Part shown: positions 1 through 64,000 of the stretch, in pieces
Layout: each line of letters starts with the position of its first letter
How positions within the stretch are numbered: the first letter of the stretch is position 1
Assembly: GCF_000011005.1 (NCBI RefSeq)
Contig: NC_013665.1
Span: 806,001-870,000 of the forward strand
Source: Methanocella paludicola SANAE
GTDB lineage: Archaea; Halobacteriota; Methanocellia; Methanocellales; Methanocellaceae
DNA length: 64,000 nt
Direction of reading: 5' to 3'
The notes under the pieces: generated by a model
Told to the model about the DNA's origin: nothing
Database searches by the model: none
The model's input: the letters and a program-made list of their open reading frames with translations, nothing else
Translations under genes and position numbers: made by a program

Positions 1-729
1 ATTATTTTCGACGAGGGCGGTGAATAAGCTTATTGCGGCCGCCTCCTCGTCAATGTCCCTCGCCAGGTACTGCCGGGTGACGATCTTATCTCCACTGGTG
101 AAGGCTGCGCCGAACAATATGATGGGCCGGGAGAACAGCCCCATGGTCTCGATATCCAGTGCCACCAGGCGCTCGACTTCCGTGAACGCCGTGATGTTCA
201 GGTTAAGGGGGTGGGACTTCGGGAGCCAGTGCCATAGTTCCTGCTGTATGCGGCACGCATCGCCCGAGTCTACAATGGATAAAAACCGTTTTGCCTCGTC
301 GTGCCAGCGCCTGTGGCCCAGCAGGCTCTCGATGTCCGAATATCCGGCCTTGCGTAATTTTTGCTCCGTACCCGCGCCGATGCCGCGAAGCAGGCGAAGG
401 TTTGACATAAGGGCATTTCTTGCGTTATCGCGGTCAATTTTACTCAAGGAAAAATCAGTGGAGCTTTCGATCAGGTAGCACTCGCCGATATCGCTCCGGA
501 CGGGCGTGCCCCTGATCGCGTCTTCCAGGCAGGCGCCATCGTACGCCTCCAGGTACTTCTTCTTGACTCGCTGGCCTTCGAAGTACGCGTCGTCATAGAG
601 CCAGGAGGGCATGAAGCCGTATTCACGGGCATCGTCCGGCGGAGCCTCGCCGCCAGGGACGACTGCGTATCCCTCGCGGTCGGCCTCCCTGGCCTTTAGC
701 CTGCCGGCGACGGCATCGAGCTTGCCCGT
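1..729 (-). CDS. RNase H-like (YprB-type) exonuclease, 3' part cut by window edge
   Basis: The reverse strand is open from codon 738 to the left edge. The translation has a helix-hairpin-helix-like stretch (GIGAGTEQKLRKAGY) followed by the start of an RNase H-like fold with the metal-binding DIET motif (VALDIETMGLFSRPIILFG), as in the YprB/RNase_H_2 family of predicted 3'-5' exonucleases. The C-terminal half lies outside the window. The start is odd. The first ATG is at 612, but protein-like sequence (GKLDAVAGRLKAREADREGY) continues upstream to a stop at 741-739 with no ATG, GTG or TTG. An ACG at 729-727 sits six bases after a GAGGT Shine-Dalgarno and is the best candidate. The family call is fairly sure; the start is not. 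Confidence 0.7.
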
Positions 730-805
730 GCTATGACCTCAGAGAAGATTAGCGATAGCAGGGCTTATAGCCTTTTTGTGTGCGCAGCGAAATTATTAAC
801 TTTCG

Positions 806-1498
806 TTAGCTCGCCTTTGCCTTACGTTGCCGCGTATTTATGTCCTTGATCTTAATGGAAGAATGCTTTTTGGCATCGGTGTGCGTAGCGTGGTAGATGA
901 GGTCTATTGCGGTATTTAATAAAGCCTCGCGGTCCACGCCGTTCTCTTGCATGATCAGCTCATGGGACCGGAAGGGGTTCATGGCGACCCAGTAAGCCAT
1001 ACGCAGGAAGATCGCCGTTGGAAGGGGGTCCAGGTCGGGCCTGACGGAGCCTTCGGCGATAGCCATCCGGTAGCCATCGCTCATGATCTGGAGCTGCTCG
1101 CTCATCTGGCTCACGTATTCCCGCACGTTCGGGTCCGATACGTCCTTGAACTTCAGCATTATGGCGTTCTCGAGCACAGAGCCCTTATCGGGGTGTGACA
1201 TATTCCACTCGGTAACGGCGGTGGCGGTCGCGACAATCCGGGCGGTGCCTCCTTCGACACCCTCCAGGTTTTCCTTGATCGCCAGGTTCATGTCGGCGAT
1301 GATCCGGGCCACGACGGCGGCGCAGAGCGACTCCTTGCTGTTGAAATAGAGGTAGATGGTGCCCTTTGCCACGTCGGCATCCGCGGCGACGTCGTCCATG
1401 GTCATGTCCCAGTAGCCCTTTTTGGCCATGATCCGCTCTGCCTTATCGATTATCGTGTTCCGTTTTTGGCGCTTCTTGCGCTCCATTCGTTCACTCAT
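806..1498 (-). CDS. TetR/AcrR family transcriptional regulator
   Basis: The predicted protein has 230 residues. Its N-terminal helix-turn-helix is typical of TetR: a basic lead (ERKKRQKRNTIIDKAERIM) and then VAADADVAKGTIYLYFNSKESL, the recognition-helix region. The C-terminal helical ligand-binding domain is not diagnostic. The reading frame runs back to 1558, but the ATG at 1498 is preferred because GGTG lies just upstream and the HTH starts at the usual distance from it. The protein probably represses its own gene and perhaps the divergent dipeptidase gene, with which it shares a 226-base intergenic region. The ligand cannot be predicted. Confidence 0.9.
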   Translation of the reverse strand: MSERMERKKRQKRNTIIDKAERIMAKKGYWDMTMDDVAADADVAKGTIYLYFNSKESLCAAVVARIIADMNLAIKENLEGVEGGTARIVATATAVTEWNMSHPDKGSVLENAIMLKFKDVSDPNVREYVSQMSEQLQIMSDGYRMAIAEGSVRPDLDPLPTAIFLRMAYWVAMNPFRSHELIMQENGVDREALLNTAIDLIYHATHTDAKKHSSIKIKDINTRQRKAKAS

Positions 1499-1724
1499 TA
1501 TAACACCAGATGATTTGCGGCCATTAATGACCACGTTAATGTGCCGTTGTATTGTCAATATACGCTAAAACGCTATATAACTATTGATAAGTGAACGTGG
1601 CTTAAATTTTATGACTCCACGGCTGCAAATTTGAGCATTTTGTGCCGAAGCGCCCGCAGCAAAATGTGAAAAGCATATATTGGAAGACTGCTACCTGTTA
1701 CTGTAACTGTATAAAGGTGTTAAC
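1499..1724. promoter_or_regulatory. Divergent tetR / dipeptidase promoter region with repeated CCACGTT boxes
   Basis: This AT-rich divergent spacer contains CCACGTT at 1531-1537 and its complement AACGTGG at 1594-1600 and again at 1722-1728, over the start of the dipeptidase gene. TATA-like stretches (CTATATAA near 1573) lie between them. Repeated inverted boxes between a TetR gene and a divergent gene are what an operator would look like, but the half-site assignment is inference. Confidence 0.3.
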
Positions 1725-3152
1725 GTGGAAAAAGTACCGGGACCCGTTCTGGAGAGCCTGGCGAAGGGCCAGGACAAGTACGTTGAGCGTCTGAACGAAT
1801 TTTTAAAGATGCCGAGCATCAGCACGCTGCCCGCCCACTCGGGCGACATTCGTAAGGCCGCAAAGTGGCTGCTCCATGAGGCGGAACTCCTGGGTTTCAA
1901 AGGCGCGCTATACGAGACAAAGGGGCACCCCGTCATGTACGCAGAGCTATGCCCCCATAAGGACGCCCCGACGATCCTGATCTACGGCCACTACGACGTC
2001 CAGCCTCCCGACCCCGTCGACCAGTGGTGTTATCCGCCGTTCACGCCCACTGTTCACGACGGCTGTATCTTCGCGAGGGGCGCCACAGACGATAAGGGGC
2101 AGCTCCTTACTTTCTTTAACGCCATCGAGTCCATCCTCGCGGCAGAAGGCCGGCTACCGCTTAACGTCAAGCTGGTCATGGAGGGCGAGGAGGAGGTTGG
2201 CAGCCCGAACTTCGGGGCTTTCGTAGAATCGCATAAGGAGCTGTTAAAGGCGGACATCATCGCCCTCTCCGACGGCGAAAAGTACCGGAAGGACATGCCC
2301 TCTATCTGCTATGGCCTTCGCGGGCTGCTTTACATGCAGATCGATATCCAGGGTCCCGCCTACGACGTGCACTCCGGCCTTCACGGCGGCTCCGTCATGA
2401 ATCCCGCGCTCGCGCTCACATGGATATTAAGTAAGCTAAAAGACAGCAATGGGAAAGTGTTGATACCCGGATTTTATGACAGCGCCAGAGATGTAGAGCC
2501 GTGGGAGCGTAAGGAGATGGCAGGGCTGCCATTCGACGAAAAGACAGAGGCCGCCATGCTGGGCGTGCCGGGGCTCGTACCCGAAAAGGGATATACCGTA
2601 CTGGAGAGCACCCGGGCCCGGCCGACGCTGGACATCAACGGCATCTGGGGCGGCTTCCAGGGCGAAGGCTCCAAGACGATCATCCCGGCCGCGGCGGGCG
2701 CCAAGGTCAGCATGCGCCTGGTGCCGGACCAGGACCCGGACGAGATCGCGAGGCTTTTCGAGAAGTACGTGATGTCGATGGTGCCGGCCGGAGTGACCGT
2801 GAAGGTCACGAAGATCGTGGGTAACAGGGCGCTGATCGTCTCGCGGGAGAGCCCGGCAGTCAAGGCCATGGCGAGCTCCATCGAGTACGCCTTCGGCGTA
2901 AAGCCCGTATTCACCAGGGACGGCGGAAGCATCGGTGCCGTCATCGCCATGCAGTCGGGCCTGGGCATCGACGACATCCTCATGCTCGGCTGGGGCGACC
3001 CGGACGACGCGCTCCACTCGCCGAACGAGCACTTCAGCCTGGAGAACTTCCGGAGGGGCTCGCTGGCGGCCGCCGCGCTGCTCTACGGGCTCGCTAAAGC
3101 GAAAAAGCCGCTGGCCCCGGCGCACATGGCGAAAAAGGAAGCTGTCAAGTAA
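1725..3152 (+). CDS. M20 family dipeptidase / peptidase
   Basis: This 475-residue zinc metallopeptidase belongs to the M20 family, close to the cytosolic dipeptidases (CNDP/DapE-like). The metal and catalytic motifs are in order: GHYDVQPPDP near residue 85, ARGATDDKGQ near 117 (bridging Asp), EGEEEVGSPN near 150 (catalytic Glu and metal ligand), SDGEKYRK near 185, and a C-terminal GWGDPDDALHSPNEHF segment carrying the last His ligand. The lid domain lies between about residues 210 and 370. There is no signal peptide, so it is cytoplasmic. The start is GTG at 1725, with AGGTG nine bases upstream. It is divergent from the TetR gene, which may control it. The natural peptide substrate is unknown. 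Confidence 0.92.
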   Translation: MEKVPGPVLESLAKGQDKYVERLNEFLKMPSISTLPAHSGDIRKAAKWLLHEAELLGFKGALYETKGHPVMYAELCPHKDAPTILIYGHYDVQPPDPVDQWCYPPFTPTVHDGCIFARGATDDKGQLLTFFNAIESILAAEGRLPLNVKLVMEGEEEVGSPNFGAFVESHKELLKADIIALSDGEKYRKDMPSICYGLRGLLYMQIDIQGPAYDVHSGLHGGSVMNPALALTWILSKLKDSNGKVLIPGFYDSARDVEPWERKEMAGLPFDEKTEAAMLGVPGLVPEKGYTVLESTRARPTLDINGIWGGFQGEGSKTIIPAAAGAKVSMRLVPDQDPDEIARLFEKYVMSMVPAGVTVKVTKIVGNRALIVSRESPAVKAMASSIEYAFGVKPVFTRDGGSIGAVIAMQSGLGIDDILMLGWGDPDDALHSPNEHFSLENFRRGSLAAAALLYGLAKAKKPLAPAHMAKKEAVK

Positions 3153-3154
3153 GC

Positions 3155-3943
3155 TTAGTGGCCTATGCCGCCGAAAAAGCTCAGCACGGCGGCATTGAAC
3201 TCGGCATGCGTCTCCACATTGGGCATATGGCCGCTACGCTCGATGAGCTTTACCTTCGAGCCGGCGATGAGCCCCCTGTATTTTTCGGCATCTTCCGCGG
3301 GGAGCAGCAGGTCGTCCTCGCCCCATATAATAAGGGCGGGGGCGGAGATGGCCATGAGCGTCCCGGCATAGCTGCCATCATAGCGAAGGATGGACTTACA
3401 ATTTTTAACGAAAGCGTCCCTGGACTCCTTCGAGTCGGTGACGAGCTGCGTGTCCTCGAGCAGCCTCATGTTAGCGCTATTATGGAGCATCGGCCGGCAG
3501 TATAGCCGCCGGCTTCTTATCATCAGGCCCAGGAAGGCGTTATATAGTTCCTTGTTCCGCGAGAGGCTTTCGGGAACGAAGCCCGTGGGGTCCGATAGGA
3601 CGATCCCGGCTACTCTGTCAGGGCATCGTGCGGCGAACTTCGCTACGACGGCCCCTCCCATTGAGTTGCCTACAAGGGAGGCTTTATGCACGCCGATCGA
3701 GTCCATAAATTCCTTCAGGAAACCCACGTAATAGTCGACACCATAGTCCAGGTCCGGCTTATCCGAGAGCCCAAAGCCAGGAAGGTCGGGCGCATACACT
3801 TTATAGTATTTCGCCAGGGGGCTTATGTTGAGCTTCCATTGGCCAGCCGAGAGGCCGTTGCCGTGGACCAGGATGACGGCGCTGCCGCTGCCTTCCACCA
3901 TATAATGGATCCTCAAGCCGCCCACTTCGACATATTCTTCCAT
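3155..3943 (-). CDS. Alpha/beta hydrolase
   Basis: The product has 262 residues with a full alpha/beta-hydrolase layout: the oxyanion-hole motif ILVHGNGLSAG near residue 25, the nucleophile elbow GNSMGG near 93 (Ser), the acid residue in IIWGEDDLLLP near 210, and the catalytic His in RSGHMPNVE near 238. The cap region between about 120 and 190 is basic. There is no signal peptide. It resembles C-C bond hydrolases and esterases of the MhpC/BphD type, but family members vary too much to name a substrate. Its stop lies three bases from the stop of the convergent dipeptidase gene. Confidence 0.9.
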   Translation of the reverse strand: MEEYVEVGGLRIHYMVEGSGSAVILVHGNGLSAGQWKLNISPLAKYYKVYAPDLPGFGLSDKPDLDYGVDYYVGFLKEFMDSIGVHKASLVGNSMGGAVVAKFAARCPDRVAGIVLSDPTGFVPESLSRNKELYNAFLGLMIRSRRLYCRPMLHNSANMRLLEDTQLVTDSKESRDAFVKNCKSILRYDGSYAGTLMAISAPALIIWGEDDLLLPAEDAEKYRGLIAGSKVKLIERSGHMPNVETHAEFNAAVLSFFGGIGH

Positions 3944-4141
3944 TTATCCTCCGGCCCTGCAAACCTGAACGATAGTTAGAATAGTTATGGCTTAATTAAA
4001 AATTTAGTGGTCACGACAGAAACTATTTATTTCGAAATGCATCCTGATATTCGAGGGAAACCTTAATATCGGATATTGCACTACTATAGTGCGCATCAGC
4101 ACTAACATTGTGTTCAGGCACAAGTATTGTGCAGCATTGCG

Positions 4142-4215
4142 GGGCCCGTGGTCTAGCTGGTTATGACGTCGCCTTGACATGGCGGAGGCCATGAGTTCGA
4201 ATCTCATCGGGCCCA
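4142..4215 (+). tRNA. tRNA-Val (GAC)
   Basis: A 74-nt cloverleaf can be folded by eye. The acceptor stem is GGGCCCG (4142-4148) with CGGGCCC (4208-4214) and discriminator A at 4215. The anticodon loop is TTGACAT, giving anticodon GAC (valine). The T-arm carries GAGTTCGAATCTC. CCA is not encoded and no intron is visible. A T-rich tract follows directly (from 4219), as expected for archaeal Pol termination. Confidence 0.96.
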
Positions 4216-4242
4216 CTCCGTTTTTTTACTTTTAAAAAAGAT

Positions 4243-4476
4243 TTATGACGGGACGATCGTGAACTTATAAAATACATCATACTCGGACAGCGTATCCTTC
4301 ACCCACCTTGCGTCGGACGAGGGCAGATTCTTTCGGAGCCTGACCACGATCTCCGGCGGCTGGCTCTGGCTGTCCTTGAGGTCGAACGATTCGACGAGCT
4401 CCGATAGGCGAAGGCTGTCGTTGGGGTTTCCCAGCAGGCTAAAAATCTCTTCTGCAAAATCTGCCATGGTGTTCAC
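4243..4476 (-). CDS. Small acidic protein of unknown function
   Basis: This 74-77 residue protein is not recognised. It starts either at the GTG at 4476 or at the ATG at 4467 (MADFAEEIFSLLGN). An AAGGA lies 12 bases before the ATG and only two before the GTG, so the ATG is favoured. The sequence is amphipathic and acidic (ELVESFDLKDSQSQPPEIVV), without Cys, signal peptide or membrane segment. It is followed by the tRNA-Val gene on the other strand. Codon use matches neighbouring genes, so it is probably a real lineage-specific gene. Confidence 0.55.
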   Translation of the reverse strand: MNTMADFAEEIFSLLGNPNDSLRLSELVESFDLKDSQSQPPEIVVRLRKNLPSSDARWVKDTLSEYDVFYKFTIVPS

Positions 4477-4537
4477 ATTCCTTAATGTGTGGTCACATAT
4501 CCTTCATGTTTAATAAATTGATTCCATAATTCGGGGA

Positions 4538-5074
4538 TTATTGTACGTCCCCGACCACACCATATACTTTGTCATATATTTTATACTGGCCCTGCTGCTT
4601 GTCTAGCGGCTTGTAATAGTAGATCTTCGGGTAGCCCGGGGCCATCTTTGCGGGCAGCTCGATAAATATCTCTCCACGCGCCGATCCCAGGCCCGAGCCT
4701 ATGGTCTTTTCCGGATATTCTATGTAAGGGATGAACGCCCTTGAATCCTGGACGGGGTCGGTCTCATTTACCTTATATTCGACGCCGAACCAGTCAAGCG
4801 ACGTCTGGACCGGCTTATCCGAGCTTACGTTGACCTTGTAGATATACAATAAATATCCCGGAGCGGCCTTTTGCATTCCGCCGTATTCGGTCTCGGTACC
4901 CGGCGAATAGAAGAACTGGATATGTGCCTCGTCGTTGTTGCCTATGAGCGTCGGCACCGGGGAGACTGTAGCCGTAGGGGTCACAGTCGGGACGGGCGTC
5001 GGGGCCGGAGAGCTGACGCAGCCCGCGGCCAGCAGCGATACAAGCAAGACCAGAATTATTGTGAAACCCTTCAT
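4538..5074 (-). CDS. Secreted lipoprotein of unknown function
   Basis: The protein has 178 residues from the ATG at 5074. A Lys-Gly start, a hydrophobic stretch and the lipobox LLAAGC form a lipoprotein signal peptide. A Pro/Thr/Val-rich linker (SPAPTPVPTVTPTATVSPVP) follows, as is usual for methanogen surface lipoproteins, and then a beta-rich domain of about 135 residues (HIQFFYSPGTETEYGG; FIPYIEYPEKTIGSGLG). The domain is not recognised. An in-frame upstream extension to 5098 lacks support. The product should be anchored on the outer face of the membrane. No enzymatic motif is visible. Confidence 0.75.
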   Translation of the reverse strand: MKGFTIILVLLVSLLAAGCVSSPAPTPVPTVTPTATVSPVPTLIGNNDEAHIQFFYSPGTETEYGGMQKAAPGYLLYIYKVNVSSDKPVQTSLDWFGVEYKVNETDPVQDSRAFIPYIEYPEKTIGSGLGSARGEIFIELPAKMAPGYPKIYYYKPLDKQQGQYKIYDKVYGVVGDVQ

Positions 5075-5221
5075 GATACCTACCACGCGATCTAACAAGC
5101 ATCTACTGTCATGCCCCCGATATCTACTTTTCGCGGTCGTTCAAAATACGAAATAAACTGATATCCGGCCGCATAGATACTACAACGTATATTTAACGAG
5201 AATGGTGCGGAGGAGTCGCTT

Positions 5222-5680
5222 TTGAAGGTAAAGGATATCATGAGTAAGGACGTCGTCACCATCGGTGCCGATGCCTCGGTGGCGGACGCGGCGAGAAAGA
5301 TGAAGGAGGCTGACGTGGGGTCGGTGGTCGTACTCGACAAGAACGCTGTAAAGGGCATCGTCACGGACCGTAAGATCGTCACGAACTGCATCGCCGAGAA
5401 CAAAGACCCGGGAAGGGAGCACATCGGGAATATCACGAGCAAGAGCATGATCACCTGCAGCGAGGACAGCGATGTCCACGACGCGCTGATGACGCTGGGG
5501 AAGAACAAGATACGCCGCTGCCCGGTCGTCAACGACAGGAAAGAGCTGGTGGGCGTGCTTTCGGTCGCAGACATCGCCGGGGAGATGAGGGGCTGCATGG
5601 ACGCCCTGTTCGACGGGCTTTCCAAGTCAGCCGGGGGCGAAGCGGAGCGCCACGAGCCTTCCAGGCCCGTGATTCACTGA
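5222..5680 (+). CDS. CBS-pair domain protein
   Basis: The product has 152 residues and consists almost entirely of two CBS domains: VKDIMSKDVVTIGADASVADAARKM (residues 2-26, given in part) through KGIVTDRKIV, and ITSKSMITCSEDSDVHDAL through LVGVLSVADIAGEM (about 75-130). CBS pairs bind adenosyl nucleotides and act as energy or redox sensors; the partner protein is unknown. The start is TTG at 5222 with GGAGG about ten bases upstream. The C-terminal tail (GGEAERHEPSRPVIH) is probably disordered. Confidence 0.88.
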   Translation: MKVKDIMSKDVVTIGADASVADAARKMKEADVGSVVVLDKNAVKGIVTDRKIVTNCIAENKDPGREHIGNITSKSMITCSEDSDVHDALMTLGKNKIRRCPVVNDRKELVGVLSVADIAGEMRGCMDALFDGLSKSAGGEAERHEPSRPVIH

Positions 5681-5684
5681 CCCC

Positions 5685-6575
5685 TTATTTCTTTTTCGCG
5701 ATGACCATGATGCTCATGCCGGCCCTGCTGAACGGCCAGGCGCCGTAGACCCGGTCCTCGGCCGCCCTCAGGATGGAGAACATTCCCCTGGTCAGCCGGC
5801 CGGGATGGTCCTTGAGCATGACGGTACTCGGTATGATGTTGGTTATCGAGTGCGCCCCATAGGCGGCTACGATCTCGCAGCCCACATCCCCAAGCTCTTT
5901 TTTCAGCTCATGGTACGTGAAGGTCCGTAAGTGGAGCAGTTTTACCTTGTTCTCGTCGTAAGTGAGTGGAAATACGTAAGGATAGCCCTCGTGCAACGGC
6001 CGCTTCACATATCCGATGACGCCCGGCAGAGTCTCGTGGTATTCCAGCGGGTCCCCGGTCAGCGTGCTCGCCAGGCTCCATAAGATGTCCGGCTTCCACT
6101 TGTTGTCGGACTCCAGGAACAGGTATCCGCCAGGCTTGAGCACCCTGCCCGCCTCCTCGAAGAAGCATGAATAGTCCGGTATGTGGTTGACTGTGCTCCC
6201 GGCGCTTGAGATGGCGTCAAAGCACTCGTCCGGGAACGGGAGCCTGCACGCGTCCGATGCCATGCAGACGCCCTTGCCCAGCTTTTTATTGGCGACTTTC
6301 ACCAGGCCGTGGCTTATATCAATGCCCACGACGTCGAAGCCGCTTTTATCGAAGAGCAGCGTCTGCTGCCCCGTGCCGCACCCGATGTCGAGCACCCGGG
6401 CGCCCTGTGGCAAAAGAGGAATGAAGCGTTCCTTTAATAGTGAATTGATGCGGCCGAAGAGGTATGGGAAAAACAGCCCCTCGTACGTGTCGTATATGTC
6501 GGACGCCTCGTCGTAGGCTTCCGCGTGTTCCCTTTTTGAGGAATCGACGACGAACGTGTGTTTTTCATCGGCCAT
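5685..6575 (-). CDS. Class I SAM-dependent methyltransferase
   Basis: This protein has 296 residues. The Rossmann-fold SAM motif I is clear (ARVLDIGCGTGQQTLLF, about 59-75), followed by acidic motif II (FDVVGIDISHG) and motif IV/V (FDAISSAGSTVNHIPDY; EEAGRVLKPGGYLFLESD). This is the methyltransf_11/25 type. The C-terminal half carries a family-specific region (TFTYHELKKELGDVGCEIV) seen in small-molecule methyltransferases. The substrate cannot be inferred, since the neighbours are unrelated. It converges on the CBS gene, with stops four bases apart. Confidence 0.88.
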   Translation of the reverse strand: MADEKHTFVVDSSKREHAEAYDEASDIYDTYEGLFFPYLFGRINSLLKERFIPLLPQGARVLDIGCGTGQQTLLFDKSGFDVVGIDISHGLVKVANKKLGKGVCMASDACRLPFPDECFDAISSAGSTVNHIPDYSCFFEEAGRVLKPGGYLFLESDNKWKPDILWSLASTLTGDPLEYHETLPGVIGYVKRPLHEGYPYVFPLTYDENKVKLLHLRTFTYHELKKELGDVGCEIVAAYGAHSITNIIPSTVMLKDHPGRLTRGMFSILRAAEDRVYGAWPFSRAGMSIMVIAKKK

Positions 6576-6629
6576 GGTAATGTGGCTGTTCTAAGCGGTT
6601 ACAGTTAATAAAATTTGTGGAAGGCATGC

Positions 6630-7331
6630 TTATTTTTTCTTTGGCTTTGACACCTTTTTGCGTACCGCGGGGCTCTGCAATTCCTTCAGCGCGTCGGCCG
6701 CTATCCACCGGGCGCTCTTCGAGTCCAGCGCCTGCATCTGTTTCGCCGTTGCGATGGCCTTCACATTCAGGTCGGCATTGCGCTTGCCTATCTGCCGCAA
6801 AGCCCAGTTCACGGCCTTCTTCACGAAGTTCCGCTCATCCATGGAGCCTTTTATGATGAACGGCAAGAACAGCTCAAAGACCGTATCCGGCGCCTTCTTG
6901 TCGTGGACGGCCAGGGTGGCCATCATGACGTAGCCGGCACGGCGGACGAACTCCCGCTCATCACGGGTCCAGGCCAGCGCCTTGCCGTAAGCGAACTGCG
7001 TCTTATCGAACAGGTTAGAGCAGCACTGGTCGCATACGTCCCAGGAGTCGAAACCGGCGGCCCATGTGTCCATCTGCTTTTCCGAGACCTGGCGGGGGTC
7101 ATCGATGAGCCCGGCCAGGATCTTCGCCTCATGGTAGCCCGTATCCCAGAGGGCAAGGGCCAGCTCATGATCCTTATCCAGCTCTTTAGCGAGCGCCCGC
7201 AGTTCCGGCATTGAAACGCCGAACGCCCTGTCGACGGTAATCCCATATCGGGCCATGCCTTCCCTGTTCCCGGGATTGGCCATCGATCGCAAACGAGCGA
7301 TCACGTCGTCTGCGCATACTTCAGACGCCAT
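6630..7331 (-). CDS. DNA alkylation repair protein (AlkD-like HEAT repeat)
   Basis: The protein has 233 residues and matches the AlkD/DNA_alkylation family of HEAT-like helical repeat DNA glycosylases, which remove alkylated bases without base flipping. Helical repeats are visible throughout (VSMPELRALAKELDKDHELALALWDTGYHEAKILA; DSWDVCDQCCSNLFDKT; KNFVKKAVNWALRQIGKRN-like sequence near 170). The ATG at 7331 is chosen because a perfect AGGAGG lies six bases before it; the frame is open to 7454 but that part does not look coding. The C-terminus is Lys-rich (KKVSKPKKK). True glycosylase activity is not certain for this subgroup. Confidence 0.86.
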   Translation of the reverse strand: MASEVCADDVIARLRSMANPGNREGMARYGITVDRAFGVSMPELRALAKELDKDHELALALWDTGYHEAKILAGLIDDPRQVSEKQMDTWAAGFDSWDVCDQCCSNLFDKTQFAYGKALAWTRDEREFVRRAGYVMMATLAVHDKKAPDTVFELFLPFIIKGSMDERNFVKKAVNWALRQIGKRNADLNVKAIATAKQMQALDSKSARWIAADALKELQSPAVRKKVSKPKKK

Positions 7332-7454
7332 AGTTATCCTCCTGACTGTATGGAGTAAGAAGGATACATACTTAATGGTCTTTAAAGTTGTTTCTACCCA
7401 TTTTCCGCATGCGAGCTTTATCGTGGGGCACCTCAAGATTTTTATGTGATCCAT

Positions 7455-8033
7455 ATGATGCAGGAACCTCTGAGGTGGGGCAAAGATGCCCGAAAGGCAC
7501 TGGACGAGGCAAAGCGCACGGGCAGGCTGGCGCTTTTATTCTTCCACTCGAACCAGTGCAGCGGATGTAAAGCCACGATAGCGAAGACGCTGCCGGACCC
7601 GAAAGTATCGAAGTTCATCGAGCGCATCTTCTCGCCGGCCATGTTCGAGGTCAGCGAGCCGGGCTCCCAGGAGCTGATGAAAAAGTACGGCGCGCAGTGG
7701 ACGCCGACGTTCGTCGTAACGGATGCGGACGGGAACGAGATATACCACTGGGTCGGCTACCTGCCGCCGGGCGACTTCTGTGCCGAGATGCTGTTCGCCG
7801 AGGGCCGGGCCGCCTTCAAGAATAAGGACTGGGACCGCGCAGAGCGCTGCTTTAACTCCGTGGCCGAAAGGTTCCCGGACAGCGAGGAAGCGCCGGAGGC
7901 GCTCTACTATACGGGCGTGGCCCGGTACGAGAAGACCCACGATGCCACGGACCTCGCGGACACGAGCAAGAAGCTGAACGCGAAGTACCCGAATAGCAGC
8001 TGGACAAAAAAGGCCTCTGTGTGGGGTGAGTGA
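7455..8033 (+). CDS. Thioredoxin-fold protein with C-terminal TPR-like segment
   Basis: The product has about 192 residues. The N-terminal part is a thioredoxin-like fold with a CSGC active-site motif (HSNQCSGCKATIAK) and the cis-Pro segment WTPTFVVTDADG, like the DUF255/thioredoxin_7 group. The C-terminal 80 residues form TPR-like helices (GRAAFKNKDWDRAERCFNSV; APEALYYTGVARYEK). No signal peptide is present, so it acts in the cytoplasm. GTG 7446, ATG 7455 and ATG 7458 are all possible starts; none has a convincing Shine-Dalgarno. It is a likely disulfide or persulfide handling protein with unknown client. Confidence 0.82.
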   Translation: MMQEPLRWGKDARKALDEAKRTGRLALLFFHSNQCSGCKATIAKTLPDPKVSKFIERIFSPAMFEVSEPGSQELMKKYGAQWTPTFVVTDADGNEIYHWVGYLPPGDFCAEMLFAEGRAAFKNKDWDRAERCFNSVAERFPDSEEAPEALYYTGVARYEKTHDATDLADTSKKLNAKYPNSSWTKKASVWGE

Positions 8034-8043
8034 TAAAATTTCG

Positions 8044-8922
8044 CTAGGGGGCGCTCTCGGCCCCCGGCCGGGCCATGCACAGGCTTTCCTTATACTCGCA
8101 GTAGTTGCACTTCCACTTCTCCCGGAACCCGGCACGGGCGGCCTTGCGCTGCCCTTCCCAGAACTGGCCGGCGTGCGCAAGCTTGTGCGTTAAAAACCTA
8201 GAGTCGTACAGGATGGCCTTATCGCCGATGTGATCTCCCCTTTCCTGGTGGATGTACCGCACGATGAGGAAGTCCGAGAGCTGCGGGAGCGATGTGAATT
8301 GTTCGAACACTTCCCGGGCAAGGCGGGCAACTGAGCCGTCCTCGACGGCCATCCCTTCTGATCCGAGCTGCCCTCGCAGCTCATCGCTGATGGCGCCTCC
8401 CTCCTTCAGCCCTGTGTCCGCTATAAAGTCCTCGTACGTGTAATCGCCATTACGCACGTCCTCAAGCAGCTTGCGGTAGAGCATGACCTGGATCTCGGTG
8501 GGCTTGACCGAAGGCGGAGGCGGCAGGGTCGGCCTGAGCCGGGTCTTATGGTCGAGAATGACAACGTGGCCATCCTTGAGCGAAAGCTCGTCGATGATCC
8601 CGGCGATGGGGAACCCGGCCGCACGGCCGAACACGTACAGCTCGCGAGTTATTCCTTCGCTCATAAGCTGCTCAAGCCCATTACGGATGTTCAACAGTAA
8701 AACGTAGGCAGCGTCGTCGGCAGTAAGCGTCGCGACCTCCGTCTCACGCATAAGCTCAAGTAAATACTCCTTATGGATCTCCTGGCCGGCCAGAGTAGCC
8801 GCCGTATCCTCACGAGGGCACTCCAGCGAAAGCTCAACCTGACGCTCACACCAGAATTGCTGCGAGACATGAGTCACGTTCAAGTGAGTAAGGCCGTATT
8901 TCTCTAAAATGGACCCCCGCAT
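8044..8922 (-). CDS. Exonuclease V-like / PD-(D/E)XK nuclease with Fe-S cysteines
   Basis: The product has 292 residues and resembles the Exo5/Dem1 and Cas4-RecB group. One Cys near the N-terminus (QQFWCERQVELS, about 25) and three at the C-terminus (WKCNYCEYKESLC) form the four-cysteine set that holds a 4Fe-4S cluster in this family. Between them lie GQEIHKEY (the family His), the nuclease motif II Asp in IAGIIDELS, and motif III DHKTRLRP (D-x-K), followed by a Gln-containing helix (TEIQVMLYRKLL). No CRISPR array or other cas gene is nearby, so it is better read as a repair nuclease acting on single-stranded DNA ends than as Cas4. Confidence 0.82.
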   Translation of the reverse strand: MRGSILEKYGLTHLNVTHVSQQFWCERQVELSLECPREDTAATLAGQEIHKEYLLELMRETEVATLTADDAAYVLLLNIRNGLEQLMSEGITRELYVFGRAAGFPIAGIIDELSLKDGHVVILDHKTRLRPTLPPPPSVKPTEIQVMLYRKLLEDVRNGDYTYEDFIADTGLKEGGAISDELRGQLGSEGMAVEDGSVARLAREVFEQFTSLPQLSDFLIVRYIHQERGDHIGDKAILYDSRFLTHKLAHAGQFWEGQRKAARAGFREKWKCNYCEYKESLCMARPGAESAP

Positions 8923-8957
8923 AGAAGGAAAATAAAGGGTTAAAGATAAAAATACTT

Positions 8958-9458
8958 TCAGTTTTTTATCACTACGCGGGAAGGCGTATACTTGAAGACC
9001 TCGCCTTTCCGGCCTTCGGCCTCGGCACGCGGAGCGGCGGGAGCCGACCTGTACTTGATGACCTCATCTTCCCTTTTATCGCTATACTTGATGACCTCGG
9101 GCCCGCGAGTCTCATCCCGCAGCGGCTTCAGCGGCTTGTCCGAGTACTTGAAGCGCTCGCCGTCCGCCTTCTTCAAGTCATGGCGCACGACGATGACCCT
9201 GCTCGGGTCTACATCGGGCGGCAGTTGCACTACGGGCTTTATGATCTCTACCGGGTTTTCAACGGCCGGCTTTTCCACTGGCGGCAGAATAATGGCCGCC
9301 GGCGTTTCCTGCACGGGCATCGGCGCCATCGGGTCCGATAGCAGCAGGACCGGCTTTTTCACCGGCTCATCCTTCGGCTTCAGGAAGCCGCTATTTACGG
9401 GCGCTCTGGCCCGTTTTCTTCTGAAAATGCTGAATAATCTTTCGAACATTTTTTCCAT
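8958..9458 (-). CDS. Pro/Lys-rich protein with repeated KYS motifs
   Basis: The protein has about 166 residues and is not recognised. A basic N-terminus (MFERLFSIFRRKRARAP) precedes a Pro/Val-rich, probably disordered middle (PVVQLPPDVDP; PVENPVEIIKPV). The C-terminal third repeats a short unit four times at spacings of about 15-20 residues: RFKYSDK, VIKYSDK, VIKYRSA, VFKYTPS. Such repeats suggest a multivalent peptide-binding or assembly tail. ATGs at 9488, 9458 and 9449 are all possible starts. There is no Cys, membrane span or catalytic motif. Confidence 0.6.
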   Translation of the reverse strand: MEKMFERLFSIFRRKRARAPVNSGFLKPKDEPVKKPVLLLSDPMAPMPVQETPAAIILPPVEKPAVENPVEIIKPVVQLPPDVDPSRVIVVRHDLKKADGERFKYSDKPLKPLRDETRGPEVIKYSDKREDEVIKYRSAPAAPRAEAEGRKGEVFKYTPSRVVIKN

Positions 9459-9598
9459 CCCCGGGCCCCATATTGGGAGCCCTCCCATATAATATTATTT
9501 GTTCAACTTAATTAAAACTTGCTATGCCGGCGCTTGCTGCGAGGTCATTCTCAAGTGATAAAGACTCAGTTTAGCTTATGCTGTGAGCCTGTGGGCGC

Positions 9599-10106
9599 TG
9601 ATTTGTTTGGTCGGTATCTCGAACCTCTCCAAAGGAATTAAACCACGAATTTTTCTTTTAGATTTTACTCACGAAGCCTCGAATACTCTAGCTCACCGTC
9701 AACGCACGAACTCTCTAATACACAGGGCAGTGCTCTAAGCCTCTAACGCGCTAACCCGAAAAGAAGTCTCTAAGGCTCTAAATCACGTTCGAAACGCTAA
9801 ACGGTGGAGCACGAACACTCCAAGAGCCCGGTTGTTACCCCGCATTTTGGGTGTTTGAGTCGTTGGCGTTTTAGCCGAGCCTTAGAGAGTTAGTGCTATG
9901 TCGTTTAGCGTTTCGAACGTGCATTCGAGCCTTCGAGCCTTCTTTTCGGGTTTGAGGCTTCGGGCGTTCGTGCAATGCCCAGAGTATTAGAGAGTTCGTG
10001 CGTTGACGGTGTTTTAGAGGCTTAGAAGTTTAGTGAGTAAAAATTATAAAAAAAGATTTGGGCTTTATTTCTTTTGGAGAGGTTCGTGTTACCGACCGAA
10101 CTGATT
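9599..10106. repeat. Long palindromic repeat element, copy A
   Basis: This non-coding ~508-bp element fills the gap between gfcR and the KYS-repeat gene. Its ends are inverted (left TGATTTGTTTGGTCGGTATC; right complement AATCAGTTCGGTCGGTAA) and the whole element is an imperfect palindrome. For example, CACCGTCAACGCACGAACTC on the left mirrors a GAGTTCGTGCGTTGACGGTG on the right. The interior is built of recurring short words such as CTCTAA and CGAA. Two further copies lie at 11784-12262 (opposite orientation, judged by the asymmetric centre) and 49698-51494. No ORF of note is present. Confidence 0.88.
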
Positions 10107-10149
10107 GTAAATGGCTTCTCCAATAAATTATAAAAAAGTCAGTGGCTTT

Positions 10150-10773
10150 TTATCCGACGCGCCCGACACGAATAAGCGACCGGACGGGAACGGAATCGAC
10201 ACTCTCGATGCCCTTCTTATCGATGATGACCGCCACGACCACGGCCTCGCCGCCGCTGTCCTGGATGAGCTTGATGGTCTCCTCCGCCGTGCCCCCGGTG
10301 GTGATGACGTCGTCGATGATGGCACAGCGCTTACCCCGCACGTCAGAGTAATTCTCGCTGAGCGTGGCCTTCATCTCTTTTGCCTCTTTGCCCTCCTCAT
10401 AGCCATGCTTGCCCGGGTGGACGACGGCCAGGTCCACGCCGTACTGGTAGGCCACGATGTTCGCCAGCGGCACGCCGCTGAGGGCTACGCCCACCACGGC
10501 GTCCACGTTCGTGTCGAGCTCGTTAAGAGTCTCCTCCACCATATCGGCCATGCAGGTCGCGATGAGCATAAGCCTGCTCGAGCTCTTCCCGATCGAGCTC
10601 CAGTCCACGAAAATATCCTTCGGCGCCGGCACCCCGGTCTCCTTTCTGGCGCGGGTGAGAAGCCAGGTGGCCGTCTCCCGCGAGATGTTCAGCTCGTCGG
10701 CGATCTCGCCCGATCTCAGGCCGCGGTTCCTCAGCTCGATCGCCTTTTCAATAAGGTCGTTAACGTTTCTCAT
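10150..10773 (-). CDS. gfcR: GfcR-type PyrE-like transcriptional regulator
   Basis: The protein has 207 residues. An N-terminal helix-turn-helix (NRGLRSGEIADELNISRETA, about 15-35) is fused to a type I phosphoribosyltransferase domain with the PRPP-binding loop CAIIDDVITTGGTAEE (about 150-165). This combination defines the archaeal GfcR family, formerly annotated as orotate phosphoribosyltransferase-like; haloarchaeal GfcR regulates glycolytic genes. The PRPP loop is intact, so nucleotide binding is likely. Its start overlaps the end of nob1 by 14 bases, so the two are co-transcribed. Its stop lies about 44 bases from palindrome copy A. Confidence 0.9.
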   Translation of the reverse strand: MRNVNDLIEKAIELRNRGLRSGEIADELNISRETATWLLTRARKETGVPAPKDIFVDWSSIGKSSSRLMLIATCMADMVEETLNELDTNVDAVVGVALSGVPLANIVAYQYGVDLAVVHPGKHGYEEGKEAKEMKATLSENYSDVRGKRCAIIDDVITTGGTAEETIKLIQDSGGEAVVVAVIIDKKGIESVDSVPVRSLIRVGRVG

Positions 10774-11257
10774 CCTGCTTACCTCGTGCTTTTCTCAGCT
10801 TCAGGGGGGACCCGCAGACTTCGCACACGTCGCCCTCCTTGTATGTCCGGTTGCATCCCATGCACCGTTTTTCCCACACGATGTTATACTTTATCCGCTT
10901 TTGATGAAGGGGCATTATCGTCAGGCCCATTTTCCGGGCAACGTTCTGGACCGCGTAGTCGTCCGTCAGGATGGCCACGTCTTTCCCGGCGGCCCGCTCT
11001 TCGGCGGCCAGCGCCAGCAGGTCTATGTCCGACGGCGAGAGGCGCATGATATCCCCCGTCTTACCCGCCTCGATCCTGACCTCCCCGACCCACCGGGCTT
11101 CGGGCTCCCGGACGGATAGTCCTGCAAGCATTTCCCGCTTCAGGGCGGAGGATTCATCCTTTACCTCCGCGTAGACTTTGGGCGGGGTCAACATCTCTCC
11201 TCCGGGGAACATCCCGTATATGAAGGCGGAGGCATCCAGAACGTACGTTTGGGGCAT
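10760..11257 (-). CDS. nob1: rRNA maturation endonuclease Nob1
   Basis: The product has 165 residues: a PIN domain (YVLDASAFIYG at the N-terminus; SPSDIDLLALAAEE and AILTDDYAVQNVAR for the other acidic residues) followed by a zinc ribbon (CMGCNRTYKEGDVCEVCG, about 132-149). This is the archaeal Nob1 layout; Nob1 cleaves the 3' end of pre-16S rRNA during small-subunit maturation. All catalytic acidic positions and the four Zn cysteines are visible. It is the first gene of a nob1-gfcR pair and is divergent from a small unknown gene. Confidence 0.94.
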   Translation of the reverse strand: MPQTYVLDASAFIYGMFPGGEMLTPPKVYAEVKDESSALKREMLAGLSVREPEARWVGEVRIEAGKTGDIMRLSPSDIDLLALAAEERAAGKDVAILTDDYAVQNVARKMGLTIMPLHQKRIKYNIVWEKRCMGCNRTYKEGDVCEVCGSPLKLRKARGKQDEKR

Positions 11258-11458
11258 CAGTGGTCCATTAATTGCTTATAATATAAATAAGATTGACCAG
11301 CACATATTAAAACATATTTAAAGAGTCCTCCGATTTTTGCCCCGGCGCTCCGCATATTTTAAAAAATAGGGTGCGGTATGGCGGTTATTAAGCAAGGGTC
11401 ACATTCTTATATCATAAAGACATATACCACGAGAATGTCCCGCAAGAGGTTTTAAAAA

Positions 11459-11737
11459 ATGGAACCAGGCCTGATGCAGCCGCCCGAGAAGTACTATATC
11501 TTAACGCTTGAACAGTACCTGTCGCTCATCAAGGGCGAGAAGGTGCGTGATTGCTACAGCGCGCTGCAGTACCTGGCCATGAGCGAGCATTTCCGGGATA
11601 AGAAGATCGTTGTCCGGACTAATATCGCGGAGCTTATCCGTGAGCGGTACCACGTTTCTAAGCGTGCCTTCTACGCTGCCAACCGTTTTGTGGAGTTTAC
11701 GGCGCAGACTACGCTGGATGTTGACGGGCAGTCCTGA
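11459..11737 (+). CDS. Small protein of unknown function
   Basis: The protein has 92 residues and is not recognised. The central part is helical and basic (YYILTLEQYLSLIKGEKVRDCY; IAELIRERYHVSKRAFYAANRF), and the YHVSKRAFYAANRFVEF segment has the feel of a DNA-binding helix pair, but no family can be named. It starts at ATG 11459 behind an AT-rich promoter region (TCATAAAGACATATACC). It lies between nob1 and palindrome copy B. Confidence 0.6.
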   Translation: MEPGLMQPPEKYYILTLEQYLSLIKGEKVRDCYSALQYLAMSEHFRDKKIVVRTNIAELIRERYHVSKRAFYAANRFVEFTAQTTLDVDGQS

Positions 11738-11783
11738 ATCACCCACAATATTTCCATAAATTATGCCATGTTCCCTGTGACGT

Positions 11784-12262
11784 TGATTTGTTTGGTCGGT
11801 ATCACGAACCTCCCCAAATGAAATAAACCACTAATTCTTTTTTAGATTTTACTCACCAAGGCTCTAAGCCTCTAGCGCACCGTCAATGCCCGAACTCTCG
11901 AAGCCTCAAACCCGAAAAGAAGGCTCTAAAGCTCGAATGCACGTTCGAAACGCTAAACGACATAGCACTAACTCTCTAAGGCACGGCTAAAACGCCAACG
12001 GCCCGAACACCTAAAATGCGGGGGAACGACCGGGCTCTTGGAGTGTTCGTGCTCCAACGTTTAGCGTTTCAAACGTGATTTAGGGCTTTAGAGCATTCGT
12101 TTCGGGTTAGCGCGTTAGAGGCTTAGAGCACTGCCCTGTGTATTAGAGAGTTCGGGCATTGACGGTGAGCTAGAGTATTCGAGGCTTCGTGAGTAAAATC
12201 TAAAAGAAAAATTCGTGCTTTAATTCCTTTGGAGATGTTCGTGATACCGACCAAACAAATCA
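11784..12262. repeat. Long palindromic repeat element, copy B (inverted relative to A)
   Basis: This 479-bp element has nearly identical ends (TGATTTGTTTGGTCGGTATC at the left, its complement at the right) and lies between two convergent genes. Its asymmetric centre (GGGGGAACGACCGGGCTCTT) reads as the reverse complement of the centre of copies A and C (GAGCCCGGT(C/T)GTT), so B is inverted relative to A. Several inner blocks also match A in reverse complement, for instance the ACGTTTAGCGTTTCAAACGTG block. Non-coding. Confidence 0.88.
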
Positions 12263-12282
12263 CAGCCTGCAAGAACATCAAC

Positions 12283-12810
12283 TTATTCTTTACCCAGCGA
12301 CCGGGCAAAGTCAATCGACTTGCACATCTGCCCCGTATTTGTCTTAATAATGTCGACCCGTATCTCGCTCCCCTCGACATGCAGTATTGCAATAGTCGGG
12401 TCGGCCATGCGGGGGAAGATGGGGCTCCCCGGACAGAGTAAAAGCACGTCGGTCTGGTCTATGACCGGGCTATGGAGATGGCCATAGATGAGCACTTTAA
12501 CGCCCATCTCGAGCGCCAGGTAGCGCATATTGGTCACGTCGGTACCATAGCGACCTTTATGAATAACTCCGATCTTTACGCCTTCGGCGTCGAATATCAC
12601 GCTTTCGGGCAGCGTCGACTTAATAGAATCATCGTCGCTGTTGCCGTGAACGGCGACCAGGCGCTTCGAGCTGGCCTTAACGGCCTCGTACACTACCGGA
12701 GTAATGAAGTCGCCCGCGTGGACCACCAGGTCGGCGTCCTTGAGCATGTCCAGCAATTCCTGCGGCATCTTAGCGCGCAGGTGCGTATCCGAAAGTACGG
12801 CGATCTTCAT
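12283..12810 (-). CDS. YfcE/MJ0936-type metallophosphoesterase
   Basis: The product has 175 residues, the usual length for this calcineurin-like phosphodiesterase family. The metal-binding motifs are in order: AVLSDTHLR (4-12), VVHAGDF (about 30), VHGNSDDD (about 54-61), VIHKGRYG (about 85, with His) and IYGHLHSP (about 107-114). It is a cytoplasmic binuclear metal enzyme that hydrolyses phosphodiesters; the physiological substrate is not known. It converges on the small unknown gene at 11459, with palindrome copy B between them. Confidence 0.92.
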   Translation of the reverse strand: MKIAVLSDTHLRAKMPQELLDMLKDADLVVHAGDFITPVVYEAVKASSKRLVAVHGNSDDDSIKSTLPESVIFDAEGVKIGVIHKGRYGTDVTNMRYLALEMGVKVLIYGHLHSPVIDQTDVLLLCPGSPIFPRMADPTIAILHVEGSEIRVDIIKTNTGQMCKSIDFARSLGKE

Positions 12811-12877
12811 GAGCGGCCTCTAACGTTTATACAAGCACGTACAAGACTAATAAAGTTACGACCACGAAAAAAGTTGG

Positions 12878-13024
12878 TTATTCCATGTGCATCTTCGAGG
12901 ACGGGGCATGGCACTTGGGACACTGCTTGGGACAACACGAGCCATGATGAAGGAAAGCCTGGCAACCTGGCCTGCACAAGAATTTGTGCTCATAGCCGCA
13001 TACTTCGCATACCCATTTTGGCAT
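12878..13024 (-). CDS. 48-residue zinc-ribbon-like small protein
   Basis: A short reverse-strand ORF begins at ATG 13024 and ends at TAA 12880-12878. It encodes MPKWVCEVCGYEHKF followed by more Cys-rich sequence (CCPKQCPKCHAP). Eight cysteines and four histidines in 48 residues include CxxC pairs (CEVC, CPKC) as in rubredoxin-like or zinc-ribbon proteins. A TATA-like TCTATATA lies about 30 bases upstream, so the mRNA may have a very short leader. The Cys spacing is too regular for a chance ORF. It probably binds zinc or iron; its role is unknown. Confidence 0.72.
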   Translation of the reverse strand: MPKWVCEVCGYEHKFLCRPGCQAFLHHGSCCPKQCPKCHAPSSKMHME

Positions 13025-13173
13025 GATAGATACTTTACGCTCCTAGAATATATAGATTTTGTTCGCTAAAGTCCGAACAATATTCCCGGCGAGGGCTCAT
13101 TACTTTCGCCATGCCCATCTTACCTATAAATACGTCAAAACATATATCTGATGAAGAATAACGTTCTCCTGCC

Positions 13174-15354
13174 ATGCCGTCCGCCTATGAAAAATTTTTC
13201 CCGAAGCCGTCCTTTTATCCTAACCAGGAGGAGGCCATGGATAAGATCTATGGCGCCCTGTTAGCCGGCCGCCTGGTCCTTTTCGAGGGCGCGTGCGGTA
13301 CGGGGAAGACGCTGTCGGCGCTGGCGCCGTCGCTGGCCATCGGCCGGGAAAAAAATAAGAAGGTCATCATCGCCACGAACGTTCACCAGCAGATGGAGCA
13401 GTTCATCCAGGAGGCCCGCGAGATAAAAGCCATCGCGGACATCAAGGTGGCCGTGGTCAAGGGTAAGACGCACATGTGCCCCCTCGAAAAGGACTATGAC
13501 GAGTGTAATCTTTTGCGTGAGAATACGTTTGAGTTGCTGGAGCTTGAACGGGACATCGTGAAGCTGAAGCAGAAGGATGGCGAGGCGGCGAAGATGCGGG
13601 GCGACCCTGGCTACGCTGACCTCCGCCGGAGTATCGCGGGCGAGGTCATGGCGGGCCAGGACAAAATAGCATTATTAAAGAAGCGCTCGTGCCCGTACCT
13701 GATGGCCGTCATGAAAGAGGATAACACGAGCTTCCGCGACTGGCTCTTCAAGGGCGTACGCAGCCCCGAGGACATAACCGAAGAAGCCCTAAAAAAGAAG
13801 CAATGCGGCTACGAACTCCTTAAACGCAACCTCAAAGAGGCCGAGCTCATCATCTGTAATTATCACCATCTACTGGATCCTGATATCCGTATGCGCATGC
13901 TGACCTGGATGGGCTGCTCGCTGTCCGACGTTATCCTGATCTTCGACGAGGCCCACAACCTGGAGGCACAGGCGCGGTCGCATTCTTCCATCACGCTCTC
14001 CGAAAATATAGTTGAGCGAGCCCTGATGGAGGCCTCGTCCGTGAAAAGCCCGTCGAAGGAGGGCATAGAGTACTTCCTGATGCTCCTGCATAAGACGATC
14101 CGGGACGCCTACCAATCTAAAATCGGCTTCGGGGAGGCCATGACGTACTCGTGGTTCGACGTCACCATCCGCGACCCCCGGGGCACCGAGGACATGCTCT
14201 CCCAAAAAATAAAGGCCGAGATGCAGAAGCGGGGCATCGATATCATGACCGTGCTCGGCGACGCCATCGATATCGGGCTGGACATCGACGAGGCGTATCG
14301 GAACGAGTATAAGAATGGCAAGAGCGAAACCAAGAGGTCGTCGTCGCTGCTGGCCGTGGGCGTCTTCATGATGACCTACCTGAAGGAAGCCGGTAAAGTG
14401 GACTATTACCCCGTGCTTCAGGCCCGCCGGAGCCGGGACGGCATGATATACGGTCGTATCGAGCTCTTTAGCTGTATCCCGACGGATGTGACGAAGCCCA
14501 TCATGGAGGGCGCTTATTCCGTGGTGCTGATGTCGGCTACTTTGAAGCCCTTTGACATGGTGCGCTCCACTCTTGGTATACTGCGGGAAACTGCGGAGCT
14601 GAGCTATGGTACGACGTTCCCCCCGGAGCGCCGGAGAACATTAGCCGTTGATGTGCCTCCCCAGTTCGCGAAGAACCGCTATATGCCCGACATGGTCAAG
14701 TCTCTCACTCAGCTTCTTGAGGATGTCATTAACGGCTCGGACGGTAACGTTCTCATCTTCTTCCCGAGCGCTGCAGAGGCATCACGATATAGCAAACTTC
14801 TGAAGGTAGACGTGCCCGTCTTCGTAGACTTGGCGGGTGTGTCGGCGCAGGATACGAAGAACGAGTTCTTCAAGCACGGCGACGGGGGAGGGAAGGCCGT
14901 ACTTATCTCATACCTGTGGGGCACACTGACCGAGGGTGTGGACTACAAGTTCGACCGGTGCCGGACCGTGGTCATCGTGGGCGTCGGGTTCCCGTCGCTG
15001 AACGACCGCATGATGGCGGTACAGAACGCCTACGATACGAAGTTCGGGGTGAAAAAGGGGTGGGAGTACGGCGTGCTGTTCCCGACCATCCGGCGTATCA
15101 GGCAGGCGAATGGGCGCGTCGTGAGGTCGCCCGAGGATTATGGCCTGCGCATCCTGGCCGACCGGCGGTTCACTATGGAGTCGGTCAAGGACATGGCCCG
15201 GTACTCGATCTACATGCAGTTCCCCGAGGATGAGCGTAAAGAGTTCAAGGATATTAAGCCGGATAAAGTCAAGTTCTCAATGATGAACTTCTTCACGGAT
15301 ATTAAGCGGATGGATGAGATGCCCAAGAAGAAAAAGGGTCGCGGGCAGGGATAA
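13174..15354 (+). CDS. XPD/Rad3-family Fe-S DNA helicase
   Basis: The product has 726 residues and is a superfamily 2 helicase. The Q-motif region (FYPNQEEAMDKIYGAL) and Walker A (EGACGTGKTLSAL, about 38-50) are followed by a cysteine-bearing insertion (HMCPLEKDYDEC, KRSCPYLMAV, KKQCGYELL) that fits the 4Fe-4S domain of XPD, DinG and FancJ. The DEAH box is IFDEAHNLE (about 257). Motif III is VLMSATLKPF, and the C-terminal motor has VLIFFPSAAEASRY and the motif VI region RRIRQANGRVVRSPEDYG. It should unwind DNA 5'-3' in repair; archaeal XPD is monomeric. The C-terminus is a Lys-rich tail. Confidence 0.93.
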   Translation: MPSAYEKFFPKPSFYPNQEEAMDKIYGALLAGRLVLFEGACGTGKTLSALAPSLAIGREKNKKVIIATNVHQQMEQFIQEAREIKAIADIKVAVVKGKTHMCPLEKDYDECNLLRENTFELLELERDIVKLKQKDGEAAKMRGDPGYADLRRSIAGEVMAGQDKIALLKKRSCPYLMAVMKEDNTSFRDWLFKGVRSPEDITEEALKKKQCGYELLKRNLKEAELIICNYHHLLDPDIRMRMLTWMGCSLSDVILIFDEAHNLEAQARSHSSITLSENIVERALMEASSVKSPSKEGIEYFLMLLHKTIRDAYQSKIGFGEAMTYSWFDVTIRDPRGTEDMLSQKIKAEMQKRGIDIMTVLGDAIDIGLDIDEAYRNEYKNGKSETKRSSSLLAVGVFMMTYLKEAGKVDYYPVLQARRSRDGMIYGRIELFSCIPTDVTKPIMEGAYSVVLMSATLKPFDMVRSTLGILRETAELSYGTTFPPERRRTLAVDVPPQFAKNRYMPDMVKSLTQLLEDVINGSDGNVLIFFPSAAEASRYSKLLKVDVPVFVDLAGVSAQDTKNEFFKHGDGGGKAVLISYLWGTLTEGVDYKFDRCRTVVIVGVGFPSLNDRMMAVQNAYDTKFGVKKGWEYGVLFPTIRRIRQANGRVVRSPEDYGLRILADRRFTMESVKDMARYSIYMQFPEDERKEFKDIKPDKVKFSMMNFFTDIKRMDEMPKKKKGRGQG

Positions 15355-15469
15355 ATTTTACTTGCGAGTAACGTATAGACCATCCTGCATACGCCACACA
15401 TCGCAGTTACAAATATATACCCCTTCATATATCTAATACTCCAGCCAAAATTCAGACTATCATTTTAGC

Positions 15470-15573
15470 TAGTGTGAAACACCCCGAATGGGATGGCGCC
15501 AAAATACGGCGCGGCTACGCCTCGTTGGAGGCGAAATGCGGAGTGGTTCGTTGCAATACCACCCTTAACACTA
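15470..15573 (+). promoter_or_regulatory. Structured multi-hairpin leader of rps3ae
   Basis: Between the helicase and rps3ae the transcript can fold into a closed multi-branch structure. TAGTGT (15470-15475) pairs with ACACTA (15568-15573), enclosing CCC/GGG (15483-15492), GCGCC/GGCGC (15496-15512), CGCCTC/GAGGCG with a GTTG loop (15518-15533) and GTGGT/ACCAC (15543-15562). The Shine-Dalgarno (GAGGAG) follows immediately. This is what an autoregulatory ribosomal-protein leader or a small structured RNA would look like. The fold was worked out by eye. Confidence 0.45.
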
Positions 15574-15587
15574 CAGAGGAGATATAA

Positions 15588-16271
15588 ATGGCGAGAAAAG
15601 CAGCAAAGAAGGTCGACGCGTTCCGGGCCAAGAACTGGTACCAGGTACTCGCGCCGGCAGAGTTCAACCGGGCTAACATCGGCGAGACCCTCGCGGACAT
15701 GCCCGAAAAGATGATCGGCAGGATCATGGAATCCACGCTCGGTGACATCACCGGCGACTGGGCCAAGCAGAACACCAAGATGCTGTTCAGGATCGACGAG
15801 ATCGGCGGCAACAGCGCCTACACGTCCTTTATCGGCCACGAGATGACCAAGGACTACATGCGCTCGCTAGTCAAGCGCCGCACGACCAAGGTCGATGCGA
15901 ACTTAGTTGTCACGACCAAGGACGGCTACAAGCTCCGCTTAAAGCCCCTGGTCTTCACTGTCAAGAGGGCAAGGACCTCGCAGATCGAGAGTATCCGTAA
16001 GATCATGGTCGCCGTTGTCGCTTCCCGCGGTAAGGAGCTTACCTTCAATGAGCTCGTCGCGGACACCGTTAACGGCAAGGTCGCGGCCGAGATATACAAG
16101 GCGACGAAGAACATCTACCCGCTCCGCAGGGCAGAAGTCGCCAAGTCCGAGGTCGTTTTCAGGCCGGCTGTAGCTTCGTCTGCAGCGGCTGCACCCGCAG
16201 CGGCACCGGCTCCGGCACCCGCGGCCGAGGCTGCACCCGCGCCGGCTCCCGAAGAGAAGCCCAAAGAGTAA
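15588..16271 (+). CDS. rps3ae: 30S ribosomal protein S3Ae (eS1)
   Basis: The product has 227 residues and is the archaeal homologue of eukaryotic ribosomal protein S3A/eS1, a component of the small-subunit platform. Recognisable segments are KVDAFRAKNWYQVLAP at the N-terminus, KMLFRIDEIGGNSAYTSFIG (about 64-83), SLVKRRTTKVDANLVV and IRKIMVAVVASRGKELTF. An extra C-terminal tail from about residue 195 is almost pure Ala/Pro with Glu, which is longer and more biased than in most homologues. ATG 15588 has a strong Shine-Dalgarno (GAGGAG). A hairpin and T-tract follow the gene. Confidence 0.96.
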   Translation: MARKAAKKVDAFRAKNWYQVLAPAEFNRANIGETLADMPEKMIGRIMESTLGDITGDWAKQNTKMLFRIDEIGGNSAYTSFIGHEMTKDYMRSLVKRRTTKVDANLVVTTKDGYKLRLKPLVFTVKRARTSQIESIRKIMVAVVASRGKELTFNELVADTVNGKVAAEIYKATKNIYPLRRAEVAKSEVVFRPAVASSAAAAPAAAPAPAPAAEAAPAPAPEEKPKE

Positions 16272-16282
16272 GTGTGATCATG

Positions 16283-16301
16283 CCCCGTAAGGGGCTTTTT
16301 A
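16283..16301 (+). terminator. Hairpin/T-tract terminator after rps3ae
   Basis: GCCCC (16283-16287) and GGGGC (16292-16296) pair around a GTAA loop and run straight into a T-tract, 12 bases after the rps3ae stop codon. Archaeal termination needs mainly the T-tract; the hairpin makes a 3' end here likely. Confidence 0.7.
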
Positions 16302-16368
16302 AATTTTTATCCTCTTATTTCTAGCGTATTTGCTTTTTACTTTATGCAGTCCATTATTGTGTAAGGCA

Positions 16369-18705
16369 CTATTCTAAAGCGGGCAGCACGACCACGAAAC
16401 GGGCCCCCTTCGTATGATCACCAGGTACACGGTCCTCGACCCACACCTCGCCACGATAATTTTCTACGAGCGTTTTTACTATGTAGAGCCCGAGGCCCAT
16501 CCCTTTAGCACGAGGAGTACCTTTAAGGGACCGTTTGAAAAGTGTTTTCTTGGATTCTTCAGGGATGCCGGGGCCATCATCATCCACCCGGACACGGCAA
16601 CATTCTGCGCCGTCCTTTCTGGCCGTATCGAGGCTTATGGATATGCGGGCATTGTCCCCGGTATGCTTTATGGCGTTACCCACCAGGTTCGAGAACACGT
16701 CGTGCAGCAGGTCGTCCGCCCGGACAGTGCAACGCTTACAGCCGTTAAAGTTTAAGGCGACCGATTTACCGTTGGTCATCGTGTACTCACGATGCACCTC
16801 TGTCAGCACCGCGCATACGTCCACATCGTGGGCTTGCATCCGGTTATCCTGGTACTTTTGCAGCTTACGCACATTGTTGATAAGCTGAGCGCTGCGATGC
16901 AAGGCCTCCGATGCCTTATCCATGTACTCTTCCCGGGCTTCGCAGGGCACGTCCCGGGCAAGCTCAAGGTATCCCAGCGCCGCCTGGTGGATGTTGTTGA
17001 TGTCATGCCCCATCAGGTCCAGGTACAGCTCGGCCTGGGATTTAGCGGACTTCAGCTCCTCCTCGGCCAGCTTACGCTCGGTGATGTCCTCGGTGATCCC
17101 CATCAGGTACTCCAGCGCTCCGTTATGGTAGATCGGCGTAACGGTCAGGTTTACCCAGACAATGGCGCCATCTTTCCTGACATAGCGTTTTTCACTAGTT
17201 AAAGTGGACAGCTCTCCGGCCAGCATACGCTTGATGAGCCGGACCTCTGCGGCCATATCCGGCGGGTATGTAATGTCCATGGCGCTCATTTTCACAAGCT
17301 CTCCGCGGGTATAGCCGGTAATATCGCAAAACTTCTGGTTTACCCTTAAGAAACGGCCGTCTTTCCTCGCGTGCGTCATGCCGACGGCCGCCTGCTCGAA
17401 CGCAGCGCGGAAATTTTCCTCGCTCTTACGCAGCGCTTCCTCGGCCATCTTACGCTCGGTGATATCGAAGAACGTGGCTATCCCCGCAGGCTTCCCCCGG
17501 TAAACAATGCGCCCCGCATTGACCTCGACCCAGCGTATCTCGCCGCTTTTTGTAAGCAGCTTAACCTCGTACTTCTGCGGCACTGTCTCGCCCCGCTGCC
17601 GGGCCAGCCCTCGCTCCCTGACGAGCCCCTGGTCATCGGGGTGCACCACGTCCCAGAAATTCATCCGCATGAGCTCGACGGCCGTGTACCCGGTCAGGCG
17701 CACGCCGGCATCGTTGACATAAATGAAACGGTCTCCCTGGTATAGCCAGAACATGGCGGAGGACGACTCGGCCAGGACGCGGAACTTTTCCTCGCTCTCG
17801 CGCAGGGCCTCTTCCGCCTCCCGCCACCCGGTAATGTCCTGTATGGTCGACGAGAACTTGACCGGCCTGCCCGAGGGGTCCAGGATCGCCTTCCCCATGG
17901 CATGGATATGCCGTACGCTGCCGTCGGGCAGTACGATACGGTAGTCCACTTCGCGGCGTTCGGTGCTTTTTATGCCCGCCATCAGTTCGGCATCTCTTCG
18001 CTCCCGGTCCTCGGGGTGTATCCTTTCCTCGAATTCACGATAAGTATGCCTCCCGGGCGGTAAATGGAGGATCCGGAGCATGTGGTCGGAGTACGTGATC
18101 TCGCCGGTGGCCAGGTCCATCTCCCAGCTGCCTGTATCGGTAAGCGCCTGGGCTTCCGCTAGCTGCCTCTCCCTCTGCCGTAAGGACTCCTCGGCCCGTT
18201 TACGTTCAGTAATATCATTGCCCACCGACAGTATCTCGACGACGTTCCCCTGTGCATCGCGGACGGCCTTATTGGTCCACGATATCCAGACTCGCTCCCC
18301 GTCCCGGCAAATATTCTCGTTCAAATTCGTCTTATAGCATTCGGGTTGCCGCTCTATGTCCCGGATCATCGCCATCAGGTCTCTGCCGGTGCTCTCGGCT
18401 TCAGGCACAATCGTGCCTATCACGTTCCTGCCTAACACCTCGCCTGCCCGATATCCGAAAAATTTTTCCGCGAACTCGTTGAAAAATGTGAGGTTACCTT
18501 TCAGGTCCCAGCGGATGATGATGCTGTTCGCGTTCTCGACGAGGTACCGGTATTTGGCCTCGCTCTCCCGCAGGGCTTCCAGGGTGCTCTTGCATTGAGC
18601 GTTTTCGAGCGTGGCCGCTTTAGCCTTAAGCTCTTGTAGCTCGGATAGAAGCTCCTCCCTGGTCTTATCCTCGTCCTGGGTAGCGGGAGTGTGGCCTGGG
18701 CTCAT
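16369..18705 (-). CDS. Multi-PAS sensor histidine kinase
   Basis: The product is a soluble kinase of 778 residues with no membrane span. After a short coiled-coil start (ELLSELQELKAKAATLENA) there are four PAS/PAC units (about 48-170, 180-300, 303-425 and 428-550), each ending in an ITERK-like PAC motif. The phospho-acceptor box is LYLDLMGHDINNIHQAALGY (about 570), an H-box typical of methanogen kinases. The ATPase domain has the N box NLVGNAIKHTG, G1 DDDGPGIPEES and G2 GMGLGLYIV. No response regulator is adjacent. The PAS signals (redox, light or ligand) cannot be told from sequence; no heme-binding CxxCH is visible. Confidence 0.92.
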   Translation of the reverse strand: MSPGHTPATQDEDKTREELLSELQELKAKAATLENAQCKSTLEALRESEAKYRYLVENANSIIIRWDLKGNLTFFNEFAEKFFGYRAGEVLGRNVIGTIVPEAESTGRDLMAMIRDIERQPECYKTNLNENICRDGERVWISWTNKAVRDAQGNVVEILSVGNDITERKRAEESLRQRERQLAEAQALTDTGSWEMDLATGEITYSDHMLRILHLPPGRHTYREFEERIHPEDRERRDAELMAGIKSTERREVDYRIVLPDGSVRHIHAMGKAILDPSGRPVKFSSTIQDITGWREAEEALRESEEKFRVLAESSSAMFWLYQGDRFIYVNDAGVRLTGYTAVELMRMNFWDVVHPDDQGLVRERGLARQRGETVPQKYEVKLLTKSGEIRWVEVNAGRIVYRGKPAGIATFFDITERKMAEEALRKSEENFRAAFEQAAVGMTHARKDGRFLRVNQKFCDITGYTRGELVKMSAMDITYPPDMAAEVRLIKRMLAGELSTLTSEKRYVRKDGAIVWVNLTVTPIYHNGALEYLMGITEDITERKLAEEELKSAKSQAELYLDLMGHDINNIHQAALGYLELARDVPCEAREEYMDKASEALHRSAQLINNVRKLQKYQDNRMQAHDVDVCAVLTEVHREYTMTNGKSVALNFNGCKRCTVRADDLLHDVFSNLVGNAIKHTGDNARISISLDTARKDGAECCRVRVDDDGPGIPEESKKTLFKRSLKGTPRAKGMGLGLYIVKTLVENYRGEVWVEDRVPGDHTKGARFVVVLPALE

Positions 18706-18847
18706 AAGATCCTGTTAATGATGTAGATTGGTATCTAAAATGTTTATATATATTTTCAGGTGCTCCCCTCCTCCCCTGAATTAATGCTGGTGTACGAAGT
18801 TTTTCGGTATTCGGGCTCTGTGGAAGCCTCTTTTTGCTCGTATCCCT

Positions 18848-19060
18848 TCATTCCTTTATTAAAACGGCATAGGCTATGAAAATAAGCCCTACGATCGCCA
18901 CTACTGCGATCATTATCGGGGTCAGATACCAGATCGTGTAAGATATGAGCCGGAGAGTATAGGACAATGCCAGAGAGCCGGCTATGAGCAATAGGATGAG
19001 CCCCACAACGGCGAGGGCGATCCGCCTGAACGAATTGACCAGATAATCCGTGAATCCCAT
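18848..19060 (-). CDS. Small two-span membrane protein
   Basis: The protein has 70 residues: a short amphipathic N-terminus (MGFTDYLVNSFRRIALAVV) and two hydrophobic spans (about 16-33 and 46-66) separated by a short polar loop (RLISYTIWY). There are no Cys or catalytic motifs. Similar tiny membrane proteins are common in methanogens, without known function. The next 130 bases hold nothing recognisable before the inverted-repeat element at 19195. Confidence 0.65.
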   Translation of the reverse strand: MGFTDYLVNSFRRIALAVVGLILLLIAGSLALSYTLRLISYTIWYLTPIMIAVVAIVGLIFIAYAVLIKE

Positions 19061-19194
19061 GCAACGACCTTATGGCAATATGCTCCTTAGCACGAATAAT
19101 TTTTCTATCCATCGCCCACCAGTAAGCATTGTTAGATAATAAAAAATAAGACTCTTCCGCGGTTTTGGGATGAATATTTTTTTATTCTTTTCTA

Positions 19195-19512
19195 GTTATG
19201 CCGTCGTTGAGTGGTCCAACCACAGGGGCACGGAGCGCACGGGAGTTACACAGAGTTATTTTTTAATAATTTGAGACTCAGAGAGCTCGGAGGCCGGTTT
19301 ATTAGTTTGCCTGGGGCACAGAGTTTATTGAGGCTCGGTTGACCAATAAACAATAATGCGGTTTATCCTCGCCAGTGCCTCTAACTACTCCGTGCCCCGG
19401 GAATGTTATAAACCCGTCCCCTGTGCCCTCTGGGTCTCCCTTTATAAGATAACTCCGTGAAACTCAGCGCTCTCCGTGCCCCTGTGGTTGGACCACTCAA
19501 CGACGGCATAAC
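19195..19512. repeat. 318-bp inverted-repeat element, empty (MITE-like) form
   Basis: The ends are perfect inverted repeats of 41 bp, beginning GTTATGCCGTCGTTGAGTGG. The inner arms keep imperfect pairing and contain recurring words of the type CACAGGGGCACGGAG and CACAGAG. The same arms, with an 809-bp total length and a GxxExxY gene between them, occur at 52981-53789. Matching blocks include GGTTGACCAATAAAC and CCAGTGCCTCT, which are close together here but flank the gene there. No target duplication is obvious. Non-coding. Confidence 0.88.
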
Positions 19513-19601
19513 ATAAAAACGAGCGAAGGCATCAGCCAAAGCAATATATCATCCCAAAAACGCACAAGAACCAAAAATAAAATGAGTGACGGGCCCAGGA
19601 T

Positions 19602-20231
19602 TTACCTGCTCGACGGCATATCGCTCATGGAAGACATGCCCTGCTGCTCCACAAGCGTCATAATCGACGAGGGGATCCTGTCCATCACATAGATGATCCC
19701 GTTTTTGGTCTTGATGGCCTTGACGATATTGGCGTCGTCCACCATCATCCTGCCATCCGTTTTCCTGACCTCCATCGTCATTCCGTTCATCATGGTGAGC
19801 TTCTCACCATCGGTCATCTTATCGGGCGTGATCATGCCGCTCACCATGTGGCCTTTGACAAATTCTGTGGCCATCTGCCGGTCTTTCAAATTTTCCCGCA
19901 TCCTGTTTAATGTGTCCGGGCTTTCAGCTTTCAGGGCCATGTCCGAGGCGACGAACAACGTGTCCATCCCTTCGGTCCTCATAATACGGTCTAATCCTGC
20001 GGTTTTCATAATTGATGCAGCCATGCTGGTATCTTTTGTGTCCATCAAGGCGGCCATCATGTCCTTGTTGGACTGCTCTACGGGCATCGCCATGCCGCCG
20101 TGCATTTGGCCTGGCATCATGGTCGGTGACCCCATGGGGGTGCCTTGCATTTGCGCCATCGCCGGGGCAGCGAAGGTTAGCACCATCGCAAATAGCGTTA
20201 ACATCGTTGCGATCTTTCTCAGTTTATCCAA
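19602..20231 (-). CDS. Secreted Met-rich fasciclin (FAS1) domain protein
   Basis: The protein has 209 residues with a Sec signal peptide (hydrophobic core then APAMA). A Met/Gly/Pro-rich stretch (GSPTMMPGQMHGGMAMP) follows, and then one FAS1 domain: SIMKTAGLDRIMRTEGMDTLFVASDMAL, VKGHMVSGMI (the conserved H box) and KTKNGIIYVMDRI. FAS1 domains are cell-surface adhesion modules. Methionine makes up 35 of 209 residues, which is far above normal and may reflect metal binding or selection for oxidation buffering. Likely exported and loosely surface-associated. Confidence 0.88.
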   Translation of the reverse strand: MDKLRKIATMLTLFAMVLTFAAPAMAQMQGTPMGSPTMMPGQMHGGMAMPVEQSNKDMMAALMDTKDTSMAASIMKTAGLDRIMRTEGMDTLFVASDMALKAESPDTLNRMRENLKDRQMATEFVKGHMVSGMITPDKMTDGEKLTMMNGMTMEVRKTDGRMMVDDANIVKAIKTKNGIIYVMDRIPSSIMTLVEQQGMSSMSDMPSSR

Positions 20232-20296
20232 TCCATATCACCGAAGCTACGCGATGTCGGGCGGGTTTAATAGGCTAATCGACGTCTTTTTGTCGT

Positions 20297-20638
20297 TTAA
20301 TTATAACCAAATAATCTATTATATTCGATATGCGTCATAAAATCAATTACTATAACAAGGGTTGCATCCCGTTCTAAGGATTTAGCAAAATATACTAATC
20401 GCCAGTTATCGTTTATATCAATTTTAAACAAGTTGTGTAAGCAATATTCTTTTCTCAGCGATTTTGGTATTCTATCTTTAGGGATGTTCACTCCACGGTT
20501 AAACGGATTGTATTCTAATTTTTCCAAAGTCCTTTTAATGGATTTAACAAGGTCTTGATCTTGTTTTGATGTGGACCTTTTCAATGTAGCCCATTTTTCT
20601 TTAACCCCTTCGTTCGCCCACCTGAGTTCATATTTCAT
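20297..20638 (-). CDS. RelE/ParE-like toxin of a type II toxin-antitoxin pair
   Basis: The product has 113 basic residues with the RelE-like core: helices (KDQDLVKSIKRTLEKL-like sequence), PKSLRKEYCLHNLFKIDI, NDNWRLVYFAKS and a C-terminal DFMTHIEYNRLFGY that is typical of an archaeal toxin family. RelE/ParE toxins cleave ribosome-bound mRNA or act on gyrase; which applies is unknown. The gene is clearly more AT-rich than its neighbours, a sign of horizontal acquisition. It lies 85 bases after the probable antitoxin gene on the same strand. Confidence 0.8.
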   Translation of the reverse strand: MKYELRWANEGVKEKWATLKRSTSKQDQDLVKSIKRTLEKLEYNPFNRGVNIPKDRIPKSLRKEYCLHNLFKIDINDNWRLVYFAKSLERDATLVIVIDFMTHIEYNRLFGYN

Positions 20639-20723
20639 AATCGCTCTATTATATTTATATTAATGTAACTTAAGAATTACGGTAATTAAATTACGAATGA
20701 AAAAAGTGGCTTATAGTAAGAGA

Positions 20724-21011
20724 TTATTCGATTGCCAGGTCTTTTCTTAGGAGATATTTTCTGGCGATCTCCGGGTCCCAGATCCAGACAATATACCCAT
20801 CTCTATCAATGGCAATTTTATTCGACTCAAGAAGATATTCTATCGTATTTTTAAACGTCTGGTACATCATTTTCTTAGGGAGGTGTTGCCACAATGCCTT
20901 TCTCTTGTATTCTCCGCTATGTTCCCCGATAAAACACTCGACCATTCTTATGGTTTCTAATGTCGGCTGGTAAATTTGGTGTTCTCGCTCTTGAATTCTT
21001 ATCAGGCCCAA
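20724..21011 (-). CDS. Winged-helix-like protein, probable antitoxin partner
   Basis: The protein has 95 residues. The fold looks like a small winged helix (TLETIRMVECFIGEHSGEYKR with a wing-like NKIAIDRDGYIVWIWDPE). It is AT-rich and directly precedes the RelE-like toxin gene on the same strand, which is the usual place for an antitoxin. Its C-terminus (ARKYLLRKDLAIE) could be the toxin-wrapping segment. No known antitoxin family is recognised with certainty, so the assignment rests on context. Confidence 0.6.
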   Translation of the reverse strand: MGLIRIQEREHQIYQPTLETIRMVECFIGEHSGEYKRKALWQHLPKKMMYQTFKNTIEYLLESNKIAIDRDGYIVWIWDPEIARKYLLRKDLAIE

Positions 21012-21128
21012 TACACTCTGAGTTATATTAATTAATATACCTGAGCCCTATTTAAAATTTGTTATTATCAAATTTGTCATATGTTCGATATGCAGATTGA
21101 TTCAACCATTGGGCGTTGTGGGCATGGG

Positions 21129-24100
21129 CTATGTAATATCGTACTTATGCTCGCCGCCGCTATTCGTGATTATCAAAGTCTGTCCATCTACCTTCGTCCA
21201 CCCGGTATACGTCTTCCCATCCTTTAGCACGGTATAACTACCCGACTTCGGGTCCAGCTTACTTACTGTAACGCTCACAGTCCCGGCACTTCTTACCTTG
21301 AAGCTGAAACTCGTGCCACTCTTATTGAACGTAAAATAGTCGGCCCTGCCCGATAGGGTAATTATGGGGGCCCCGGCATAGCTCACATAAGATCCATTAA
21401 GGAAAGTGATCTCAGTGGCATTCCCGTTCCTCGCCCTGATGAACACCGTATCAGCATCCGTCTTATAGGAAGCGAACCACGAGGCGCCTTTCCCGGTGTA
21501 AATATAATCTATATGCCCCTGCCCTTTGACTTGTAGCGCATTCCCATTTCCGCTCACAGTAATGGCCTGTGGCACCTTCTTAGTCTCATCCGCGTATGCC
21601 GGCAGGAGGACAGTCGCCCGATACAGGGTCTTCGAGGGTGCCGAACGATAATATACAACAGGGACCAGCACTTCGGACCTCACATCAGGACCGGCAACTC
21701 TCCCTACAAGCTTAGTGACACGAATTTCCGACGATGGCACAGAGTACAGCTTCATGCCCACCGCCTGCCCGTAGGGGTTCGTCGTCGTCCAGGCGACCGA
21801 GCTTGTTTTGATGCCCGTAGCGTTCTCCTTCTTATAGGCCATCGATCGCCAGTCGTATGAGCCGGGGCCGACGGCCAGGTCCAGGTTCACGTGCCCGACT
21901 TCGCTTCCGGAGTACAGGCCGTCGCCGTTCTTATCCTCCGTCGGCGTGATGCTCAGGCTCGATGGCCGGAATATCGTCCGATATGTCCACGTTTCCATCC
22001 CTTCCAGCCGGTCCACGAGGATCATATAATCCCTGTCGGGATACAGTACAGTCCGCTCATAGTTTATGGGCGACGATAGCTTCTGGGCGGTATCGAACGT
22101 GCTTATTATCTCGGAAATGGCCGTATCCGTGTCCGCTATCACCATCCAGGGCGTCTGTGCCAGGATATTGATATCGACGGGCGTCTCGACGCCGGCCCTC
22201 GTGCCCTTAAAGATGCCCCGGGCATTGCTGTTCGCCCAGGAGGAAGCGGTGAACGGCAACCTCGGGTTCTCGATGGCTATCGTATTATGGCTCGATTCCC
22301 CGCGGCCGTAGGTCCTATCCAGGATGTTCCTGTCCTCGCCCGCATCGGCCAGCAGCAGGTCGCCGTGGCTGTAATACTCGATGCTCATCTGGTCGTGGTG
22401 CGCCGCGCTCCTCCAGCTATATGTCGGCGTGTCCTCTTCATATGTCACGAGAGACAGCCAGTCGCTGTCCGTCGTCCAGCCCTCCCGTATGACCTGGTAC
22501 ACGGAGTCGTCATCCAGGTGGCTGGAATAGGGAGGGCTGGACCTTGCTACTTTTGAATAATCGAGAGCCACCAAATAATACAGGGCATCGGGCATCTCCG
22601 TATCATAGTAAATATGGCTGGCCTCCCTGGAGTAGGGCAGCAGGTTCGAATCCTTTACGAGGTCGTCGTACTTTAAAATGTAAGAACGGTCCTGCGTGTC
22701 CAGCAGGTTCGCGATGCCCGAATGGTAGGCATATATCAGGTTCGAGTCGGTCGCCAGGTCGCCGGAATAGCCGTTGGGCAGCGAGCTCCATAGCTCTGCT
22801 GTCAGCGCTTTTTTCGCCAGCGGGTACGTATTGAGAAAGTTCTTCTGGTAATAATAGCTGTAGACCTGGGCCCACCAGGAGAGGTCATCAATATAATAGG
22901 CCCGGTAGGCGCCCATCATGTCCTTCCCGGCATCGTCGACCTCGAAGCTCAACAGGGACTGGCCATAGTCGTGCAGGCCGTCATTAACGAAGTAGTACGT
23001 CGTCGCCGCCTTGACCCAGTCAGAAGGCATGGATCTCAGCGCGAGCTTGTGGGGATTCACATAGTCGTGCAGCACGACGCCGGCGATACCTAAGGTCGGG
23101 TATGCCTGCCCCTGGAAGTCACAAAACGTGATGTAGCTCCTCTTCGTGCCGTCCCAGTTCAGGTCCCCGTACACATCGTCCGCAAGTACGGCAAGCTTAT
23201 CCCTGATGGCCTTATCGCTGTCTATATCCAGGGCCGGCTGGACCCAGTCGTAGGCGAGAGAATAGCCGAGCAGGGACATGGCCTTGAATTCCTCGGGTAT
23301 CATCGAGTTCGGTTCCTCGGGCACTTCGCCTACGTCCAGATCCAGTAATGCCTGTTTGGCCTTATCGGCGTACTTCTTATCCTTCGTGATCTGGTAGGCC
23401 AGGCCCAGGTTCATGGCGTACTGGCCCCTCGCCGATACCCAGTTGTCCGCTTCCCAGCTCGTGGCCCAGGTCGGATCGGTGAAATCCTTTGTCAAAGCGA
23501 TATTCGCTGAATCCAGGATACCTTCCTCCCAGCCGCTCCACGGCTGCGACGACCGGTATTTGTAGCCAGGCGTATTGGCGATGTCATGGAATAATAAAAA
23601 GGGGTGCGTTGTGGTCGTGACCCTCCACTGGTCGGCCTTATAATTACTCAGGACTTCCGATGCGGTCAATGCCCGGTCATAGATCCTCACGGTCGCGATG
23701 TCGCCGTCAAAATACAGGGACGACGATGGGGCGTACTTGCCGATGGTCAGGGCCATGGTGGACGGCGAAAATCCGCCGCATACGGCGGTGCTGTACTTTA
23801 CGCCATTCACGTAAAGAGTAACATTAGCGCCATTGTAAACGGCCGTGGCATGATACCAGTTTGTCTTAGTGAAGCCCGGCCTGGCGCTGACGACGACCTT
23901 TTTATGGTTGCGGTCGTAGATCAGGAACTGAAGGTCGTTATTGCTGTTGATCCACATCGTGTAGCCGTCGCCTGTGGCACCCGATGCGCTTTTGCTTACC
24001 AGCGTTTGCAAGCTGCCCGGACGCCCCGGCCTGAATAGCACTTCAACTGTCAAACCGCCAGCAGGGCTTATGCCGGGCGAATTGTTGCACTTGATATGAT

Positions 24101-24347
24101 CGTTATAGCCGTCGAATTCTCTCTCGCCGGCACCACTCGGCAACAGGTCATATAAAGCGCCGTATACTGTCCCCGGATTTCCATTATTGCTCCGGTCGGT
24201 CAACGTGCTGCCCGTATCGTTCATATCGTACCATAACATGAGCCCCGAGCTCACTAGTGACCCCGCAAAAGCGGCCTGAATTCCACAAACGGTGAACAGC
24301 AGTAAGAACGGGCAAATATACAGGACAATTTTAATGAGTAACTTCAT
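21129..24347 (-). CDS. Secreted LamG + heparinase II/III-like polysaccharide lyase
   Basis: The product has 1072 residues. A signal peptide is followed by a LamG/concanavalin-like domain (about 30-235: LMLWYDMNDTGSTLTDRSN through DGDIATVRIYDRALTASEV). Next comes an alpha/alpha-toroid (about 245-560, starting HPFLLFHDIANTPGY), then the heparinase II/III-like beta-sandwich with HHDQMSIEYYSHGDLLLAD and GESSHNTIAIE (about 640-720), and a C-terminal beta domain. Lyases of this fold cleave uronic-acid polymers by beta-elimination. The 31833-34409 gene is a paralogue without LamG. It may trim or release the uronate-containing surface glycan that the adjacent operon is predicted to make. The start is ATG 24347. 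Confidence 0.85.
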   Translation of the reverse strand: MKLLIKIVLYICPFLLLFTVCGIQAAFAGSLVSSGLMLWYDMNDTGSTLTDRSNNGNPGTVYGALYDLLPSGAGEREFDGYNDHIKCNNSPGISPAGGLTVEVLFRPGRPGSLQTLVSKSASGATGDGYTMWINSNNDLQFLIYDRNHKKVVVSARPGFTKTNWYHATAVYNGANVTLYVNGVKYSTAVCGGFSPSTMALTIGKYAPSSSLYFDGDIATVRIYDRALTASEVLSNYKADQWRVTTTTHPFLLFHDIANTPGYKYRSSQPWSGWEEGILDSANIALTKDFTDPTWATSWEADNWVSARGQYAMNLGLAYQITKDKKYADKAKQALLDLDVGEVPEEPNSMIPEEFKAMSLLGYSLAYDWVQPALDIDSDKAIRDKLAVLADDVYGDLNWDGTKRSYITFCDFQGQAYPTLGIAGVVLHDYVNPHKLALRSMPSDWVKAATTYYFVNDGLHDYGQSLLSFEVDDAGKDMMGAYRAYYIDDLSWWAQVYSYYYQKNFLNTYPLAKKALTAELWSSLPNGYSGDLATDSNLIYAYHSGIANLLDTQDRSYILKYDDLVKDSNLLPYSREASHIYYDTEMPDALYYLVALDYSKVARSSPPYSSHLDDDSVYQVIREGWTTDSDWLSLVTYEEDTPTYSWRSAAHHDQMSIEYYSHGDLLLADAGEDRNILDRTYGRGESSHNTIAIENPRLPFTASSWANSNARGIFKGTRAGVETPVDINILAQTPWMVIADTDTAISEIISTFDTAQKLSSPINYERTVLYPDRDYMILVDRLEGMETWTYRTIFRPSSLSITPTEDKNGDGLYSGSEVGHVNLDLAVGPGSYDWRSMAYKKENATGIKTSSVAWTTTNPYGQAVGMKLYSVPSSEIRVTKLVGRVAGPDVRSEVLVPVVYYRSAPSKTLYRATVLLPAYADETKKVPQAITVSGNGNALQVKGQGHIDYIYTGKGASWFASYKTDADTVFIRARNGNATEITFLNGSYVSYAGAPIITLSGRADYFTFNKSGTSFSFKVRSAGTVSVTVSKLDPKSGSYTVLKDGKTYTGWTKVDGQTLIITNSGGEHKYDIT

Positions 24348-24635
24348 TCGTTCTCCTGCTGCGCTGGCGATTACTAAACAAGCCTATGTATATACTCACG
24401 GGCCATAAATAATATTTTTGGTAGATTTTGAGCTATTTTTGTTTTATATGGCAATTTATTAGCATTTTAAAATTAGAGTGCAGACTTCCCCGTACAAAGC
24501 CAGAAAAAATACCACAAGAAATATAAGCCACAAAGACGTTTGCCGATATTTCCAGGCCATTAACGAGCTATCGAAAGATATGTTGGCCCAAGAGGAACAA
24601 ACATATATATTATTGGTAAATTTGGTTACTTAGCC

Positions 24636-26075
24636 GTGGAAGGTGAGAACATACTCAAACAGATCATAGACTCAAAAGGCAAAATTAGCAAAATAGGTGT
24701 CGTCGGCATGGGCTACGTGGGCATCCCCGCCGCAGTCCTCTTCGCCAACTCAGAAAAATTCGAAAAGGTGTATGGCTTTCAGCGTAACTCGCCCACCTCG
24801 GGCTACAAGATCGACATGCTTAACCGCGGCGAGTGCCCGCTCAAGGGGGAGGAGCCCGGGCTCGAGGACATGCTCAGGGAAGTAGTCAACGCGGGAAAAT
24901 TCGAGTGCACTTCCGATTTCTCCAGGATCTCGGAACTCGACGCCGTCACTCTCGCCATTCAGACGCCGTTCAAGAACCCGAAGGACCTGGAGCCGGACTT
25001 CCGCGCGCTGATCGAAGGGCTGCGCATGGTCGGCAAGAACCTTAGCCAGGGTACATTAGTTGTCCTGGAATCTACGATAACTCCGGGAACCACTGACGGC
25101 ATGGCCCGCCAGATCCTGGAGGACGAGTCAGGCCTTCGTGCCGGTAAGGACTTTGCCCTTGCGCATGCCCCCGAACGTGTGATGGTCGGGCGCCTCCTGA
25201 AGAACATCCAGGAGCACGACCGCGTGGTGGGAGGCATCGACGATGTAAGCACGAAACGGGCCATAGAGCTCTATTCTCCAGTGCTCACTAAGGGCAAGGT
25301 CATCCCGATGACCGCAAGGGCAGCGGAAGTCACCAAGACCTCCGAGAACACCTTCAGGGATTTACAAATAGCGGCCATCAACGAGCTGGCGCTGTACTGC
25401 GAGGCCATGGGCATCAACGTCTACGACGTCCGGGAAGGCATCGACAGCCTGAAGGGCGAAGGCATCACCCGTGCGATCCTGTACCCGGGAGCGGGCGTAG
25501 GCGGGCACTGCCTGACAAAGGATACATACCACCTCGAAAGAGGCGTAAAAGTCACCGGATGTCCCGTCGACTACCCCGAAGGAAAAGACTCACTATTCGT
25601 ATTAGCCAGGAACATCAACGACTTCATGCCCAGGCACATGTACAACCTCACAGTTCGGGCCCTCGAAAGGATCAACAAAAAGCCCGTACAGGCTAAAGTA
25701 GCCATCCTCGGCTGGGCGTTCATCAACGACTCCGACGATGCGAGAAACACGCCCTCCGAGGTATACAGGGACCTCCTGCTGAAAGACGGGGCCAGAGTAG
25801 AAGTCCACGACCCGTATGTGCTGGACTACCCGAACGTGCCCATCTCGCACGACCTCGGATCCGTCCTCAAGGGAGCGGACGCAGTAGCGATCTTCGCCGG
25901 CCACAAGGAATACATGGCCCTCCACGCTCCGCATGTGAAGAAGATGGTCGGCAACGCCCACACCATCGCCATCCTGGACGGCAGGAACGTCGTGGACCCG
26001 GACGAGTTCATCTCGAAAGGGTTCGTGTACAAGGGCATCGGCCGCGGAGACAAGAACGAGCACCCCCTCAATTAA
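24636..26075 (+). CDS. UDP-N-acetyl sugar 6-dehydrogenase (WbpA/WecC type)
   Basis: The product has 479 residues and belongs to the UDP-glucose/GDP-mannose dehydrogenase family. The N-terminal NAD-binding glycine motif (KIGVVGMGYVGIPAA, about 20-34) and the catalytic Cys motif GAGVGGHCLTKDTYHL (about 286-301) are present, followed by the C-terminal domain (KVAILGWAFINDSDDARNTPS). Such enzymes oxidise UDP-GlcNAc or UDP-ManNAc twice at C6. With the oxidoreductase, aminotransferase and acyltransferase genes further on, the WbpA reaction (UDP-GlcNAc to UDP-GlcNAcA) is the better guess. The start is GTG 24636; it heads a plus-strand operon. Confidence 0.88.
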   Translation: MEGENILKQIIDSKGKISKIGVVGMGYVGIPAAVLFANSEKFEKVYGFQRNSPTSGYKIDMLNRGECPLKGEEPGLEDMLREVVNAGKFECTSDFSRISELDAVTLAIQTPFKNPKDLEPDFRALIEGLRMVGKNLSQGTLVVLESTITPGTTDGMARQILEDESGLRAGKDFALAHAPERVMVGRLLKNIQEHDRVVGGIDDVSTKRAIELYSPVLTKGKVIPMTARAAEVTKTSENTFRDLQIAAINELALYCEAMGINVYDVREGIDSLKGEGITRAILYPGAGVGGHCLTKDTYHLERGVKVTGCPVDYPEGKDSLFVLARNINDFMPRHMYNLTVRALERINKKPVQAKVAILGWAFINDSDDARNTPSEVYRDLLLKDGARVEVHDPYVLDYPNVPISHDLGSVLKGADAVAIFAGHKEYMALHAPHVKKMVGNAHTIAILDGRNVVDPDEFISKGFVYKGIGRGDKNEHPLN

Positions 26076-26083
26076 AAGGGCTC

Positions 26084-26533
26084 ATGATGACACGGCACTT
26101 TTACAGCATGGCCCTGGCAACGGCCGGGGCCATATTATCGCTGATGCTGGCGGGAGGCGTTGCGTTCGCCCAGGACATACCCGAAGACCTGCCGATATCG
26201 GGCGACCACGACTTCATAACCTGGCTGCTGTCCCCCATGGACGCGACCATGCTCACCCTGATCGTGGCCTTTCTCGTCGGGGCCGTCGCCATAGGCAGCC
26301 TCATGTTCCTCAAATACCACGTGTTCAAGATCAGCTTCGAGCGCCTGGGCCATCTGCTGTTATACGCGATGCCCCTGATCGCCGTCTGCGCCGTGGCGGG
26401 CACGCTGGCGCTGCGAAAGTACAACCTGTTCCTGCTGAGCCTGTACCTGGACATACCGTTAATAGGCGCGCCCATCCTCTATTTGCTCTACAACAGCCTG
26501 CTCGTCGAGAAAAGCGACCGCCAGAAGCTATGA
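26084..26533 (+). CDS. Small membrane protein in polysaccharide operon
   Basis: The protein has 149 residues: a cleavable signal peptide-like N-terminus (ATAGAILSLMLAGGVAFAQ), a short acidic external segment (DIPEDLPISGDHDF) and three hydrophobic spans (about 48-70, 85-103 and 115-137). No known domain is recognised. It starts nine bases after the dehydrogenase stop and ends ten bases before the next gene, so it belongs to the operon. It may be an accessory subunit of the following large membrane protein. Confidence 0.7.
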   Translation: MMTRHFYSMALATAGAILSLMLAGGVAFAQDIPEDLPISGDHDFITWLLSPMDATMLTLIVAFLVGAVAIGSLMFLKYHVFKISFERLGHLLLYAMPLIAVCAVAGTLALRKYNLFLLSLYLDIPLIGAPILYLLYNSLLVEKSDRQKL

Positions 26534-26542
26534 GGACATTCA

Positions 26543-28267
26543 ATGCACTCGACGGCCCTATCTAAGATCATACACGAACGGCACGCCGACAGGCCCATGT
26601 ACCTGCTGCTACTCACGTATTTCACGCTCGTATTCACCCTTTCCGTCGTCATCCTCTACATCTACGACGTCAGGCCGTTATTCTATTACGCCGTGATGGC
26701 CACGCTCGGGCTTGTCATCCTTCTCCAGATCCTATACGTCGAGCCCACAGGCATGCGGCCCATAGCCATATTAGCTCAGATCATGGCGTTCTCGCTCAAC
26801 CTCATCTGGGGGGTCACGCTCAACTACGACCTCTTCATCGGCCGCACGGATACGATGCCCCACATCTGGTGGGCCCAGAACCTCTTGCAGGTCGGGCACG
26901 TCACGGACTTCCTGAACGTCTACGAGCCGTTCCCGCTCTGGTATATACTCTGCAACTCCGTCTACCTGCTGGGCGGCCTGACGGGCTCCATAGCACAGGT
27001 AATGTTCGTCAACAGCGGGCTCATCTACAGTATCCTGGCTACATTTTGCATCTACCTCCTCACGAGAAAAATCTCGGGCGACAAACGCATCGCCCTCCTT
27101 GCAGCCCTCTTCCTATCGTTCAACACGACCTTCGTCTTCTACGGGATGTACTCCATCCCCCGCAGCATCGTCATGGTGCTCTTCATCCTCCTCGTCGTAT
27201 TGCTCATAGACCACGAGGACAAGAAAAAAAGGTGGCTGGCGTATGGGCTCACCCTCCCCATCGTCGTATACCACACGGTGTCCAGCCTCTTCCTCATCTG
27301 CATCCTGATGCTCATCTACGCCATCCAGAAGCTCTTCATACGCACAAAGAAAGACCCCATCGTAACGCTCCGTTTCCTCGCCGTCCTCGTGGGCGTGACC
27401 GCCTGCTACTGGGCCCTCAACGCGACCAACATCATCTGGACCCTCACCAACTCCCTGACGCAGAGCTCCGCGGGCGCCGAGGGGCTCCAGACCGGCTCTA
27501 TCTATGAAACGCCCCTGAGCGAGGTGGTCAACTATTCGCAATACTCCGTATGGATCCTGTTCATTCTGGCCGGAGTGCTGCTGATCCTCCGGTACAAGCA
27601 CGTCGACATCAAGTTGAAGATACTCGCCCTGGCGGCCCTCATCCTCATCCCGCTCTCGTATCCCGGCCCCCTCATGCTCCTGAACACGCTATCGTCTACG
27701 GTCAGCATCGGCAGGTTCGAGGAATACGCCTTCATGTTCATGACCGTCATCGCGGCGGCCGGATTCGGCATGCTATACCGGAAAAAAAGCAGCGTCGTCC
27801 ACGGCCTGCTCGTGCTGGCCTTCGTGCTGATGGTCTTCCTTTCCATCTCGAATGACTTCGTCGCATCGGATAATCCGCTAGTTGAGAGGCCTTTCTATAC
27901 TTATTACCTCAACGATTCCGAGATCACCGGCATGGAGCATATCGCCAGCCTGGCCGAAGGCTCCGTCATGTCCGACTACATCGCCGTCAGGTACCTCGAA
28001 AAATCGCCATACATGGAGCACCAGCACATCCTGGAGGCCAACGTCATCACGAAGAAGCTCATGAAGGAGAACACCACGGACCTCATACTCATCCGGGACG
28101 GCGAGCTGGAAAAGCGTCCCGTCAAGCTCTATTCGTCGGATAACGGCTACGTGAGGGCTGCGCCGTGGAACGCGCTCGAATACTATTACGCCGGTGATGC
28201 AGTGTTCGCCAGCCTTGGCGAGAGGAACAGCGTCTATAGCTCGGGGACCATGACCGGCTATGACTGA
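26543..28267 (+). CDS. Polytopic membrane protein, probable polymerase or GT-C-like transferase
   Basis: The product has 574 residues and about a dozen membrane spans up to residue ~440, followed by a soluble tail of about 130 residues (VERPFYTYYLNDSEITGMEH through NSVYSSGTMTGYD). The DLFIGRTDTMPHIWWAQNLL segment after the third span has the acidic and His residues expected in an outer loop of GT-C glycosyltransferases or O-antigen-polymerase-like proteins. Its place between a sugar dehydrogenase and a flippase supports a role in glycan polymerisation or transfer. The exact family is not certain. It overlaps the flippase gene by eight bases. Confidence 0.75.
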   Translation: MHSTALSKIIHERHADRPMYLLLLTYFTLVFTLSVVILYIYDVRPLFYYAVMATLGLVILLQILYVEPTGMRPIAILAQIMAFSLNLIWGVTLNYDLFIGRTDTMPHIWWAQNLLQVGHVTDFLNVYEPFPLWYILCNSVYLLGGLTGSIAQVMFVNSGLIYSILATFCIYLLTRKISGDKRIALLAALFLSFNTTFVFYGMYSIPRSIVMVLFILLVVLLIDHEDKKKRWLAYGLTLPIVVYHTVSSLFLICILMLIYAIQKLFIRTKKDPIVTLRFLAVLVGVTACYWALNATNIIWTLTNSLTQSSAGAEGLQTGSIYETPLSEVVNYSQYSVWILFILAGVLLILRYKHVDIKLKILALAALILIPLSYPGPLMLLNTLSSTVSIGRFEEYAFMFMTVIAAAGFGMLYRKKSSVVHGLLVLAFVLMVFLSISNDFVASDNPLVERPFYTYYLNDSEITGMEHIASLAEGSVMSDYIAVRYLEKSPYMEHQHILEANVITKKLMKENTTDLILIRDGELEKRPVKLYSSDNGYVRAAPWNALEYYYAGDAVFASLGERNSVYSSGTMTGYD

Positions 28268-29522
28268 GGAGAAAGAAATGAGCACGATCGAGGCGACGCG
28301 CACCAACTTCATTAAGCGGTTTTTCAGCGATAGCCTGTACAAGAACTCGTTCTACCTGGTCGCTAACCGCGGGCTTGTCGTGCTCACGGGCTTCGTGTTC
28401 TGGATGGTCGCTACCAGGCTCTACCCTGTCGACGACGTGGGCCTTGCCGTGGCCTTCGTGTCCTCGTCCCAGCTCATCGGCTCCTTCGCCCTATTCGGCT
28501 TCGACTCGTCGATCATCCGCTTCTTTAACAGCTACGATAAGTCGAAAATTTTCAACACCGCTTTCTTCGTGGTCATCCTGCTTTCGGCGCTCGGGAGCCT
28601 GGCCTATATCGCCGGGGTCAAGTACTTCTCGCCCGACCTCGCCATCATACGACAGCCGCTGTATGCTACGGTATTCCTGCTATTTACCATTGCGCTGTCC
28701 GTAGCAGCGGTCATCGCACAGACATTCATCGCCTTTAGAGATGCGAAGTACTCCTTCATCCAGAACCTGCTCCTGACGCTCCGGATACCGCTCTTAGTGC
28801 CCTTCGTGTTCCTGGGGTGCTTCGGCATCCTCAGCTCGACGTTCATCGCCTATCTGGCCGCATATGCGGTCGTACTGTACTTCCTCGGCCGTTTCCTCAA
28901 GGTAAGTCCGGGAATAGACACGGGCTTCATAAAAATGTCCTACAAATTCTCGTTCGTCAACTACGTGTCCAACCTGCTCTTCGCGGCAACGTTCTCCGTC
29001 CTGCCCCTTATCGTGCTCAACCTCACGACAAAGGCGGACGTCAGCATATACTACATGGGCTATACGGTGGGCTATTTCGCGCTCCAGATCCCGCTGGCCC
29101 TGAGCACGTCGCTGTTCGTGGAGGGCGTCTACGGGGAGAGCCTCAAGAAGAGCCTGAAAAAGGTGGGAGCGCTTACTTTCGGCATTTTAACGGCCGTCGT
29201 GGCCTTCTTCTTCCTCTTCGGGCAGCCGGTGTTGGGGCTCTTCGGGAGCGAATACGTGGCCGCTTTCGACCTGCTAAGGCTCATAGCGCTATCGAGCTTC
29301 CTCTATGCAGGCTACGTGTTCTTCACCATCATCCTCAACATGAAAATGCGGACCAACTACATCCTGCTGCTGAACATCATCATCCTGGTACTGATCGACG
29401 GCCTGTCCTACCTGCTCCTCCCGAACTTCGGGATTACCGGCGTAGGCTACGCCTACATCGTCGCCTTCGCGGCCGTCGACCTGTTCATTCTATACTTGAT
29501 AAAAAAGTGGGGCTGGATATGA
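28260..29522 (+). CDS. Polysaccharide flippase (MATE/RfbX-like)
   Basis: The product has 420 residues with 12-14 predicted membrane spans. The N-terminal part (FYLVANRGLVVLTGFVFWMVATRLY) and the following VDDVGLAVAFVSSSQLIGSFALFGFDSSIIRFFN segment are typical of the polysaccharide_synt / oligosaccharide flippase family. Such proteins move lipid-linked glycan units across the membrane. It overlaps the upstream membrane-protein gene, and the next gene starts 13 bases after its stop, so all are in one operon. Confidence 0.88.
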   Translation: MTEEKEMSTIEATRTNFIKRFFSDSLYKNSFYLVANRGLVVLTGFVFWMVATRLYPVDDVGLAVAFVSSSQLIGSFALFGFDSSIIRFFNSYDKSKIFNTAFFVVILLSALGSLAYIAGVKYFSPDLAIIRQPLYATVFLLFTIALSVAAVIAQTFIAFRDAKYSFIQNLLLTLRIPLLVPFVFLGCFGILSSTFIAYLAAYAVVLYFLGRFLKVSPGIDTGFIKMSYKFSFVNYVSNLLFAATFSVLPLIVLNLTTKADVSIYYMGYTVGYFALQIPLALSTSLFVEGVYGESLKKSLKKVGALTFGILTAVVAFFFLFGQPVLGLFGSEYVAAFDLLRLIALSSFLYAGYVFFTIILNMKMRTNYILLLNIIILVLIDGLSYLLLPNFGITGVGYAYIVAFAAVDLFILYLIKKWGWI

Positions 29523-29535
29523 GGAGGCGAGACCA

Positions 29536-30612
29536 ATACGGCTAGTAGTAGACATCAACCATCCCGCGGATTACCATTACTATAAAAATTTCATCCGCCG
29601 GATGATGGATAAAGGGTTCGAGGTGCTCATCACTGCCACTAAAAAGGACGTGTCCCTCGACCTGCTCGAGCGCAGCGGCCTCGAGTTCATAAAGCTCGGA
29701 AGCTACGGGAACACGCTGGCCCAAAAAGTGCTGAACCTTCCGCTCATCGACTATAAGATGTACCGGGCCGTGGTAAAATTCGATCCGGACATCTTACTTG
29801 GTCTTGGCTCCATCCGGGCGCCGCACGTATCCTTTGCGCTCGGAAAAAAGAGCATCAACTTCGAGGACACCGAGATCGCCTCCCAGCAGATGGTCCTGCG
29901 CGTGCCCTTCGTCAACACAATCTGGACTCCCTACTGCTTTAAGGGCGACATGGGCAAAAAGCATGTGCGATACGACGGCTACAAGGAGCTGGCCTACCTG
30001 CACCCGAAATATTTTACTCCGGATAAAAGCGTGCTCGACGATATCGGGCAAAAGGAGGGCGACCCTTTTATCGTTCTTCGTTTCGTGTCCTGGGCGGCAA
30101 CGCACGATATCGGCGAATACGGCCTCAAGAATAAGCTGGCGTACGTAAAGGAGCTGGAAAAATACGGCCGTGTCCTCATAACCTCCGAAACCCCGCTAGA
30201 CGATGACCTCGAGAAGTACAGGGTCAACATTCCGCCCGACAAGCTCCACCACCTGCTCTACTATGCGACTCTTTACCTCGGGGAAGGCGCCACGATGGCG
30301 ACCGAGGCGGCCATACTCGGCACGCCCTCTATCTACCTGTCATCCATTAAGGAAAAGCTCGGGTACATCGGGGAGCTCAGGCAGAAGTATGGGCTTCTGT
30401 ACAGCTATGATGACCAGGAAGCGGCCATGAAAAAGGCCATCCAGCTCCTCAGGACGCCCGGGATCAAGGAGATGTGGAGAAAGAAGCGGGACAGGATGCT
30501 GGCCGAGAAGATCGACGTTACGGCCTTTATGGTCTGGTTCGTGGAGAACTACCCGGCGAGCATTAATATGTTAAAGAAGGACCCGGCACTTCAGTATAAA
30601 TTAAAATGCTGA
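29536..30612 (+). CDS. DUF354 protein, likely GT-B-like; start codon appears to be ATA
   Basis: The protein has 358 residues from the proposed start (336 from the first ATG at 29602). The codons before 29602 translate to IRLVVDINHPADYHYYKNF, which aligns with the start of the 35712-36782 paralogue (MRIVVDINHPAHVHCFRNF). The frame has no ATG, GTG or TTG there, but an AGGAGG lies eight bases before an ATA at 29536. DUF354 proteins resemble the UDP-GlcNAc 2-epimerase/MurG fold. The donor-site region LYLGEGATMATEAAILGTPS near 250 is conserved. A role in sugar transfer or modification in this glycan locus is likely but unproven. Confidence 0.82.
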   Translation: MRLVVDINHPADYHYYKNFIRRMMDKGFEVLITATKKDVSLDLLERSGLEFIKLGSYGNTLAQKVLNLPLIDYKMYRAVVKFDPDILLGLGSIRAPHVSFALGKKSINFEDTEIASQQMVLRVPFVNTIWTPYCFKGDMGKKHVRYDGYKELAYLHPKYFTPDKSVLDDIGQKEGDPFIVLRFVSWAATHDIGEYGLKNKLAYVKELEKYGRVLITSETPLDDDLEKYRVNIPPDKLHHLLYYATLYLGEGATMATEAAILGTPSIYLSSIKEKLGYIGELRQKYGLLYSYDDQEAAMKKAIQLLRTPGIKEMWRKKRDRMLAEKIDVTAFMVWFVENYPASINMLKKDPALQYKLKC

Positions 30613-30778
30613 CCATACAATAAACTGATTTTCAGCGGACATTAATCATATTTTCCGTCACCACAGGACCCGTTACCACAGAACACGTGACAGTACATAA
30701 TAGTACTTACACTAATGGAACAAAATATATCCGATAATTCGCTTGATAAGCAAGCGTTAGCAACTATTCGGGGTATTT

Positions 30779-31144
30779 ATGTTACACAGGATCTTATTTG
30801 ACATCGTAAAGATCGAAGGAGTCGACACTGCCGTAATAGTCGGCAGGGAGGGCCTGGTCGTCGACCAGTGTTCTAACGTTAAGGTCAATACGGATGCTTT
30901 AAGCGCCATGGCTTCGACCAGCGTTGGCATGTCGATGGCAATGGGCGTTTATCTTGATATTGGTATTTGTGAGCAAGTGCTCGTAGAACTTGAGAATGGG
31001 CCGGTCATCCTATTGCCGGTCGGCCAAAATGAGATCCTCGTGGTCGTAGCTCAACAAGGTGCCAACATTGGCCGGATAAGGTACGATATAAGAAAGAACA
31101 AGGAACGTATCACGGCCGCATTACGACTGGCAGCCCATCGGTGA
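30779..31144 (+). CDS. Roadblock/LC7 domain protein
   Basis: The protein has 121 residues and is a single Roadblock/LC7 domain (DTAVIVGREGLVVDQCSNV; ASTSVGMSMAMGVYLDIG; VLVELENGPVILLPVGQNEILVVVAQ). In archaea and bacteria such proteins partner small Ras-like GTPases of the MglA type or act as dimeric scaffolds. No GTPase gene is adjacent. A hairpin-forming CGCTTG/CAAGCG precedes the start. It probably forms its own transcription unit between the polysaccharide operons. Confidence 0.88.
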   Translation: MLHRILFDIVKIEGVDTAVIVGREGLVVDQCSNVKVNTDALSAMASTSVGMSMAMGVYLDIGICEQVLVELENGPVILLPVGQNEILVVVAQQGANIGRIRYDIRKNKERITAALRLAAHR

Positions 31145-31240
31145 AGCATTCGGATAGCTGCGATTAAATAAAAAAAAATAACAGTTTTTAATTGAGTGGG
31201 TTGTACCAAAGGGGAGAGTAGTCGAGTAAGGGGGTTTTAT

Positions 31241-31687
31241 TTACCAGCCGAAGCCGAAGCCTGGCAGTGACACCGAGCCGACGCCGACGAACGGATATGC
31301 GAATTCGGCGAACTCGCTCGTCTGGGCGAAGTCAGTGTGCGTGACCTCCTGGGTCTGGTATACCTCCTGGCTGATCGACGGGAACGCCAGGTTCACCGGG
31401 CCGAACGGAAGCACGTTGGACGAGCCGCTAACGCTGACGCCATCCAGGGCGACGTCGCCGACCGTGGCGCCGAGCGAGGTATCATCGTTAAAGATACCGA
31501 AGTCAATGTCCACCGTCTCGAAGTCGGTCGCGAACGCAGTGTCCTGGTTGAAGGCGCTGGTCGTGCCACTCTGCACGATCACCGGGAAGCCGAACGAGGT
31601 CGATACCAGGTTGGCGGTCGCCGGGATGCCGAAAGCCATGAGGACCACGGCCATGGCAGCTATAATTCCTATAACTTTTGTTCTCAA
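31241..31687 (-). CDS. Secreted small protein of unknown function
   Basis: The protein has 148 residues from TTG 31687, chosen because GGAGGG lies eight bases upstream; the frame is open to 31753 but that part lacks support. A Sec signal peptide (VIGIIAAMAVVLMAFGIPATA) precedes a mature domain of about 125 residues rich in Phe, Ser, Thr and Gly without Cys, ending in Gly/Phe-rich PGFGFGW. Low charge and high aromatic content suggest a beta-rich surface or self-assembling protein. No family is recognised. Confidence 0.65.
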   Translation of the reverse strand: MRTKVIGIIAAMAVVLMAFGIPATANLVSTSFGFPVIVQSGTTSAFNQDTAFATDFETVDIDFGIFNDDTSLGATVGDVALDGVSVSGSSNVLPFGPVNLAFPSISQEVYQTQEVTHTDFAQTSEFAEFAYPFVGVGSVSLPGFGFGW

Positions 31688-31832
31688 TGTATTACCCTCC
31701 TCTATACATGGGGTACTATGAGCTTCGGCAAGTACGTTCTCGACCTTTTGCACAGTGAAAGCATGAAAATCTTAGATTAATATTGTGGGTTAAAGGTTTG
31801 AAAAAAGTTAAGGCCGGCATGGCCTTCTTTCG

Positions 31833-34409
31833 TTAAATTTCGAACGTGTGCTCGCCGGCGCTTATATCGATCAGCAGCCCTCCGTCGCCTGTCGACTCGA
31901 ACTTGTACGATCGGCCGTCCATCTTTAGCCGGGAGACTACCGACGACATGGCGGGATATAATCGAATTTGCGTGCTCCTGCCGGCCTTAACCTTGAACGT
32001 CACGCCTTTTTCCTCCTGCTTGAGCGTAAAGTACTCCAGGGCATCATTCGAGACGATCAGAGGCTTGCCATCATAGCTCACGGATTTGCCGCCCAGCATC
32101 GTGTATTCGCCCACGCTGCCGTCCGTGTACCGGGCAAATAGTACGTCGGAGTCAGTCGAAAATGCCTCGAATGAGGAACTACCCTTGCCCGTATAAACAT
32201 AGTCGGTGTAACCCCGCGAGTCGATGGCCATGGCGTTCCCATTCCCTTTAACATCCAGTGTCCGCGGGATCTTCCGGGGCTCGGTGGTATACTTCGAGAG
32301 CAGCACGGTCGCACGATAAAGGCTCTCGCAGGGCTCGCTCCTGAAGATAACGTCGGGCGAGTACACCTCGTTTTGAGCATTATAGCCGCCGACCCTGCCT
32401 ACATATTTCCCTATAATAACTTCCGAAGACGGCACAGTATATATCAGCAGTTCCACGTCTTTCCCGTAGGGATTAGTCGTCGACCACGTAACACTGCTTG
32501 TAGCCGTACCGCTCGAAACCTCGGCTTTGTAGGGCTGATAGAGCCATGAAGAGGAATTATTGCCGATGGTCAGGTTACCTACGACGTGGCCCACCTCCTC
32601 CTCCTCCTCAGTATACACCTTATCCCCGTTCTCGTCGGACGTGGGCACGATGTTCAGGCTGGAGGGCCGGAACACGTTCCGGTATATCCAGGGCTCGCTA
32701 CCTTCCAACCGGTCGATCACGATGAAATAGTCATTCTCGGGGAACAGGATGCATCGCTCGTAGGAGATATTCGAGGAGAGGGACATGCTGGCATACTGGC
32801 CGTCCTTCACGACTTTCGAGACAGTAACGTTCGAGTCCACGGCCTCCATCCAGGAGGTCTCTATGATGCTGCTGACGTTCGCGGCAGTGGCCAGGCCACC
32901 GTCGGAGCCCTTGAAAATGCCCCTTGCCGTGCTGTTACTCCAGGGCGAAACGCTAAATGCGTTATCGGGATCCTCGAAGGCGACGGTATTGTGGCTTGAC
33001 TCGAACGCCCCGTAATTCTTATCAAGGGCCAGCCTGTTCTCGCCCGCATCGGCCAGCAGGAGGTCCCCGTGGCCGTAATACTCGAACGATAGCTGGTCGT
33101 GATGGGCGTTGTTCCGGTTCGATAGCGTGTTCGTATCATACGTGACCAGGCCCAGCCATTCGCTGTCGCTCTTCCAGCTGCCCCGCAGTACCTGGTACGC
33201 GGAGTTCGGGCTTAACAGGCTGGCCCTGTAGGGCGCCAGGGCCGTCACGCCGGAATAATTCCGATAGGTCAAATATAGGAGCCCCGGGCCGGCCGCATCG
33301 AGCGACGCCAGCGTACGGGAATAGGGCAGCAGGTCCTCGTCGATCGACCCGAGATAGTACTGCATGACTTCCCGGTCACTGTCGCTCAGCAGGTTCCCGA
33401 AAGCGGCATGGTACGTATAAAGCACGTTGCCGTTCGTGACAAAGTCATTGCTATATCCATCGGGAAGCGATAGCAGGACGTCGCTCATGACCATGTCACG
33501 GGCGGCAGGATAAACGTTGAAAAAGTTCTGGCCATAATAATGGGTATAGATCTGGGACCACCACATGAGGTCGTCGATATAGTACATCTTGTAGGAGCCC
33601 AGAAGGTCATTGCCCTCGCCGTCCCACTGGAAGCTTACGAGGGATTTTTTGTAGTTGTGCAGCGAGTCGTTCACGAAGAGGTCAGTCGTCCCCGCCTGCT
33701 GCCACTCATAAGGCCCCGATGATAGCGACAGGTTATTCGGGTCCGTATAATCGCTCAGCGTAACGCCGGCGATGCCTACGATGGGATACCACTGCAGGTG
33801 ATAGTCCACCGTCTTGATGAGGCTCCGGCGCGTGTTATTATAGTTCAGGCCCAGGTAGGCTTTATCGGCGAGCATTGCCAGCCCGTCCCGTATGGCGGCA
33901 TCGTCGCCGGCGCTAAGATACGGCTGCACCCAGTCGTATGCGAGGCAGTACCCGAGAAGCTGCGACATGTTCTTCTGGGCATCCGGGGCGTCGCCGAGGT
34001 CCATGTTCAGCAGCGCTTCCCGTGCCCCGTCCGCATAAGACTTATTCCCGGTGATCTGGTATGCGAGGGCGAGGTCGCTTGCCTGCACAGCCCTGACCGA
34101 TACATAATCTCCATCCCACCGGGAGGAGAAATCGGTGGCCAGCGAAGAGTTCGCGGAATTAAGGACGGTCTTCTCCCACGTCTTCCACGGGTCGCTGTCG
34201 CTCTGCTGATACCCGGGGGTCTCTTTGATATCGTGAAAGAGAAGGAACGGGTGCGCAGCATTCGTATCATTATGGAAAGGCACCTTCACGGCGGCCGTAT
34301 TATTATCGAGATCAACGACCGTCTCCGGGTGCATCAGCACAAAGCCGAAGAGAGCCAGTACAACGACGGCCGCGGCCATCACGCCAATATAGACAGTACC
34401 CTTTCCCAT
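31833..34409 (-). CDS. Membrane-anchored heparinase II/III-like polysaccharide lyase
   Basis: The product has 858 residues. A single N-terminal span (about 6-26) anchors it, and the rest is outside the cell: an alpha/alpha-toroid starting HPFLLFHDIKETPGY (about 52), then the beta-sandwich with HHDQLSFEYYGHGDLLLAD and ESSHNTVAFED (about 450-510), and C-terminal beta strands. It is a clear paralogue of the 21129-24347 lyase but lacks LamG. The gene follows the PIG-L gene by nine bases, so it is the last gene of the nine-gene glycan operon. The substrate is probably the uronic-acid polymer of the same locus (inference). Confidence 0.85.
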   Translation of the reverse strand: MGKGTVYIGVMAAAVVVLALFGFVLMHPETVVDLDNNTAAVKVPFHNDTNAAHPFLLFHDIKETPGYQQSDSDPWKTWEKTVLNSANSSLATDFSSRWDGDYVSVRAVQASDLALAYQITGNKSYADGAREALLNMDLGDAPDAQKNMSQLLGYCLAYDWVQPYLSAGDDAAIRDGLAMLADKAYLGLNYNNTRRSLIKTVDYHLQWYPIVGIAGVTLSDYTDPNNLSLSSGPYEWQQAGTTDLFVNDSLHNYKKSLVSFQWDGEGNDLLGSYKMYYIDDLMWWSQIYTHYYGQNFFNVYPAARDMVMSDVLLSLPDGYSNDFVTNGNVLYTYHAAFGNLLSDSDREVMQYYLGSIDEDLLPYSRTLASLDAAGPGLLYLTYRNYSGVTALAPYRASLLSPNSAYQVLRGSWKSDSEWLGLVTYDTNTLSNRNNAHHDQLSFEYYGHGDLLLADAGENRLALDKNYGAFESSHNTVAFEDPDNAFSVSPWSNSTARGIFKGSDGGLATAANVSSIIETSWMEAVDSNVTVSKVVKDGQYASMSLSSNISYERCILFPENDYFIVIDRLEGSEPWIYRNVFRPSSLNIVPTSDENGDKVYTEEEEEVGHVVGNLTIGNNSSSWLYQPYKAEVSSGTATSSVTWSTTNPYGKDVELLIYTVPSSEVIIGKYVGRVGGYNAQNEVYSPDVIFRSEPCESLYRATVLLSKYTTEPRKIPRTLDVKGNGNAMAIDSRGYTDYVYTGKGSSSFEAFSTDSDVLFARYTDGSVGEYTMLGGKSVSYDGKPLIVSNDALEYFTLKQEEKGVTFKVKAGRSTQIRLYPAMSSVVSRLKMDGRSYKFESTGDGGLLIDISAGEHTFEI

Positions 34410-34418
34410 GAAAACACC

Positions 34419-35048
34419 CTAGACGATCCAGCGGACAACCTCAAAGGCCTCGGCGAACTCCGACTTCACCTGGACGCCCCGCATCTTCGCCCAGCCCCGG
34501 ATATAGTCCTCCTGGAAATACGGCCGGTCGAGCTCGATCTGGCTCTTATAACGCTTCAGCAGCTCGATCTTTTTAGAGATATGCCGCTCCTTGACCTTAA
34601 CGAAAAGCTGCGTGTTGAACGCGATATGATTCCAGGGCAGCTCATAGCAGATTATGGAGGCGCAGTCCTTGAAGGCCCTCAGGGTCTCCTTGGCGACGAC
34701 CTCGTGATCCTGGTGATTGTCGTCGAGCGACGGCCCCACGACAAGGTTCGGGGAGAACTCCTTTTTCATCTTGACCATCTCATCCAGGATCTCCTGGCGG
34801 TGCGAGGAAAGGTACCTGACCTGGAAGTCGAATATCTTAAGGTTATTATCCTTCAGGCCTATGGAGTTCGCAACGTCCAGGAATTCATTGCGCAGCGTGT
34901 CGGGAGGCGTGCCCTCGGGGAGCGAAGACTCGGCCGTCGAGAACACGACCCACAAGATCTCCCAGCCCTTCTCCATGAGCTTGGTGAGCGTGCCTCCGGC
35001 ACCGAGCTCCACGTCGTCGGTATGGGGGGAAATGAACAGGGCTTTCAT
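34419..35048 (-). CDS. PIG-L/LmbE-family deacetylase
   Basis: The product has 209 residues from ATG 35048 and overlaps the WbqC gene by four bases. The zinc-binding motif PHTDDVELGAGG lies at the N-terminus (about 9-20), where PHxDDxE is the family signature, and the second metal His is in SLDDNHQDHEVVAKE (about 107-121). Members of this family remove N-acetyl groups from GlcNAc-containing glycans or glycolipids. Here it could deacetylate a sugar of the surface glycan. An upstream in-frame extension to 35114 overlaps WbqC and is not used. Confidence 0.87.
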   Translation of the reverse strand: MKALFISPHTDDVELGAGGTLTKLMEKGWEILWVVFSTAESSLPEGTPPDTLRNEFLDVANSIGLKDNNLKIFDFQVRYLSSHRQEILDEMVKMKKEFSPNLVVGPSLDDNHQDHEVVAKETLRAFKDCASIICYELPWNHIAFNTQLFVKVKERHISKKIELLKRYKSQIELDRPYFQEDYIRGWAKMRGVQVKSEFAEAFEVVRWIV

Positions 35049-35707
35049 TGCCTTATCCCGCCGACGTTGAATATCCGGTCCAGGGCGCTCATATACGGCT
35101 GGAAGCCGCCCCACCGCTGCTTATATTCTTCTGGCCGGATCGAGGCATATTCCAGCTTGATGCCGTTAGCCTCGTAGCTGGACGCGTCCTGGTACTTGTC
35201 GCCTCCGGAGCCGGAAATGTACGTGTCTCCGCCGGCCTTCTTTACTATATCGATGATAAGGTCGGTGGCCTTAAGGCCCGTAGCAATACCAAGCTCGCTC
35301 GCCCGGACGATCCTCGTAGCGATGCCCAGCTTCTTCTTCAGGTAAAAGATCCCGGCCTCGTTGAATTCCCGCAAAGTCCGGGGCTCCTGCCCGTAGTAAC
35401 CGTCCACCAGCCACTCGTCGTAGTGCTCGCACTTCGAGTAGTTCGCGACGATGGACGCCTTGTGTTTCTTCATCCACTTGCCGTCCTCGGGCAGGCGGAC
35501 CTCGTTAATAGGCTTGAAGTGGTACTCCTTCCTGACCGGGATGGTCAGCCACATCCATCCGTCCTTCGTCCGTATCCTGGTGCGCTGCGTAAAGCTGTCC
35601 TTAGAGAACTGCACCGTATCCAGGAGCACGAACACGTCGGCCCTGGACATCTTCTCGAAAAAACCCCACCACGGTAAGTAATTAGGCTGATGTATGGCGA
35701 CTTTCAT
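35045..35707 (-). CDS. WbqC-like family protein
   Basis: The product has 220 residues. Its N-terminus MKVAIHQPNYLPWWGFFEKM is the signature of the WbqC family (PF08889), found in O-antigen and other polysaccharide clusters. Conserved FVLLDTVQFSKDSFTQRTRI and GSGGDKYQDASSYEANGI segments follow. The activity is not established; pairing with sugar transaminases and deacetylases suggests acyl or amino-acid addition to an amino sugar. It lies four bases after the DUF354 gene and overlaps the PIG-L gene, so it is translationally coupled. Confidence 0.88.
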   Translation of the reverse strand: MKVAIHQPNYLPWWGFFEKMSRADVFVLLDTVQFSKDSFTQRTRIRTKDGWMWLTIPVRKEYHFKPINEVRLPEDGKWMKKHKASIVANYSKCEHYDEWLVDGYYGQEPRTLREFNEAGIFYLKKKLGIATRIVRASELGIATGLKATDLIIDIVKKAGGDTYISGSGGDKYQDASSYEANGIKLEYASIRPEEYKQRWGGFQPYMSALDRIFNVGGIRQ

Positions 35708-35711
35708 GGTA

Positions 35712-36782
35712 TCACCCTACCCTGTACTGTATGCCAGGCTCCGCTTTCATTTGAGAGAAGCTTAGCGGATAATTTTCAACGAACCATACGATGAACTTGT
35801 TAAGGTCGATCTTTTCCCCGAGGAGCTTCGCCAGCTTCTGGCGGCCCTTCTCCTTGAGGTGGCCGTCATGTAACAGCGTCTTTGCGATGTACATGCCCTC
35901 CGACGTGAAGCCCGTGAACCACAACAACCCGTAGGAGCGCAGGTCGTAGAAGTTCCCGCACTCTCGTGCGGACGTGTCGATCAGGATCGAGTGCGTCCCC
36001 AGCAGGGCTGCTTCCGTTGCCGTCGTGCCGCCCTCGCCGATATACAGCGTGGCATAGTAGAGCAGGTCGTGGAACTTCTCGGGCGGCAGGTCGATCCTGT
36101 ACGGGTCGAATTCCGGCCCAAGCTCGCCCTCGGAGCTGATGAGCACCCTCCCGTACTTCTCTAACTCCTTAACGAACGCCAGCCTGTCCGAGATGCCATG
36201 GTGGCCCACGTCGTGGCTCGCTCCCCAGGTGATGAAGCGGACAAGTATGAACCGCTCTCCCTTCTTGATCCCGAGTGAATCAAGCACCCCCGGGTCGGGC
36301 TTGAAATAGTCCGGGTGGAGATATGCCAGCTCCTTGTAAGCGTTAAAGCGGACCTGCTTTTTGCCCAGGTCCAGCCGGAAATTAGAAGGCGTGCACACGG
36401 TGTCCACGAACGGCATAAAGAGCATCATCTGCTCCCTGCTGATCTCCGTGTCGTCGATGATTATCGATTTTTTATGCAGTGCGTACGACACATGGGCAGC
36501 CCGGATCGATCCCAGGCCTATGAACAGGTCCGGATTGAACTTCCTTACCGCACGGTACATCCGCAGATCGATGACCGGCAAATTGATCAGCTTCTGGATA
36601 AGCGAATCGCCATAGCTCCCCAGGTTCACATAACGATACCGCAGATTATCCAGCAACTTCAGGGACACGTCCTTCTTCGTGGCAGTAATAAGCACCTCAT
36701 GGCCCTTCTCCTCCATCTCGCGGATGAAATTCCTGAAACAATGCACATGCGCAGGGTGATTAATATCGACAACGATCCTCAT
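35712..36782 (-). CDS. DUF354 protein, likely GT-B-like
   Basis: The product has 356 residues and is the paralogue of the 29536-30612 product, with the same start (MRIVVDINHPAHVHCFRNF) and conserved blocks TATKKDVSLKLL, GLGSIRAAHVSYAL, DDTEISREQMMLFMPFVDT and LYIGEGGTTATEAALLGTHS. The fold is expected to be like UDP-GlcNAc 2-epimerase or MurG, with the C-terminal half binding a nucleotide sugar. It sits between the double GT2 gene and wbqC-like gene in the operon. Two diverged copies in one locus suggest separate steps on different sugars. Confidence 0.85.
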   Translation of the reverse strand: MRIVVDINHPAHVHCFRNFIREMEEKGHEVLITATKKDVSLKLLDNLRYRYVNLGSYGDSLIQKLINLPVIDLRMYRAVRKFNPDLFIGLGSIRAAHVSYALHKKSIIIDDTEISREQMMLFMPFVDTVCTPSNFRLDLGKKQVRFNAYKELAYLHPDYFKPDPGVLDSLGIKKGERFILVRFITWGASHDVGHHGISDRLAFVKELEKYGRVLISSEGELGPEFDPYRIDLPPEKFHDLLYYATLYIGEGGTTATEAALLGTHSILIDTSARECGNFYDLRSYGLLWFTGFTSEGMYIAKTLLHDGHLKEKGRQKLAKLLGEKIDLNKFIVWFVENYPLSFSQMKAEPGIQYRVG

Positions 36783-36788
36783 GATGGC

Positions 36789-38276
36789 TCACCAGTTCCC
36801 GCCCAATGTCCGGCTCTTATTCTCCTGCATGTCGAGCACCATCGCGACGAGCAGGGCCATCATGCCCCAGAACACGACGAATGCCATAAAGAGCAGATAG
36901 TTCGGGGATACATAGTGCCCCGAAACTGTCTGGTAAACCGCCCATAAACCTAAAAGAACCCCGGCCGGGATCAGGAGCATACTCGACGCGTAGAAGAGCA
37001 CGAGCGGGTTAAAGTCCAGGACGATGTACTTCGTCTTGAGCCGCCACAGGAAGCCCCGGAAGATCATGGGCGCCACCTTCAGGATAAAGCGGCTGTACTT
37101 GATATGGGAGCGCTCGTTGCCGTACCGGGCGGGCATCGCCACGTCGACGGCCCGCAGGCCGAACGCGTTCAGCTTTATTAAAATGTCGTTGCAGTAGCCG
37201 TAATAGGTATAGACCGAGTCGAGGTCCAGGGTCTCCAGCGCCCTCCGGGAAATGGCCGTATAGCCGTTCTGAGGGTCGGTGATATGCCAGTAGCCGCTGC
37301 CGATCTTGGTGATCATTGTGAGCATGAAATTCCCGAGAGAGCGCCATGCGCTCATGCCCTTTCTCAGGTCCTTCGACAGCAGGCGATTTCCCTTCGCATA
37401 GTCCGCTTTCCCGTCGATGACGGGCATCAGCAGCCTCGGCAATTGCTCGGGGTCCATCTGGTTGTCCCCGGCCATGACAGCCACAACGTCCATTTCGTCC
37501 TCCAGCGCCATCTTATAGCCCGTTATGATGGCGGCCCCGACGCCTTTGTTGACCTCGTGGCGGATGTAGACGATGCGCGGGTCTTTCACGCCCTTTATGA
37601 CGTCAGGCGTCCCGTCCGTGCTGCAATCGTCCACAACGTAAACCTTGCTGACGTAAGACGGTATGCCCGAGAGCGTTTCCCCGATGAGGCGTTCCTCGCA
37701 GTACGCAGGCACGACGACGCCGATGCGGTACATGCCCAGCACGGGAGACTCCCCTTTCATATCCACGCTATCGATCTTCAGCCCTTTGCCCCGGGCGTTA
37801 TCGTAAATATCCCTGACGGGCACGCGGTCCGTGGACATGCGCTCCAGGAGAGGCTTGTCCATGAACTTCGAGGAACACGCCATGAAGCCCGAGAACACGG
37901 CCTTCGAGGTCTTGTTATTCAAATAGAGCACGTTCTCGTCCACGCATGGCGCCGTCCTGGCCGAGCCCACGGCGATGTCGCAGCCGTCCCTGAGCCTGTC
38001 GAGCAGCGCCGGGATATTGTCGGGGCTGTGCGTCCCGTCCCCGTAAAGGAAGACGTAGGCCCCGTCGAAGTAGTCCACCATGATGTGGTTCAGCCCGAAC
38101 GACCTGCCGGACTGGCTGATGACGTCGGCGCCCACGGACCGGGCGATACTCGTCACCCGGGGGTCCACCCCGTCGACCACGTACACCTTTTCCACGTATT
38201 TCTTCGACATGGCGATGATGCTGCCCAGCGTGAGCGGGTTCATCCTGTCGTATATGACGGCGACATTGTTGGCCAC
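36789..38276 (-). CDS. Tandem GT2 glycosyltransferase: degenerate GT-A plus active GT2 with two membrane spans
   Basis: The product has 495 residues. Residues 1-170 form a first GT-A-like unit (AVIYDRMNPLTLGSIIAMSK; VFLYGDGTHSPDNIPALLDRL) with GDG where DxD is expected, and it looks degenerate. From about 182 a standard GT2 domain begins: IGVVVPAYCEERLIGETLSGI, YVVDDCSTDGTPDVIKG, and the GDNQMDPEQLPRLL acceptor region. Two hydrophobic spans at about 425-450 and 460-482 place it at the membrane, like dolichyl-phosphate sugar synthases. It may transfer the first or a modified sugar to a lipid carrier. Confidence 0.85.
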   Translation of the reverse strand: MANNVAVIYDRMNPLTLGSIIAMSKKYVEKVYVVDGVDPRVTSIARSVGADVISQSGRSFGLNHIMVDYFDGAYVFLYGDGTHSPDNIPALLDRLRDGCDIAVGSARTAPCVDENVLYLNNKTSKAVFSGFMACSSKFMDKPLLERMSTDRVPVRDIYDNARGKGLKIDSVDMKGESPVLGMYRIGVVVPAYCEERLIGETLSGIPSYVSKVYVVDDCSTDGTPDVIKGVKDPRIVYIRHEVNKGVGAAIITGYKMALEDEMDVVAVMAGDNQMDPEQLPRLLMPVIDGKADYAKGNRLLSKDLRKGMSAWRSLGNFMLTMITKIGSGYWHITDPQNGYTAISRRALETLDLDSVYTYYGYCNDILIKLNAFGLRAVDVAMPARYGNERSHIKYSRFILKVAPMIFRGFLWRLKTKYIVLDFNPLVLFYASSMLLIPAGVLLGLWAVYQTVSGHYVSPNYLLFMAFVVFWGMMALLVAMVLDMQENKSRTLGGNW

Positions 38277-38290
38277 GCTATCACTTCGCC

Positions 38291-39349
38291 CTAAACCTTC
38301 TCGGAAGGCCTCTTTTTCATGATGCGGTGCTTACCGGCGGCCAGGCCTGCGTTGAGCAGGACTTTATTGCTCGTCAGGATGGACGGCCCCAGGATGGACG
38401 ACCTCATGCTGAACAGGCTCTTGACCCGGACCACGGCCTTGGTCTTGTAGGACTCGATGGACGCGAGCGCCACCTTGAGGGCGTTGATGCCGTCCTCTCC
38501 CGTGGGTATCAGGGAGTACCCGTTCTGGCAGTACTTCATGAAGTGCTCCAGCTCGTTCCTTAGCGGCTCGATCTTGTCCACCTTGGCCTCCTTGACCCAT
38601 TCCTTGTCGTGGATGAACACGGTCTGGTTCATGTAGTCCCCATATCCGACGCCGCCCGTGCCGATCACGGTGAACTGGCGGGACTTGTGGGGCGTGAGCC
38701 AGTTGGTCTCGACGATGCCAGCCTTGTTCTCCCCGAACCGGAGCATGATGGACGCGTGGTCTTCCTGGGAGTGGATGTCAGCGCCGGCGATAGCGTAGAC
38801 CTCGGATACTTCGCTGCCCAGCAGGTAGGAAATGATGTCGATGTCGTGGACGCCGATGTCGAGTATTACGCCGACGTCCCTTATCCGGGGATTGTAGGGG
38901 CCCACGCGGCGAGTGTTGACCGAGACGATCTTTCCCAGCTCGCCGCTGTCGATGAGCTCCTTCATCTTGATGACGGCCGGGTTGAACCGCTCGATGTGCC
39001 CGACCATGACCTTGACCTTCTTCTTTTCCGCCATCCGGACGATGGCCTCCCCGTTGGCGACCGAGTCCGCTATGGGCTTTTCCACGAGCAGGTCCGTGCC
39101 CGAGTTGATGACGTCCATGGCCACCGGCAGGTGGAGCGTCGTCGGGACGACGATGCTTACCGCGTCCAGGTCCTGCTTGAGAAGCTCGCGATAATCCGTA
39201 AAGCCCTTGGTCCTGTACTGTTGTGCGAGCGATGCCACCCGGGTCTCGTTGACGTCGGCAATGCCCGCCAGCTCGACGCCGCTCATCTGGCTGTACGTGC
39301 GGATGTGGTTCTCGCCCATGATACCGGCGCCTATGACCCCGACCCTCAC
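38291..39349 (-). CDS. Gfo/Idh/MocA oxidoreductase (WbpB-like, UDP-GlcNAcA 3-dehydrogenase)
   Basis: The product has 352 residues. The N-terminal Rossmann motif RVGVIGAGIMGENHIRTYSQ and the catalytic-Lys motif LLVEKPIADSVANGEAIV (about 92-109) are standard for the family, and VGHIERFNPAVIKMKELI is typical of the WbpB/WlbA branch, which oxidises C3 of UDP-GlcNAcA using NAD. It overlaps the aminotransferase gene by four bases, the usual coupling of steps 2 and 3 of UDP-diacetamido-uronic acid synthesis. The basic C-terminal tail (GKHRIMKKRPSEKV) is unusual. Confidence 0.87.
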   Translation of the reverse strand: MRVGVIGAGIMGENHIRTYSQMSGVELAGIADVNETRVASLAQQYRTKGFTDYRELLKQDLDAVSIVVPTTLHLPVAMDVINSGTDLLVEKPIADSVANGEAIVRMAEKKKVKVMVGHIERFNPAVIKMKELIDSGELGKIVSVNTRRVGPYNPRIRDVGVILDIGVHDIDIISYLLGSEVSEVYAIAGADIHSQEDHASIMLRFGENKAGIVETNWLTPHKSRQFTVIGTGGVGYGDYMNQTVFIHDKEWVKEAKVDKIEPLRNELEHFMKYCQNGYSLIPTGEDGINALKVALASIESYKTKAVVRVKSLFSMRSSILGPSILTSNKVLLNAGLAAGKHRIMKKRPSEKV

Positions 39350-40437
39350 GTTAACACCACCCGGATGTTGTCGGCCATGAACTGTATCTCGTCCGCCGTC
39401 ACGGACGGGTGGACCGGCAGGGAGATCACCTGCTTCGACATCAGCTCGGAAACCGGGTATCGGTTGCCGTTCACGATGTTCCTGAACGAGGGCTGCTGGT
39501 GGATGGGCAGCGGGTAGTAGATGCTGTTGCCGATGCAGGCATGGTTCAATTCGCCCATGAGCTCGTCCCTGCCGAGCTTCGCCTCGTCCGTGACGCGGAT
39601 AGTGTACTGGTGAAAGACGTGTTTGTAGCCGGGCTTAATGGCCGGTGTAACGATGCCGGGTATGTCCTTGAGCTTCTCGCTGAGGAGCATGGCGTTCCTT
39701 ATGCGGGCCTCGTTGAACCGGTCGACCTTCTTTAGCTGGGCCAGGCCGATGGCGGCACTGATGTCGGTCATCCGGAGGTTGTAGCCCAGCATCTCGTGGT
39801 AGTAGCGTACCTTCGAGCCGTGGGACTTGATCATCCTTGCCTTCTCCGCCACATCATCGTCGTTGCAGGTGATCATGCCGCCTTCGCTCGTGGTCATGTT
39901 CTTCGTCGGATAGAAGCTGAAGCAGCCTATGTCGAAGGAGCCTGCCTTTTTGCCGTCGACCGAGGCGCCGTGCGCCTGGCATGCGTCTTCGATGACCGCC
40001 AGTCCATGGTCTTCCGCAATATCCATGATCGCCTTCATCTCGGCGCAGTGGCCGTAGAGGTCAACGGGTATGACGGCTTTCGTGCGCTTCGTGATCTTAT
40101 CCCGTATCCGGTTCACGTCGATGTTGAAGGTATCGGGCTCGATATCGACGAACACTGGCTTAGCGCCCGTGAACAGGATGCTGTTCGCGGTGGCGATGAA
40201 CGTAAAGGGCGTAGTAATTACCTCGTCGCCCGGGCCGATGCCCTTAGCGAGTAATGCAACATGCAACGCGGCGGTACCCGAATTAACGGCGATGGCGTGG
40301 CCCGCGCCGATATATGCCTTAAAGGCGTCCTCGAATTCCTTCGTCTTCGGGCCCTCGGCGATGGTGCCCGACCTCATCACGCCCATGACGGCGTCAATCT
40401 CTTCCTGGCCTATGAGAGGCTTCGCTATTGGTATCAT
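39346..40437 (-). CDS. DegT/DnrJ/EryC1/StrS aminotransferase (WbpE-like)
   Basis: The product has 363 residues and is PLP-dependent. Key motifs: GHAIAVNSGTAALHVALLA (about 47-65, phosphate binding), VIEDACQAHGA (about 150-160, Asp for the pyridine nitrogen), and the Schiff-base Lys in FSFYPTKNMTTSEGG (about 180-194). It should transfer an amino group to the 3-keto UDP-sugar made by the WbpB-like enzyme. It lies between the oxidoreductase and the acyltransferase genes in the operon, matching the Wbp order. Confidence 0.9.
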   Translation of the reverse strand: MIPIAKPLIGQEEIDAVMGVMRSGTIAEGPKTKEFEDAFKAYIGAGHAIAVNSGTAALHVALLAKGIGPGDEVITTPFTFIATANSILFTGAKPVFVDIEPDTFNIDVNRIRDKITKRTKAVIPVDLYGHCAEMKAIMDIAEDHGLAVIEDACQAHGASVDGKKAGSFDIGCFSFYPTKNMTTSEGGMITCNDDDVAEKARMIKSHGSKVRYYHEMLGYNLRMTDISAAIGLAQLKKVDRFNEARIRNAMLLSEKLKDIPGIVTPAIKPGYKHVFHQYTIRVTDEAKLGRDELMGELNHACIGNSIYYPLPIHQQPSFRNIVNGNRYPVSELMSKQVISLPVHPSVTADEIQFMADNIRVVLT

Positions 40438-40441
40438 ACGA

Positions 40442-41149
40442 TCAGATCCTGTTCAAATTCCTGAGTTTTTCAGGTAGTTCGACGACCTTCGCCGGCGTCC
40501 CGATGGCGAGCTTCCAGGCCGGCACGTTCTTCGTCACCAGCGCCCCCGCCGCCACCATTGCCCCTTCGCCGATCTCAACATCGGGCAGTATCGTCGCGTT
40601 CGCCCCGACGGATGCCCCTTTTCGCAGCCTCGGCCCCTTAAGGCCGTACTCCACGCGTATAGGATATTTATCGTTGGCCAGCACCGAGCACGGGCCCAGG
40701 AACACGTTGTCCTCGATGACCGTATTGGTGGGTATGTACACGTTACTCTGGATGCTGACATTGCTTCCGATGGACGTGTGCCCGTCGACGACCGTATTGG
40801 TCCCTAAAAGCACGTTGTCCCCCAGCTTCGTGTTCTCCCGGACCATCACGTTGTGGCCCGTGCGCAGGCCATGTCCGGCATCCACGTCACAATAGAATGT
40901 CGAATTCGAGCGGATCACGGCATTATCGCCGATGCAGGCCCCCACGAACGGGTAGCGCTCGAGCGTCTGGCCGCTGGACTGGACATCGTTCAGCACCTTA
41001 TTAGAAGGATAGCCCAGGATCACGTTCTCCATGATCGTGCAGTTCTTGCCGACGACGCTCGTGCCGTAGATCCTGCAGGAGCCATGGATGCGGTTGCCCG
41101 TGCTCCTGACGAAAAGTGTGCGGGAGTTCATTTTTCGGGCCTCCGTCAT
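40442..41149 (-). CDS. Left-handed beta-helix N-acyltransferase (WbpD-like)
   Basis: The product has 235 residues, made mostly of hexapeptide repeats ([59 protein letters not shown]), which fold as a trimeric left-handed beta-helix. The closing segment [20 protein letters not shown] with EW-like ending ([13 protein letters not shown]) is standard for sugar acetyltransferases. It should acetylate the 3-amino group of the UDP-uronic acid. Its start overlaps the end of the ParB-like gene, so translation is coupled. Confidence 0.88.
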
Positions 41150-42048
41150 ACCAGTGCCCTGGCCCTTTCGGGCTCTTCGCCCGCCCCGCTCTTCAGCCGC
41201 AGGTACAGGGAGTTGAGCTTTTCGATGGACGACTCCAGTTTATTTAGCAGCTCCTGGCGGCTCATCCTGTCGGCCGACTGGGCTCTTCCCGCCAGGGCCT
41301 CTATCTCCCTGTCGAGCTTCAGGAGGCACCTCATGAGGTCCCCGCGGGGCTCCTGCTGAGCCTCGGCCGCGTTAAGCCCGTGCCTCTTGAGCCCTCTTAA
41401 GTACCGCAGGGCTTCGTTGATATCCATGGCTTTGGCACGGATAGACAGGTATGCGGTCTTCTGGAGTTCGGACGGCAGGCGGGCGATGTCCTCGAGGATC
41501 TTGATGTTCATCTCGTAGATGTCCCTGCGCTCATCATCCGAAAAAGTATCCTGGATACATTTCGCGGCATCCATGTCGGTGGCGGCGATCTCCTGCACTT
41601 CGGGGATGAGCCGCTTGATCAGCCCGACCTTGGAGGTCACGTAGTGCGGCGTCTTACCGATGATCTCGGCGATCTCCTTGTACTGGTAGCCGTACTTCTC
41701 CTTCAGCATCACGAAGGCGCGGCCGAGGTCGAAATGGTTGATGTCGTCCCTCTGGACGTTCGCGATGATCTGCTTGAACCGGGCGTCCGCCTCGGTCTCG
41801 TCCACGTCCACGACGACCTCCCTGCCTAGAATAAGCTCGGATATTGCCAGGTCCTTCATCGCCCGAAGCCTCCTTTCTCCGTCGATGACCACGTAAGAAT
41901 CGCCCGACCTGCGGACGAGGATCGGCTGCAGCAGCCCCACGTCGGAGACCGTGCACTTGAGCCGGTCGATCCTCCCGGGATTTTTCCTGATATGCCCGGG
42001 GTCGACCTTGATCTTGCTGACGGGTATGCATTCGCATGTTTCGCTTAT
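41146..42048 (-). CDS. ParB/Noc-like N-terminal domain protein heading the glycan operon; start appears to be ATA
   Basis: The product has about 300 residues. The ParB-N domain is clear: from the upstream codons [17 protein letters not shown], then [29 protein letters not shown], and the arginine-rich box region [18 protein letters not shown], followed by a helix-turn-helix ([21 protein letters not shown]). A GTG at 41940 would cut off the first beta strands; the in-frame codon after a strong GAGGTG is ATA at 42048, and a stop lies just before. No ParA gene is near. As first gene of the glycan operon it is more likely a DNA-binding regulator than a partition protein. Confidence 0.82.
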
Positions 42049-42258
42049 AATATCACCTCAGTTGTTTTTCGCCCGTTATTCTGTTATTTACCAAAGCCCC
42101 CTATTTTAAGCCCTTGGCTGATAATGGGTTAAAATTTGGCATATAAATCCCTTCTGCTAATTTCTATGATTTATGCAAATAAACCATGATAGATCTCCCG
42201 GGGATCAAACGTAAGGTTTACAATAAAACAGGGTACAATTGAAAATTTTATAGGGTGG

Positions 42259-43419
42259 TCAATACGGCTTATACAGCGGAGACATGGCCATCAGCTTTTG
42301 CACGATATCGGGTAATACATCCAGCACGTAATCGATATCCTCTTCCGTATTGTATATGCTGTTGGTGAAGCGCAGAGAACCGTGTGCCTGCTCAGGTGGC
42401 ATGCCCAGCGCCAGCAGCACATGGGAGGCCTGGAGTTCCTTAGATGAGCAGGCAGAGCCGGTAGAAGCCTCTACGCCTTTCATGTCCAGCATGAGCACGA
42501 GCGACTCGCCCTCGATATAGTGGAAGCTCAGGTTGGCGTTGTTCGGCGAGCGCATCGTCCTCGAGCCATTCAGCCTCACGTACTCCTCCTTCGTGATGCC
42601 GTCGATGAGTTTATCCCTGAGGCGCGTCATGTGGGCGGCGTTTTTCTCCAGGTCCCTGGCCGCCGCCTCACAGGCCTGCCCCATGCCGACGATGCCCGGG
42701 ATGTTCTCGGTGCCGCTCCTGAGTCCCCTCTCCTGGCCGCCCCCGTACTCGACTGCCTTGACACGCGTGCCTTTCCGCACGAACAGCGCCCCGATGCCCT
42801 TGGGCCCGTGTATCTTATGCCCGGAAAGCGATAGCAGGTCGACGCCCAGGTCGTCCACGTCCACGGGTATTTTCCCGAGGCTCTGGACCGCGTCCGTATG
42901 AAAAAGAATATCGTTCTCCTTCGCTACACGGCCGATCTCCTCGATGGGCTGGATTGTGCCTATCTCGTTGTTGACGTGCATGACCGAGATGAGAATGGTG
43001 TTGGGCGTAACTGCGTCATTGAGGGCGTCCAGGCTTACGATGCCCTCGCAGTCGACTGGCAGGTACGTGACCTCATAGCCCTCCTTTTCAAGGTGCCGGC
43101 AGGGCTCCATGACCGCCGGATGCTCGATGGTGGAAGTGATAATGTGGTTACCGTGCTCGCGCATGGCGTGGGCCGCGCCGATAACGGCGATGTTGTCGGA
43201 CTCAGTGCCGCCTGATGTGAAAATGACCTCCTTAGTATCGGCGCCGATGGCATTCGCCACCTGCTCCCTGGCCTTCTCCATCGCTTCTGCCGCTTGCCTC
43301 CCCATCTGGTACAGGCTGGACGCGTTCCCGAAACTTCTGTTAAAGTAGGGCAGCATCGCGTCCAGCACCTCGTCGCTCACCTGCGTGGTCGCCGCATTAT
43401 CAAGATACACTTGCCTCAT
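42259..43419 (-). CDS. nifS: Cysteine desulfurase (NifS/IscS)
   Basis: The product has 386 residues and is a class V PLP aminotransferase. Motifs: VYLDNAATTQVSDEV at the N-terminus, TSGGTESDNIAVIGAAHA (PLP phosphate), STIEHPAVMEPC, HTDAVQSLGKIPVD and the Schiff-base Lys in LSLSGHKIHGPKGIGALF (about 205). The catalytic Cys lies in STGSACSSKELQASHV (about 325). The enzyme yields persulfide sulfur for Fe-S clusters. Divergent from SepCysS, for which persulfide is also a plausible sulfur donor. No iscU follows. Confidence 0.94.
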   Translation of the reverse strand: MRQVYLDNAATTQVSDEVLDAMLPYFNRSFGNASSLYQMGRQAAEAMEKAREQVANAIGADTKEVIFTSGGTESDNIAVIGAAHAMREHGNHIITSTIEHPAVMEPCRHLEKEGYEVTYLPVDCEGIVSLDALNDAVTPNTILISVMHVNNEIGTIQPIEEIGRVAKENDILFHTDAVQSLGKIPVDVDDLGVDLLSLSGHKIHGPKGIGALFVRKGTRVKAVEYGGGQERGLRSGTENIPGIVGMGQACEAAARDLEKNAAHMTRLRDKLIDGITKEEYVRLNGSRTMRSPNNANLSFHYIEGESLVLMLDMKGVEASTGSACSSKELQASHVLLALGMPPEQAHGSLRFTNSIYNTEEDIDYVLDVLPDIVQKLMAMSPLYKPY

Positions 43420-44662
<1,243 letters not shown>

Positions 44663-44671
44663 ATTCTGTTT

Positions 44672-44806
44672 TTATGGAAGCTTTAATGCGCCGACGGACG
44701 CCCCGAGCGGGCAAAAATGCCCGGCAAGGAGCGCCCAGACGGCAATTGCTGCGACTCCCGTCAGCAGCGCCAGGAGGATCGTGATGGCCAGGGGTGGTAA
44801 TCGCAT
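44672..44806 (-). CDS. 44-residue membrane protein
   Basis: A short reverse-strand ORF (ATG 44806, stop 44674-44672) encodes MRLPPLAITILLALLTGVAA and continues hydrophobic to about residue 30, then HFCPLGASVGALKLP. It is one membrane span with a short tail. A very AT-rich stretch with TATA-like sequence (ATATATAAATAAATTAATATA, complement) lies about 20-40 bases upstream and supports expression. GC in third positions matches the neighbours. Function unknown; chance occurrence is possible. Confidence 0.5.
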   Translation of the reverse strand: MRLPPLAITILLALLTGVAAIAVWALLAGHFCPLGASVGALKLP

Positions 44807-44917
44807 CTTCAAGAATAATTATATATTAATTTATTTATATATTTAGCATCCATTATTCTCAGGATTGGGGAGCAATGACCTGCATAAATAGCGGTTCAAG
44901 GGAATAAAAATAAAAAA

Positions 44918-45757
44918 TTAGGGTGTTGAGAGGTCGAACTCTATCTCACCCTTGTAAACCGTCTCGGCGCCGCCTTCCATGTACGCCATGTCATGTTCAA
45001 AGGTGATACGGAGTTCACCACCAGCAGTTTTAACGACTGCGGAGTCCCGGACGATGCCGAGATGCCTGGCTATTGCAGCGGCAGCAACGGAGCCCGTGCC
45101 GCAGCTTAAGGTCTCGCCCTCGACACCGCGCTCGTACGTCCGGACGCGGAGGTTGCCCATGTCCCTCTGGACGAAGTTCACGTTCGCCCCCTTTGCGAAG
45201 ACCTTGTCGAAACGTATCAGGGGCGCCGCATCCATGAGGTCCGGGTCCTCGAGGGAATCCACGAAGACGACGGCATGAGGCACGCCGGTGTTGACCGCGG
45301 ACACCTCGTAGCCGTGCAGCGGAACATTAATGAATTCGCCGTGGCCCTGGGCAGGGATCTTGACGCGGTCGAAGAGGGGCTTGCCCATGTTTACCTTGAT
45401 GTATGTCTTGCCGTTCTCCGTCTTCGTCTCGATCTCCAGCACGCCCGCCTTTGTCTCAACCCTTGCCAGGCCGGGCACGATGTAGCGCTTATCGAGCGCA
45501 TACTTAGCGAAGCAGCGGATGCCGTTGCCGCACATCTCCGCCTCGGAGCCGTCCTCGTTGAAGATGCGCATTTGCAGCGGGGCTTTGACGCCCTTGGTCA
45601 AAAAGAGGACGCCGTCGGCGCCGATGCCGAAGCGCCTATGGCAGTACTTCTTCGCGAAGGCGGCCTTCCTGTCGTCGGGCACGAGGAGGTCGTCCCACTC
45701 GTCGATGAGGATGAAATCGTTGCCGTTTCCCTGGAGCTTGGTGAACTGTATGGTCAT
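44918..45757 (-). CDS. dapF: Diaminopimelate epimerase
   Basis: The product has 279 residues. The two catalytic cysteines lie in the family motifs EAEMCGNGIRCFAKYAL (about 73-89) and GETLSCGTGSVAAAAIA (about 215-231); the N-terminus has KLQGNGNDFILIDE. DapF converts LL- to meso-diaminopimelate. Its start overlaps the lysA stop by four bases, placing it third in a dapL-lysA-dapF operon. Length and motifs are normal. Confidence 0.96.
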   Translation of the reverse strand: MTIQFTKLQGNGNDFILIDEWDDLLVPDDRKAAFAKKYCHRRFGIGADGVLFLTKGVKAPLQMRIFNEDGSEAEMCGNGIRCFAKYALDKRYIVPGLARVETKAGVLEIETKTENGKTYIKVNMGKPLFDRVKIPAQGHGEFINVPLHGYEVSAVNTGVPHAVVFVDSLEDPDLMDAAPLIRFDKVFAKGANVNFVQRDMGNLRVRTYERGVEGETLSCGTGSVAAAAIARHLGIVRDSAVVKTAGGELRITFEHDMAYMEGGAETVYKGEIEFDLSTP

Positions 45758-47034
45758 AATAATCTTCCCGGTATCAACTGGTTTTGTATCAGGTCATCAT
45801 ATGTCTCTCGCTTGCGGATGAGCTCGGCCTGGCCGTCGTGTATGAGCACTTCCGCACTGCGGGGCCTGGCGAGGTACTGGGAGCTCATGCAGAAGCCATA
45901 GGCCCCCGCGTCGAGTAAAGCGATGATGTCGTCCTTCTTGACCTGGGGGAGCTTGCGGTCCCGTGCGAGGATGTCGCCGCTCTCGCAGATAGGGCCGGCG
46001 ACGGTGTAGGTGCTGGCGCTTTTCTTGTCTGCCTTGTTGGCCACGACAACCTCGTGGTACGAGTCGTACATGGCCGGGCGGATGAGCGTGTTGAAGCCCG
46101 CGTCGACGCCGATGAATGTCGAGTAGGCTTTCTTGACCGTGTTGACGTGCGTTAAAAGTACTGTCGTGTCCGCCACGATGTAGCGGCCCGGCTCGATATG
46201 CAGCTCGGGGCTGATGCCGATCTCCTTGCACCGCTTCCGGTACAGGGGCAGGATCGCCTTCGCGTAGTCCTGCGGCGTAGGCGCCTTGACGTCCTTCTGG
46301 TATGGTATGCCGAAGCCGCCGCCGATGTCCACGAACTCCAGGTCGACGAACTTCGAGATCTGCGCCACCAGGTCCATCATGCGGTTTACAGTCTCGACGT
46401 ACGGACTGACCTCGAGGATCTGGGAGCCGATGTGGCAGTGGATGCCTACGGGGTTGATGCCCGGAAGCTTCGACGCTTCCTTGTACGTGTCTACGATCTC
46501 CTGCCTTGGAATGCCGAACTTGGAGATCTTGAGTCCGGTGGCAAGCTTGGGGTGCGTGTCGCCGGAGATCTCGGGGTTGACCCGGAAGGCCACGTTCATC
46601 GTTTTGCCGTGAGCCTTAGCGATATGTGAAAGGGATATGAGTTCGTCGTGCGAATCGATGGAGACCATGACGCCCGCCTCTACCGCGTAGGCGAGCTCGG
46701 CGTCGGTCTTGGAGTTGCCGGTGAAAAGGATCTTCTGTGCCGGGATGCCCGCAAGTCGGGCAAGGTATATCTCGCCGTCGGAGAACGCGTCCGCTCCGGC
46801 GCCTTCCTGCGCCAGGATGCGCTGGACGACCAGGCTGTTGTTCGACTTGGCCGCGAAAAATAAAGGAACGCCCTTGAACGCCTTAGCGAATCTACGGTAA
46901 TTATCTCGGAGCCTGTCCTCGTTGGTCACGTACAGCGGGGTGCCGTACTGTTGTGCTAGCTGGACGGTGTCCACGCCGCCGATGTGCAGGTGACCCTTTT
47001 TTACTTCCAGGTGACCGGGTATCTCGTAGTTCAT
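45754..47034 (-). CDS. lysA: Diaminopimelate decarboxylase
   Basis: The product has 426 residues and is a fold-type III PLP enzyme. The PLP Lys is in VPLFFAAKSNNSLVVQ (about 56-71); GIHCHIGSQI, VDIGGGFGIPY (glycine-rich phosphate loop) and EPGRYIVADTTVLLTHV follow; the catalytic Cys is in GPICESGDILARDR (about 340). It converts meso-diaminopimelate to lysine. Overlaps of four bases with the genes on either side indicate translational coupling. Confidence 0.96.
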   Translation of the reverse strand: MNYEIPGHLEVKKGHLHIGGVDTVQLAQQYGTPLYVTNEDRLRDNYRRFAKAFKGVPLFFAAKSNNSLVVQRILAQEGAGADAFSDGEIYLARLAGIPAQKILFTGNSKTDAELAYAVEAGVMVSIDSHDELISLSHIAKAHGKTMNVAFRVNPEISGDTHPKLATGLKISKFGIPRQEIVDTYKEASKLPGINPVGIHCHIGSQILEVSPYVETVNRMMDLVAQISKFVDLEFVDIGGGFGIPYQKDVKAPTPQDYAKAILPLYRKRCKEIGISPELHIEPGRYIVADTTVLLTHVNTVKKAYSTFIGVDAGFNTLIRPAMYDSYHEVVVANKADKKSASTYTVAGPICESGDILARDRKLPQVKKDDIIALLDAGAYGFCMSSQYLARPRSAEVLIHDGQAELIRKRETYDDLIQNQLIPGRLL

Positions 47035-48185
47035 ATCTTCTTCATCCTCTCTACGGCTTCATTGATGCGCTCGATCGGGCGGGTCAGCGAGAAGCGCACG
47101 TAGCCTTCGCCGTACTTGCCCAGGCTGACGCCGGGCGTGCACACGACGCCCGCCTTATCGATCAGGAATTTTGCGTACTCGGTGGAGTTGCCGCCGGGCA
47201 CGGGGGCCCATACATAAAAGGTCGCCTTCGGCGCCTCCATCTTGATTCCCAGGGTCTTGAGACCGACCAGCAGCGCGTCTCGCCTAGCCTGATAGACCTT
47301 GCTCATCTTCTGCTTGAACGTCTCGGCACCCTTAAGGGCGTCAATTGCGGCTAGCTGGACGGCCAGGAACGCTCCCGAGTCCACGTTCATCTTGACCTTG
47401 CCCAGGCCGGCGACAATATCGGCGTTGCCCACGGCGAAGCCGATACGCCAGCCGGTCATGTTGGACGTCTTCGATAACGAATGAATTTCTATGCAGCAGT
47501 CCATGGCGCCCGGGACCTCCAGGATGCTCGGGGCCTTGTAGCCGTCGTAAGTGACCTCGGAGTACGCATTGTCGTGGACGACCACGAGGCCGTTGTCCTT
47601 GCCGAAATCGACCGCTTCCCTGAAAAACTTTTTATCGGCGATGGCCGCCGTCGGGTTGTTTGGATAGTTGATGAAAAGCATTTTGGATTTCTTTACAATG
47701 TCCTTAGGGATCTTTGCGAGGTCGGGCTTAAAGCCGTTCTCGGCAAGCAGCGGCATGGCGTACGGAATGCCCTCAGCAAAAGTAGTCGCTGTCCCATAGA
47801 CCGGATAGCCCGGGTTGGGGCAGAGCGTATAGTCGCCCGGATTCACGAACGCCTCCGGGATATGCGCGATGCCTTCCTTTGAACCAATTAGGGTGATGAT
47901 CTCCTTTTCCATATTCAGCTTTACGCCGAACCGCCCGGCGAACCATCCGGCGGCGGCGTCCCGGAACTCGGTGGAGCCCGAATAGGACGGGTACTGGTGA
48001 GTTTCAGGGTTGTGCACGGCCTTACAGAGCGAGTCAATGACATAATCCGGCGTGGGCGTATCGGGATCCCCGACTCCCAGGTCGATAACATCGACGCCTT
48101 CCTTTATCTTCTGATGCTTCGCTTTGTCTACCTCTGCAAACGCGTATGGAGGCAGCGAGTTGAGCCTGTCCGCATACTTTATCAT
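47031..48185 (-). CDS. dapL: LL-diaminopimelate aminotransferase
   Basis: The product has 384 residues from ATG 48185; the frame is open to 48218 but the homologous start is YADRLNSLPPYAFAEVD. It is a class I/II PLP aminotransferase: DVIDLGVGDPDTPTPDYVID, SKEGIAHIPEAFVNPGD, INYPNNPTAAIADKKF, and the Schiff-base Lys in IEIHSLSKTSNMTGWRIGF. Together with lysA and dapF it supports the aminotransferase route from tetrahydrodipicolinate directly to LL-diaminopimelate. It is the first gene of the lysine operon. Confidence 0.9.
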   Translation of the reverse strand: MIKYADRLNSLPPYAFAEVDKAKHQKIKEGVDVIDLGVGDPDTPTPDYVIDSLCKAVHNPETHQYPSYSGSTEFRDAAAGWFAGRFGVKLNMEKEIITLIGSKEGIAHIPEAFVNPGDYTLCPNPGYPVYGTATTFAEGIPYAMPLLAENGFKPDLAKIPKDIVKKSKMLFINYPNNPTAAIADKKFFREAVDFGKDNGLVVVHDNAYSEVTYDGYKAPSILEVPGAMDCCIEIHSLSKTSNMTGWRIGFAVGNADIVAGLGKVKMNVDSGAFLAVQLAAIDALKGAETFKQKMSKVYQARRDALLVGLKTLGIKMEAPKATFYVWAPVPGGNSTEYAKFLIDKAGVVCTPGVSLGKYGEGYVRFSLTRPIERINEAVERMKKI

Positions 48186-48314
48186 TACCCGAAAACGCTC
48201 CTTCGTGCGCTGGCGCACGGTTTAGTAATAGTGTAAAAGGTATAAATAAATGTGCCCATTAGCGAAATTCGAAACCTTTATCCCACATTCGACGAAGTAA
48301 TAACTTGACCTATT

Positions 48315-49601
48315 ATGAAACCCATTTTGCAGGTCGCACTCGATGAAGTGGAGCTCGCTAGGGCCGTGAACATCGCCCGAGAGGCCGTCGCCGGAGGCGC
48401 CGATTGGCTGGAGGCTGGCACGCCGCTCATCAAGAGCGAAGGCATGAGCGCCGTTCGCACGCTGAAAAATGAGTTCAGGGACCACGTCATCGTGGCCGAC
48501 ATGAAGACCATGGACACCGGCGCCATCGAAGTCGAGATGGCCATCAAGTCGGGCGCCGGAGTGGTGAGCATTTTAGGCGCGTGCGACGATTCTACGGTCG
48601 AGGAGTCGGTGCGCTCTGCCAGGAAGTACGGTGCCAGGCTCATGGTCGACCTTATTAACGTTCCTGACCCAGTGGCCCGTGCTGTTCGCCTTCAGGAGCT
48701 GGGCGCCGACATCATCGGCGTTCACGTAGGAATCGATCAGCAGATGGTGGGCAAAGACCCTCTTGATATTCTTAAGGGGGTCCGTAAAGCCGTTACTATT
48801 CAGATCGCCGTTGCCGGAGGGCTGGACGCTGACTCGGCGGCGGGCGCTGTGGCCCTGGGGGCTGACATCGTCATCGTTGGCGGTAATATCATCCGGGCCC
48901 GGGATGTGACAGCTTCGGCTAAAAGGGTCAGAGAGAGCATCGACTCGGCTGGAAAGCATTATATCGTCAGGGAGAAGAAGTCCATCGACGAAGAGACCAG
49001 AGAGATATTCATGCAGGTCTCGACGCCGAATATATCGGACGCCATGCACCGTGCCCCTGCCATGCGGGACGTGAAGCCCCTGTACGAGGGCATCAAGCTC
49101 GTTGGTAAGGCTGTTACGGTCCAGAACTTCCCTGGAGACTGGTCGAAGCCGGTGGAAGCTTCTGATGTGGCGCAGAAAGGCGAGGTCATCGTCATCTATA
49201 ATGGCAGTAACTACGTTGCGCCCTGGGGCGAATTAGCCTCGAGGGGGTGCCAGCAGAAGGGCATTGCCGGCGTTGTGATCGATGGTGCCATCCGTGATGT
49301 TGACGATATTAAACGGATCAAGTTCCCCGCCTTTGCCTCGGCGAGTGTTCCAAATGCAAATGACCCTAAGGGCTTCGGCGAGATCAATGCTGAAATTACT
49401 TGTGGTGGCTTACGTGTGAGACCTGGTGACTGGATCATCGGCGATGATAATGGCGTCATGGTGGTGCCCGCTGAGCGTGCCTACGAGGTTGCCCGGAGGG
49501 CTCTCGAAGTTAAGAAGTCTGAGGACCGGGTGCGGACGGAAATCGAGCGGGGGAAGACGCTCGCACAGGTGATGGATCTCTATAAGTGGGAGAAAAAATA
49601 A
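48315..49601 (+). CDS. Hexulose-6-phosphate synthase fused to RraA-like domain
   Basis: The product has 428 residues. Residues 1-210 are a (beta/alpha)8 hexulose-6-phosphate synthase of the OMP decarboxylase superfamily ([36 protein letters not shown] with the catalytic D-x-K-x-x-D; [27 protein letters not shown]). Residues about 225-428 form an RraA/demethylmenaquinone-methyltransferase-like domain ([51 protein letters not shown]). This fusion is common in methanogens, where the HPS part makes ribulose 5-phosphate from fructose 6-phosphate by releasing formaldehyde. The role of the RraA part is unsettled. Confidence 0.94.
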
Positions 49602-49926
49602 TAAGGTCTAGAATAGACCCGCTATGTTCACTGTCGTGCTAACCTGTTCGGTTGGCATCACTTGCCTTGAATCCATGCAATGTTCCCTATATGAGCTGGA
49701 TTGTTCGGTCGGTATCACGAACCTCTCCAAGGAAGTAAAACACGAATTTTTCTTTAGATTTTACTCACTAAGCCTCGAATGCTCTAAAACACCGTCAATG
49801 CCCGAACTCTCAAATACACTGGGCAGTGCTCTAAGTCTCTAACGCGCTAACCCAAAACGAAGGCTCTAAATCCCTAAAAAGATTTGAAACTCTAAACGGT
49901 GGAGCACGAACACTCTAAGAGCCCGG

Positions 49927-51209
49927 GGCGCTGTCCCGAGTTGTCTGTAAAATTATATTTTTGGTGTTATATATTTAGCCCTGTATTCTCATAAGGTATT
50001 TTGGAGAGATACAATATGAGAAGTACAAGGCCAATTAGTAGTACGGAGTCTGATGAGAAATATTTTGAGTTTGATAAAGATGCGGTGAGGAATGTTATCA
50101 GGGAGTTTTTGAATGGCGTGATGGAGGCCGAGGCCTGTGAGCAGGCCGGGGCCCGGCCTTACGAGAGGACCGATGGGAGGATGGCTTATCGTAACGGGTC
50201 TAAGAATCGGGACCTGGTCACTCGGTATGGCAGGGTAGAGTTGAAGAAGCCTCAGCTTCGTGGTGTGCCGTTTGAGACTAGCGTGTTCGCCAGGTACAGT
50301 AGGGCGGAGCAGGCGATCGTGAACACGATCTGCGAGTCCTACCTTCAGGGCATTAGCACTCGGAAGATGAAGAACGTGCTGTCACTGCTCGATGTGGACG
50401 TGAGCAGAAGTACCGTGTCAAGGATCACTAAGGAGCTTGACGAGGCGGTCCATGAGTTCCTCTCGAGGCCATTGGGGGTGATGCCTTACATCTACGTGGA
50501 TGCCACTTACATTAAGGTGAGGGATCATGGCATGTACCTGTCCAAGGCAGTGTATACGGCTATGGGCATCAACGAGGAGGGGTACAAGGAAATGATCGGT
50601 GTGAGGGTGATGCAACGAGAAGATGAGGACTCGTGGAAGGAGTTCTTCCAGGAACTATTGAAAAGAGGGCTGCAAGGAGTGAGATTGGTGGTCAGCGACG
50701 GTCACAGGGGCATAAAGCAGGCTGTTCGAAAAGAGTTCCTGGGGAGTGCATGGCAGTATTGTCACGTCCATTTCAGGAGGAACGTGTTGAAGACAGTGCC
50801 AATGAAGGAGAGGAGGGCGGTGAATGAGCTTCTTAAAGAGCACATGGAATCCCCTCACCTGCTGGCAAACTTTTCAGAAGAGTTGAAGGCTAAGGGGTAT
50901 GAGAAGGCGGGGAGTATCATCGAAAAGAACCTGGAAGACCTGTTCAATTATCTTGCGTTCCCCGCTTACCAGTGGCCGAAGCTTAGAACAACAAACACCC
51001 TGGAAAACATCCACTCAGTGATCAAAAAAAGAATCAAGCCCATAGGAGCCTTTCCAAACGACGATTCAGTACTGAGAGTCGTGGTTTCCATGCTTATCGA
51101 CGTAAATGAAGAATTTGCCACGGATAAAAGACATATCAACGTATACCGAAACGAACAATGAGAACCACGGGGCTAAAACACCAATTTACAGAAAAAACGG
51201 GACAGTCCC
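49927..51209 (+). mobile_element. IS256-family insertion sequence
   Basis: The element is 1283 bp with terminal inverted repeats of about 25 bp (left begins GGCGCTGTCCCGAGTTGTCT; right complement begins GGGACTGTCCCGTTTTTTCT) and encodes one mutator-type transposase. An 8-bp target duplication, GAGCCCGG, is seen at 49919-49926 and 51210-51217. Repeats and duplication both look intact, so the insertion is probably recent. Its target is the centre of palindrome copy C. Confidence 0.93.
50016..51161 (+). CDS. IS256/mutator-family transposase
   Basis: The product has 381 residues from ATG 50016 (GGAG nine bases upstream). The family features are the N-terminal zinc/HTH-like part (EAEACEQAGARPYERTDGRMAYRNGSKNRD), the first catalytic Asp in YIYVDATYIKVRDHG (about 160), the second in VRLVVSDGHRGIKQAV (about 228), C-H residues in WQYCHVHFRRNVL and the C-terminal RTTNTLENIHSVIKKRIK with the catalytic Glu. 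It is complete and likely active. Lys/Arg codon use is more AT-rich than the host genes. Confidence 0.94.
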   Translation: MRSTRPISSTESDEKYFEFDKDAVRNVIREFLNGVMEAEACEQAGARPYERTDGRMAYRNGSKNRDLVTRYGRVELKKPQLRGVPFETSVFARYSRAEQAIVNTICESYLQGISTRKMKNVLSLLDVDVSRSTVSRITKELDEAVHEFLSRPLGVMPYIYVDATYIKVRDHGMYLSKAVYTAMGINEEGYKEMIGVRVMQREDEDSWKEFFQELLKRGLQGVRLVVSDGHRGIKQAVRKEFLGSAWQYCHVHFRRNVLKTVPMKERRAVNELLKEHMESPHLLANFSEELKAKGYEKAGSIIEKNLEDLFNYLAFPAYQWPKLRTTNTLENIHSVIKKRIKPIGAFPNDDSVLRVVVSMLIDVNEEFATDKRHINVYRNEQ

Positions 51210-51576
51210 GAGCCCGGTCGTTCCCCACTCGTTAGGGTGTTAGTTGCGTTGGCGGTTTAACCGTGCATTAGGGTGTTGGTGCAAGGCTCGTTTAGCGTTT
51301 CAAACTTGAATTAGAGTTTTAGAGAATTCGTTTTGGGTTAGAGCATTAGTGGCTTAGGGCATTGCCCAGTGTATTAGGGACGTTCGAGAGTTGACGGTGT
51401 TGTAGAGACTTAGGGATTTAGTGAGTAAAATTATAAAAGAAAATTTGGGCTTTATTTCCTTTGGAGAGGTTCGTGATACCGACCGAACAAATCAACGCCT
51501 AATGGTAATATTAACAACTGGCATTGCGGGTATTGCACATCGGTAATATTTGTGTAGGTATATAAGAAAAATACGA

Positions 51577-52497
51577 TTAAGATTTAAGATCAACGATTTC
51601 TTTTAACCCAGCGCTTAAAGTGATCTTCGGCGAATATCCCAATATATCCCGGGCTAAAGTAATATCCGCGTAGCTATCTTTAATATCGCCGGGGCGCTCT
51701 GGCAGTAACTCCGGACGCATCGAATCTTTACCATATAATCGTATGACCATCCGCGCCAGCTCATCGATCCTCGTCTTAGTACCGGCGCCGCAGTTGAATG
51801 CCTTACCGATGGCGGCCGAGTTTTCTAGCATGAGCATGACCATATTCACGACATCGTGTACCGAAACGAAGTCCCTGGTAGCGCTCCCATCGCCGAAGAT
51901 GACGGGCGGCTTACCTTTACTCACACTATCCATGAACTTCGATATTACGCCGCTGTACGGGTTCGACGGATCCTGCCTCGGGCTGTAGATATTGAATGGC
52001 CTGATGACGGTCGAAGGCAGGCCGTAGGCCCGGTGGAACATGAGGGCGTATTTTTCTCCGGCGAGCTTGCTGGCGCCGTACGGGGACAGCGGCTCCTGGG
52101 GGTGCGATTCGTCGACCGGCAACCGGACAGGATCGCCGTATGTAGCAGCAGAGCTAAAATAAACAAAGCGCTTTATGTCGGCTTTTCGTGCGGCGTTCAG
52201 GAGGTTGAGCGTGCCGATAATGTTGTTCTGGGCATCGAACAATGGGTCTTCCATGGAGCGGGAGACGTAGATCTGCGCCGCACAGTGGATAACGGCATCG
52301 GCGCTGTGCATGAGGATGCTCACTGTGCTCGCATCCCGGATGTCGCCCTTTACAAAGTTAGCCTCCGAGGGATAAGGATTAACCGTAGAAGAGAGATTGT
52401 CGATGATAGTAACGATATTGCCACGTTGAACAAGCTCCTCGCAAAGATAAGAGCCCACCTGGCCCAGGCCGCCGGTAAGAAGAATACGAGATGACAT
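51577..52497 (-). CDS. NAD-dependent epimerase/dehydratase (UDP-sugar 4-epimerase-like)
   Basis: The product has 306 residues and is an extended SDR. Its NAD motif GGLGQVGSYLCEELVQRGN lies at the N-terminus; the active site S-S-A-A-T-Y (FSSAATYGDPVRLPVDE) and YGASKLAGEKYAL (Tyr-x3-Lys) are intact, and RPFNIYSPRQDPSNPYSGVISKF is typical of UDP-glucose 4-epimerase homologues. It could supply UDP-galactose or UDP-GalNAc for surface glycans. Its start is two bases from the end of the frame-restored nucleotidyltransferase gene, so the two may share a transcript. Confidence 0.88.
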   Translation of the reverse strand: MSSRILLTGGLGQVGSYLCEELVQRGNIVTIIDNLSSTVNPYPSEANFVKGDIRDASTVSILMHSADAVIHCAAQIYVSRSMEDPLFDAQNNIIGTLNLLNAARKADIKRFVYFSSAATYGDPVRLPVDESHPQEPLSPYGASKLAGEKYALMFHRAYGLPSTVIRPFNIYSPRQDPSNPYSGVISKFMDSVSKGKPPVIFGDGSATRDFVSVHDVVNMVMLMLENSAAIGKAFNCGAGTKTRIDELARMVIRLYGKDSMRPELLPERPGDIKDSYADITLARDILGYSPKITLSAGLKEIVDLKS

Positions 52498-52498
52498 T

Positions 52499-52830
52499 TT
52501 ACACCATTAACTCGACGCCTTCTTTTACTGCCTCACTCACAATTCCGATCATCTTCTTTTTTCCTCGAACTCGGCAGGAGTATAGCAAATAGGCTCCAGC
52601 GGTACCAGGCCTTCCCAATAAACGGCTACATCTCTTATGCGCTTTAGCCAATTAATACCTTCGAACTTTTCACTCATGATGATCAAATCCACGTCGCTAT
52701 CGATCAGATTGTCTCCCCTTGCCCTGCTTTCGAATAGCAGGACTTTCTCGGGCGAGTATTTTTCTTTTATCACAGCCAGAAAGCGGTCTATCCAGTCTTT
52801 GACCTTTTTATCTGTAATCTGCTCCATCAT
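52499..52830 (-). pseudogene. MNT-type nucleotidyltransferase with C-terminal frameshift
   Basis: The readable frame encodes about 93 residues: KYSPEKVLLFESRARGDNLI and DSDVDLIIMSEKFEGINWLK form the minimal nucleotidyltransferase core (the usual G of GSRARG is E here; D-x-D is intact), ending EFEEKRR at 52549. In the next frame the sequence continues IGIVSEAVKEGVELMV and stops at 52499-52501, exactly where homologues end (EFEEKKREIGIVREAVKEG-like). One base is missing in the A/G run near 52558-52567. MNT proteins usually pair with a HEPN toxin; none is adjacent. It may be a decayed antitoxin, or the shift may be a sequencing error. Confidence 0.75.
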
Positions 52831-52980
52831 ACCTCTCATTATTGAGCTTATAAAGGACACTATAGACCGCTCTGGATGGCATTGAGTCTATATTGGGATT
52901 TTGGGTTTATTAAGGGTTTTGGAATGTGATGACTTGGTGATGCTATAAACTTTAGCTGATATGGATTCTTGCATTTTCCC

Positions 52981-53789
52981 GTTATGCCTTGGTGGCGTGT
53001 CCTTAACCACAGGGGCACGGGGAGCGCAGAGTTCACAGAGATTTTTTTTATAGATGGAGGCTCAGAGGGCACAGGGCCGGTTTATTGGCTTTCCTGGGGC
53101 ACAGAGATTATCGAGGCACGGTTGACCAATAAACAGTTCATGAGGAATAACATATATTTTCATTTTAATGAAAAAACCTATAACCTATTACAATAATTAC
53201 ATTTTTACGAGTAAGGTATTGAAAAAAGATCCCATACTCAATGAGATTAATAAGATCACCGGACAGATCGTTGACGCAGCGTTCGTCGTGCATACGACAT
53301 TCGGGCCGGGACTGCTCGAAAGCATTTACGAGGAATGCTTGATACACGAATTAAAACTCAGAGGCATAAAAGTAGAATCACAGATCAACGTGCCTCTCGA
53401 CTTCAAAGGTTTATACATTGAACGAGGCCTCATCCTCGACGTATTGGTAGAAGGCCAGGTAATCGTCGAAGTAAAATCGGTCAAAGAACTCCACCCCGTC
53501 TACGAACAACAATTACTAACATACATGAAGATAACAGGAAAACGAGTAGGATTATTAATTAACTTTAACGCACCGCTGATAAAAGACGGCATAAAACGAA
53601 TGGTCCTATAAACCATTTTTCCCCACCAGTGCCTCTACAATCTCTGTGCCCCAGGAAAATAAAAAATGAGACTCTGAGTACTCCGTGTCTCAAATTATAA
53701 AAAAGTCTCCGTGAAACTCCCGTGCGCTCTGCGCCCCTGTGGTTGCTCGAATTCGCATCAGCGAAAAGGACACTCAACGACAGCATAAC
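52981..53789. mobile_element. Inverted-repeat element carrying a GxxExxY gene (809 bp)
   Basis: Long inverted arms (52981 to about 53132 and about 53620-53789) match those of the empty element at 19195-19512: ends GTTATGCC..., AACCACAGGGGCACGG, GGTTGACCAATAAAC and CCAGTGCCTCT. Between the arms sits one gene (53168-53611). The right arm has an extra ~20 bases near 53750-53769. Recurring CACAGAG/CACGGAG words at about 10-base spacing run through both arms. No obvious target duplication is seen. Interpretation as a mobile unit rests on this pair of full and empty copies. Confidence 0.75.
53168..53611 (+). CDS. GxxExxY protein (PD-(D/E)XK-like nuclease fold)
   Basis: The product has 147 residues. 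The family signature G-x-x-E-x-x-Y is in TFGPGLLESIYEECLIHELK (about 47-66), and the predicted nuclease core follows: LILDVLVEGQVIVEVKSVKE has the D...E-x-K arrangement (about 101-120), then a QQLLTYMKITG helix. The N-terminal 25 residues are atypical, and a later start is possible. Family members are widespread, small and without a proven function. The gene sits exactly between the two arms of an inverted-repeat element, which suggests that it is cargo or the acting enzyme of that element. It is AT-richer than the host core genes. Confidence 0.88.
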   Translation: MKKPITYYNNYIFTSKVLKKDPILNEINKITGQIVDAAFVVHTTFGPGLLESIYEECLIHELKLRGIKVESQINVPLDFKGLYIERGLILDVLVEGQVIVEVKSVKELHPVYEQQLLTYMKITGKRVGLLINFNAPLIKDGIKRMVL

Positions 53790-53946
53790 TCGGAAAGGAT
53801 AGAAAATGTTTATTTCAAAATAGTAAAAGACTCAATTTGAATTATTATATCACATTGGTAAAAAGTCAAATAAGCACCAATACTACTAATTATATTAGAG
53901 ATAATTCGTCAGATTTTTGTATAATAATGTCTCCTTTAATAAAATA

Positions 53947-55041
53947 ATGAAATTTTGCATCATCCTCGGCACACGCCCCGAGATCATTAAAATGAGCCCC
54001 CTCATAAGGGAATGCGAGAAACAGGGCCTGGATTATTTCGTCATTCATACAGGCCAGCACTACTCCTATGAGATGGACAAAATATTTTTTGAGGAGCTTA
54101 AGCTACCCCAGCCGAAATATTATCTTGACGTGGGGTCAGGAAGCCACGGGCACCAGACCGGGAAGATGCTCGCCGGGATCGAGGATGTATTAGTTAAAGA
54201 GAAGCCCGGTATCGTCTATGTCCAGGGCGATACGAATACGGTCCTTGCGGGTGCGCTGGTCGCTTCCAAGCTGCATATCCCGATAGGGCACGTCGAGGCC
54301 GGGCTGCGCTCCTTTGACCGCTCGATGCCCGAAGAGATCAACCGGGTCGTGGCGGACCACGTTTCAGACTACTTATTTGCCCCGACGGAGGCGTCGAAAG
54401 CGCTGCTATTGAAAGAAGGGATACCGGAGAGCAAGATATTCGTCACGGGCAACACGGTCGTTGACGCAGTTTACGAGAACTCGAAGATCGCTGTAAATTC
54501 GGATGTGCTGTCTAAGCTCGGGTTGAAGCCGCGGGAGTACATGCTCTCGACTTTGCATCGTCAGGAGAATGTGGACGATAAGGCACGTTTATCTGAGATC
54601 ATTCAAGGTCTCGGGGAGGTATCTAGAAAGTACGGGATGCCCATCGTGCTGCCGATCCACCCGAGGACGAAGAAGATGATGAACGAGTTCAGCTTACAGC
54701 CGCCCGCCGGTATCATGATGATCGAGCCGCTGGGCTTCATGGAGTTCTTAAAGGCCGAATCGAACGCCCGGCTCGTGCTGACGGACTCGGGCGGAGTGCA
54801 GGAAGAGTGCTGCATCCTGGGGGTGCCTTGTGTCACGATACGTGAAAATACCGAAAGGCCCGAGACAGTGGATGTGGGGGCTAACGTGCTTGCAGGGTAT
54901 AAATGCCAGAATATCGTGAATTGTGCAGGCATGATGATGAATAAAAATAATGGCTGGGTCAATCCCTTCGGCGATGGTAGGACGGGAAAAAGGATCATTC
55001 AATTATCTAGAGGTATAGGGTGTTGCATAATTAGTTTATGA
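53947..55041 (+). CDS. wecB: UDP-GlcNAc 2-epimerase (WecB/WbpI type), C-terminus altered by IS
   Basis: The product has 364 residues from ATG 53947 (an in-frame start at 53917 is too early). It starts KFCIILGTRPEIIKMSPLI, then VIHTGQHYSYEMDKIFFEE, QGDTNTVLAGALVASKL, GHVEAGLRSFDRSMPEEINR and LTDSGGVQEECCILGVPCVT, all family hallmarks. It epimerises C2 of UDP-GlcNAc-type sugars. An IS5-like element enters after codon GGT-ATA: the last eight residues (GCCIISL end) come from the IS, replacing about 11 native residues (IMINQKHYNNL). The catalytic core is untouched, so activity is probably kept. The 157 bases upstream (53790-53946) are AT-rich, with no gene. Confidence 0.9.
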   Translation: MKFCIILGTRPEIIKMSPLIRECEKQGLDYFVIHTGQHYSYEMDKIFFEELKLPQPKYYLDVGSGSHGHQTGKMLAGIEDVLVKEKPGIVYVQGDTNTVLAGALVASKLHIPIGHVEAGLRSFDRSMPEEINRVVADHVSDYLFAPTEASKALLLKEGIPESKIFVTGNTVVDAVYENSKIAVNSDVLSKLGLKPREYMLSTLHRQENVDDKARLSEIIQGLGEVSRKYGMPIVLPIHPRTKKMMNEFSLQPPAGIMMIEPLGFMEFLKAESNARLVLTDSGGVQEECCILGVPCVTIRENTERPETVDVGANVLAGYKCQNIVNCAGMMMNKNNGWVNPFGDGRTGKRIIQLSRGIGCCIISL

Positions 55042-56064
55042 TGGTTGTTCTGGGGCTTTTCTGGTGAATTAGTTGGTGGAGTGCTTGGATTAGTCTTGCG
55101 ATGAGGGTTATGCCGACTTTAACAAGGACTTTTTCTCTTCCAGTGGTTTTTAAGTCTTTTAGGCTTAGCTGTTCCTTGAGTAGGAAATTCGCGTGTTCAC
55201 AATCCATCCTGTTTTTATATAATTGGTCAATCGTTTCTTCGGGGATCTTGAAGTAGTCCTGTATTCGGTATTTGTTCACCGGTTTTCTGGTATTCCTCTT
55301 GTTTCTGGCTGCTATGAATAATACGCCTGCCTCATGGTGGTTTTCTATGTTATCCTTGGTGTCGTAGGCCTTGTCAGCGAGTATTGTATTCACTTTGAAT
55401 AGACGTGCGCCGAGTCTTTTTATCAGTGGCCTGGTCTGAGTGTTGTCGTGACGGTTGGCCCTGGTAACCGTATAACAGACCGGGGTCATGGACCCTAGAT
55501 CGTACAGCAAATGTACCTTGTAGCCGTAATAGTACTTTCTTCTGACATGGTCGAAACCCCAGGCGGCGTCCTCGTCTCGGAGGCTGAAAGCATCCAGTTT
55601 GGTACTGTCGATACCCAGCAGGGACATATGCATAGGCTCCTCATTCATGATTCTCGTGTTAATGATCATCATGATCCTCGGGATATGCCCTCCAAATCGT
55701 TGTTTATACCTGCTAAACAAGGTATGGTCTGGCAACCTGTTGAAGCCAAGATTTTTCATTTTATATTTATCATGGGCTAACCGTACCAGGTTTCTTACCG
55801 AGGTAATACCAGCAAGTTCCATGTACAAAAACGCCCGTAGGAAGGCGATCACACTATACTCCCGGGGCCTGCCCATACAAGGATAACGCTCCAAGAATAC
55901 AAGCAATTGCCAATCAAACGAATCCAGCACCTTGATATGCACATCAGAAAGTATATTTAACTGACAATCAAGACAACTATGGGTTATCAGCAAGCCGTTT
56001 TTACTAAGCATAAACACTGCTTGACCAGATAACCCAAATACTTTCTAAGACTTTTACAACACCC
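55018..56064 (-). mobile_element. IS4/IS5-like insertion sequence in the 3' end of wecB
   Basis: The element is 1047 bp with short imperfect inverted ends (GGGTGTTGCATAA at the left; complement of the right end GGGTGTTGTAAAA) and is flanked by TA on both sides (55016-55017 and 56065-56066), consistent with a 2-bp target duplication. It encodes one DDE transposase on the minus strand. Removing the element and one TA restores an open wecB end that stops at 56100-56102. Confidence 0.88.
55031..56011 (-). CDS. IS4/IS5-like DDE transposase
   Basis: The product has 326 residues from ATG 56011 (GTG 56017 is also possible). The N-terminal DUF772-like part (GRPREYSVIAFLRAFLYMELAGITSVRNLVR) is followed by the first catalytic Asp in MSLLGIDSTKLDAFS (about 136), the second in TILADKAYDTKDN (about 218) and the Glu within the C-terminal KNRMDCEHANFLLKEQLSL segment (Y-2-R-3-E-like region). 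It is full length without internal stops, so probably functional. Codon use is AT-rich compared with host genes. Confidence 0.9.
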   Translation of the reverse strand: MLSKNGLLITHSCLDCQLNILSDVHIKVLDSFDWQLLVFLERYPCMGRPREYSVIAFLRAFLYMELAGITSVRNLVRLAHDKYKMKNLGFNRLPDHTLFSRYKQRFGGHIPRIMMIINTRIMNEEPMHMSLLGIDSTKLDAFSLRDEDAAWGFDHVRRKYYYGYKVHLLYDLGSMTPVCYTVTRANRHDNTQTRPLIKRLGARLFKVNTILADKAYDTKDNIENHHEAGVLFIAARNKRNTRKPVNKYRIQDYFKIPEETIDQLYKNRMDCEHANFLLKEQLSLKDLKTTGREKVLVKVGITLIARLIQALHQLIHQKSPRTTIIN

Positions 56065-56186
56065 TAATTATGATTAATCAAAAGCACTATAATAATTTGT
56101 AAACCTGGCTATACCCTAATAAATATTCGGTATATTTTATATACTCATTTGTATTATTATGTTCTGTTTTAAAGGGAGAGCATGTT

Positions 56187-56516
56187 GTGGCCATGGGGTT
56201 ATTCGATATGGCAAATCGCTGGCTTCGAGTTAGCCCATGGCGTCTTATCGGCATTGTGTGCGTTACTGGTTTCCTTGCCGGCGGTCTACTGGACCTGGAC
56301 CACGTACTTGAGATCTTCGGCTTCAAGATCGGATATGTCCCATTTCAAATACCGGGCAGGTATCATAGTGGCCGTATTTTGCATGGTATTGCTTTCGTTG
56401 GGGGCGGGGCTCTGTGCACATGTGCTGGAGGATATCTTTATTGGAATATTCTAAAGGATGTTGTGGTTAAATTTAAAAATAAAGTGCAGGAACGGCTCGC
56501 ATCCTTATCTTCTTAA
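56187..56516 (+). CDS. Small membrane protein with LDLDH motif
   Basis: The product has 109 residues from GTG 56187 (GGGAG upstream). Two or three hydrophobic stretches (LIGIVCVTGFLAGGLLD; ILHGIAFVGGGALCTCAGGYLYW) flank the polar motif LLDLDHVLEIFG and PGRYHSGRILHG, a pattern of Asp and His residues like that in YdjM-type membrane-bound putative metal-dependent hydrolases (DUF457). It is far shorter than those, so this is only a resemblance. A shifted-frame ORF of 90 residues on the same strand is judged a shadow. It precedes the ABC exporter gene by nine bases. Confidence 0.6.
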   Translation: MAMGLFDMANRWLRVSPWRLIGIVCVTGFLAGGLLDLDHVLEIFGFKIGYVPFQIPGRYHSGRILHGIAFVGGGALCTCAGGYLYWNILKDVVVKFKNKVQERLASLSS

Positions 56517-56525
56517 GGTGGGCGC

Positions 56526-58366
56526 ATGCAGGCTAACATAATAAGTGGGTGGATAAAGGATATTCATAGCATTTTTATGAAGCCCGAAGCGCCCAAAGCA
56601 AGCTTTAAGCTCGACGACCTGTCCTTCTTTTTTCAGTTCGTGAAACCCATCTGGAAGATGGGCGTGCTGAGCCTGTTGCTCACGACATTGATCAGTGGCG
56701 TAAGGACCGTGATCCCGCTGAGCAGTAAGGTGCTCGTCGATTTTGTGATCCTGAACACCGGCTTCAGCAGCATTACGAATATTCTGACTTTGCTGGGCCT
56801 CGGGGAATATGCTCAAACGGCGGTCAACCTGTTCAGCTCGGTCAACTTCCTGATGGTCGTCCTGTTTTTCATCGGGGTCATTTATGCGCTGCTACAGATC
56901 CTCCAGGGATACATGACTACTAAATATCAGCAGGAACTGACCTATAACCTGCAGACGAGGCTGTTCGACCACGTTCTAAGGTTCCCCCTGTCCTTCTTCA
57001 AGAACAAGCAGACAGGGTACCTCCTATCCCGGGTGTCGGACGACGTCGATACGCTCCAGTACCTGTTCTCGAGTGCCGTCATCAAGATCTTATCGAGTGC
57101 ATTATTTTTACTTTTTAGCCTCTTTATCCTTTTATCGCTGAACGCTACCCTGGTCATCTTTATCCTTTGCACCCTTCCCCTTTACGTGTTGCTGCGGTAC
57201 TTCTTTTTCGGCAGGATAAGGGCCCTGAGCTATAAGGAGCGAGAGACTCACGCCAAGCTGTCGCAGGATATACAGGAAGTGCTGTCAGGGGTGGAGGTCG
57301 AGAAGACACATGCCACGGAGGACCGGGAGGTAGAGAGAGTCTCCAGCAGCCTGAGGAACGTCATCCAGGTGCGGCTGGTCAATACGGTCATTACAGCCAT
57401 CTCCAAGCCATCGTGGACGGCATCCAGTTCATGCTGATGATGGCGGTGATGTGGGTGGGCGTGTACGAGATACAGCGGGGCGCCATGACGATGGGCGACT
57501 TCGTCGCCTTCCTCGGGTATGTGCTGATCATGACGGGCGCCGTCTATAGCCTGTTCACCACGTACCAGTCGTTTCAGCCCATGCTGGCCTCGATGGACCG
57601 TTTGAAGGAATTGTTCAGTATGGTGCCCGAGTTCGAAAGGGATAAGGATGCGCGAAAATTGTACGTTCCTGAAGCTTTTATTGGGCGCGTCAAGTTCGAT
57701 AAGGTGTCTTTCGCCTACGGTAAGGAGCCCGTGTTAAAAAATATCAGCTTTGAAGTGCTGCCTGGTGAAGCGGTTGCGCTCGTTGGGCCGAGCGGGGTGG
57801 GGAAGACTACGATGATTAATTTGCTGCTTAAGCTATACATCCCTCAGTCCGGCGCGATCTACCTGGATGGGGTGAATCTGAAAGGCATTGACCATGTCTG
57901 GCTGAGGAGGCAGATTGGTGTAGTCTCGCAGGAGATTTTCCTGTTCAACGATACAATCGAGAATAACATCAAATACGGCAAGCCAAATGCTGGCCATGAT
58001 GAGGTGGTAGCGGCCGCCAGGAAAGCGCAGATACATGATTTCATCATGGGCTTGCCCGATGGCTATAATACGGTCATTGGCGAAAGGGGTACTAAGCTGT
58101 CAGTGGGGCAGAGGCAGCGGATCTCTATTGCCCGGGCGTTTCTAAAGGATTCGCCGCTGCTGATACTGGATGAGCCGACGTCGGCCATTGATGTTGAGAC
58201 TGAGCGGTCTATCAAAGAGTCTTTGAGTAATTTGGTGAAGGGGAGGACGACGTTCATCATTACCTACAGGATGTCGCTGGCGGATATCGCGGATAAGGTG
58301 GTGGGGATAGTTGATGGGAGTATTGCCAGGGCGGGGACAAATCAAGAAATATTAAAAACCGTTTAG
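56526..58366 (+). pseudogene. MsbA-like ABC exporter split by a frameshift
   Basis: Two overlapping frames give one protein of about 613 residues. Frame 1 (56526-57437) holds the first membrane half (FVKPIWKMGVLSLLLTTLIS; LTYNLQTRLFDHVLRFPLSFF; QTGYLLSRVSDDVDTLQYLF) and loses the frame at ISKPSW. Frame 2 resumes as AIVDGIQFMLMMAVMWVGVY and carries the ATPase: Walker A GPSGVGKTTMIN, signature LSVGQRQRISIARAFL, Walker B LLILDEPTSAID. One G appears to be missing near 57406-57408 (AAGCCATC for AAGGCCATC). The H-loop His is also Tyr (IITYRMS, normally IIAHRLS). It is either a decaying gene or a sequencing error plus a natural variant. It probably exported lipids or glycolipids. Confidence 0.85.
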
Positions 58367-58372
58367 CCCCGT

Positions 58373-59305
58373 CTATGTTGTTTTCGTGGCGTTTACCCAG
58401 AGATGGCATTCTCTGTAGGGGGCTGTCTTGTTCCCGTCCGCATACAATAGGAACTCCATCTTCATGTTAGTCCCTACACGGTCCGGTTTCAAGTCGATCT
58501 TCTTTTCCCATGTCTGGTTATCGCCCAGTGTCAGCTGTTCAGTGTAGATATTCGATATGGTAGCACTGTCGTTGAGGGCGACGACGAGGTCGTAGGTCAC
58601 GTTACGGTACTCATGGTTCACGATGCCGACGATGACCGGCTTCTGGTCGCCCAGCGTATATTTCGTCGGATAGTTGTCGGCCTTACCGTCCGGCCCTAGA
58701 ATGTAAAACTCGGTAAACTTCTCGCCCTGCTTGGGTACGGCGATGACATAAGCAAGCGTGGCGATCGACAGTAGAATGGATATAATGAGAACAACTGTGA
58801 GGGCCTTATCTAGCTTAGTCTTGTCCTCCGAGAACACTTCGCCCCTGAACTGATGGTAAACACCGACAAAATCGATCCCAAAGCGCTCTGCTACCGGTAA
58901 CTCATGTCGCCGCTTGTTAGCGACCAGCATGCAGATGAAGGTAAATATCGAAAGGCAGACGACGATAGGGTCGAGCCGGATGCCCCAGGGCGTATAGTTC
59001 AAGCCCAGGCCGATCAGCGGAGATACGGCGATGCTCAGGCCGAACGAGAGGGCAGTCCTCTCGATGCCGTCGATGTCCTTTTTACCCGGGAATAGGGCGG
59101 CGATCAGCGCGTAGCCGGGTATGAATAATACCATGATCAGGCCCAGCGCCGACCTTATGATACTCTCGTTAATAATGGGCACGTAAATGAACGCAAGCGT
59201 GATCACGGTAAAAAGCACTACGAGTTTCAGATCAGCCGCCATGCCAATAAAGAAATCGCCGATAGACAGTTCAATCGTATCGGCATCAACATTTTTCGAA
59301 GCCAT
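58373..59305 (-). CDS. DUF1616 membrane protein
   Basis: The product has 310 residues. Four N-terminal spans (about 28-44, 52-70, 84-103 and 110-128) with the family segment GLIMVLFIPGYALIAALFPGKKDIDGIERTA are typical of DUF1616. A fifth span (about 172-195) leads into an external Ig-like domain (KQGEKFTEFYILGPDGKADNYP; GIVNHEYRNVTYDLVVAL) with several N-glycosylation sites. Such proteins are common in archaeal envelope-glycan loci; the function is unknown. Last gene of the right-hand operon, six bases after the previous one. Confidence 0.85.
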   Translation of the reverse strand: MASKNVDADTIELSIGDFFIGMAADLKLVVLFTVITLAFIYVPIINESIIRSALGLIMVLFIPGYALIAALFPGKKDIDGIERTALSFGLSIAVSPLIGLGLNYTPWGIRLDPIVVCLSIFTFICMLVANKRRHELPVAERFGIDFVGVYHQFRGEVFSEDKTKLDKALTVVLIISILLSIATLAYVIAVPKQGEKFTEFYILGPDGKADNYPTKYTLGDQKPVIVGIVNHEYRNVTYDLVVALNDSATISNIYTEQLTLGDNQTWEKKIDLKPDRVGTNMKMEFLLYADGNKTAPYRECHLWVNATKTT

Positions 59306-59311
59306 GAAACC

Positions 59312-60106
59312 TCATAATAATCTTAAAGTAATGTTTATAGCCTTGCCGCTCTCCTCGATTTTCTCGATGCGGGCTTTCCTGCCGGTGGCCGAGACGGCCA
59401 TACATGCCAGAAAGCTACAAATGGGACAGCCCGTTCGCGTGCATACGTCCGGGTTGCCCGTGCGAATGGAGCGGCATAAGTCCTCGTTCGCCATGCCACT
59501 CATGGATATCGTAATGGTGCTTCCATCCAGGCGGACGCTGACGGAGGATGCCAGTTCCAGGCCGTTCTCCAATACGTCCTTCATTTCGCTCTCCAGGCCT
59601 TCCCGCGTGAAAACGGCTCCCATACCGGATGTGAGCTCGAAGAGCCCATACCCGGGAGGCGTGAGGGAAATGCCCTTGATAGGCCCCTTAACGTCGAACA
59701 CCTCAATGCCCGGGTTAAGCGAGGCCACGTCCTTTTCTTCAACGCGGGATATTGGTATGAAGACGCGGATGAGGCCGCCATTGCTCGAGGTAATGCCCCC
59801 GGTACCCACGAGCATCGAAGACAGAATCTGGTTCAGCGACAGTACGGTCGATATGGCGGTCGCGTCGCAGACCTCATCCCTCAGGTAGCGTGAGGGCGTG
59901 AAGAAATAGAGCATGATGGCAAGCGATATGACGCCCGTGCCCGCGAGGGCCAGGAACATGGACATGGATGAGCCATCGTTCGTGGCCAGCCACAGGACCA
60001 TCAGCAAGACCCCGAGAATAGCAAATACAATGGTAACCACTTTGACCCTGCCACTGCCCAGGGCTTCTCTCATCATACTCCGCCAGCTTCTGCCATCGTC
60101 GCTCAT
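59312..60106 (-). CDS. Two-span membrane protein with Cys-rich cytoplasmic tail
   Basis: The product has 264 residues from ATG 60106, chosen because GGAGATGAAAGG precedes it; the frame is open to 60169. Two spans (about 25-43 and 51-70) are followed by a soluble alpha/beta domain of about 190 residues with a cysteine cluster near its end (LCRSIRTGNPDVCTRTGCPI; CSFLACMAV). The spacing of the cysteines suggests a metal or Fe-S site. It is not a named family as far as can be seen, but its place in a MoxR-DUF58-DUF4350-DUF4129 operon suggests a role with them. Confidence 0.7.
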   Translation of the reverse strand: MSDDGRSWRSMMREALGSGRVKVVTIVFAILGVLLMVLWLATNDGSSMSMFLALAGTGVISLAIMLYFFTPSRYLRDEVCDATAISTVLSLNQILSSMLVGTGGITSSNGGLIRVFIPISRVEEKDVASLNPGIEVFDVKGPIKGISLTPPGYGLFELTSGMGAVFTREGLESEMKDVLENGLELASSVSVRLDGSTITISMSGMANEDLCRSIRTGNPDVCTRTGCPICSFLACMAVSATGRKARIEKIEESGKAINITLRLL

Positions 60107-60110
60107 CCTT

Positions 60111-61475
60111 TCATCTCCTGATATGGCCCCTGCCGCGACGGATCCTGCCCTCGGGCTTTTCCCACTCATGGGCAGAAGTCACATCGATCGAATATGACCT
60201 TAATTTTTTCTCGGCGTACGCCAGCTCCATGATACGCTCATGGTCCGGGCCCGGCGGGCCGCAAAGGATGACCCGCGCCGAATGCCCATGGTAACGGGCC
60301 AGCCGCAATCCGTTCATCAGCCCTGGCAGGCCCATCGATAGACCGGTGACTACCCGGATGTCGCAGGGATTTTTCAAATCACCGGCGACGGAGAGTATTG
60401 CCTTTATGAAGCCGTCCTCCCTGACATTTGTCAGATATCCCTTAAAGGTTTCTTCGATAACGGGTTTCAGGACGTCGATGCCGGATTCACTCTGGATCGC
60501 ATGCCCGGCGTCATAGACTTCGCTGATCGATATACAAGGCCCGGCGCCGGCCCGGTCATCGACCGCGTGCAGCTTCGATAGCACGTCCGATAGCCGCCGG
60601 ATGTGCTCCCGGCCCATGCCCGGGCGAACATGTTGCACGATCTCCGACCGGGAGAAGCAGATGAGCCCGACCTTTTCGCCTTTGTACAGCTCGCGGTCGA
60701 TGAGGCCGGAGACGATGGCGATGGATGACTCGAATGCCCGGGGGCTCAGATCGACCAGGAAATACGCCGGAAGAGTTCTATCGGCCTCGAACTCCCGGAC
60801 GACCAGCTTGCCAGCCCGGGACGAGAGTGCCCAATCGATGTTCTTGATGGCGTCGCCGGGCATATACAGCCTGACGCCATAGAAATCGCTACCTCTCTGC
60901 TTATCCACGTTGCTGCCCCCTGCCGCAGCATTTTTCTGGTAGTCGTGGAGGCCCGGCTTCGGCCGCAGCATATGTTCCCCGAGTGATAAACGTACCCTGA
61001 GGACCTTTGCTTCGCCTGCCACGGCGGTAATGGCGAATAATAAGGATGAAACGCGCACTTCTACGGTCCCGACGGTATAATCGCCAGGCTTCAGAGGGAA
61101 GAGATCCATGCTCAACGTGCGCTCCTCGCCCTTTCGAAGCTTGATGGTCTCGCCGGGCGGCGTTGCTTCAAGAGAATCGTCGAGCACTGGCGTGACCGAA
61201 AGCAAGATGCCGGATAGTTTTCCACTATATGAGGCCGTGACCATATGAATCGTGCGCATGCCCGGCGACAAGACGGGACGCGAGAGGCTCGAGGACAGGG
61301 ACAGGTCACGCTCCAGCGAAGACGCCGCGAGCAGCAGGGACAGGGCGTCCGATGCGATGAAGACGAGAATGATCGTGAACACCGTGTAAAAAAGCAAGCT
61401 CCCGGTGACGAGTGCAAGGAGCAACAATGCCAGCGCCGATGCCAGCATCGGGAGGGCGCTATCTTTCAATTCCAT
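60111..61475 (-). CDS. DUF58 domain protein (vWA-like)
   Basis: The product has 454 residues. Two N-terminal spans (about 10-45) are followed by an Ig-like external part (SGILLSVTPVLDDSLEA; EERTLSMDLFPLKPGDYTVG) and the DUF58 block DFYGVRLYMPGDAIKNIDWALSSRAGKLVVREFEADRTL (shown in part; about 190-235), then a vWA-like domain. DUF58 proteins partner MoxR ATPases, here the gene just upstream (six bases apart). The pair probably acts in assembly or metal loading of an envelope protein complex. Confidence 0.9.
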   Translation of the reverse strand: MELKDSALPMLASALALLLLALVTGSLLFYTVFTIILVFIASDALSLLLAASSLERDLSLSSSLSRPVLSPGMRTIHMVTASYSGKLSGILLSVTPVLDDSLEATPPGETIKLRKGEERTLSMDLFPLKPGDYTVGTVEVRVSSLLFAITAVAGEAKVLRVRLSLGEHMLRPKPGLHDYQKNAAAGGSNVDKQRGSDFYGVRLYMPGDAIKNIDWALSSRAGKLVVREFEADRTLPAYFLVDLSPRAFESSIAIVSGLIDRELYKGEKVGLICFSRSEIVQHVRPGMGREHIRRLSDVLSKLHAVDDRAGAGPCISISEVYDAGHAIQSESGIDVLKPVIEETFKGYLTNVREDGFIKAILSVAGDLKNPCDIRVVTGLSMGLPGLMNGLRLARYHGHSARVILCGPPGPDHERIMELAYAEKKLRSYSIDVTSAHEWEKPEGRIRRGRGHIRR

Positions 61476-61480
61476 GGCGA

Positions 61481-62449
61481 TCAGGATGGGACTTTAACCG
61501 CTGCCATAAGGTCCTCGACAATGCGGTTCACCGTCATCCCTTCCTGCTCGTACTCGGGCTTGACGATCAGCCGGTGGTTAAGCACCCGCGGAACGAGATA
61601 TTTCACATCGTCGGGGATAACGTAATCGCGGCCCCTAAGCGCCGCAACCGCCTTGGACGCCTTCAGGAACGATATCGAGGCACGGGGGCTGGCACCCAGC
61701 AAGAGTTTTTCATGCCGCCTCGATGCGATCACGAGGTCCCGAATATACTCGAGGACCTTGTCATCGATATATACTCGCTTAACCGTATCGATCATATAGC
61801 CCACCTTTTCACTGTTCAGGGCATCCTCGATGTTAACGCCCGATCCGGCATTCTTCGACTTGAGCAGGGCGAGCTCATCGTCGTTATCCGGATAGTCGAT
61901 ATCCAGCTTGAACATAAAGCGGTCGATCTGAGCCTCGGGCAGGGGGAAGGTGCCGATGATATCGATGGGATTTTCAGTCGCGATGACCATGAATGGCTCG
62001 GGTAACGGGTACGCGACGCCATTGATGGAGACCTGCTTTTCCTCCATCGCTTCCAGCAATGATGACTGGATCTTCGGCGACGCGCGGTTTATCTCATCGG
62101 CGAGGAGCAGGTTAGTGAATATCGGGCCCTTGTACACGTTGAACTCCATGGTTTTCTGGTTAAATACCGGGCCGCCGGTGATGTCCGAGGGCATAATGTC
62201 CGGCACGAACTGGATACGCTTGAAATTGAGGCCGGTGGACGCGGCGAAGACCTTGGCGATGGTCGTCTTGGCCACGCCCGGAACGCCCTCGAGCATAATA
62301 TTGCCGCCCGCCAGAAGGGCCGTGAAAATGTCGAATACCAGGGATTCCTTCCCAATAATCGCCCGCCTGGTCTGAGCGTTGACTCGATCGACCATCGAGC
62401 TAAAATCATTAATGCCACTGGCGGCTTTTGAATTAACCTCGATCACCAT
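61481..62449 (-). CDS. MoxR-family AAA+ ATPase
   Basis: The product has 322 residues. The AAA+ motifs are Walker A EGVPGVAKTTIAKVFA (about 55-70), Walker B LLADEINRASPKIQSSLLEAMEE (about 113-135), sensor 1 VIATENPID (about 156) and the C-terminal GASPRASISFLKASKAVAAL (sensor 2). These match MoxR exactly. It is cytoplasmic, and works as a chaperone-like ATPase with the DUF58/vWA partner encoded next. The following gene begins six bases after its stop, so the operon is tight. Confidence 0.95.
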   Translation of the reverse strand: MVIEVNSKAASGINDFSSMVDRVNAQTRRAIIGKESLVFDIFTALLAGGNIMLEGVPGVAKTTIAKVFAASTGLNFKRIQFVPDIMPSDITGGPVFNQKTMEFNVYKGPIFTNLLLADEINRASPKIQSSLLEAMEEKQVSINGVAYPLPEPFMVIATENPIDIIGTFPLPEAQIDRFMFKLDIDYPDNDDELALLKSKNAGSGVNIEDALNSEKVGYMIDTVKRVYIDDKVLEYIRDLVIASRRHEKLLLGASPRASISFLKASKAVAALRGRDYVIPDDVKYLVPRVLNHRLIVKPEYEQEGMTVNRIVEDLMAAVKVPS

Positions 62450-62464
62450 GCTAATCCTCTAAGT

Positions 62465-63412
62465 TCAATCCGATTTTTTAATGTCTTTTTCTTTAACAGT
62501 TAACCTATTCAATATAAGGTTTTTTATGGATCGCCTGATCATCCCTAGCCGAGGGATGAACATATCCCGGCCGATATATGCGATACAGGCGACGATTATC
62601 AACAGCAGGACGGTCAACTGAGCAATGATATCGCCTTTTAAGGTAAAGTAAACGGACCCCAGCGGTGTAACGGCGTTTCCGTGAGAGACGTCGACCAGCA
62701 CACGGCCGCGAGATAAATCCTGGAGGAAGGCGCGATTGTCGCCTTTATCGAGCATGCTATTGATGAAGATATCGGCATCGCTGACGACGATGAGCTCACC
62801 GTTGCCTGCACTATAGCGGGCTGCTACCGGGTATATCCCCATTCTATCATTATAGTCTAACCATATATCGTCGTTATAGTCCAGCCAGGCGTCCGGGGAA
62901 GTCGAGGCGAGCACCACCGCGTTCCCCGAAATGTTAAGCACTGCCGGGTGGTTGAGCACAAGTTTACTAACGTTCGCAGTGTAAGGGGTAGCCGCTATGT
63001 CCGTTATCGTCGGGAAAGACTGGTTAACATAATAGTTCTCGTACTGGCACATCGGGACCGGATCGATCGTGAAGGGCGAGCCGATGCCCGTGAGCAGGCT
63101 GTTCGCCTTTCCGAAGTCGTCCAGGACTACGACGGTCCCTCCCCGGCCAAGAAACGCGGCCACCTGCGATGACTCGCCGGCTGTATAGTTCACGGCGGGG
63201 CTTATGACCATTAATATATCACCGCTGCCCGCATTATCCAGGCCGGATAAATCATAAAGGGGCTGGATACCGGCATGCCGGGCCATATTATTTAATCCAT
63301 TCCAGTATGGATTGGTCAGGCGAAAATCCGCATCTGTGACATAGAGCCTCGCCGCAACGACCACGAGCACTATACTGACGACAATAACGATAAGTAGTGT
63401 CGTTTTTCTCAT
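62465..63412 (-). CDS. DUF4350 membrane protein
   Basis: The product has 315 residues. An N-terminal span (about 5-22) anchors an external domain like DUF4350 / GATase-like binding domains (GSGDILMVISPAVNYTAGES; AAFLGRGGTVVVLDDFGKA; GNGELIVVSDADIFINSML) and a second span lies near the C-terminus (about 268-288), followed by a basic tail. It overlaps the DUF4129 gene by four bases. In MoxR operons this protein usually sits beside DUF4129 and DUF58, as here. Function unknown; no catalytic Cys is visible. Confidence 0.88.
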   Translation of the reverse strand: MRKTTLLIVIVVSIVLVVVAARLYVTDADFRLTNPYWNGLNNMARHAGIQPLYDLSGLDNAGSGDILMVISPAVNYTAGESSQVAAFLGRGGTVVVLDDFGKANSLLTGIGSPFTIDPVPMCQYENYYVNQSFPTITDIAATPYTANVSKLVLNHPAVLNISGNAVVLASTSPDAWLDYNDDIWLDYNDRMGIYPVAARYSAGNGELIVVSDADIFINSMLDKGDNRAFLQDLSRGRVLVDVSHGNAVTPLGSVYFTLKGDIIAQLTVLLLIIVACIAYIGRDMFIPRLGMIRRSIKNLILNRLTVKEKDIKKSD

Positions 63413-64000
63413 CGGCCCGTCTCCCTGATGCGGTCGTCCAGCTCTTTTAGGCTTCCGATAGCCCTATCGAGTTCTGAAGAGGTGATCGTACGGTTCGCAA
63501 ATACGGCCTTTTCATAGAGGAGGATTATGTCTTTTAACGGCAAGGAAAGGGATGGCATGGCAGCTACAGCCGCATTATAGAGCTCATGATGCGTCAAAGA
63601 CTCATCGAACTTGAAGCGGTCGGAGATTAATTTTCTCGAAATGGCATATAACCGTACCATCGCTTCGCGAGTGTCATTCACGCCAATGGCCCTTATCCGA
63701 TCGGACTCTTTCAAAACGTCCAGCGGCGGCTCTACGTGTTCCCTGGGGCGCTCTACGGGCCTGGATACTTCGGGCATAACAACGGCCTTTTCAGGCATCG
63801 GGGCATTGTACCGGCGATAGGCAAGGACAGCGGCCGCAGAAACTATCAGCAGGATAATGGCCCCAAGTATTATGGTCGTTAGCTGGTCTACAAGCGGCCC
63901 TGCCGGCTGGAAAATGACCGCCAGTGGAGAGCTCGAAGAACCTGTGAGCGACATGCCCGATCCGGGATCGTATGAGGCAATTATCGTGTAATTTCCAGCA
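63409..64000 (-). CDS. DUF4129 domain protein, 5' part beyond window edge
   Basis: The readable part has about 197 residues. The first ATG is at 63954, but the codons before it (AGNYTIIASYDPGSG) continue an external beta domain in frame up to the right edge, so the true start lies outside. A span (about residues 25-45 from that ATG) leads to a cytoplasmic DUF4129 domain (REAMVRLYAISRKLISDRF; ESLTHHELYNAAVAAMPSL; LLYEKAVFANRTITSSELDRA). DUF4129 is usual with DUF58 and MoxR proteins. First visible gene of the operon. Confidence 0.85.
   Translation of the reverse strand, partial: AGNYTIIASYDPGSGMSLTGSSSSPLAVIFQPAGPLVDQLTTIILGAIILLIVSAAAVLAYRRYNAPMPEKAVVMPEVSRPVERPREHVEPPLDVLKESDRIRAIGVNDTREAMVRLYAISRKLISDRFKFDESLTHHELYNAAVAAMPSLSLPLKDIILLYEKAVFANRTITSSELDRAIGSLKELDDRIRETGR

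Follow-up and report, generated by a model that had tools for sequence, protein, structure and literature searches.

Gene-less palindromic repeats of Methanocella paludicola and their probable kinship with mobile elements that carry a GxxExxY nuclease gene

The long intergenic palindromes analysed here in Methanocella paludicola SANAE, which we call family F1, are probably gene-less, non-autonomous members of a group of nuclease-associated mobile palindromic elements, somewhat comparable to the REP/RAYT system. A complete element of this group would consist of an inverted array of CNCNRA-type words, mostly 8–10 bp apart, around a small gene for a GxxExxY nuclease of the PD-(D/E)XK type. In the mechanism we propose, the nuclease would recognise the words of both arms, possibly in an extruded cruciform, and the breaks it makes would allow the unit to be copied elsewhere in the genome, for the most part downstream of stop codons. 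Copies lacking the gene would rely on the nuclease in trans, and repeated exchange between copies would keep words and ends alike while turning the arms into a fine mosaic. That the nuclease moves the palindromes is what we infer from sequence comparison, and F1 in the source genome may be either idle or mobilised in trans.

In the window, i.e., the whole 64,000-nt stretch analysed (positions 806,001 to 870,000 of contig NC_013665.1), a first-pass annotation had reported three palindromes with common ends, one between tandem genes and two between convergent genes. They are indeed present with these ends and in these gene contexts, and are palindromic over almost their whole length:

9599..10110 (search match at genome 815599-816106), + strand: F1 copy A, a gene-free imperfect palindrome of ~510 bp
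8958-9488 and 10150-10773, both − strand: tandem genes around copy A
11784..12265, − strand: F1 copy B, a palindrome of ~480 bp
11460-11738 (+ strand) and 12283-12810 (− strand): convergent genes around copy B
49698..51494, + strand: F1 copy C, interrupted centrally by an IS256-family insertion
48315-49601 (+ strand) and 51577-52497 (− strand): convergent genes around copy C

The family is, however, larger than had been claimed, as a search with copy A combined with a pattern search for the ends yielded 39 complete copies in the single 2,957,635-bp contig. Intact copies (34 of the 39) span 463–514 bp, measured from the outer edge of one end motif to that of the other, the five interrupted copies span 1782–1832 bp, and at least two solo ends are present, at 2524302 and 1847249. 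Terminal inverted repeats occur in all 39 copies, with a TTYGGTCGGTAWCNCGAAC-type motif at both ends, and the similarity between pairs of similar copies fades ~0–20 bp beyond TYGGTCGG, which sets the F1 unit at ~500–520 bp. The arms are imperfect, with a mean own-arm identity of 0.763 over the 39 copies. Outside the host family, a GTDB scan with the F1 core pattern returned nine single matches in unrelated bacteria, by our estimate about the number expected by chance, from a set in which entries for the source genome or its near relatives may be missing. The same pattern had no match in IMG/VR, plasmids or phages, and Rfam covariance models run against the window matched only a tRNA at 4142-4215 and left F1 unmatched.

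The F1 arms are built of directional words. On the inward-reading strand, CNCNRA occurs 1332 times in the 78 arms; the other strand has 42 occurrences, and 100 shuffles gave ~225 on average, with 256 as the highest value. The commonest step between successive words is exactly 8 bp (n = 442), and the autocorrelation peak at lag 8 stands out, so that F1 falls among inverted arrays of CNCNRA-type directional words spaced 8–10 bp apart. A common logic between F1 and a CACAGAG element of the window had been suspected from the texture of the repeats, and the suspicion is supported: each consists of CNCNRA-type words in an inverted array, and a GxxExxY gene occupies the centre of the CACAGAG element. 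This second kind of palindrome, F3, is found in the window with and without the gene:

19171..19512, no strand assigned: gene-less F3 palindrome of CACAGAG words, a case parallel to F1
52957..53789, + strand: gene-bearing F3 element of CACAGAG words, with arms as in 19171-19512 plus a gene segment of ~470 bp
53168..53611, + strand: gene for a GxxExxY (TIGR04256) nuclease of 147 aa, located in the F3 loop

In the gene-bearing form, the left arm aligns to 19171-19361 and the right arm to 19362-19512, and the two forms therefore differ by ~470 bp, with the gene, at the exact centre. In all, the source genome contains six GxxExxY genes, each between inverted arrays and none in F1, and the array scores at these six loci (44–102) lie above the maximum of 32 found at 200 random window positions.

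Gene-bearing relatives of F1 itself were found in a sister genus, represented by genome G001. This genome has at least 40 palindromes homologous to F1, of ~556 bp (40 scored of 140 candidates), with related arms and different ends, and 33 of the 40 have ~100 bp more of common context on both sides. A few appeared by eye to be nested in an outer word palindrome, and this was rejected as a rule, given a median of 21 for own outer flanks versus 20 for mismatched ones. Between the arms of three F1-type G001 copies lies a GxxExxY gene (TIGR04256; Pfam PDDEXK_3), one of them broken. A copy with a gene in its centre, which the first-pass annotation had proposed to look for, is thus found in the sister genus but in none (0/39) of the F1 copies of the source genome.

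The association between GxxExxY genes and inverted arrays extends beyond the family. We scored inverted similarity between the two flanks of the gene, taking at most 700 bp of each, with a pass at 35 or above, a threshold chosen after the controls had been seen. At this level, 34 of 50 GxxExxY loci passed, and 16 of the 50 fell below; of the control loci, which code for PIN-domain proteins and come from the phylum of G127, 2 of 29 passed (Fisher p 5e-8). The passing loci comprise 13 of 15 in Methanocellaceae, 4 of 7 in the bacterial genome G120 and 17 of 28 in a sample from the phylum Chloroflexi (G127; among the matches listed). Four loci in other families of the archaeal phylum (G079, G087, G092 and G107) all score 32 or less; including them, the count becomes 34 of 54. 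The Chloroflexi sample and the PIN control each started from 30 loci among the matches listed; loci dropped for short flanks were L149 (Methanocellaceae), L185 and L193 (Chloroflexi sample) and L226 (PIN), and the count excludes the broken locus L163 as well as fragmentary or sub-threshold GxxExxY matches. An earlier control used mismatched flanks and is weak, as words are shared between different loci; the 99% level was passed there by 6 of 29 own pairs and the 95% level by 19 of 29. Among plasmid GxxExxY loci, three of seven (Bernardetia, Gemmatirosa and Bacteroides finegoldii) score 36–117 and four are without inverted arrays at the threshold, and no match to the window protein was confirmed in IMG/VR.

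The arrays at these loci share a word type and differ in vocabulary. The pattern CRCNRAK occurs 102 times in the arms of the 34 passing loci, compared with 9.5 after shuffling (maximum 19 in 200 shuffles), and the words themselves differ between elements (e.g., CACAGAG, CGCGAAG, CGCCAAG, CGCAGATT and CACGGATA). Among loci with at least two CNCNRA-type words, the distance between nucleases correlates with the distance between words (r 0.36, p 2e-4, 410 between-genome pairs, with host relatedness not controlled); with unfiltered 5-mers, the correlation is 0.26 (p 2e-4, 500 pairs), and for the Chloroflexi sample alone it is 0.32 (p 0.0016). Within Methanocellaceae alone, the correlation was not significant (r 0.09, p 0.22). 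What looks like mobile palindromic DNA with a nuclease gene is widespread and apparently undescribed. We found no description of an association between the nuclease and palindromes in titles or the opening parts of abstracts, a body of text that leaves subscription journals mostly uncovered, so earlier reports may exist. Two publications found to mention GxxExxY (PMC8934634 and PMC12085832) do not, in their accessible parts, deal with repeats.

In an alignment of 30 GxxExxY protein sequences, D80, K92, Q104, Y108, N121 and F122 are invariant, and G34, G36, E39, Y42, E49, E90 and R133 are conserved in at least 90%. The structure model (pLDDT 93.8) has a PD-(D/E)XK nuclease fold, and D80, E90 and K92 fit its catalytic pattern. 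Fold comparison gave the highest Z score (9.6) for SSO0001, which we take to be Cas4-like, followed by other nucleases, archaeal Hjc (6.8) among them, while an XisH-type protein reached 6.0, values below 8 being weak; going by the predicted model, these matches leave the function of GxxExxY unfixed. No solved homologue was detected by sequence at E < 0.1, and PADLOC gave no match to anti-phage defence. GxxExxY is a named protein family for which, to our knowledge, no function is known.

Copy C, which the first-pass annotation had recorded as interrupted, is an ordinary F1 copy split by an insertion rather than an odd member of the family:

49927..51209, + strand: IS256-family insertion of 1283 bp at the centre of copy C, with its transposase at 50016-51161

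The insertion is bounded by an 8-bp target duplication, GAGCCCGG, at 49919-49926 and 51210-51217, and an identical transposase occurs in only one other copy (1838184-1839326), also at an F1 centre. The insertions in the five interrupted F1 copies represent three different elements of the IS256 family and all lie centrally, and 8-bp duplications are readable for four of the insertions (GAGCCCGG, CGATTGCA, CACTAACA and CGCATTTT). Six of the eight loci with IS256-type transposases in the genome lie in the centres of long palindromes (window 49927-51209; genome 1838184, 912968, 1139595, 1490971 and 2350306), five of them in F1 and one (2350306) at the centre of a palindrome of CACAAAG words, while two are outside inverted repeats. 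Palindrome loops attract IS256-family insertions. ISRm5, an IS256-family element, targets REP sequences (PMC1525189, in its accessible part), and the insertions in F1 centres are therefore a new case of a known habit.

This habit lends some weight to a different account, in which F1 would be a palindromic repeat in its own right that owes its dispersal to another agent (an unrecognised IS, an HUH transposase or host recombination), and both GxxExxY genes and IS256 elements would simply invade palindrome centres, cruciform loops being tolerated or preferred targets. The lack of a nuclease gene in the F1 copies of this genome also speaks for it. We nevertheless regard it as rather unlikely, as words and nuclease sequence correlate across genomes, arrays are found at GxxExxY loci in distant phyla, no target duplication was found at F1, and no IS with its ends was seen among the genomic end-motif matches that were read. 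As to the duplication, direct repeats shared by a copy's own flanks average 6.28 bp, compared with 6.35 bp in mismatched flanks, and 8-mers noticed beside a few F1 copies (CTGATTTG/CAAATCAG) failed as target duplications when compared with shuffled pairs.

The first-pass annotation had offered a non-autonomous transposon among its readings, and this is supported in outline, given the dispersal, an empty orthologous site in two relatives and the gene-bearing relatives; the more specific form of an ordinary IS-derived MITE is unsupported, because no target duplication was found at the F1 flanks.

The empty site is that of copy B. The genes that flank it are adjacent, with no palindrome, in G001 and G002, which represent two other genera of the family, and the gap between the two stop codons there is, as judged by eye from the sequence, ~15 bp or less. 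Copy B is therefore an insertion relative to two sister genera, and this position shows turnover, the absence of which would have argued against mobility. After the orthologue of a gene beside copy A, no comparable palindrome is present in G001, G002 or G003, although this locus is not a clean empty site because further neighbours differ. Strong neighbour matches (>250 bits) were available for only 3 of the 39 copies. The genes next to the copy at 1104199 have relatives in G001 that are likewise accompanied by a palindrome, but there it lies across one of the genes from the position of the F1 copy. The copy at 1677529 and a G001 palindrome follow the same gene (80% identity over 266 aa), with no neighbour beyond that gene matching at the same place, and this copy may be shared with G001. 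On these comparisons, the placement of F1 is mostly unconserved in the sister genus.

Where the copies sit relative to genes could also suggest that F1 is retained as a bidirectional transcription terminator or an mRNA 3'-end structure. By simple gene calls, 20 of the 39 copies are between convergent genes, 17 between tandem genes and 2 between divergent genes (one of the latter being copy A, which is actually in a tandem context), whereas the 32 window gaps longer than 30 bp comprise 5 convergent, 19 tandem and 8 divergent ones (convergent excess, p 2e-7; divergent deficit, p 1e-3). Copy A, folded as single-stranded DNA, is moreover very stable, at −155 kcal/mol versus −62.7 ± 4.6 for 100 dinucleotide shuffles (z −20). 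However, mobile repeats, too, survive mainly as insertions behind genes, copy B is missing where its gene pair is conserved, and the arms bear no mark of a selected stem. The two arms of a copy are of two subtypes, arms of the same subtype being 0.82–0.84 identical across copies and opposite arms 0.77, and the similarity of the two arms within a copy (0.763) does not exceed that of opposite arms taken from different copies (0.768), with 4907 of 5000 shuffles reaching the observed value. This lack of covariation between arms within a copy, and thus of the compensatory stem changes by which an RNA function was to be recognised, argues against a selected RNA hairpin, which we dropped as the main reading. 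A role as terminator or 3'-end structure accordingly seems improbable to us.

The arm sequences are mosaics on a fine scale, a pattern to be expected if copies exchange sequence or words switch repeatedly. In the arm alignment of 247 columns, uniformity reaches 95% or more in 131, and a second letter makes up 20% or more in 70. Linkage between variable columns decays with distance (r2 0.49 up to 5 bp, 0.14 past 15 bp), and ~90% of distant column pairs show all four combinations. Transversions are usually rare, yet 15 of the 70 two-letter columns are G/T, several of them at the fourth letter of a word, where many words toggle between T and G (CTCTAA/CTCGAA).

The copies are also unevenly spread along the chromosome, with an F1-free arc of 849 kb that contains position 0 (a largest gap of this size has P 0.00015). 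The six GxxExxY genes and the eight loci of IS256 type are, without exception, within 0.49–2.36 Mb, so the origin region is avoided alike by the three kinds of locus. PMC3146512 predicts the origin at cdc6 MCP_0001, and its accessible part describes the origin half as the conserved half of the chromosome. That F1 copies are chromosome-organising sites, such as binding arrays of a nucleoid or segregation protein kept out of the origin region, would suit the directional 8-bp words and the arc around the predicted origin, but is very improbable given that GxxExxY genes and IS256-type loci keep to the same range, that the half in question is the conserved one, that F1 placement is mostly unconserved in the sister genus, and that avoidance of the origin region is explained equally well by the load of mobile DNA.

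The reading of F1 as gene-less members of nuclease-associated mobile elements can be compared with several known systems. REPs resemble F1 in being located behind genes, and RAYTs are of the HUH/Y1 type, unlike the enzyme of the palindromes described here, which has a PD-(D/E)XK fold. Further points of likeness are that the palindromes are intergenic and number in the tens, that they are linked to an enzyme family of their own, that copies without a gene outnumber the genes (REP/BIME and RAYTs: PMC2817692 and PMC3116915, in their accessible parts) and that IS elements target them. REPs are described, in the accessible part of PMC3733652, as 20–40 bp palindromes with a GTAG or CGTC tag, whereas F1 consists of ~500 bp of 8-bp words and lies outside that size range. 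MITEs share with F1 the terminal inverted repeats, the lack of a gene, the tens of copies and the empty orthologous site, and differ in that F1 is palindromic throughout; no target duplication was found for it, and no IS with matching ends was seen among the genomic matches that were read. Intervening sequences of 23S rRNA with an S23 four-helix-bundle gene likewise combine an extended stem and a loop that holds a small gene, but F1 is dispersed between protein genes. S23 genes were rejected as a partner, as none is present in four Methanocellaceae genomes and four loci scored elsewhere have no arrays (a fifth was too short for scoring). Homing endonuclease genes include PD-(D/E)XK types and are similar in that a small nuclease gene is the sole gene of a spreading element; by contrast, GxxExxY genes are outside introns and inteins, have word arrays around them, and have gene-less derivatives that reach unrelated sites.

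More broadly, it is quite possible, though somewhat less likely than not, that archaea and bacteria share a class of mobile elements in which a single loop-encoded GxxExxY nuclease reads a private vocabulary of words, repeated along both inverted arrays, and copies the whole palindrome with no transposase, integrase or reverse transcriptase and no target duplication. Gene-less derivatives such as F1 would then make up the bulk of the class and explain intergenic repeats of the CACAGAG and CACGAAG types. If true, small palindromes would have, besides the routes of spread already known, one that needs a nuclease only. The position of GxxExxY in the loop of inverted word arrays suggests a first testable job for the family, and families of odd intergenic repeats would be tied to one enzyme family; the matching of nucleases and words also points to a code of DNA recognition for whose reading the sequence would suffice.

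Some further arrangements of these palindromes and genes were observed. The GxxExxY genes on two plasmids, from Fusobacteria bacterium ZRK30 and from Prevotella nigrescens (L249 and L250), are flanked by what appear by eye to be direct repeats. At L248 of Sphingomonas parapaucimobilis, a GxxExxY gene is closely packed between fabD and fabG and oriented as they are, and words were seen on one side only. Around the F1 copy at 1178985 lies a further inverted pair whose end motif is that of F1 (TCGGTCGGTATCACTCACATTTCTT; genome 1178937-1179532), giving the look of a palindrome within a palindrome. In addition, a second family, F2, comprises palindromes of ~309 bp that have the end motif TTCGGTCGGTATCACGAA in common with F1 and a different interior; its copies are at genome positions 488464, 706165, 1466926, 2574425, 272891 and 1055023, and the two that were read are without a large gene and share their ends with F1.

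Follow-up and report, generated by a model that had tools for sequence, protein, structure and literature searches.

The window, that is, the whole 64-kb stretch analysed here (positions 806001-870000 of the single 2,957,635-bp contig of Methanocella paludicola), contains a gene of the GxxExxY family enclosed by long inverted repeats and, at another place, a gene-less palindrome of the same sequence family. The following features, given in window coordinates, are considered.

52981..53789, + strand: complete gene-bearing element, 809 bp, GTTATGCC...GCATAAC
52981..53134, + strand: left arm, an array of the words CACAGGGG, CACGGGG, CACAGAG, CTCAGAG ..., ending in GGTTGACCAATAAAC
53168..53611, + strand: GxxExxY gene, 147 aa, PD-(D/E)XK_3, with conserved E51, Y54, D91, E101, K103 and Q115
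53626..53789, - strand: right arm, the left arm copied in inverse
19195..19512, no strand: 318-bp core palindrome lacking the gene, from the same family as 52981-53789
19150..19572, no strand: composite MITE enclosing the 318-bp palindrome, with ends GACTCTTCCGCGGTTTTGGGAT / ATCCCAAAAACGCACAAGAACC
19142..19149, no strand: left 8-bp target duplication of the composite MITE, AAAAATAA
19573..19580, no strand: right 8-bp target duplication of the composite MITE, AAAAATAA

An earlier note on this DNA had placed the two copies at 52981-53789 and 19195-19512, which proved exact, and had rightly seen that the arms of the former correspond to the two halves of the latter, with the gene in between. The two arms are inverted repeats of each other, matching over 81 nt at 73% and over 21 nt at 81%, and the halves of gene-less copies match the left arm at 82-86% identity. 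The block GGTTGACCAATAAAC is located at 53120-53134 in the full copy and at 19337-19351 in the empty copy, and the block CCAGTGCCTCT at 53626-53636 and 19372-19382, respectively; the spacing between the two blocks is 20 nt in the empty copy vs. 491 nt in the full copy, where the gene is intercalated. A target duplication was looked for at the ends of the gene-bearing element and none was seen. The neighbours of the GxxExxY gene are protein genes, not 23S rRNA, and an Rfam scan of the 64-kb window returned nothing except one tRNA. A DDE transposase gene (DDE_Tnp_1, DUF772), adjoining a UDP-GlcNAc 2-epimerase gene, was also observed at 55031-56017 on the minus strand.

Concerning the protein, its profile matches were limited to PF13366 (PDDEXK_3) in Pfam (E=7e-40, 136 bits vs. 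a curated cut-off of 22) and to TIGR04256 in NCBIfam (E=2e-41, 141 bits vs. 35), with no match to the Y1 HUH transposases in Pfam or to S23p (TIGR02436) in NCBIfam. Invariant or near-invariant residues include G46, G48, E51, Y54, D91, E101, K103 and Q115; among 58 sequences, D91 and E101 are invariant and K103 nearly so, which provides the catalytic residues of a PD-(D/E)XK enzyme. The D...ExK...Q pattern is that of the RecB/lambda-exo/Cas4-like nucleases. The predicted structure is confident (pLDDT 88), and its closest structural neighbours, LHK-Exo, SSO0001 and lambda exonuclease, are weak matches, none of them at E<=0.001 and with TM values of about 0.4-0.5. By its sequence, GxxExxY looks like a DNA nuclease of the RecB/lambda-exo type. 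Across genomes the distribution of the family is patchy, with 17 TIGR04256 matches in Tangfeifania; the plasmid matches are few (8 records, non-mobilizable). The protein tree mixes phyla, with 23 label changes vs. a minimum of 15, in a weakly resolved topology where paralogues alone could cause the mixing. In Chloroflexota, distant GxxExxY-like matches (about 70-92 bits) were observed in frames of 528-571 residues (e.g. G063:C13:11465-11806 and G140:C12:1634-1978), which are possibly domain fusions.

At the level of the whole genome, the family of the window comprises three copies with the gene (100, 96 and 90%) and about 40 without it, and with such numbers the resemblance of the full and empty copies is far beyond chance; the arms, far from being confined to two loci, recur some 40 times. 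There are six TIGR04256 genes in the genome, all six enclosed by long inverted repeats, which fall into three arm sequence families. The CACAGAG-type family, that of the window, accounts for three genes; the locus L061 has distinct arms of 188 bp at 75%; and the CGCGAAG family comprises L065 and L066, with 86-bp arms at 98 and 93%. Many gene-less palindromes are also found in the CGCGAAG family, several of them holding a CACAGAG-type hairpin nested in the loop. Three-layer nesting, with CACAGAG-type hairpins or their MITE inside CGCGAAG-type loops, was observed at G000 644432-645046, 1671063-1671674 and 2474658-2475283, among others (L397, L404, L413).

The palindrome of the 318-bp core is almost perfect (RNA MFE -197 vs. 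-95 on average after shuffling, z -21). The extent of the young gene-less copies was found by comparison of their flanks, and conservation reaches past this core: the copy in the window is part of a 423-bp element that ends in 22-bp terminal repeats and is flanked by a perfect AAAAATAA duplication, and hence, with terminal inverted repeats and target duplication both present, a MITE. The young gene-less copies are flanked by 8-bp AT-rich target duplications, perfect in 14 out of 20, with a mean of 7.5 matches out of 8 vs. 4.3 in shuffled pairs. The 22-bp ends and the target duplication are both absent from the gene-bearing copies, as they are from several of the older gene-less cores. The relation that the earlier note had proposed, an autonomous element and its internally deleted MITE, does not hold for the young copies: an origin of the empty copy by internal deletion of the full one was rejected for them, their terminal repeats and target duplications lying outside the 318-bp core. 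Since these ends and duplications are missing from the gene-bearing copies, the young gene-less copies in M. paludicola have spread as passengers of a MITE, evidently one that belongs to another transposase. A search for an insertion sequence sharing the ends of the composite MITE gave further non-autonomous copies only, near pattern hits. Another non-autonomous variant of ~450 bp, whose terminal repeats are related but whose interior differs, was observed in the same genome (L276, L277).

For the family as a whole, GxxExxY loci were gathered with protein similarity as the sole criterion; a genome collection gave 80, from many phyla, and further loci came from whole genomes and, in five cases, from plasmids, for a total of 152 distinct loci after orientation. 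Among the 87 loci first tested, C[AG]CN[AG]AG words read in sense average 2.1 per 250 bp upstream, and those read in inverse sense 2.3 per 250 bp downstream, vs. 0.18 per 250 bp in 1047 control windows. Flanking inverted repeats made of a locus's own arms and significant by shuffling (p<=0.01) were found at 76% of 145 GxxExxY loci vs. 0.7% of 148 control ORFs drawn from the same loci, about a quarter of the GxxExxY loci being without significant arms. GxxExxY genes elsewhere thus do have flanking inverted repeats, and the earlier guess that they generally carry inverted words of the CACAGAG/CACGAAG type is borne out. The upstream tandem arrays show an 8-nt period in 39 of the 58 periodic arms; CACnAAG is the typical 8-nt type, with the variants CACAAAG, CGCAAAG, CACAAAA (Bacteroidota), CGCAGATTA and AACGCTGATG. 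Arms pair better with their own partner (22.5) than with the arms of other loci (11.7), whereas almost no difference was found for control genes (10.1 vs. 9.2), and arm similarity climbs with protein identity (Mantel r 0.65, 0 out of 999 permutations). By these measures, the arms and the GxxExxY protein co-diversify and travel together.

The orientation of the 152 loci is strongly biased: between co-directional neighbours, 101 are in sense and 5 in antisense (p=3e-24), and an example is fabD-GxxExxY-fabG in Sphingomonas. The simplest reading of this bias is that an intact gene is kept only where a host transcript reads the element. Because the insertions with intact genes sit in sense between co-directional genes, the GxxExxY gene probably depends on read-through.

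Gene-less arrays and hairpins were also analysed in other genomes. Among 151 Chloroflexota genomes, a three-word array is present in 20 out of 33 genomes with the gene vs. 8 out of 118 without it (odds ratio 21, p=2e-10, a statistic that ignores phylogeny). Gene-negative genomes contain five arrays at most in any of them, high-copy arrays being confined to gene-positive ones. The genome G087, which has two GxxExxY genes, contains 449 arrays, many of them in the form of hairpins, with words unlike those in the arms of the two genes now present. Outer MITE-like ends were found around some hairpins in three bacterial genomes (G087, G148 and G188), other hairpins standing alone; these ends are GTAACTGTTCACACTT in G087:C1 (L285-L291) and TATACTGGGC...TTCAGTATA in G148 (L298-L311). 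Unrelated DDE transposases alone might be imagined to spread hairpins and genes alike by means of MITEs, GxxExxY doing something else. Such a passenger role would agree with these outer ends in the three genomes and with the target duplications of 8 bp and outer terminal repeats of the young gene-less copies in M. paludicola, yet it is very unlikely, given that the MITE ends are missing from the gene-bearing copies, that the word arrays track GxxExxY over many phyla, and that the protein is conserved with its nuclease residues intact.

As for movement, L065 and L066 have identical ORFs and near-identical arms within unrelated flanks. Despite their identical 441-bp genes, the left arms of L066 and L065 differ at several sites, and at most of these L066 matches the gene-less consensus. 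G002, a relative, carries a ~1.1-kb element, with arms of its own, between two genes that are direct neighbours both in G003 (143 bp apart) and in the genome of the window (88 bp apart). The look at empty-site orthologues called for by the earlier note thus found the G002 insertion missing from the syntenic gap in both G003 and M. paludicola, so that at least one insertion differs between species, in a relative and not at the two loci of the window. The short gaps at the corresponding place hold no hairpin, and the base-exact ends of the insertion are not definable, the intergenic DNA being too diverged. G002 also carries many gene-less palindromes with the arms of its element, partly inside tandem repeats. 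These palindromes (L328-L356) are embedded in tandem arrays of ~53- and 75-bp units (CGAACGCTGCGCTGTGC...). A second GxxExxY gene of G002 is armless and occupies a conserved place, at which G003 has an internally deleted pseudogene (L317:16311-16643 and L322).

Comparison of the three genes in the window family gives a dN of 0.007 to 0.019 vs. a dS of 0.15 to 0.24, values that indicate strong purifying selection on the GxxExxY protein. Together, the copies compared point to a gene-plus-arms unit that has moved and occurs at new sites, which upholds the mobile unit with gene-less relatives in the same genome that the earlier note had proposed. Purifying selection would equally be expected of an immobile host gene, for instance one of defence or regulation flanked by palindromes acting as terminators or attenuators, and the paralogue L061 gives weak Cas4-like hits in PADLOC. 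This explanation is barely plausible in view of the patchy distribution, the multiple copies, the identical genes at new sites and the species-specific insertion; in addition, the window protein has no defence-family match among the PADLOC models and no GxxExxY was found in the phage records searched.

The main rival to an element spreading by its own means is a homing-like invasion of resident hairpins. The hairpins would then be independent and often MITE-borne, and GxxExxY would be an endonuclease that cuts them and enters the loop through recombination between shared arms. The gene-bearing copies do resemble hairpins with a gene in the loop, and the left arm of L066, mostly of the gene-less consensus next to a gene identical to that of L065, looks as if it came from a resident hairpin. 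However, the outer MITE ends of the gene-less relatives are missing from the gene-bearing copies, the G002 insertion replaces a short gap that holds no hairpin in the relatives, and high-copy arrays were seen in gene-positive Chloroflexota genomes only. We consider this type of parasite unlikely.

The same plan was found around a second gene family. TIGR02436, a four-helix bundle and the family to which the S23 proteins of rRNA intervening sequences (IVSs) belong, has genes in 19 of the 20 GxxExxY genomes tested. Significant inverted repeats flank 93% of the 27 TIGR02436 loci analysed, and their arms have a 7-nt period in 16 out of 19 periodic cases, with words such as GTCAAGG, AGTAGAC and GTTGACG; no enrichment in CACnAAG words was found around these loci. 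Between co-directional neighbours, 22 are in sense and one in antisense. Since TIGR02436 shares the plan with other words, the architecture extends beyond the GxxExxY nuclease, each protein family having its own class of words. The earlier description of a mobile element whose only gene is this nuclease stands as regards the unit built around GxxExxY, but is too narrow as regards the architecture. Moreover, TIGR02436 being a four-helix bundle with no evident nuclease, the general motor may be something other than the nuclease, and the TIGR02436 elements suggest that the host may provide part of the mechanism.

The strand bias of both families (101:5 and 22:1) would also be expected if the arms acted in RNA, as in an IVS-type element whose insert is excised from transcripts by RNase III, mobility being RNA-based or rare. 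The arms fold into very stable RNA hairpins, and in the rRNA IVS of Coxiella the S23 gene, of TIGR02436 type, is located within a hairpin cut by RNase III (PMC4990558). Against this, GxxExxY resembles, in sequence, a DNA nuclease of the RecB/lambda-exo type, and the need for expression accounts for the sense bias as well; an RNA-level element is decidedly unlikely.

The explanation that we favour, at slightly better than an even chance, is that the GxxExxY gene, together with the inverted arms on either side of it, would form one mobile element, whose nuclease would recognise and cut the words and whose non-autonomous offspring would be the gene-less hairpins carrying them. The arms, tandem arrays of ~8-nt words inverted around the gene, could pair into a long hairpin. 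GxxExxY, as a minimal RecB/Cas4-like PD-(D/E)XK nuclease, would recognise the words, probably in hairpins extruded in single-stranded DNA, and would cut or resect the word arrays, thereby initiating their copying; host repair or replication would then copy the element elsewhere without target duplication. This mode of action would be akin to that of REPIN/RAYT with a different nuclease class, and we infer the nuclease to be the driver of movement. The youngest gene-less hairpins in M. paludicola would additionally have been captured and spread by the target-duplicating MITE. On a wider scale, a class of word-palindrome elements can be envisaged, each with a small gene between inverted arrays of 7-8 nt words recognised by its protein, with at least two unrelated proteins (GxxExxY, PD-(D/E)XK, 8-nt words; TIGR02436, four-helix bundle, 7-nt words), which would seed many gene-less hairpins in bacteria and archaea; the existence of such a widespread class has, in our estimation, a little less than an even chance.

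Several known systems share part of this organisation. As in REPIN/RAYT, a single small nuclease gene is associated with palindromes that also exist as a gene-less population in the same genome. RAYTs, however, are HUH (Y1) enzymes with GTAG-tagged REPs, as generally known and according to PMC3116915, PMC3733652 and PMC8266576, whereas GxxExxY belongs to the PD-(D/E)XK fold family and its arms are tandem 8-nt words. The 23S rRNA IVSs with S23p (TIGR02436) likewise consist of one small gene within a long hairpin, but the protein fold and the words are different, and the GxxExxY elements that we studied have protein genes as neighbours instead of being inserted in rRNA; TIGR02436 genes outside rRNA follow the plan of the GxxExxY elements, but with 7-nt words. 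Concerning the MITEs of DDE transposases, the gene-less element at 19150-19572 is one of them, while the gene-bearing element has neither MITE ends nor target duplication. Homing endonuclease genes are similar in that a nuclease gene is inserted in a sequence also occurring free of it, but GxxExxY has no intron or intein host and its arms are inverted word arrays. Rpn and other PD-(D/E)XK transposase-like nucleases resemble GxxExxY in being multi-copy with a transposase-like distribution; the window protein, unlike them, matched PF13366 and TIGR04256 only, and we are not aware of word arrays flanking Rpn genes. A search of part of the literature for GxxExxY, TIGR04256, PDDEXK_3, the words and Methanocella MITEs found no account of the element, this partial coverage being the main caveat on novelty, and the papers naming GxxExxY mention the family in passing.

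For TIGR04256/PF13366, a common family without known role, the link with the words supplies a function that can be tested, and the CACGAAG-type hairpins, frequent and so far unexplained repeats, would be accounted for as relatives of a mobile element. The GxxExxY element would be a PD-(D/E)XK counterpart to the HUH-based REPIN/RAYT system, and the parallel with TIGR02436 is relevant to a long-standing problem, the spread of rRNA intervening sequences. Protein families reading words of their own, 7 or 8 nt in length, would be an unusual mode of nucleic-acid recognition.
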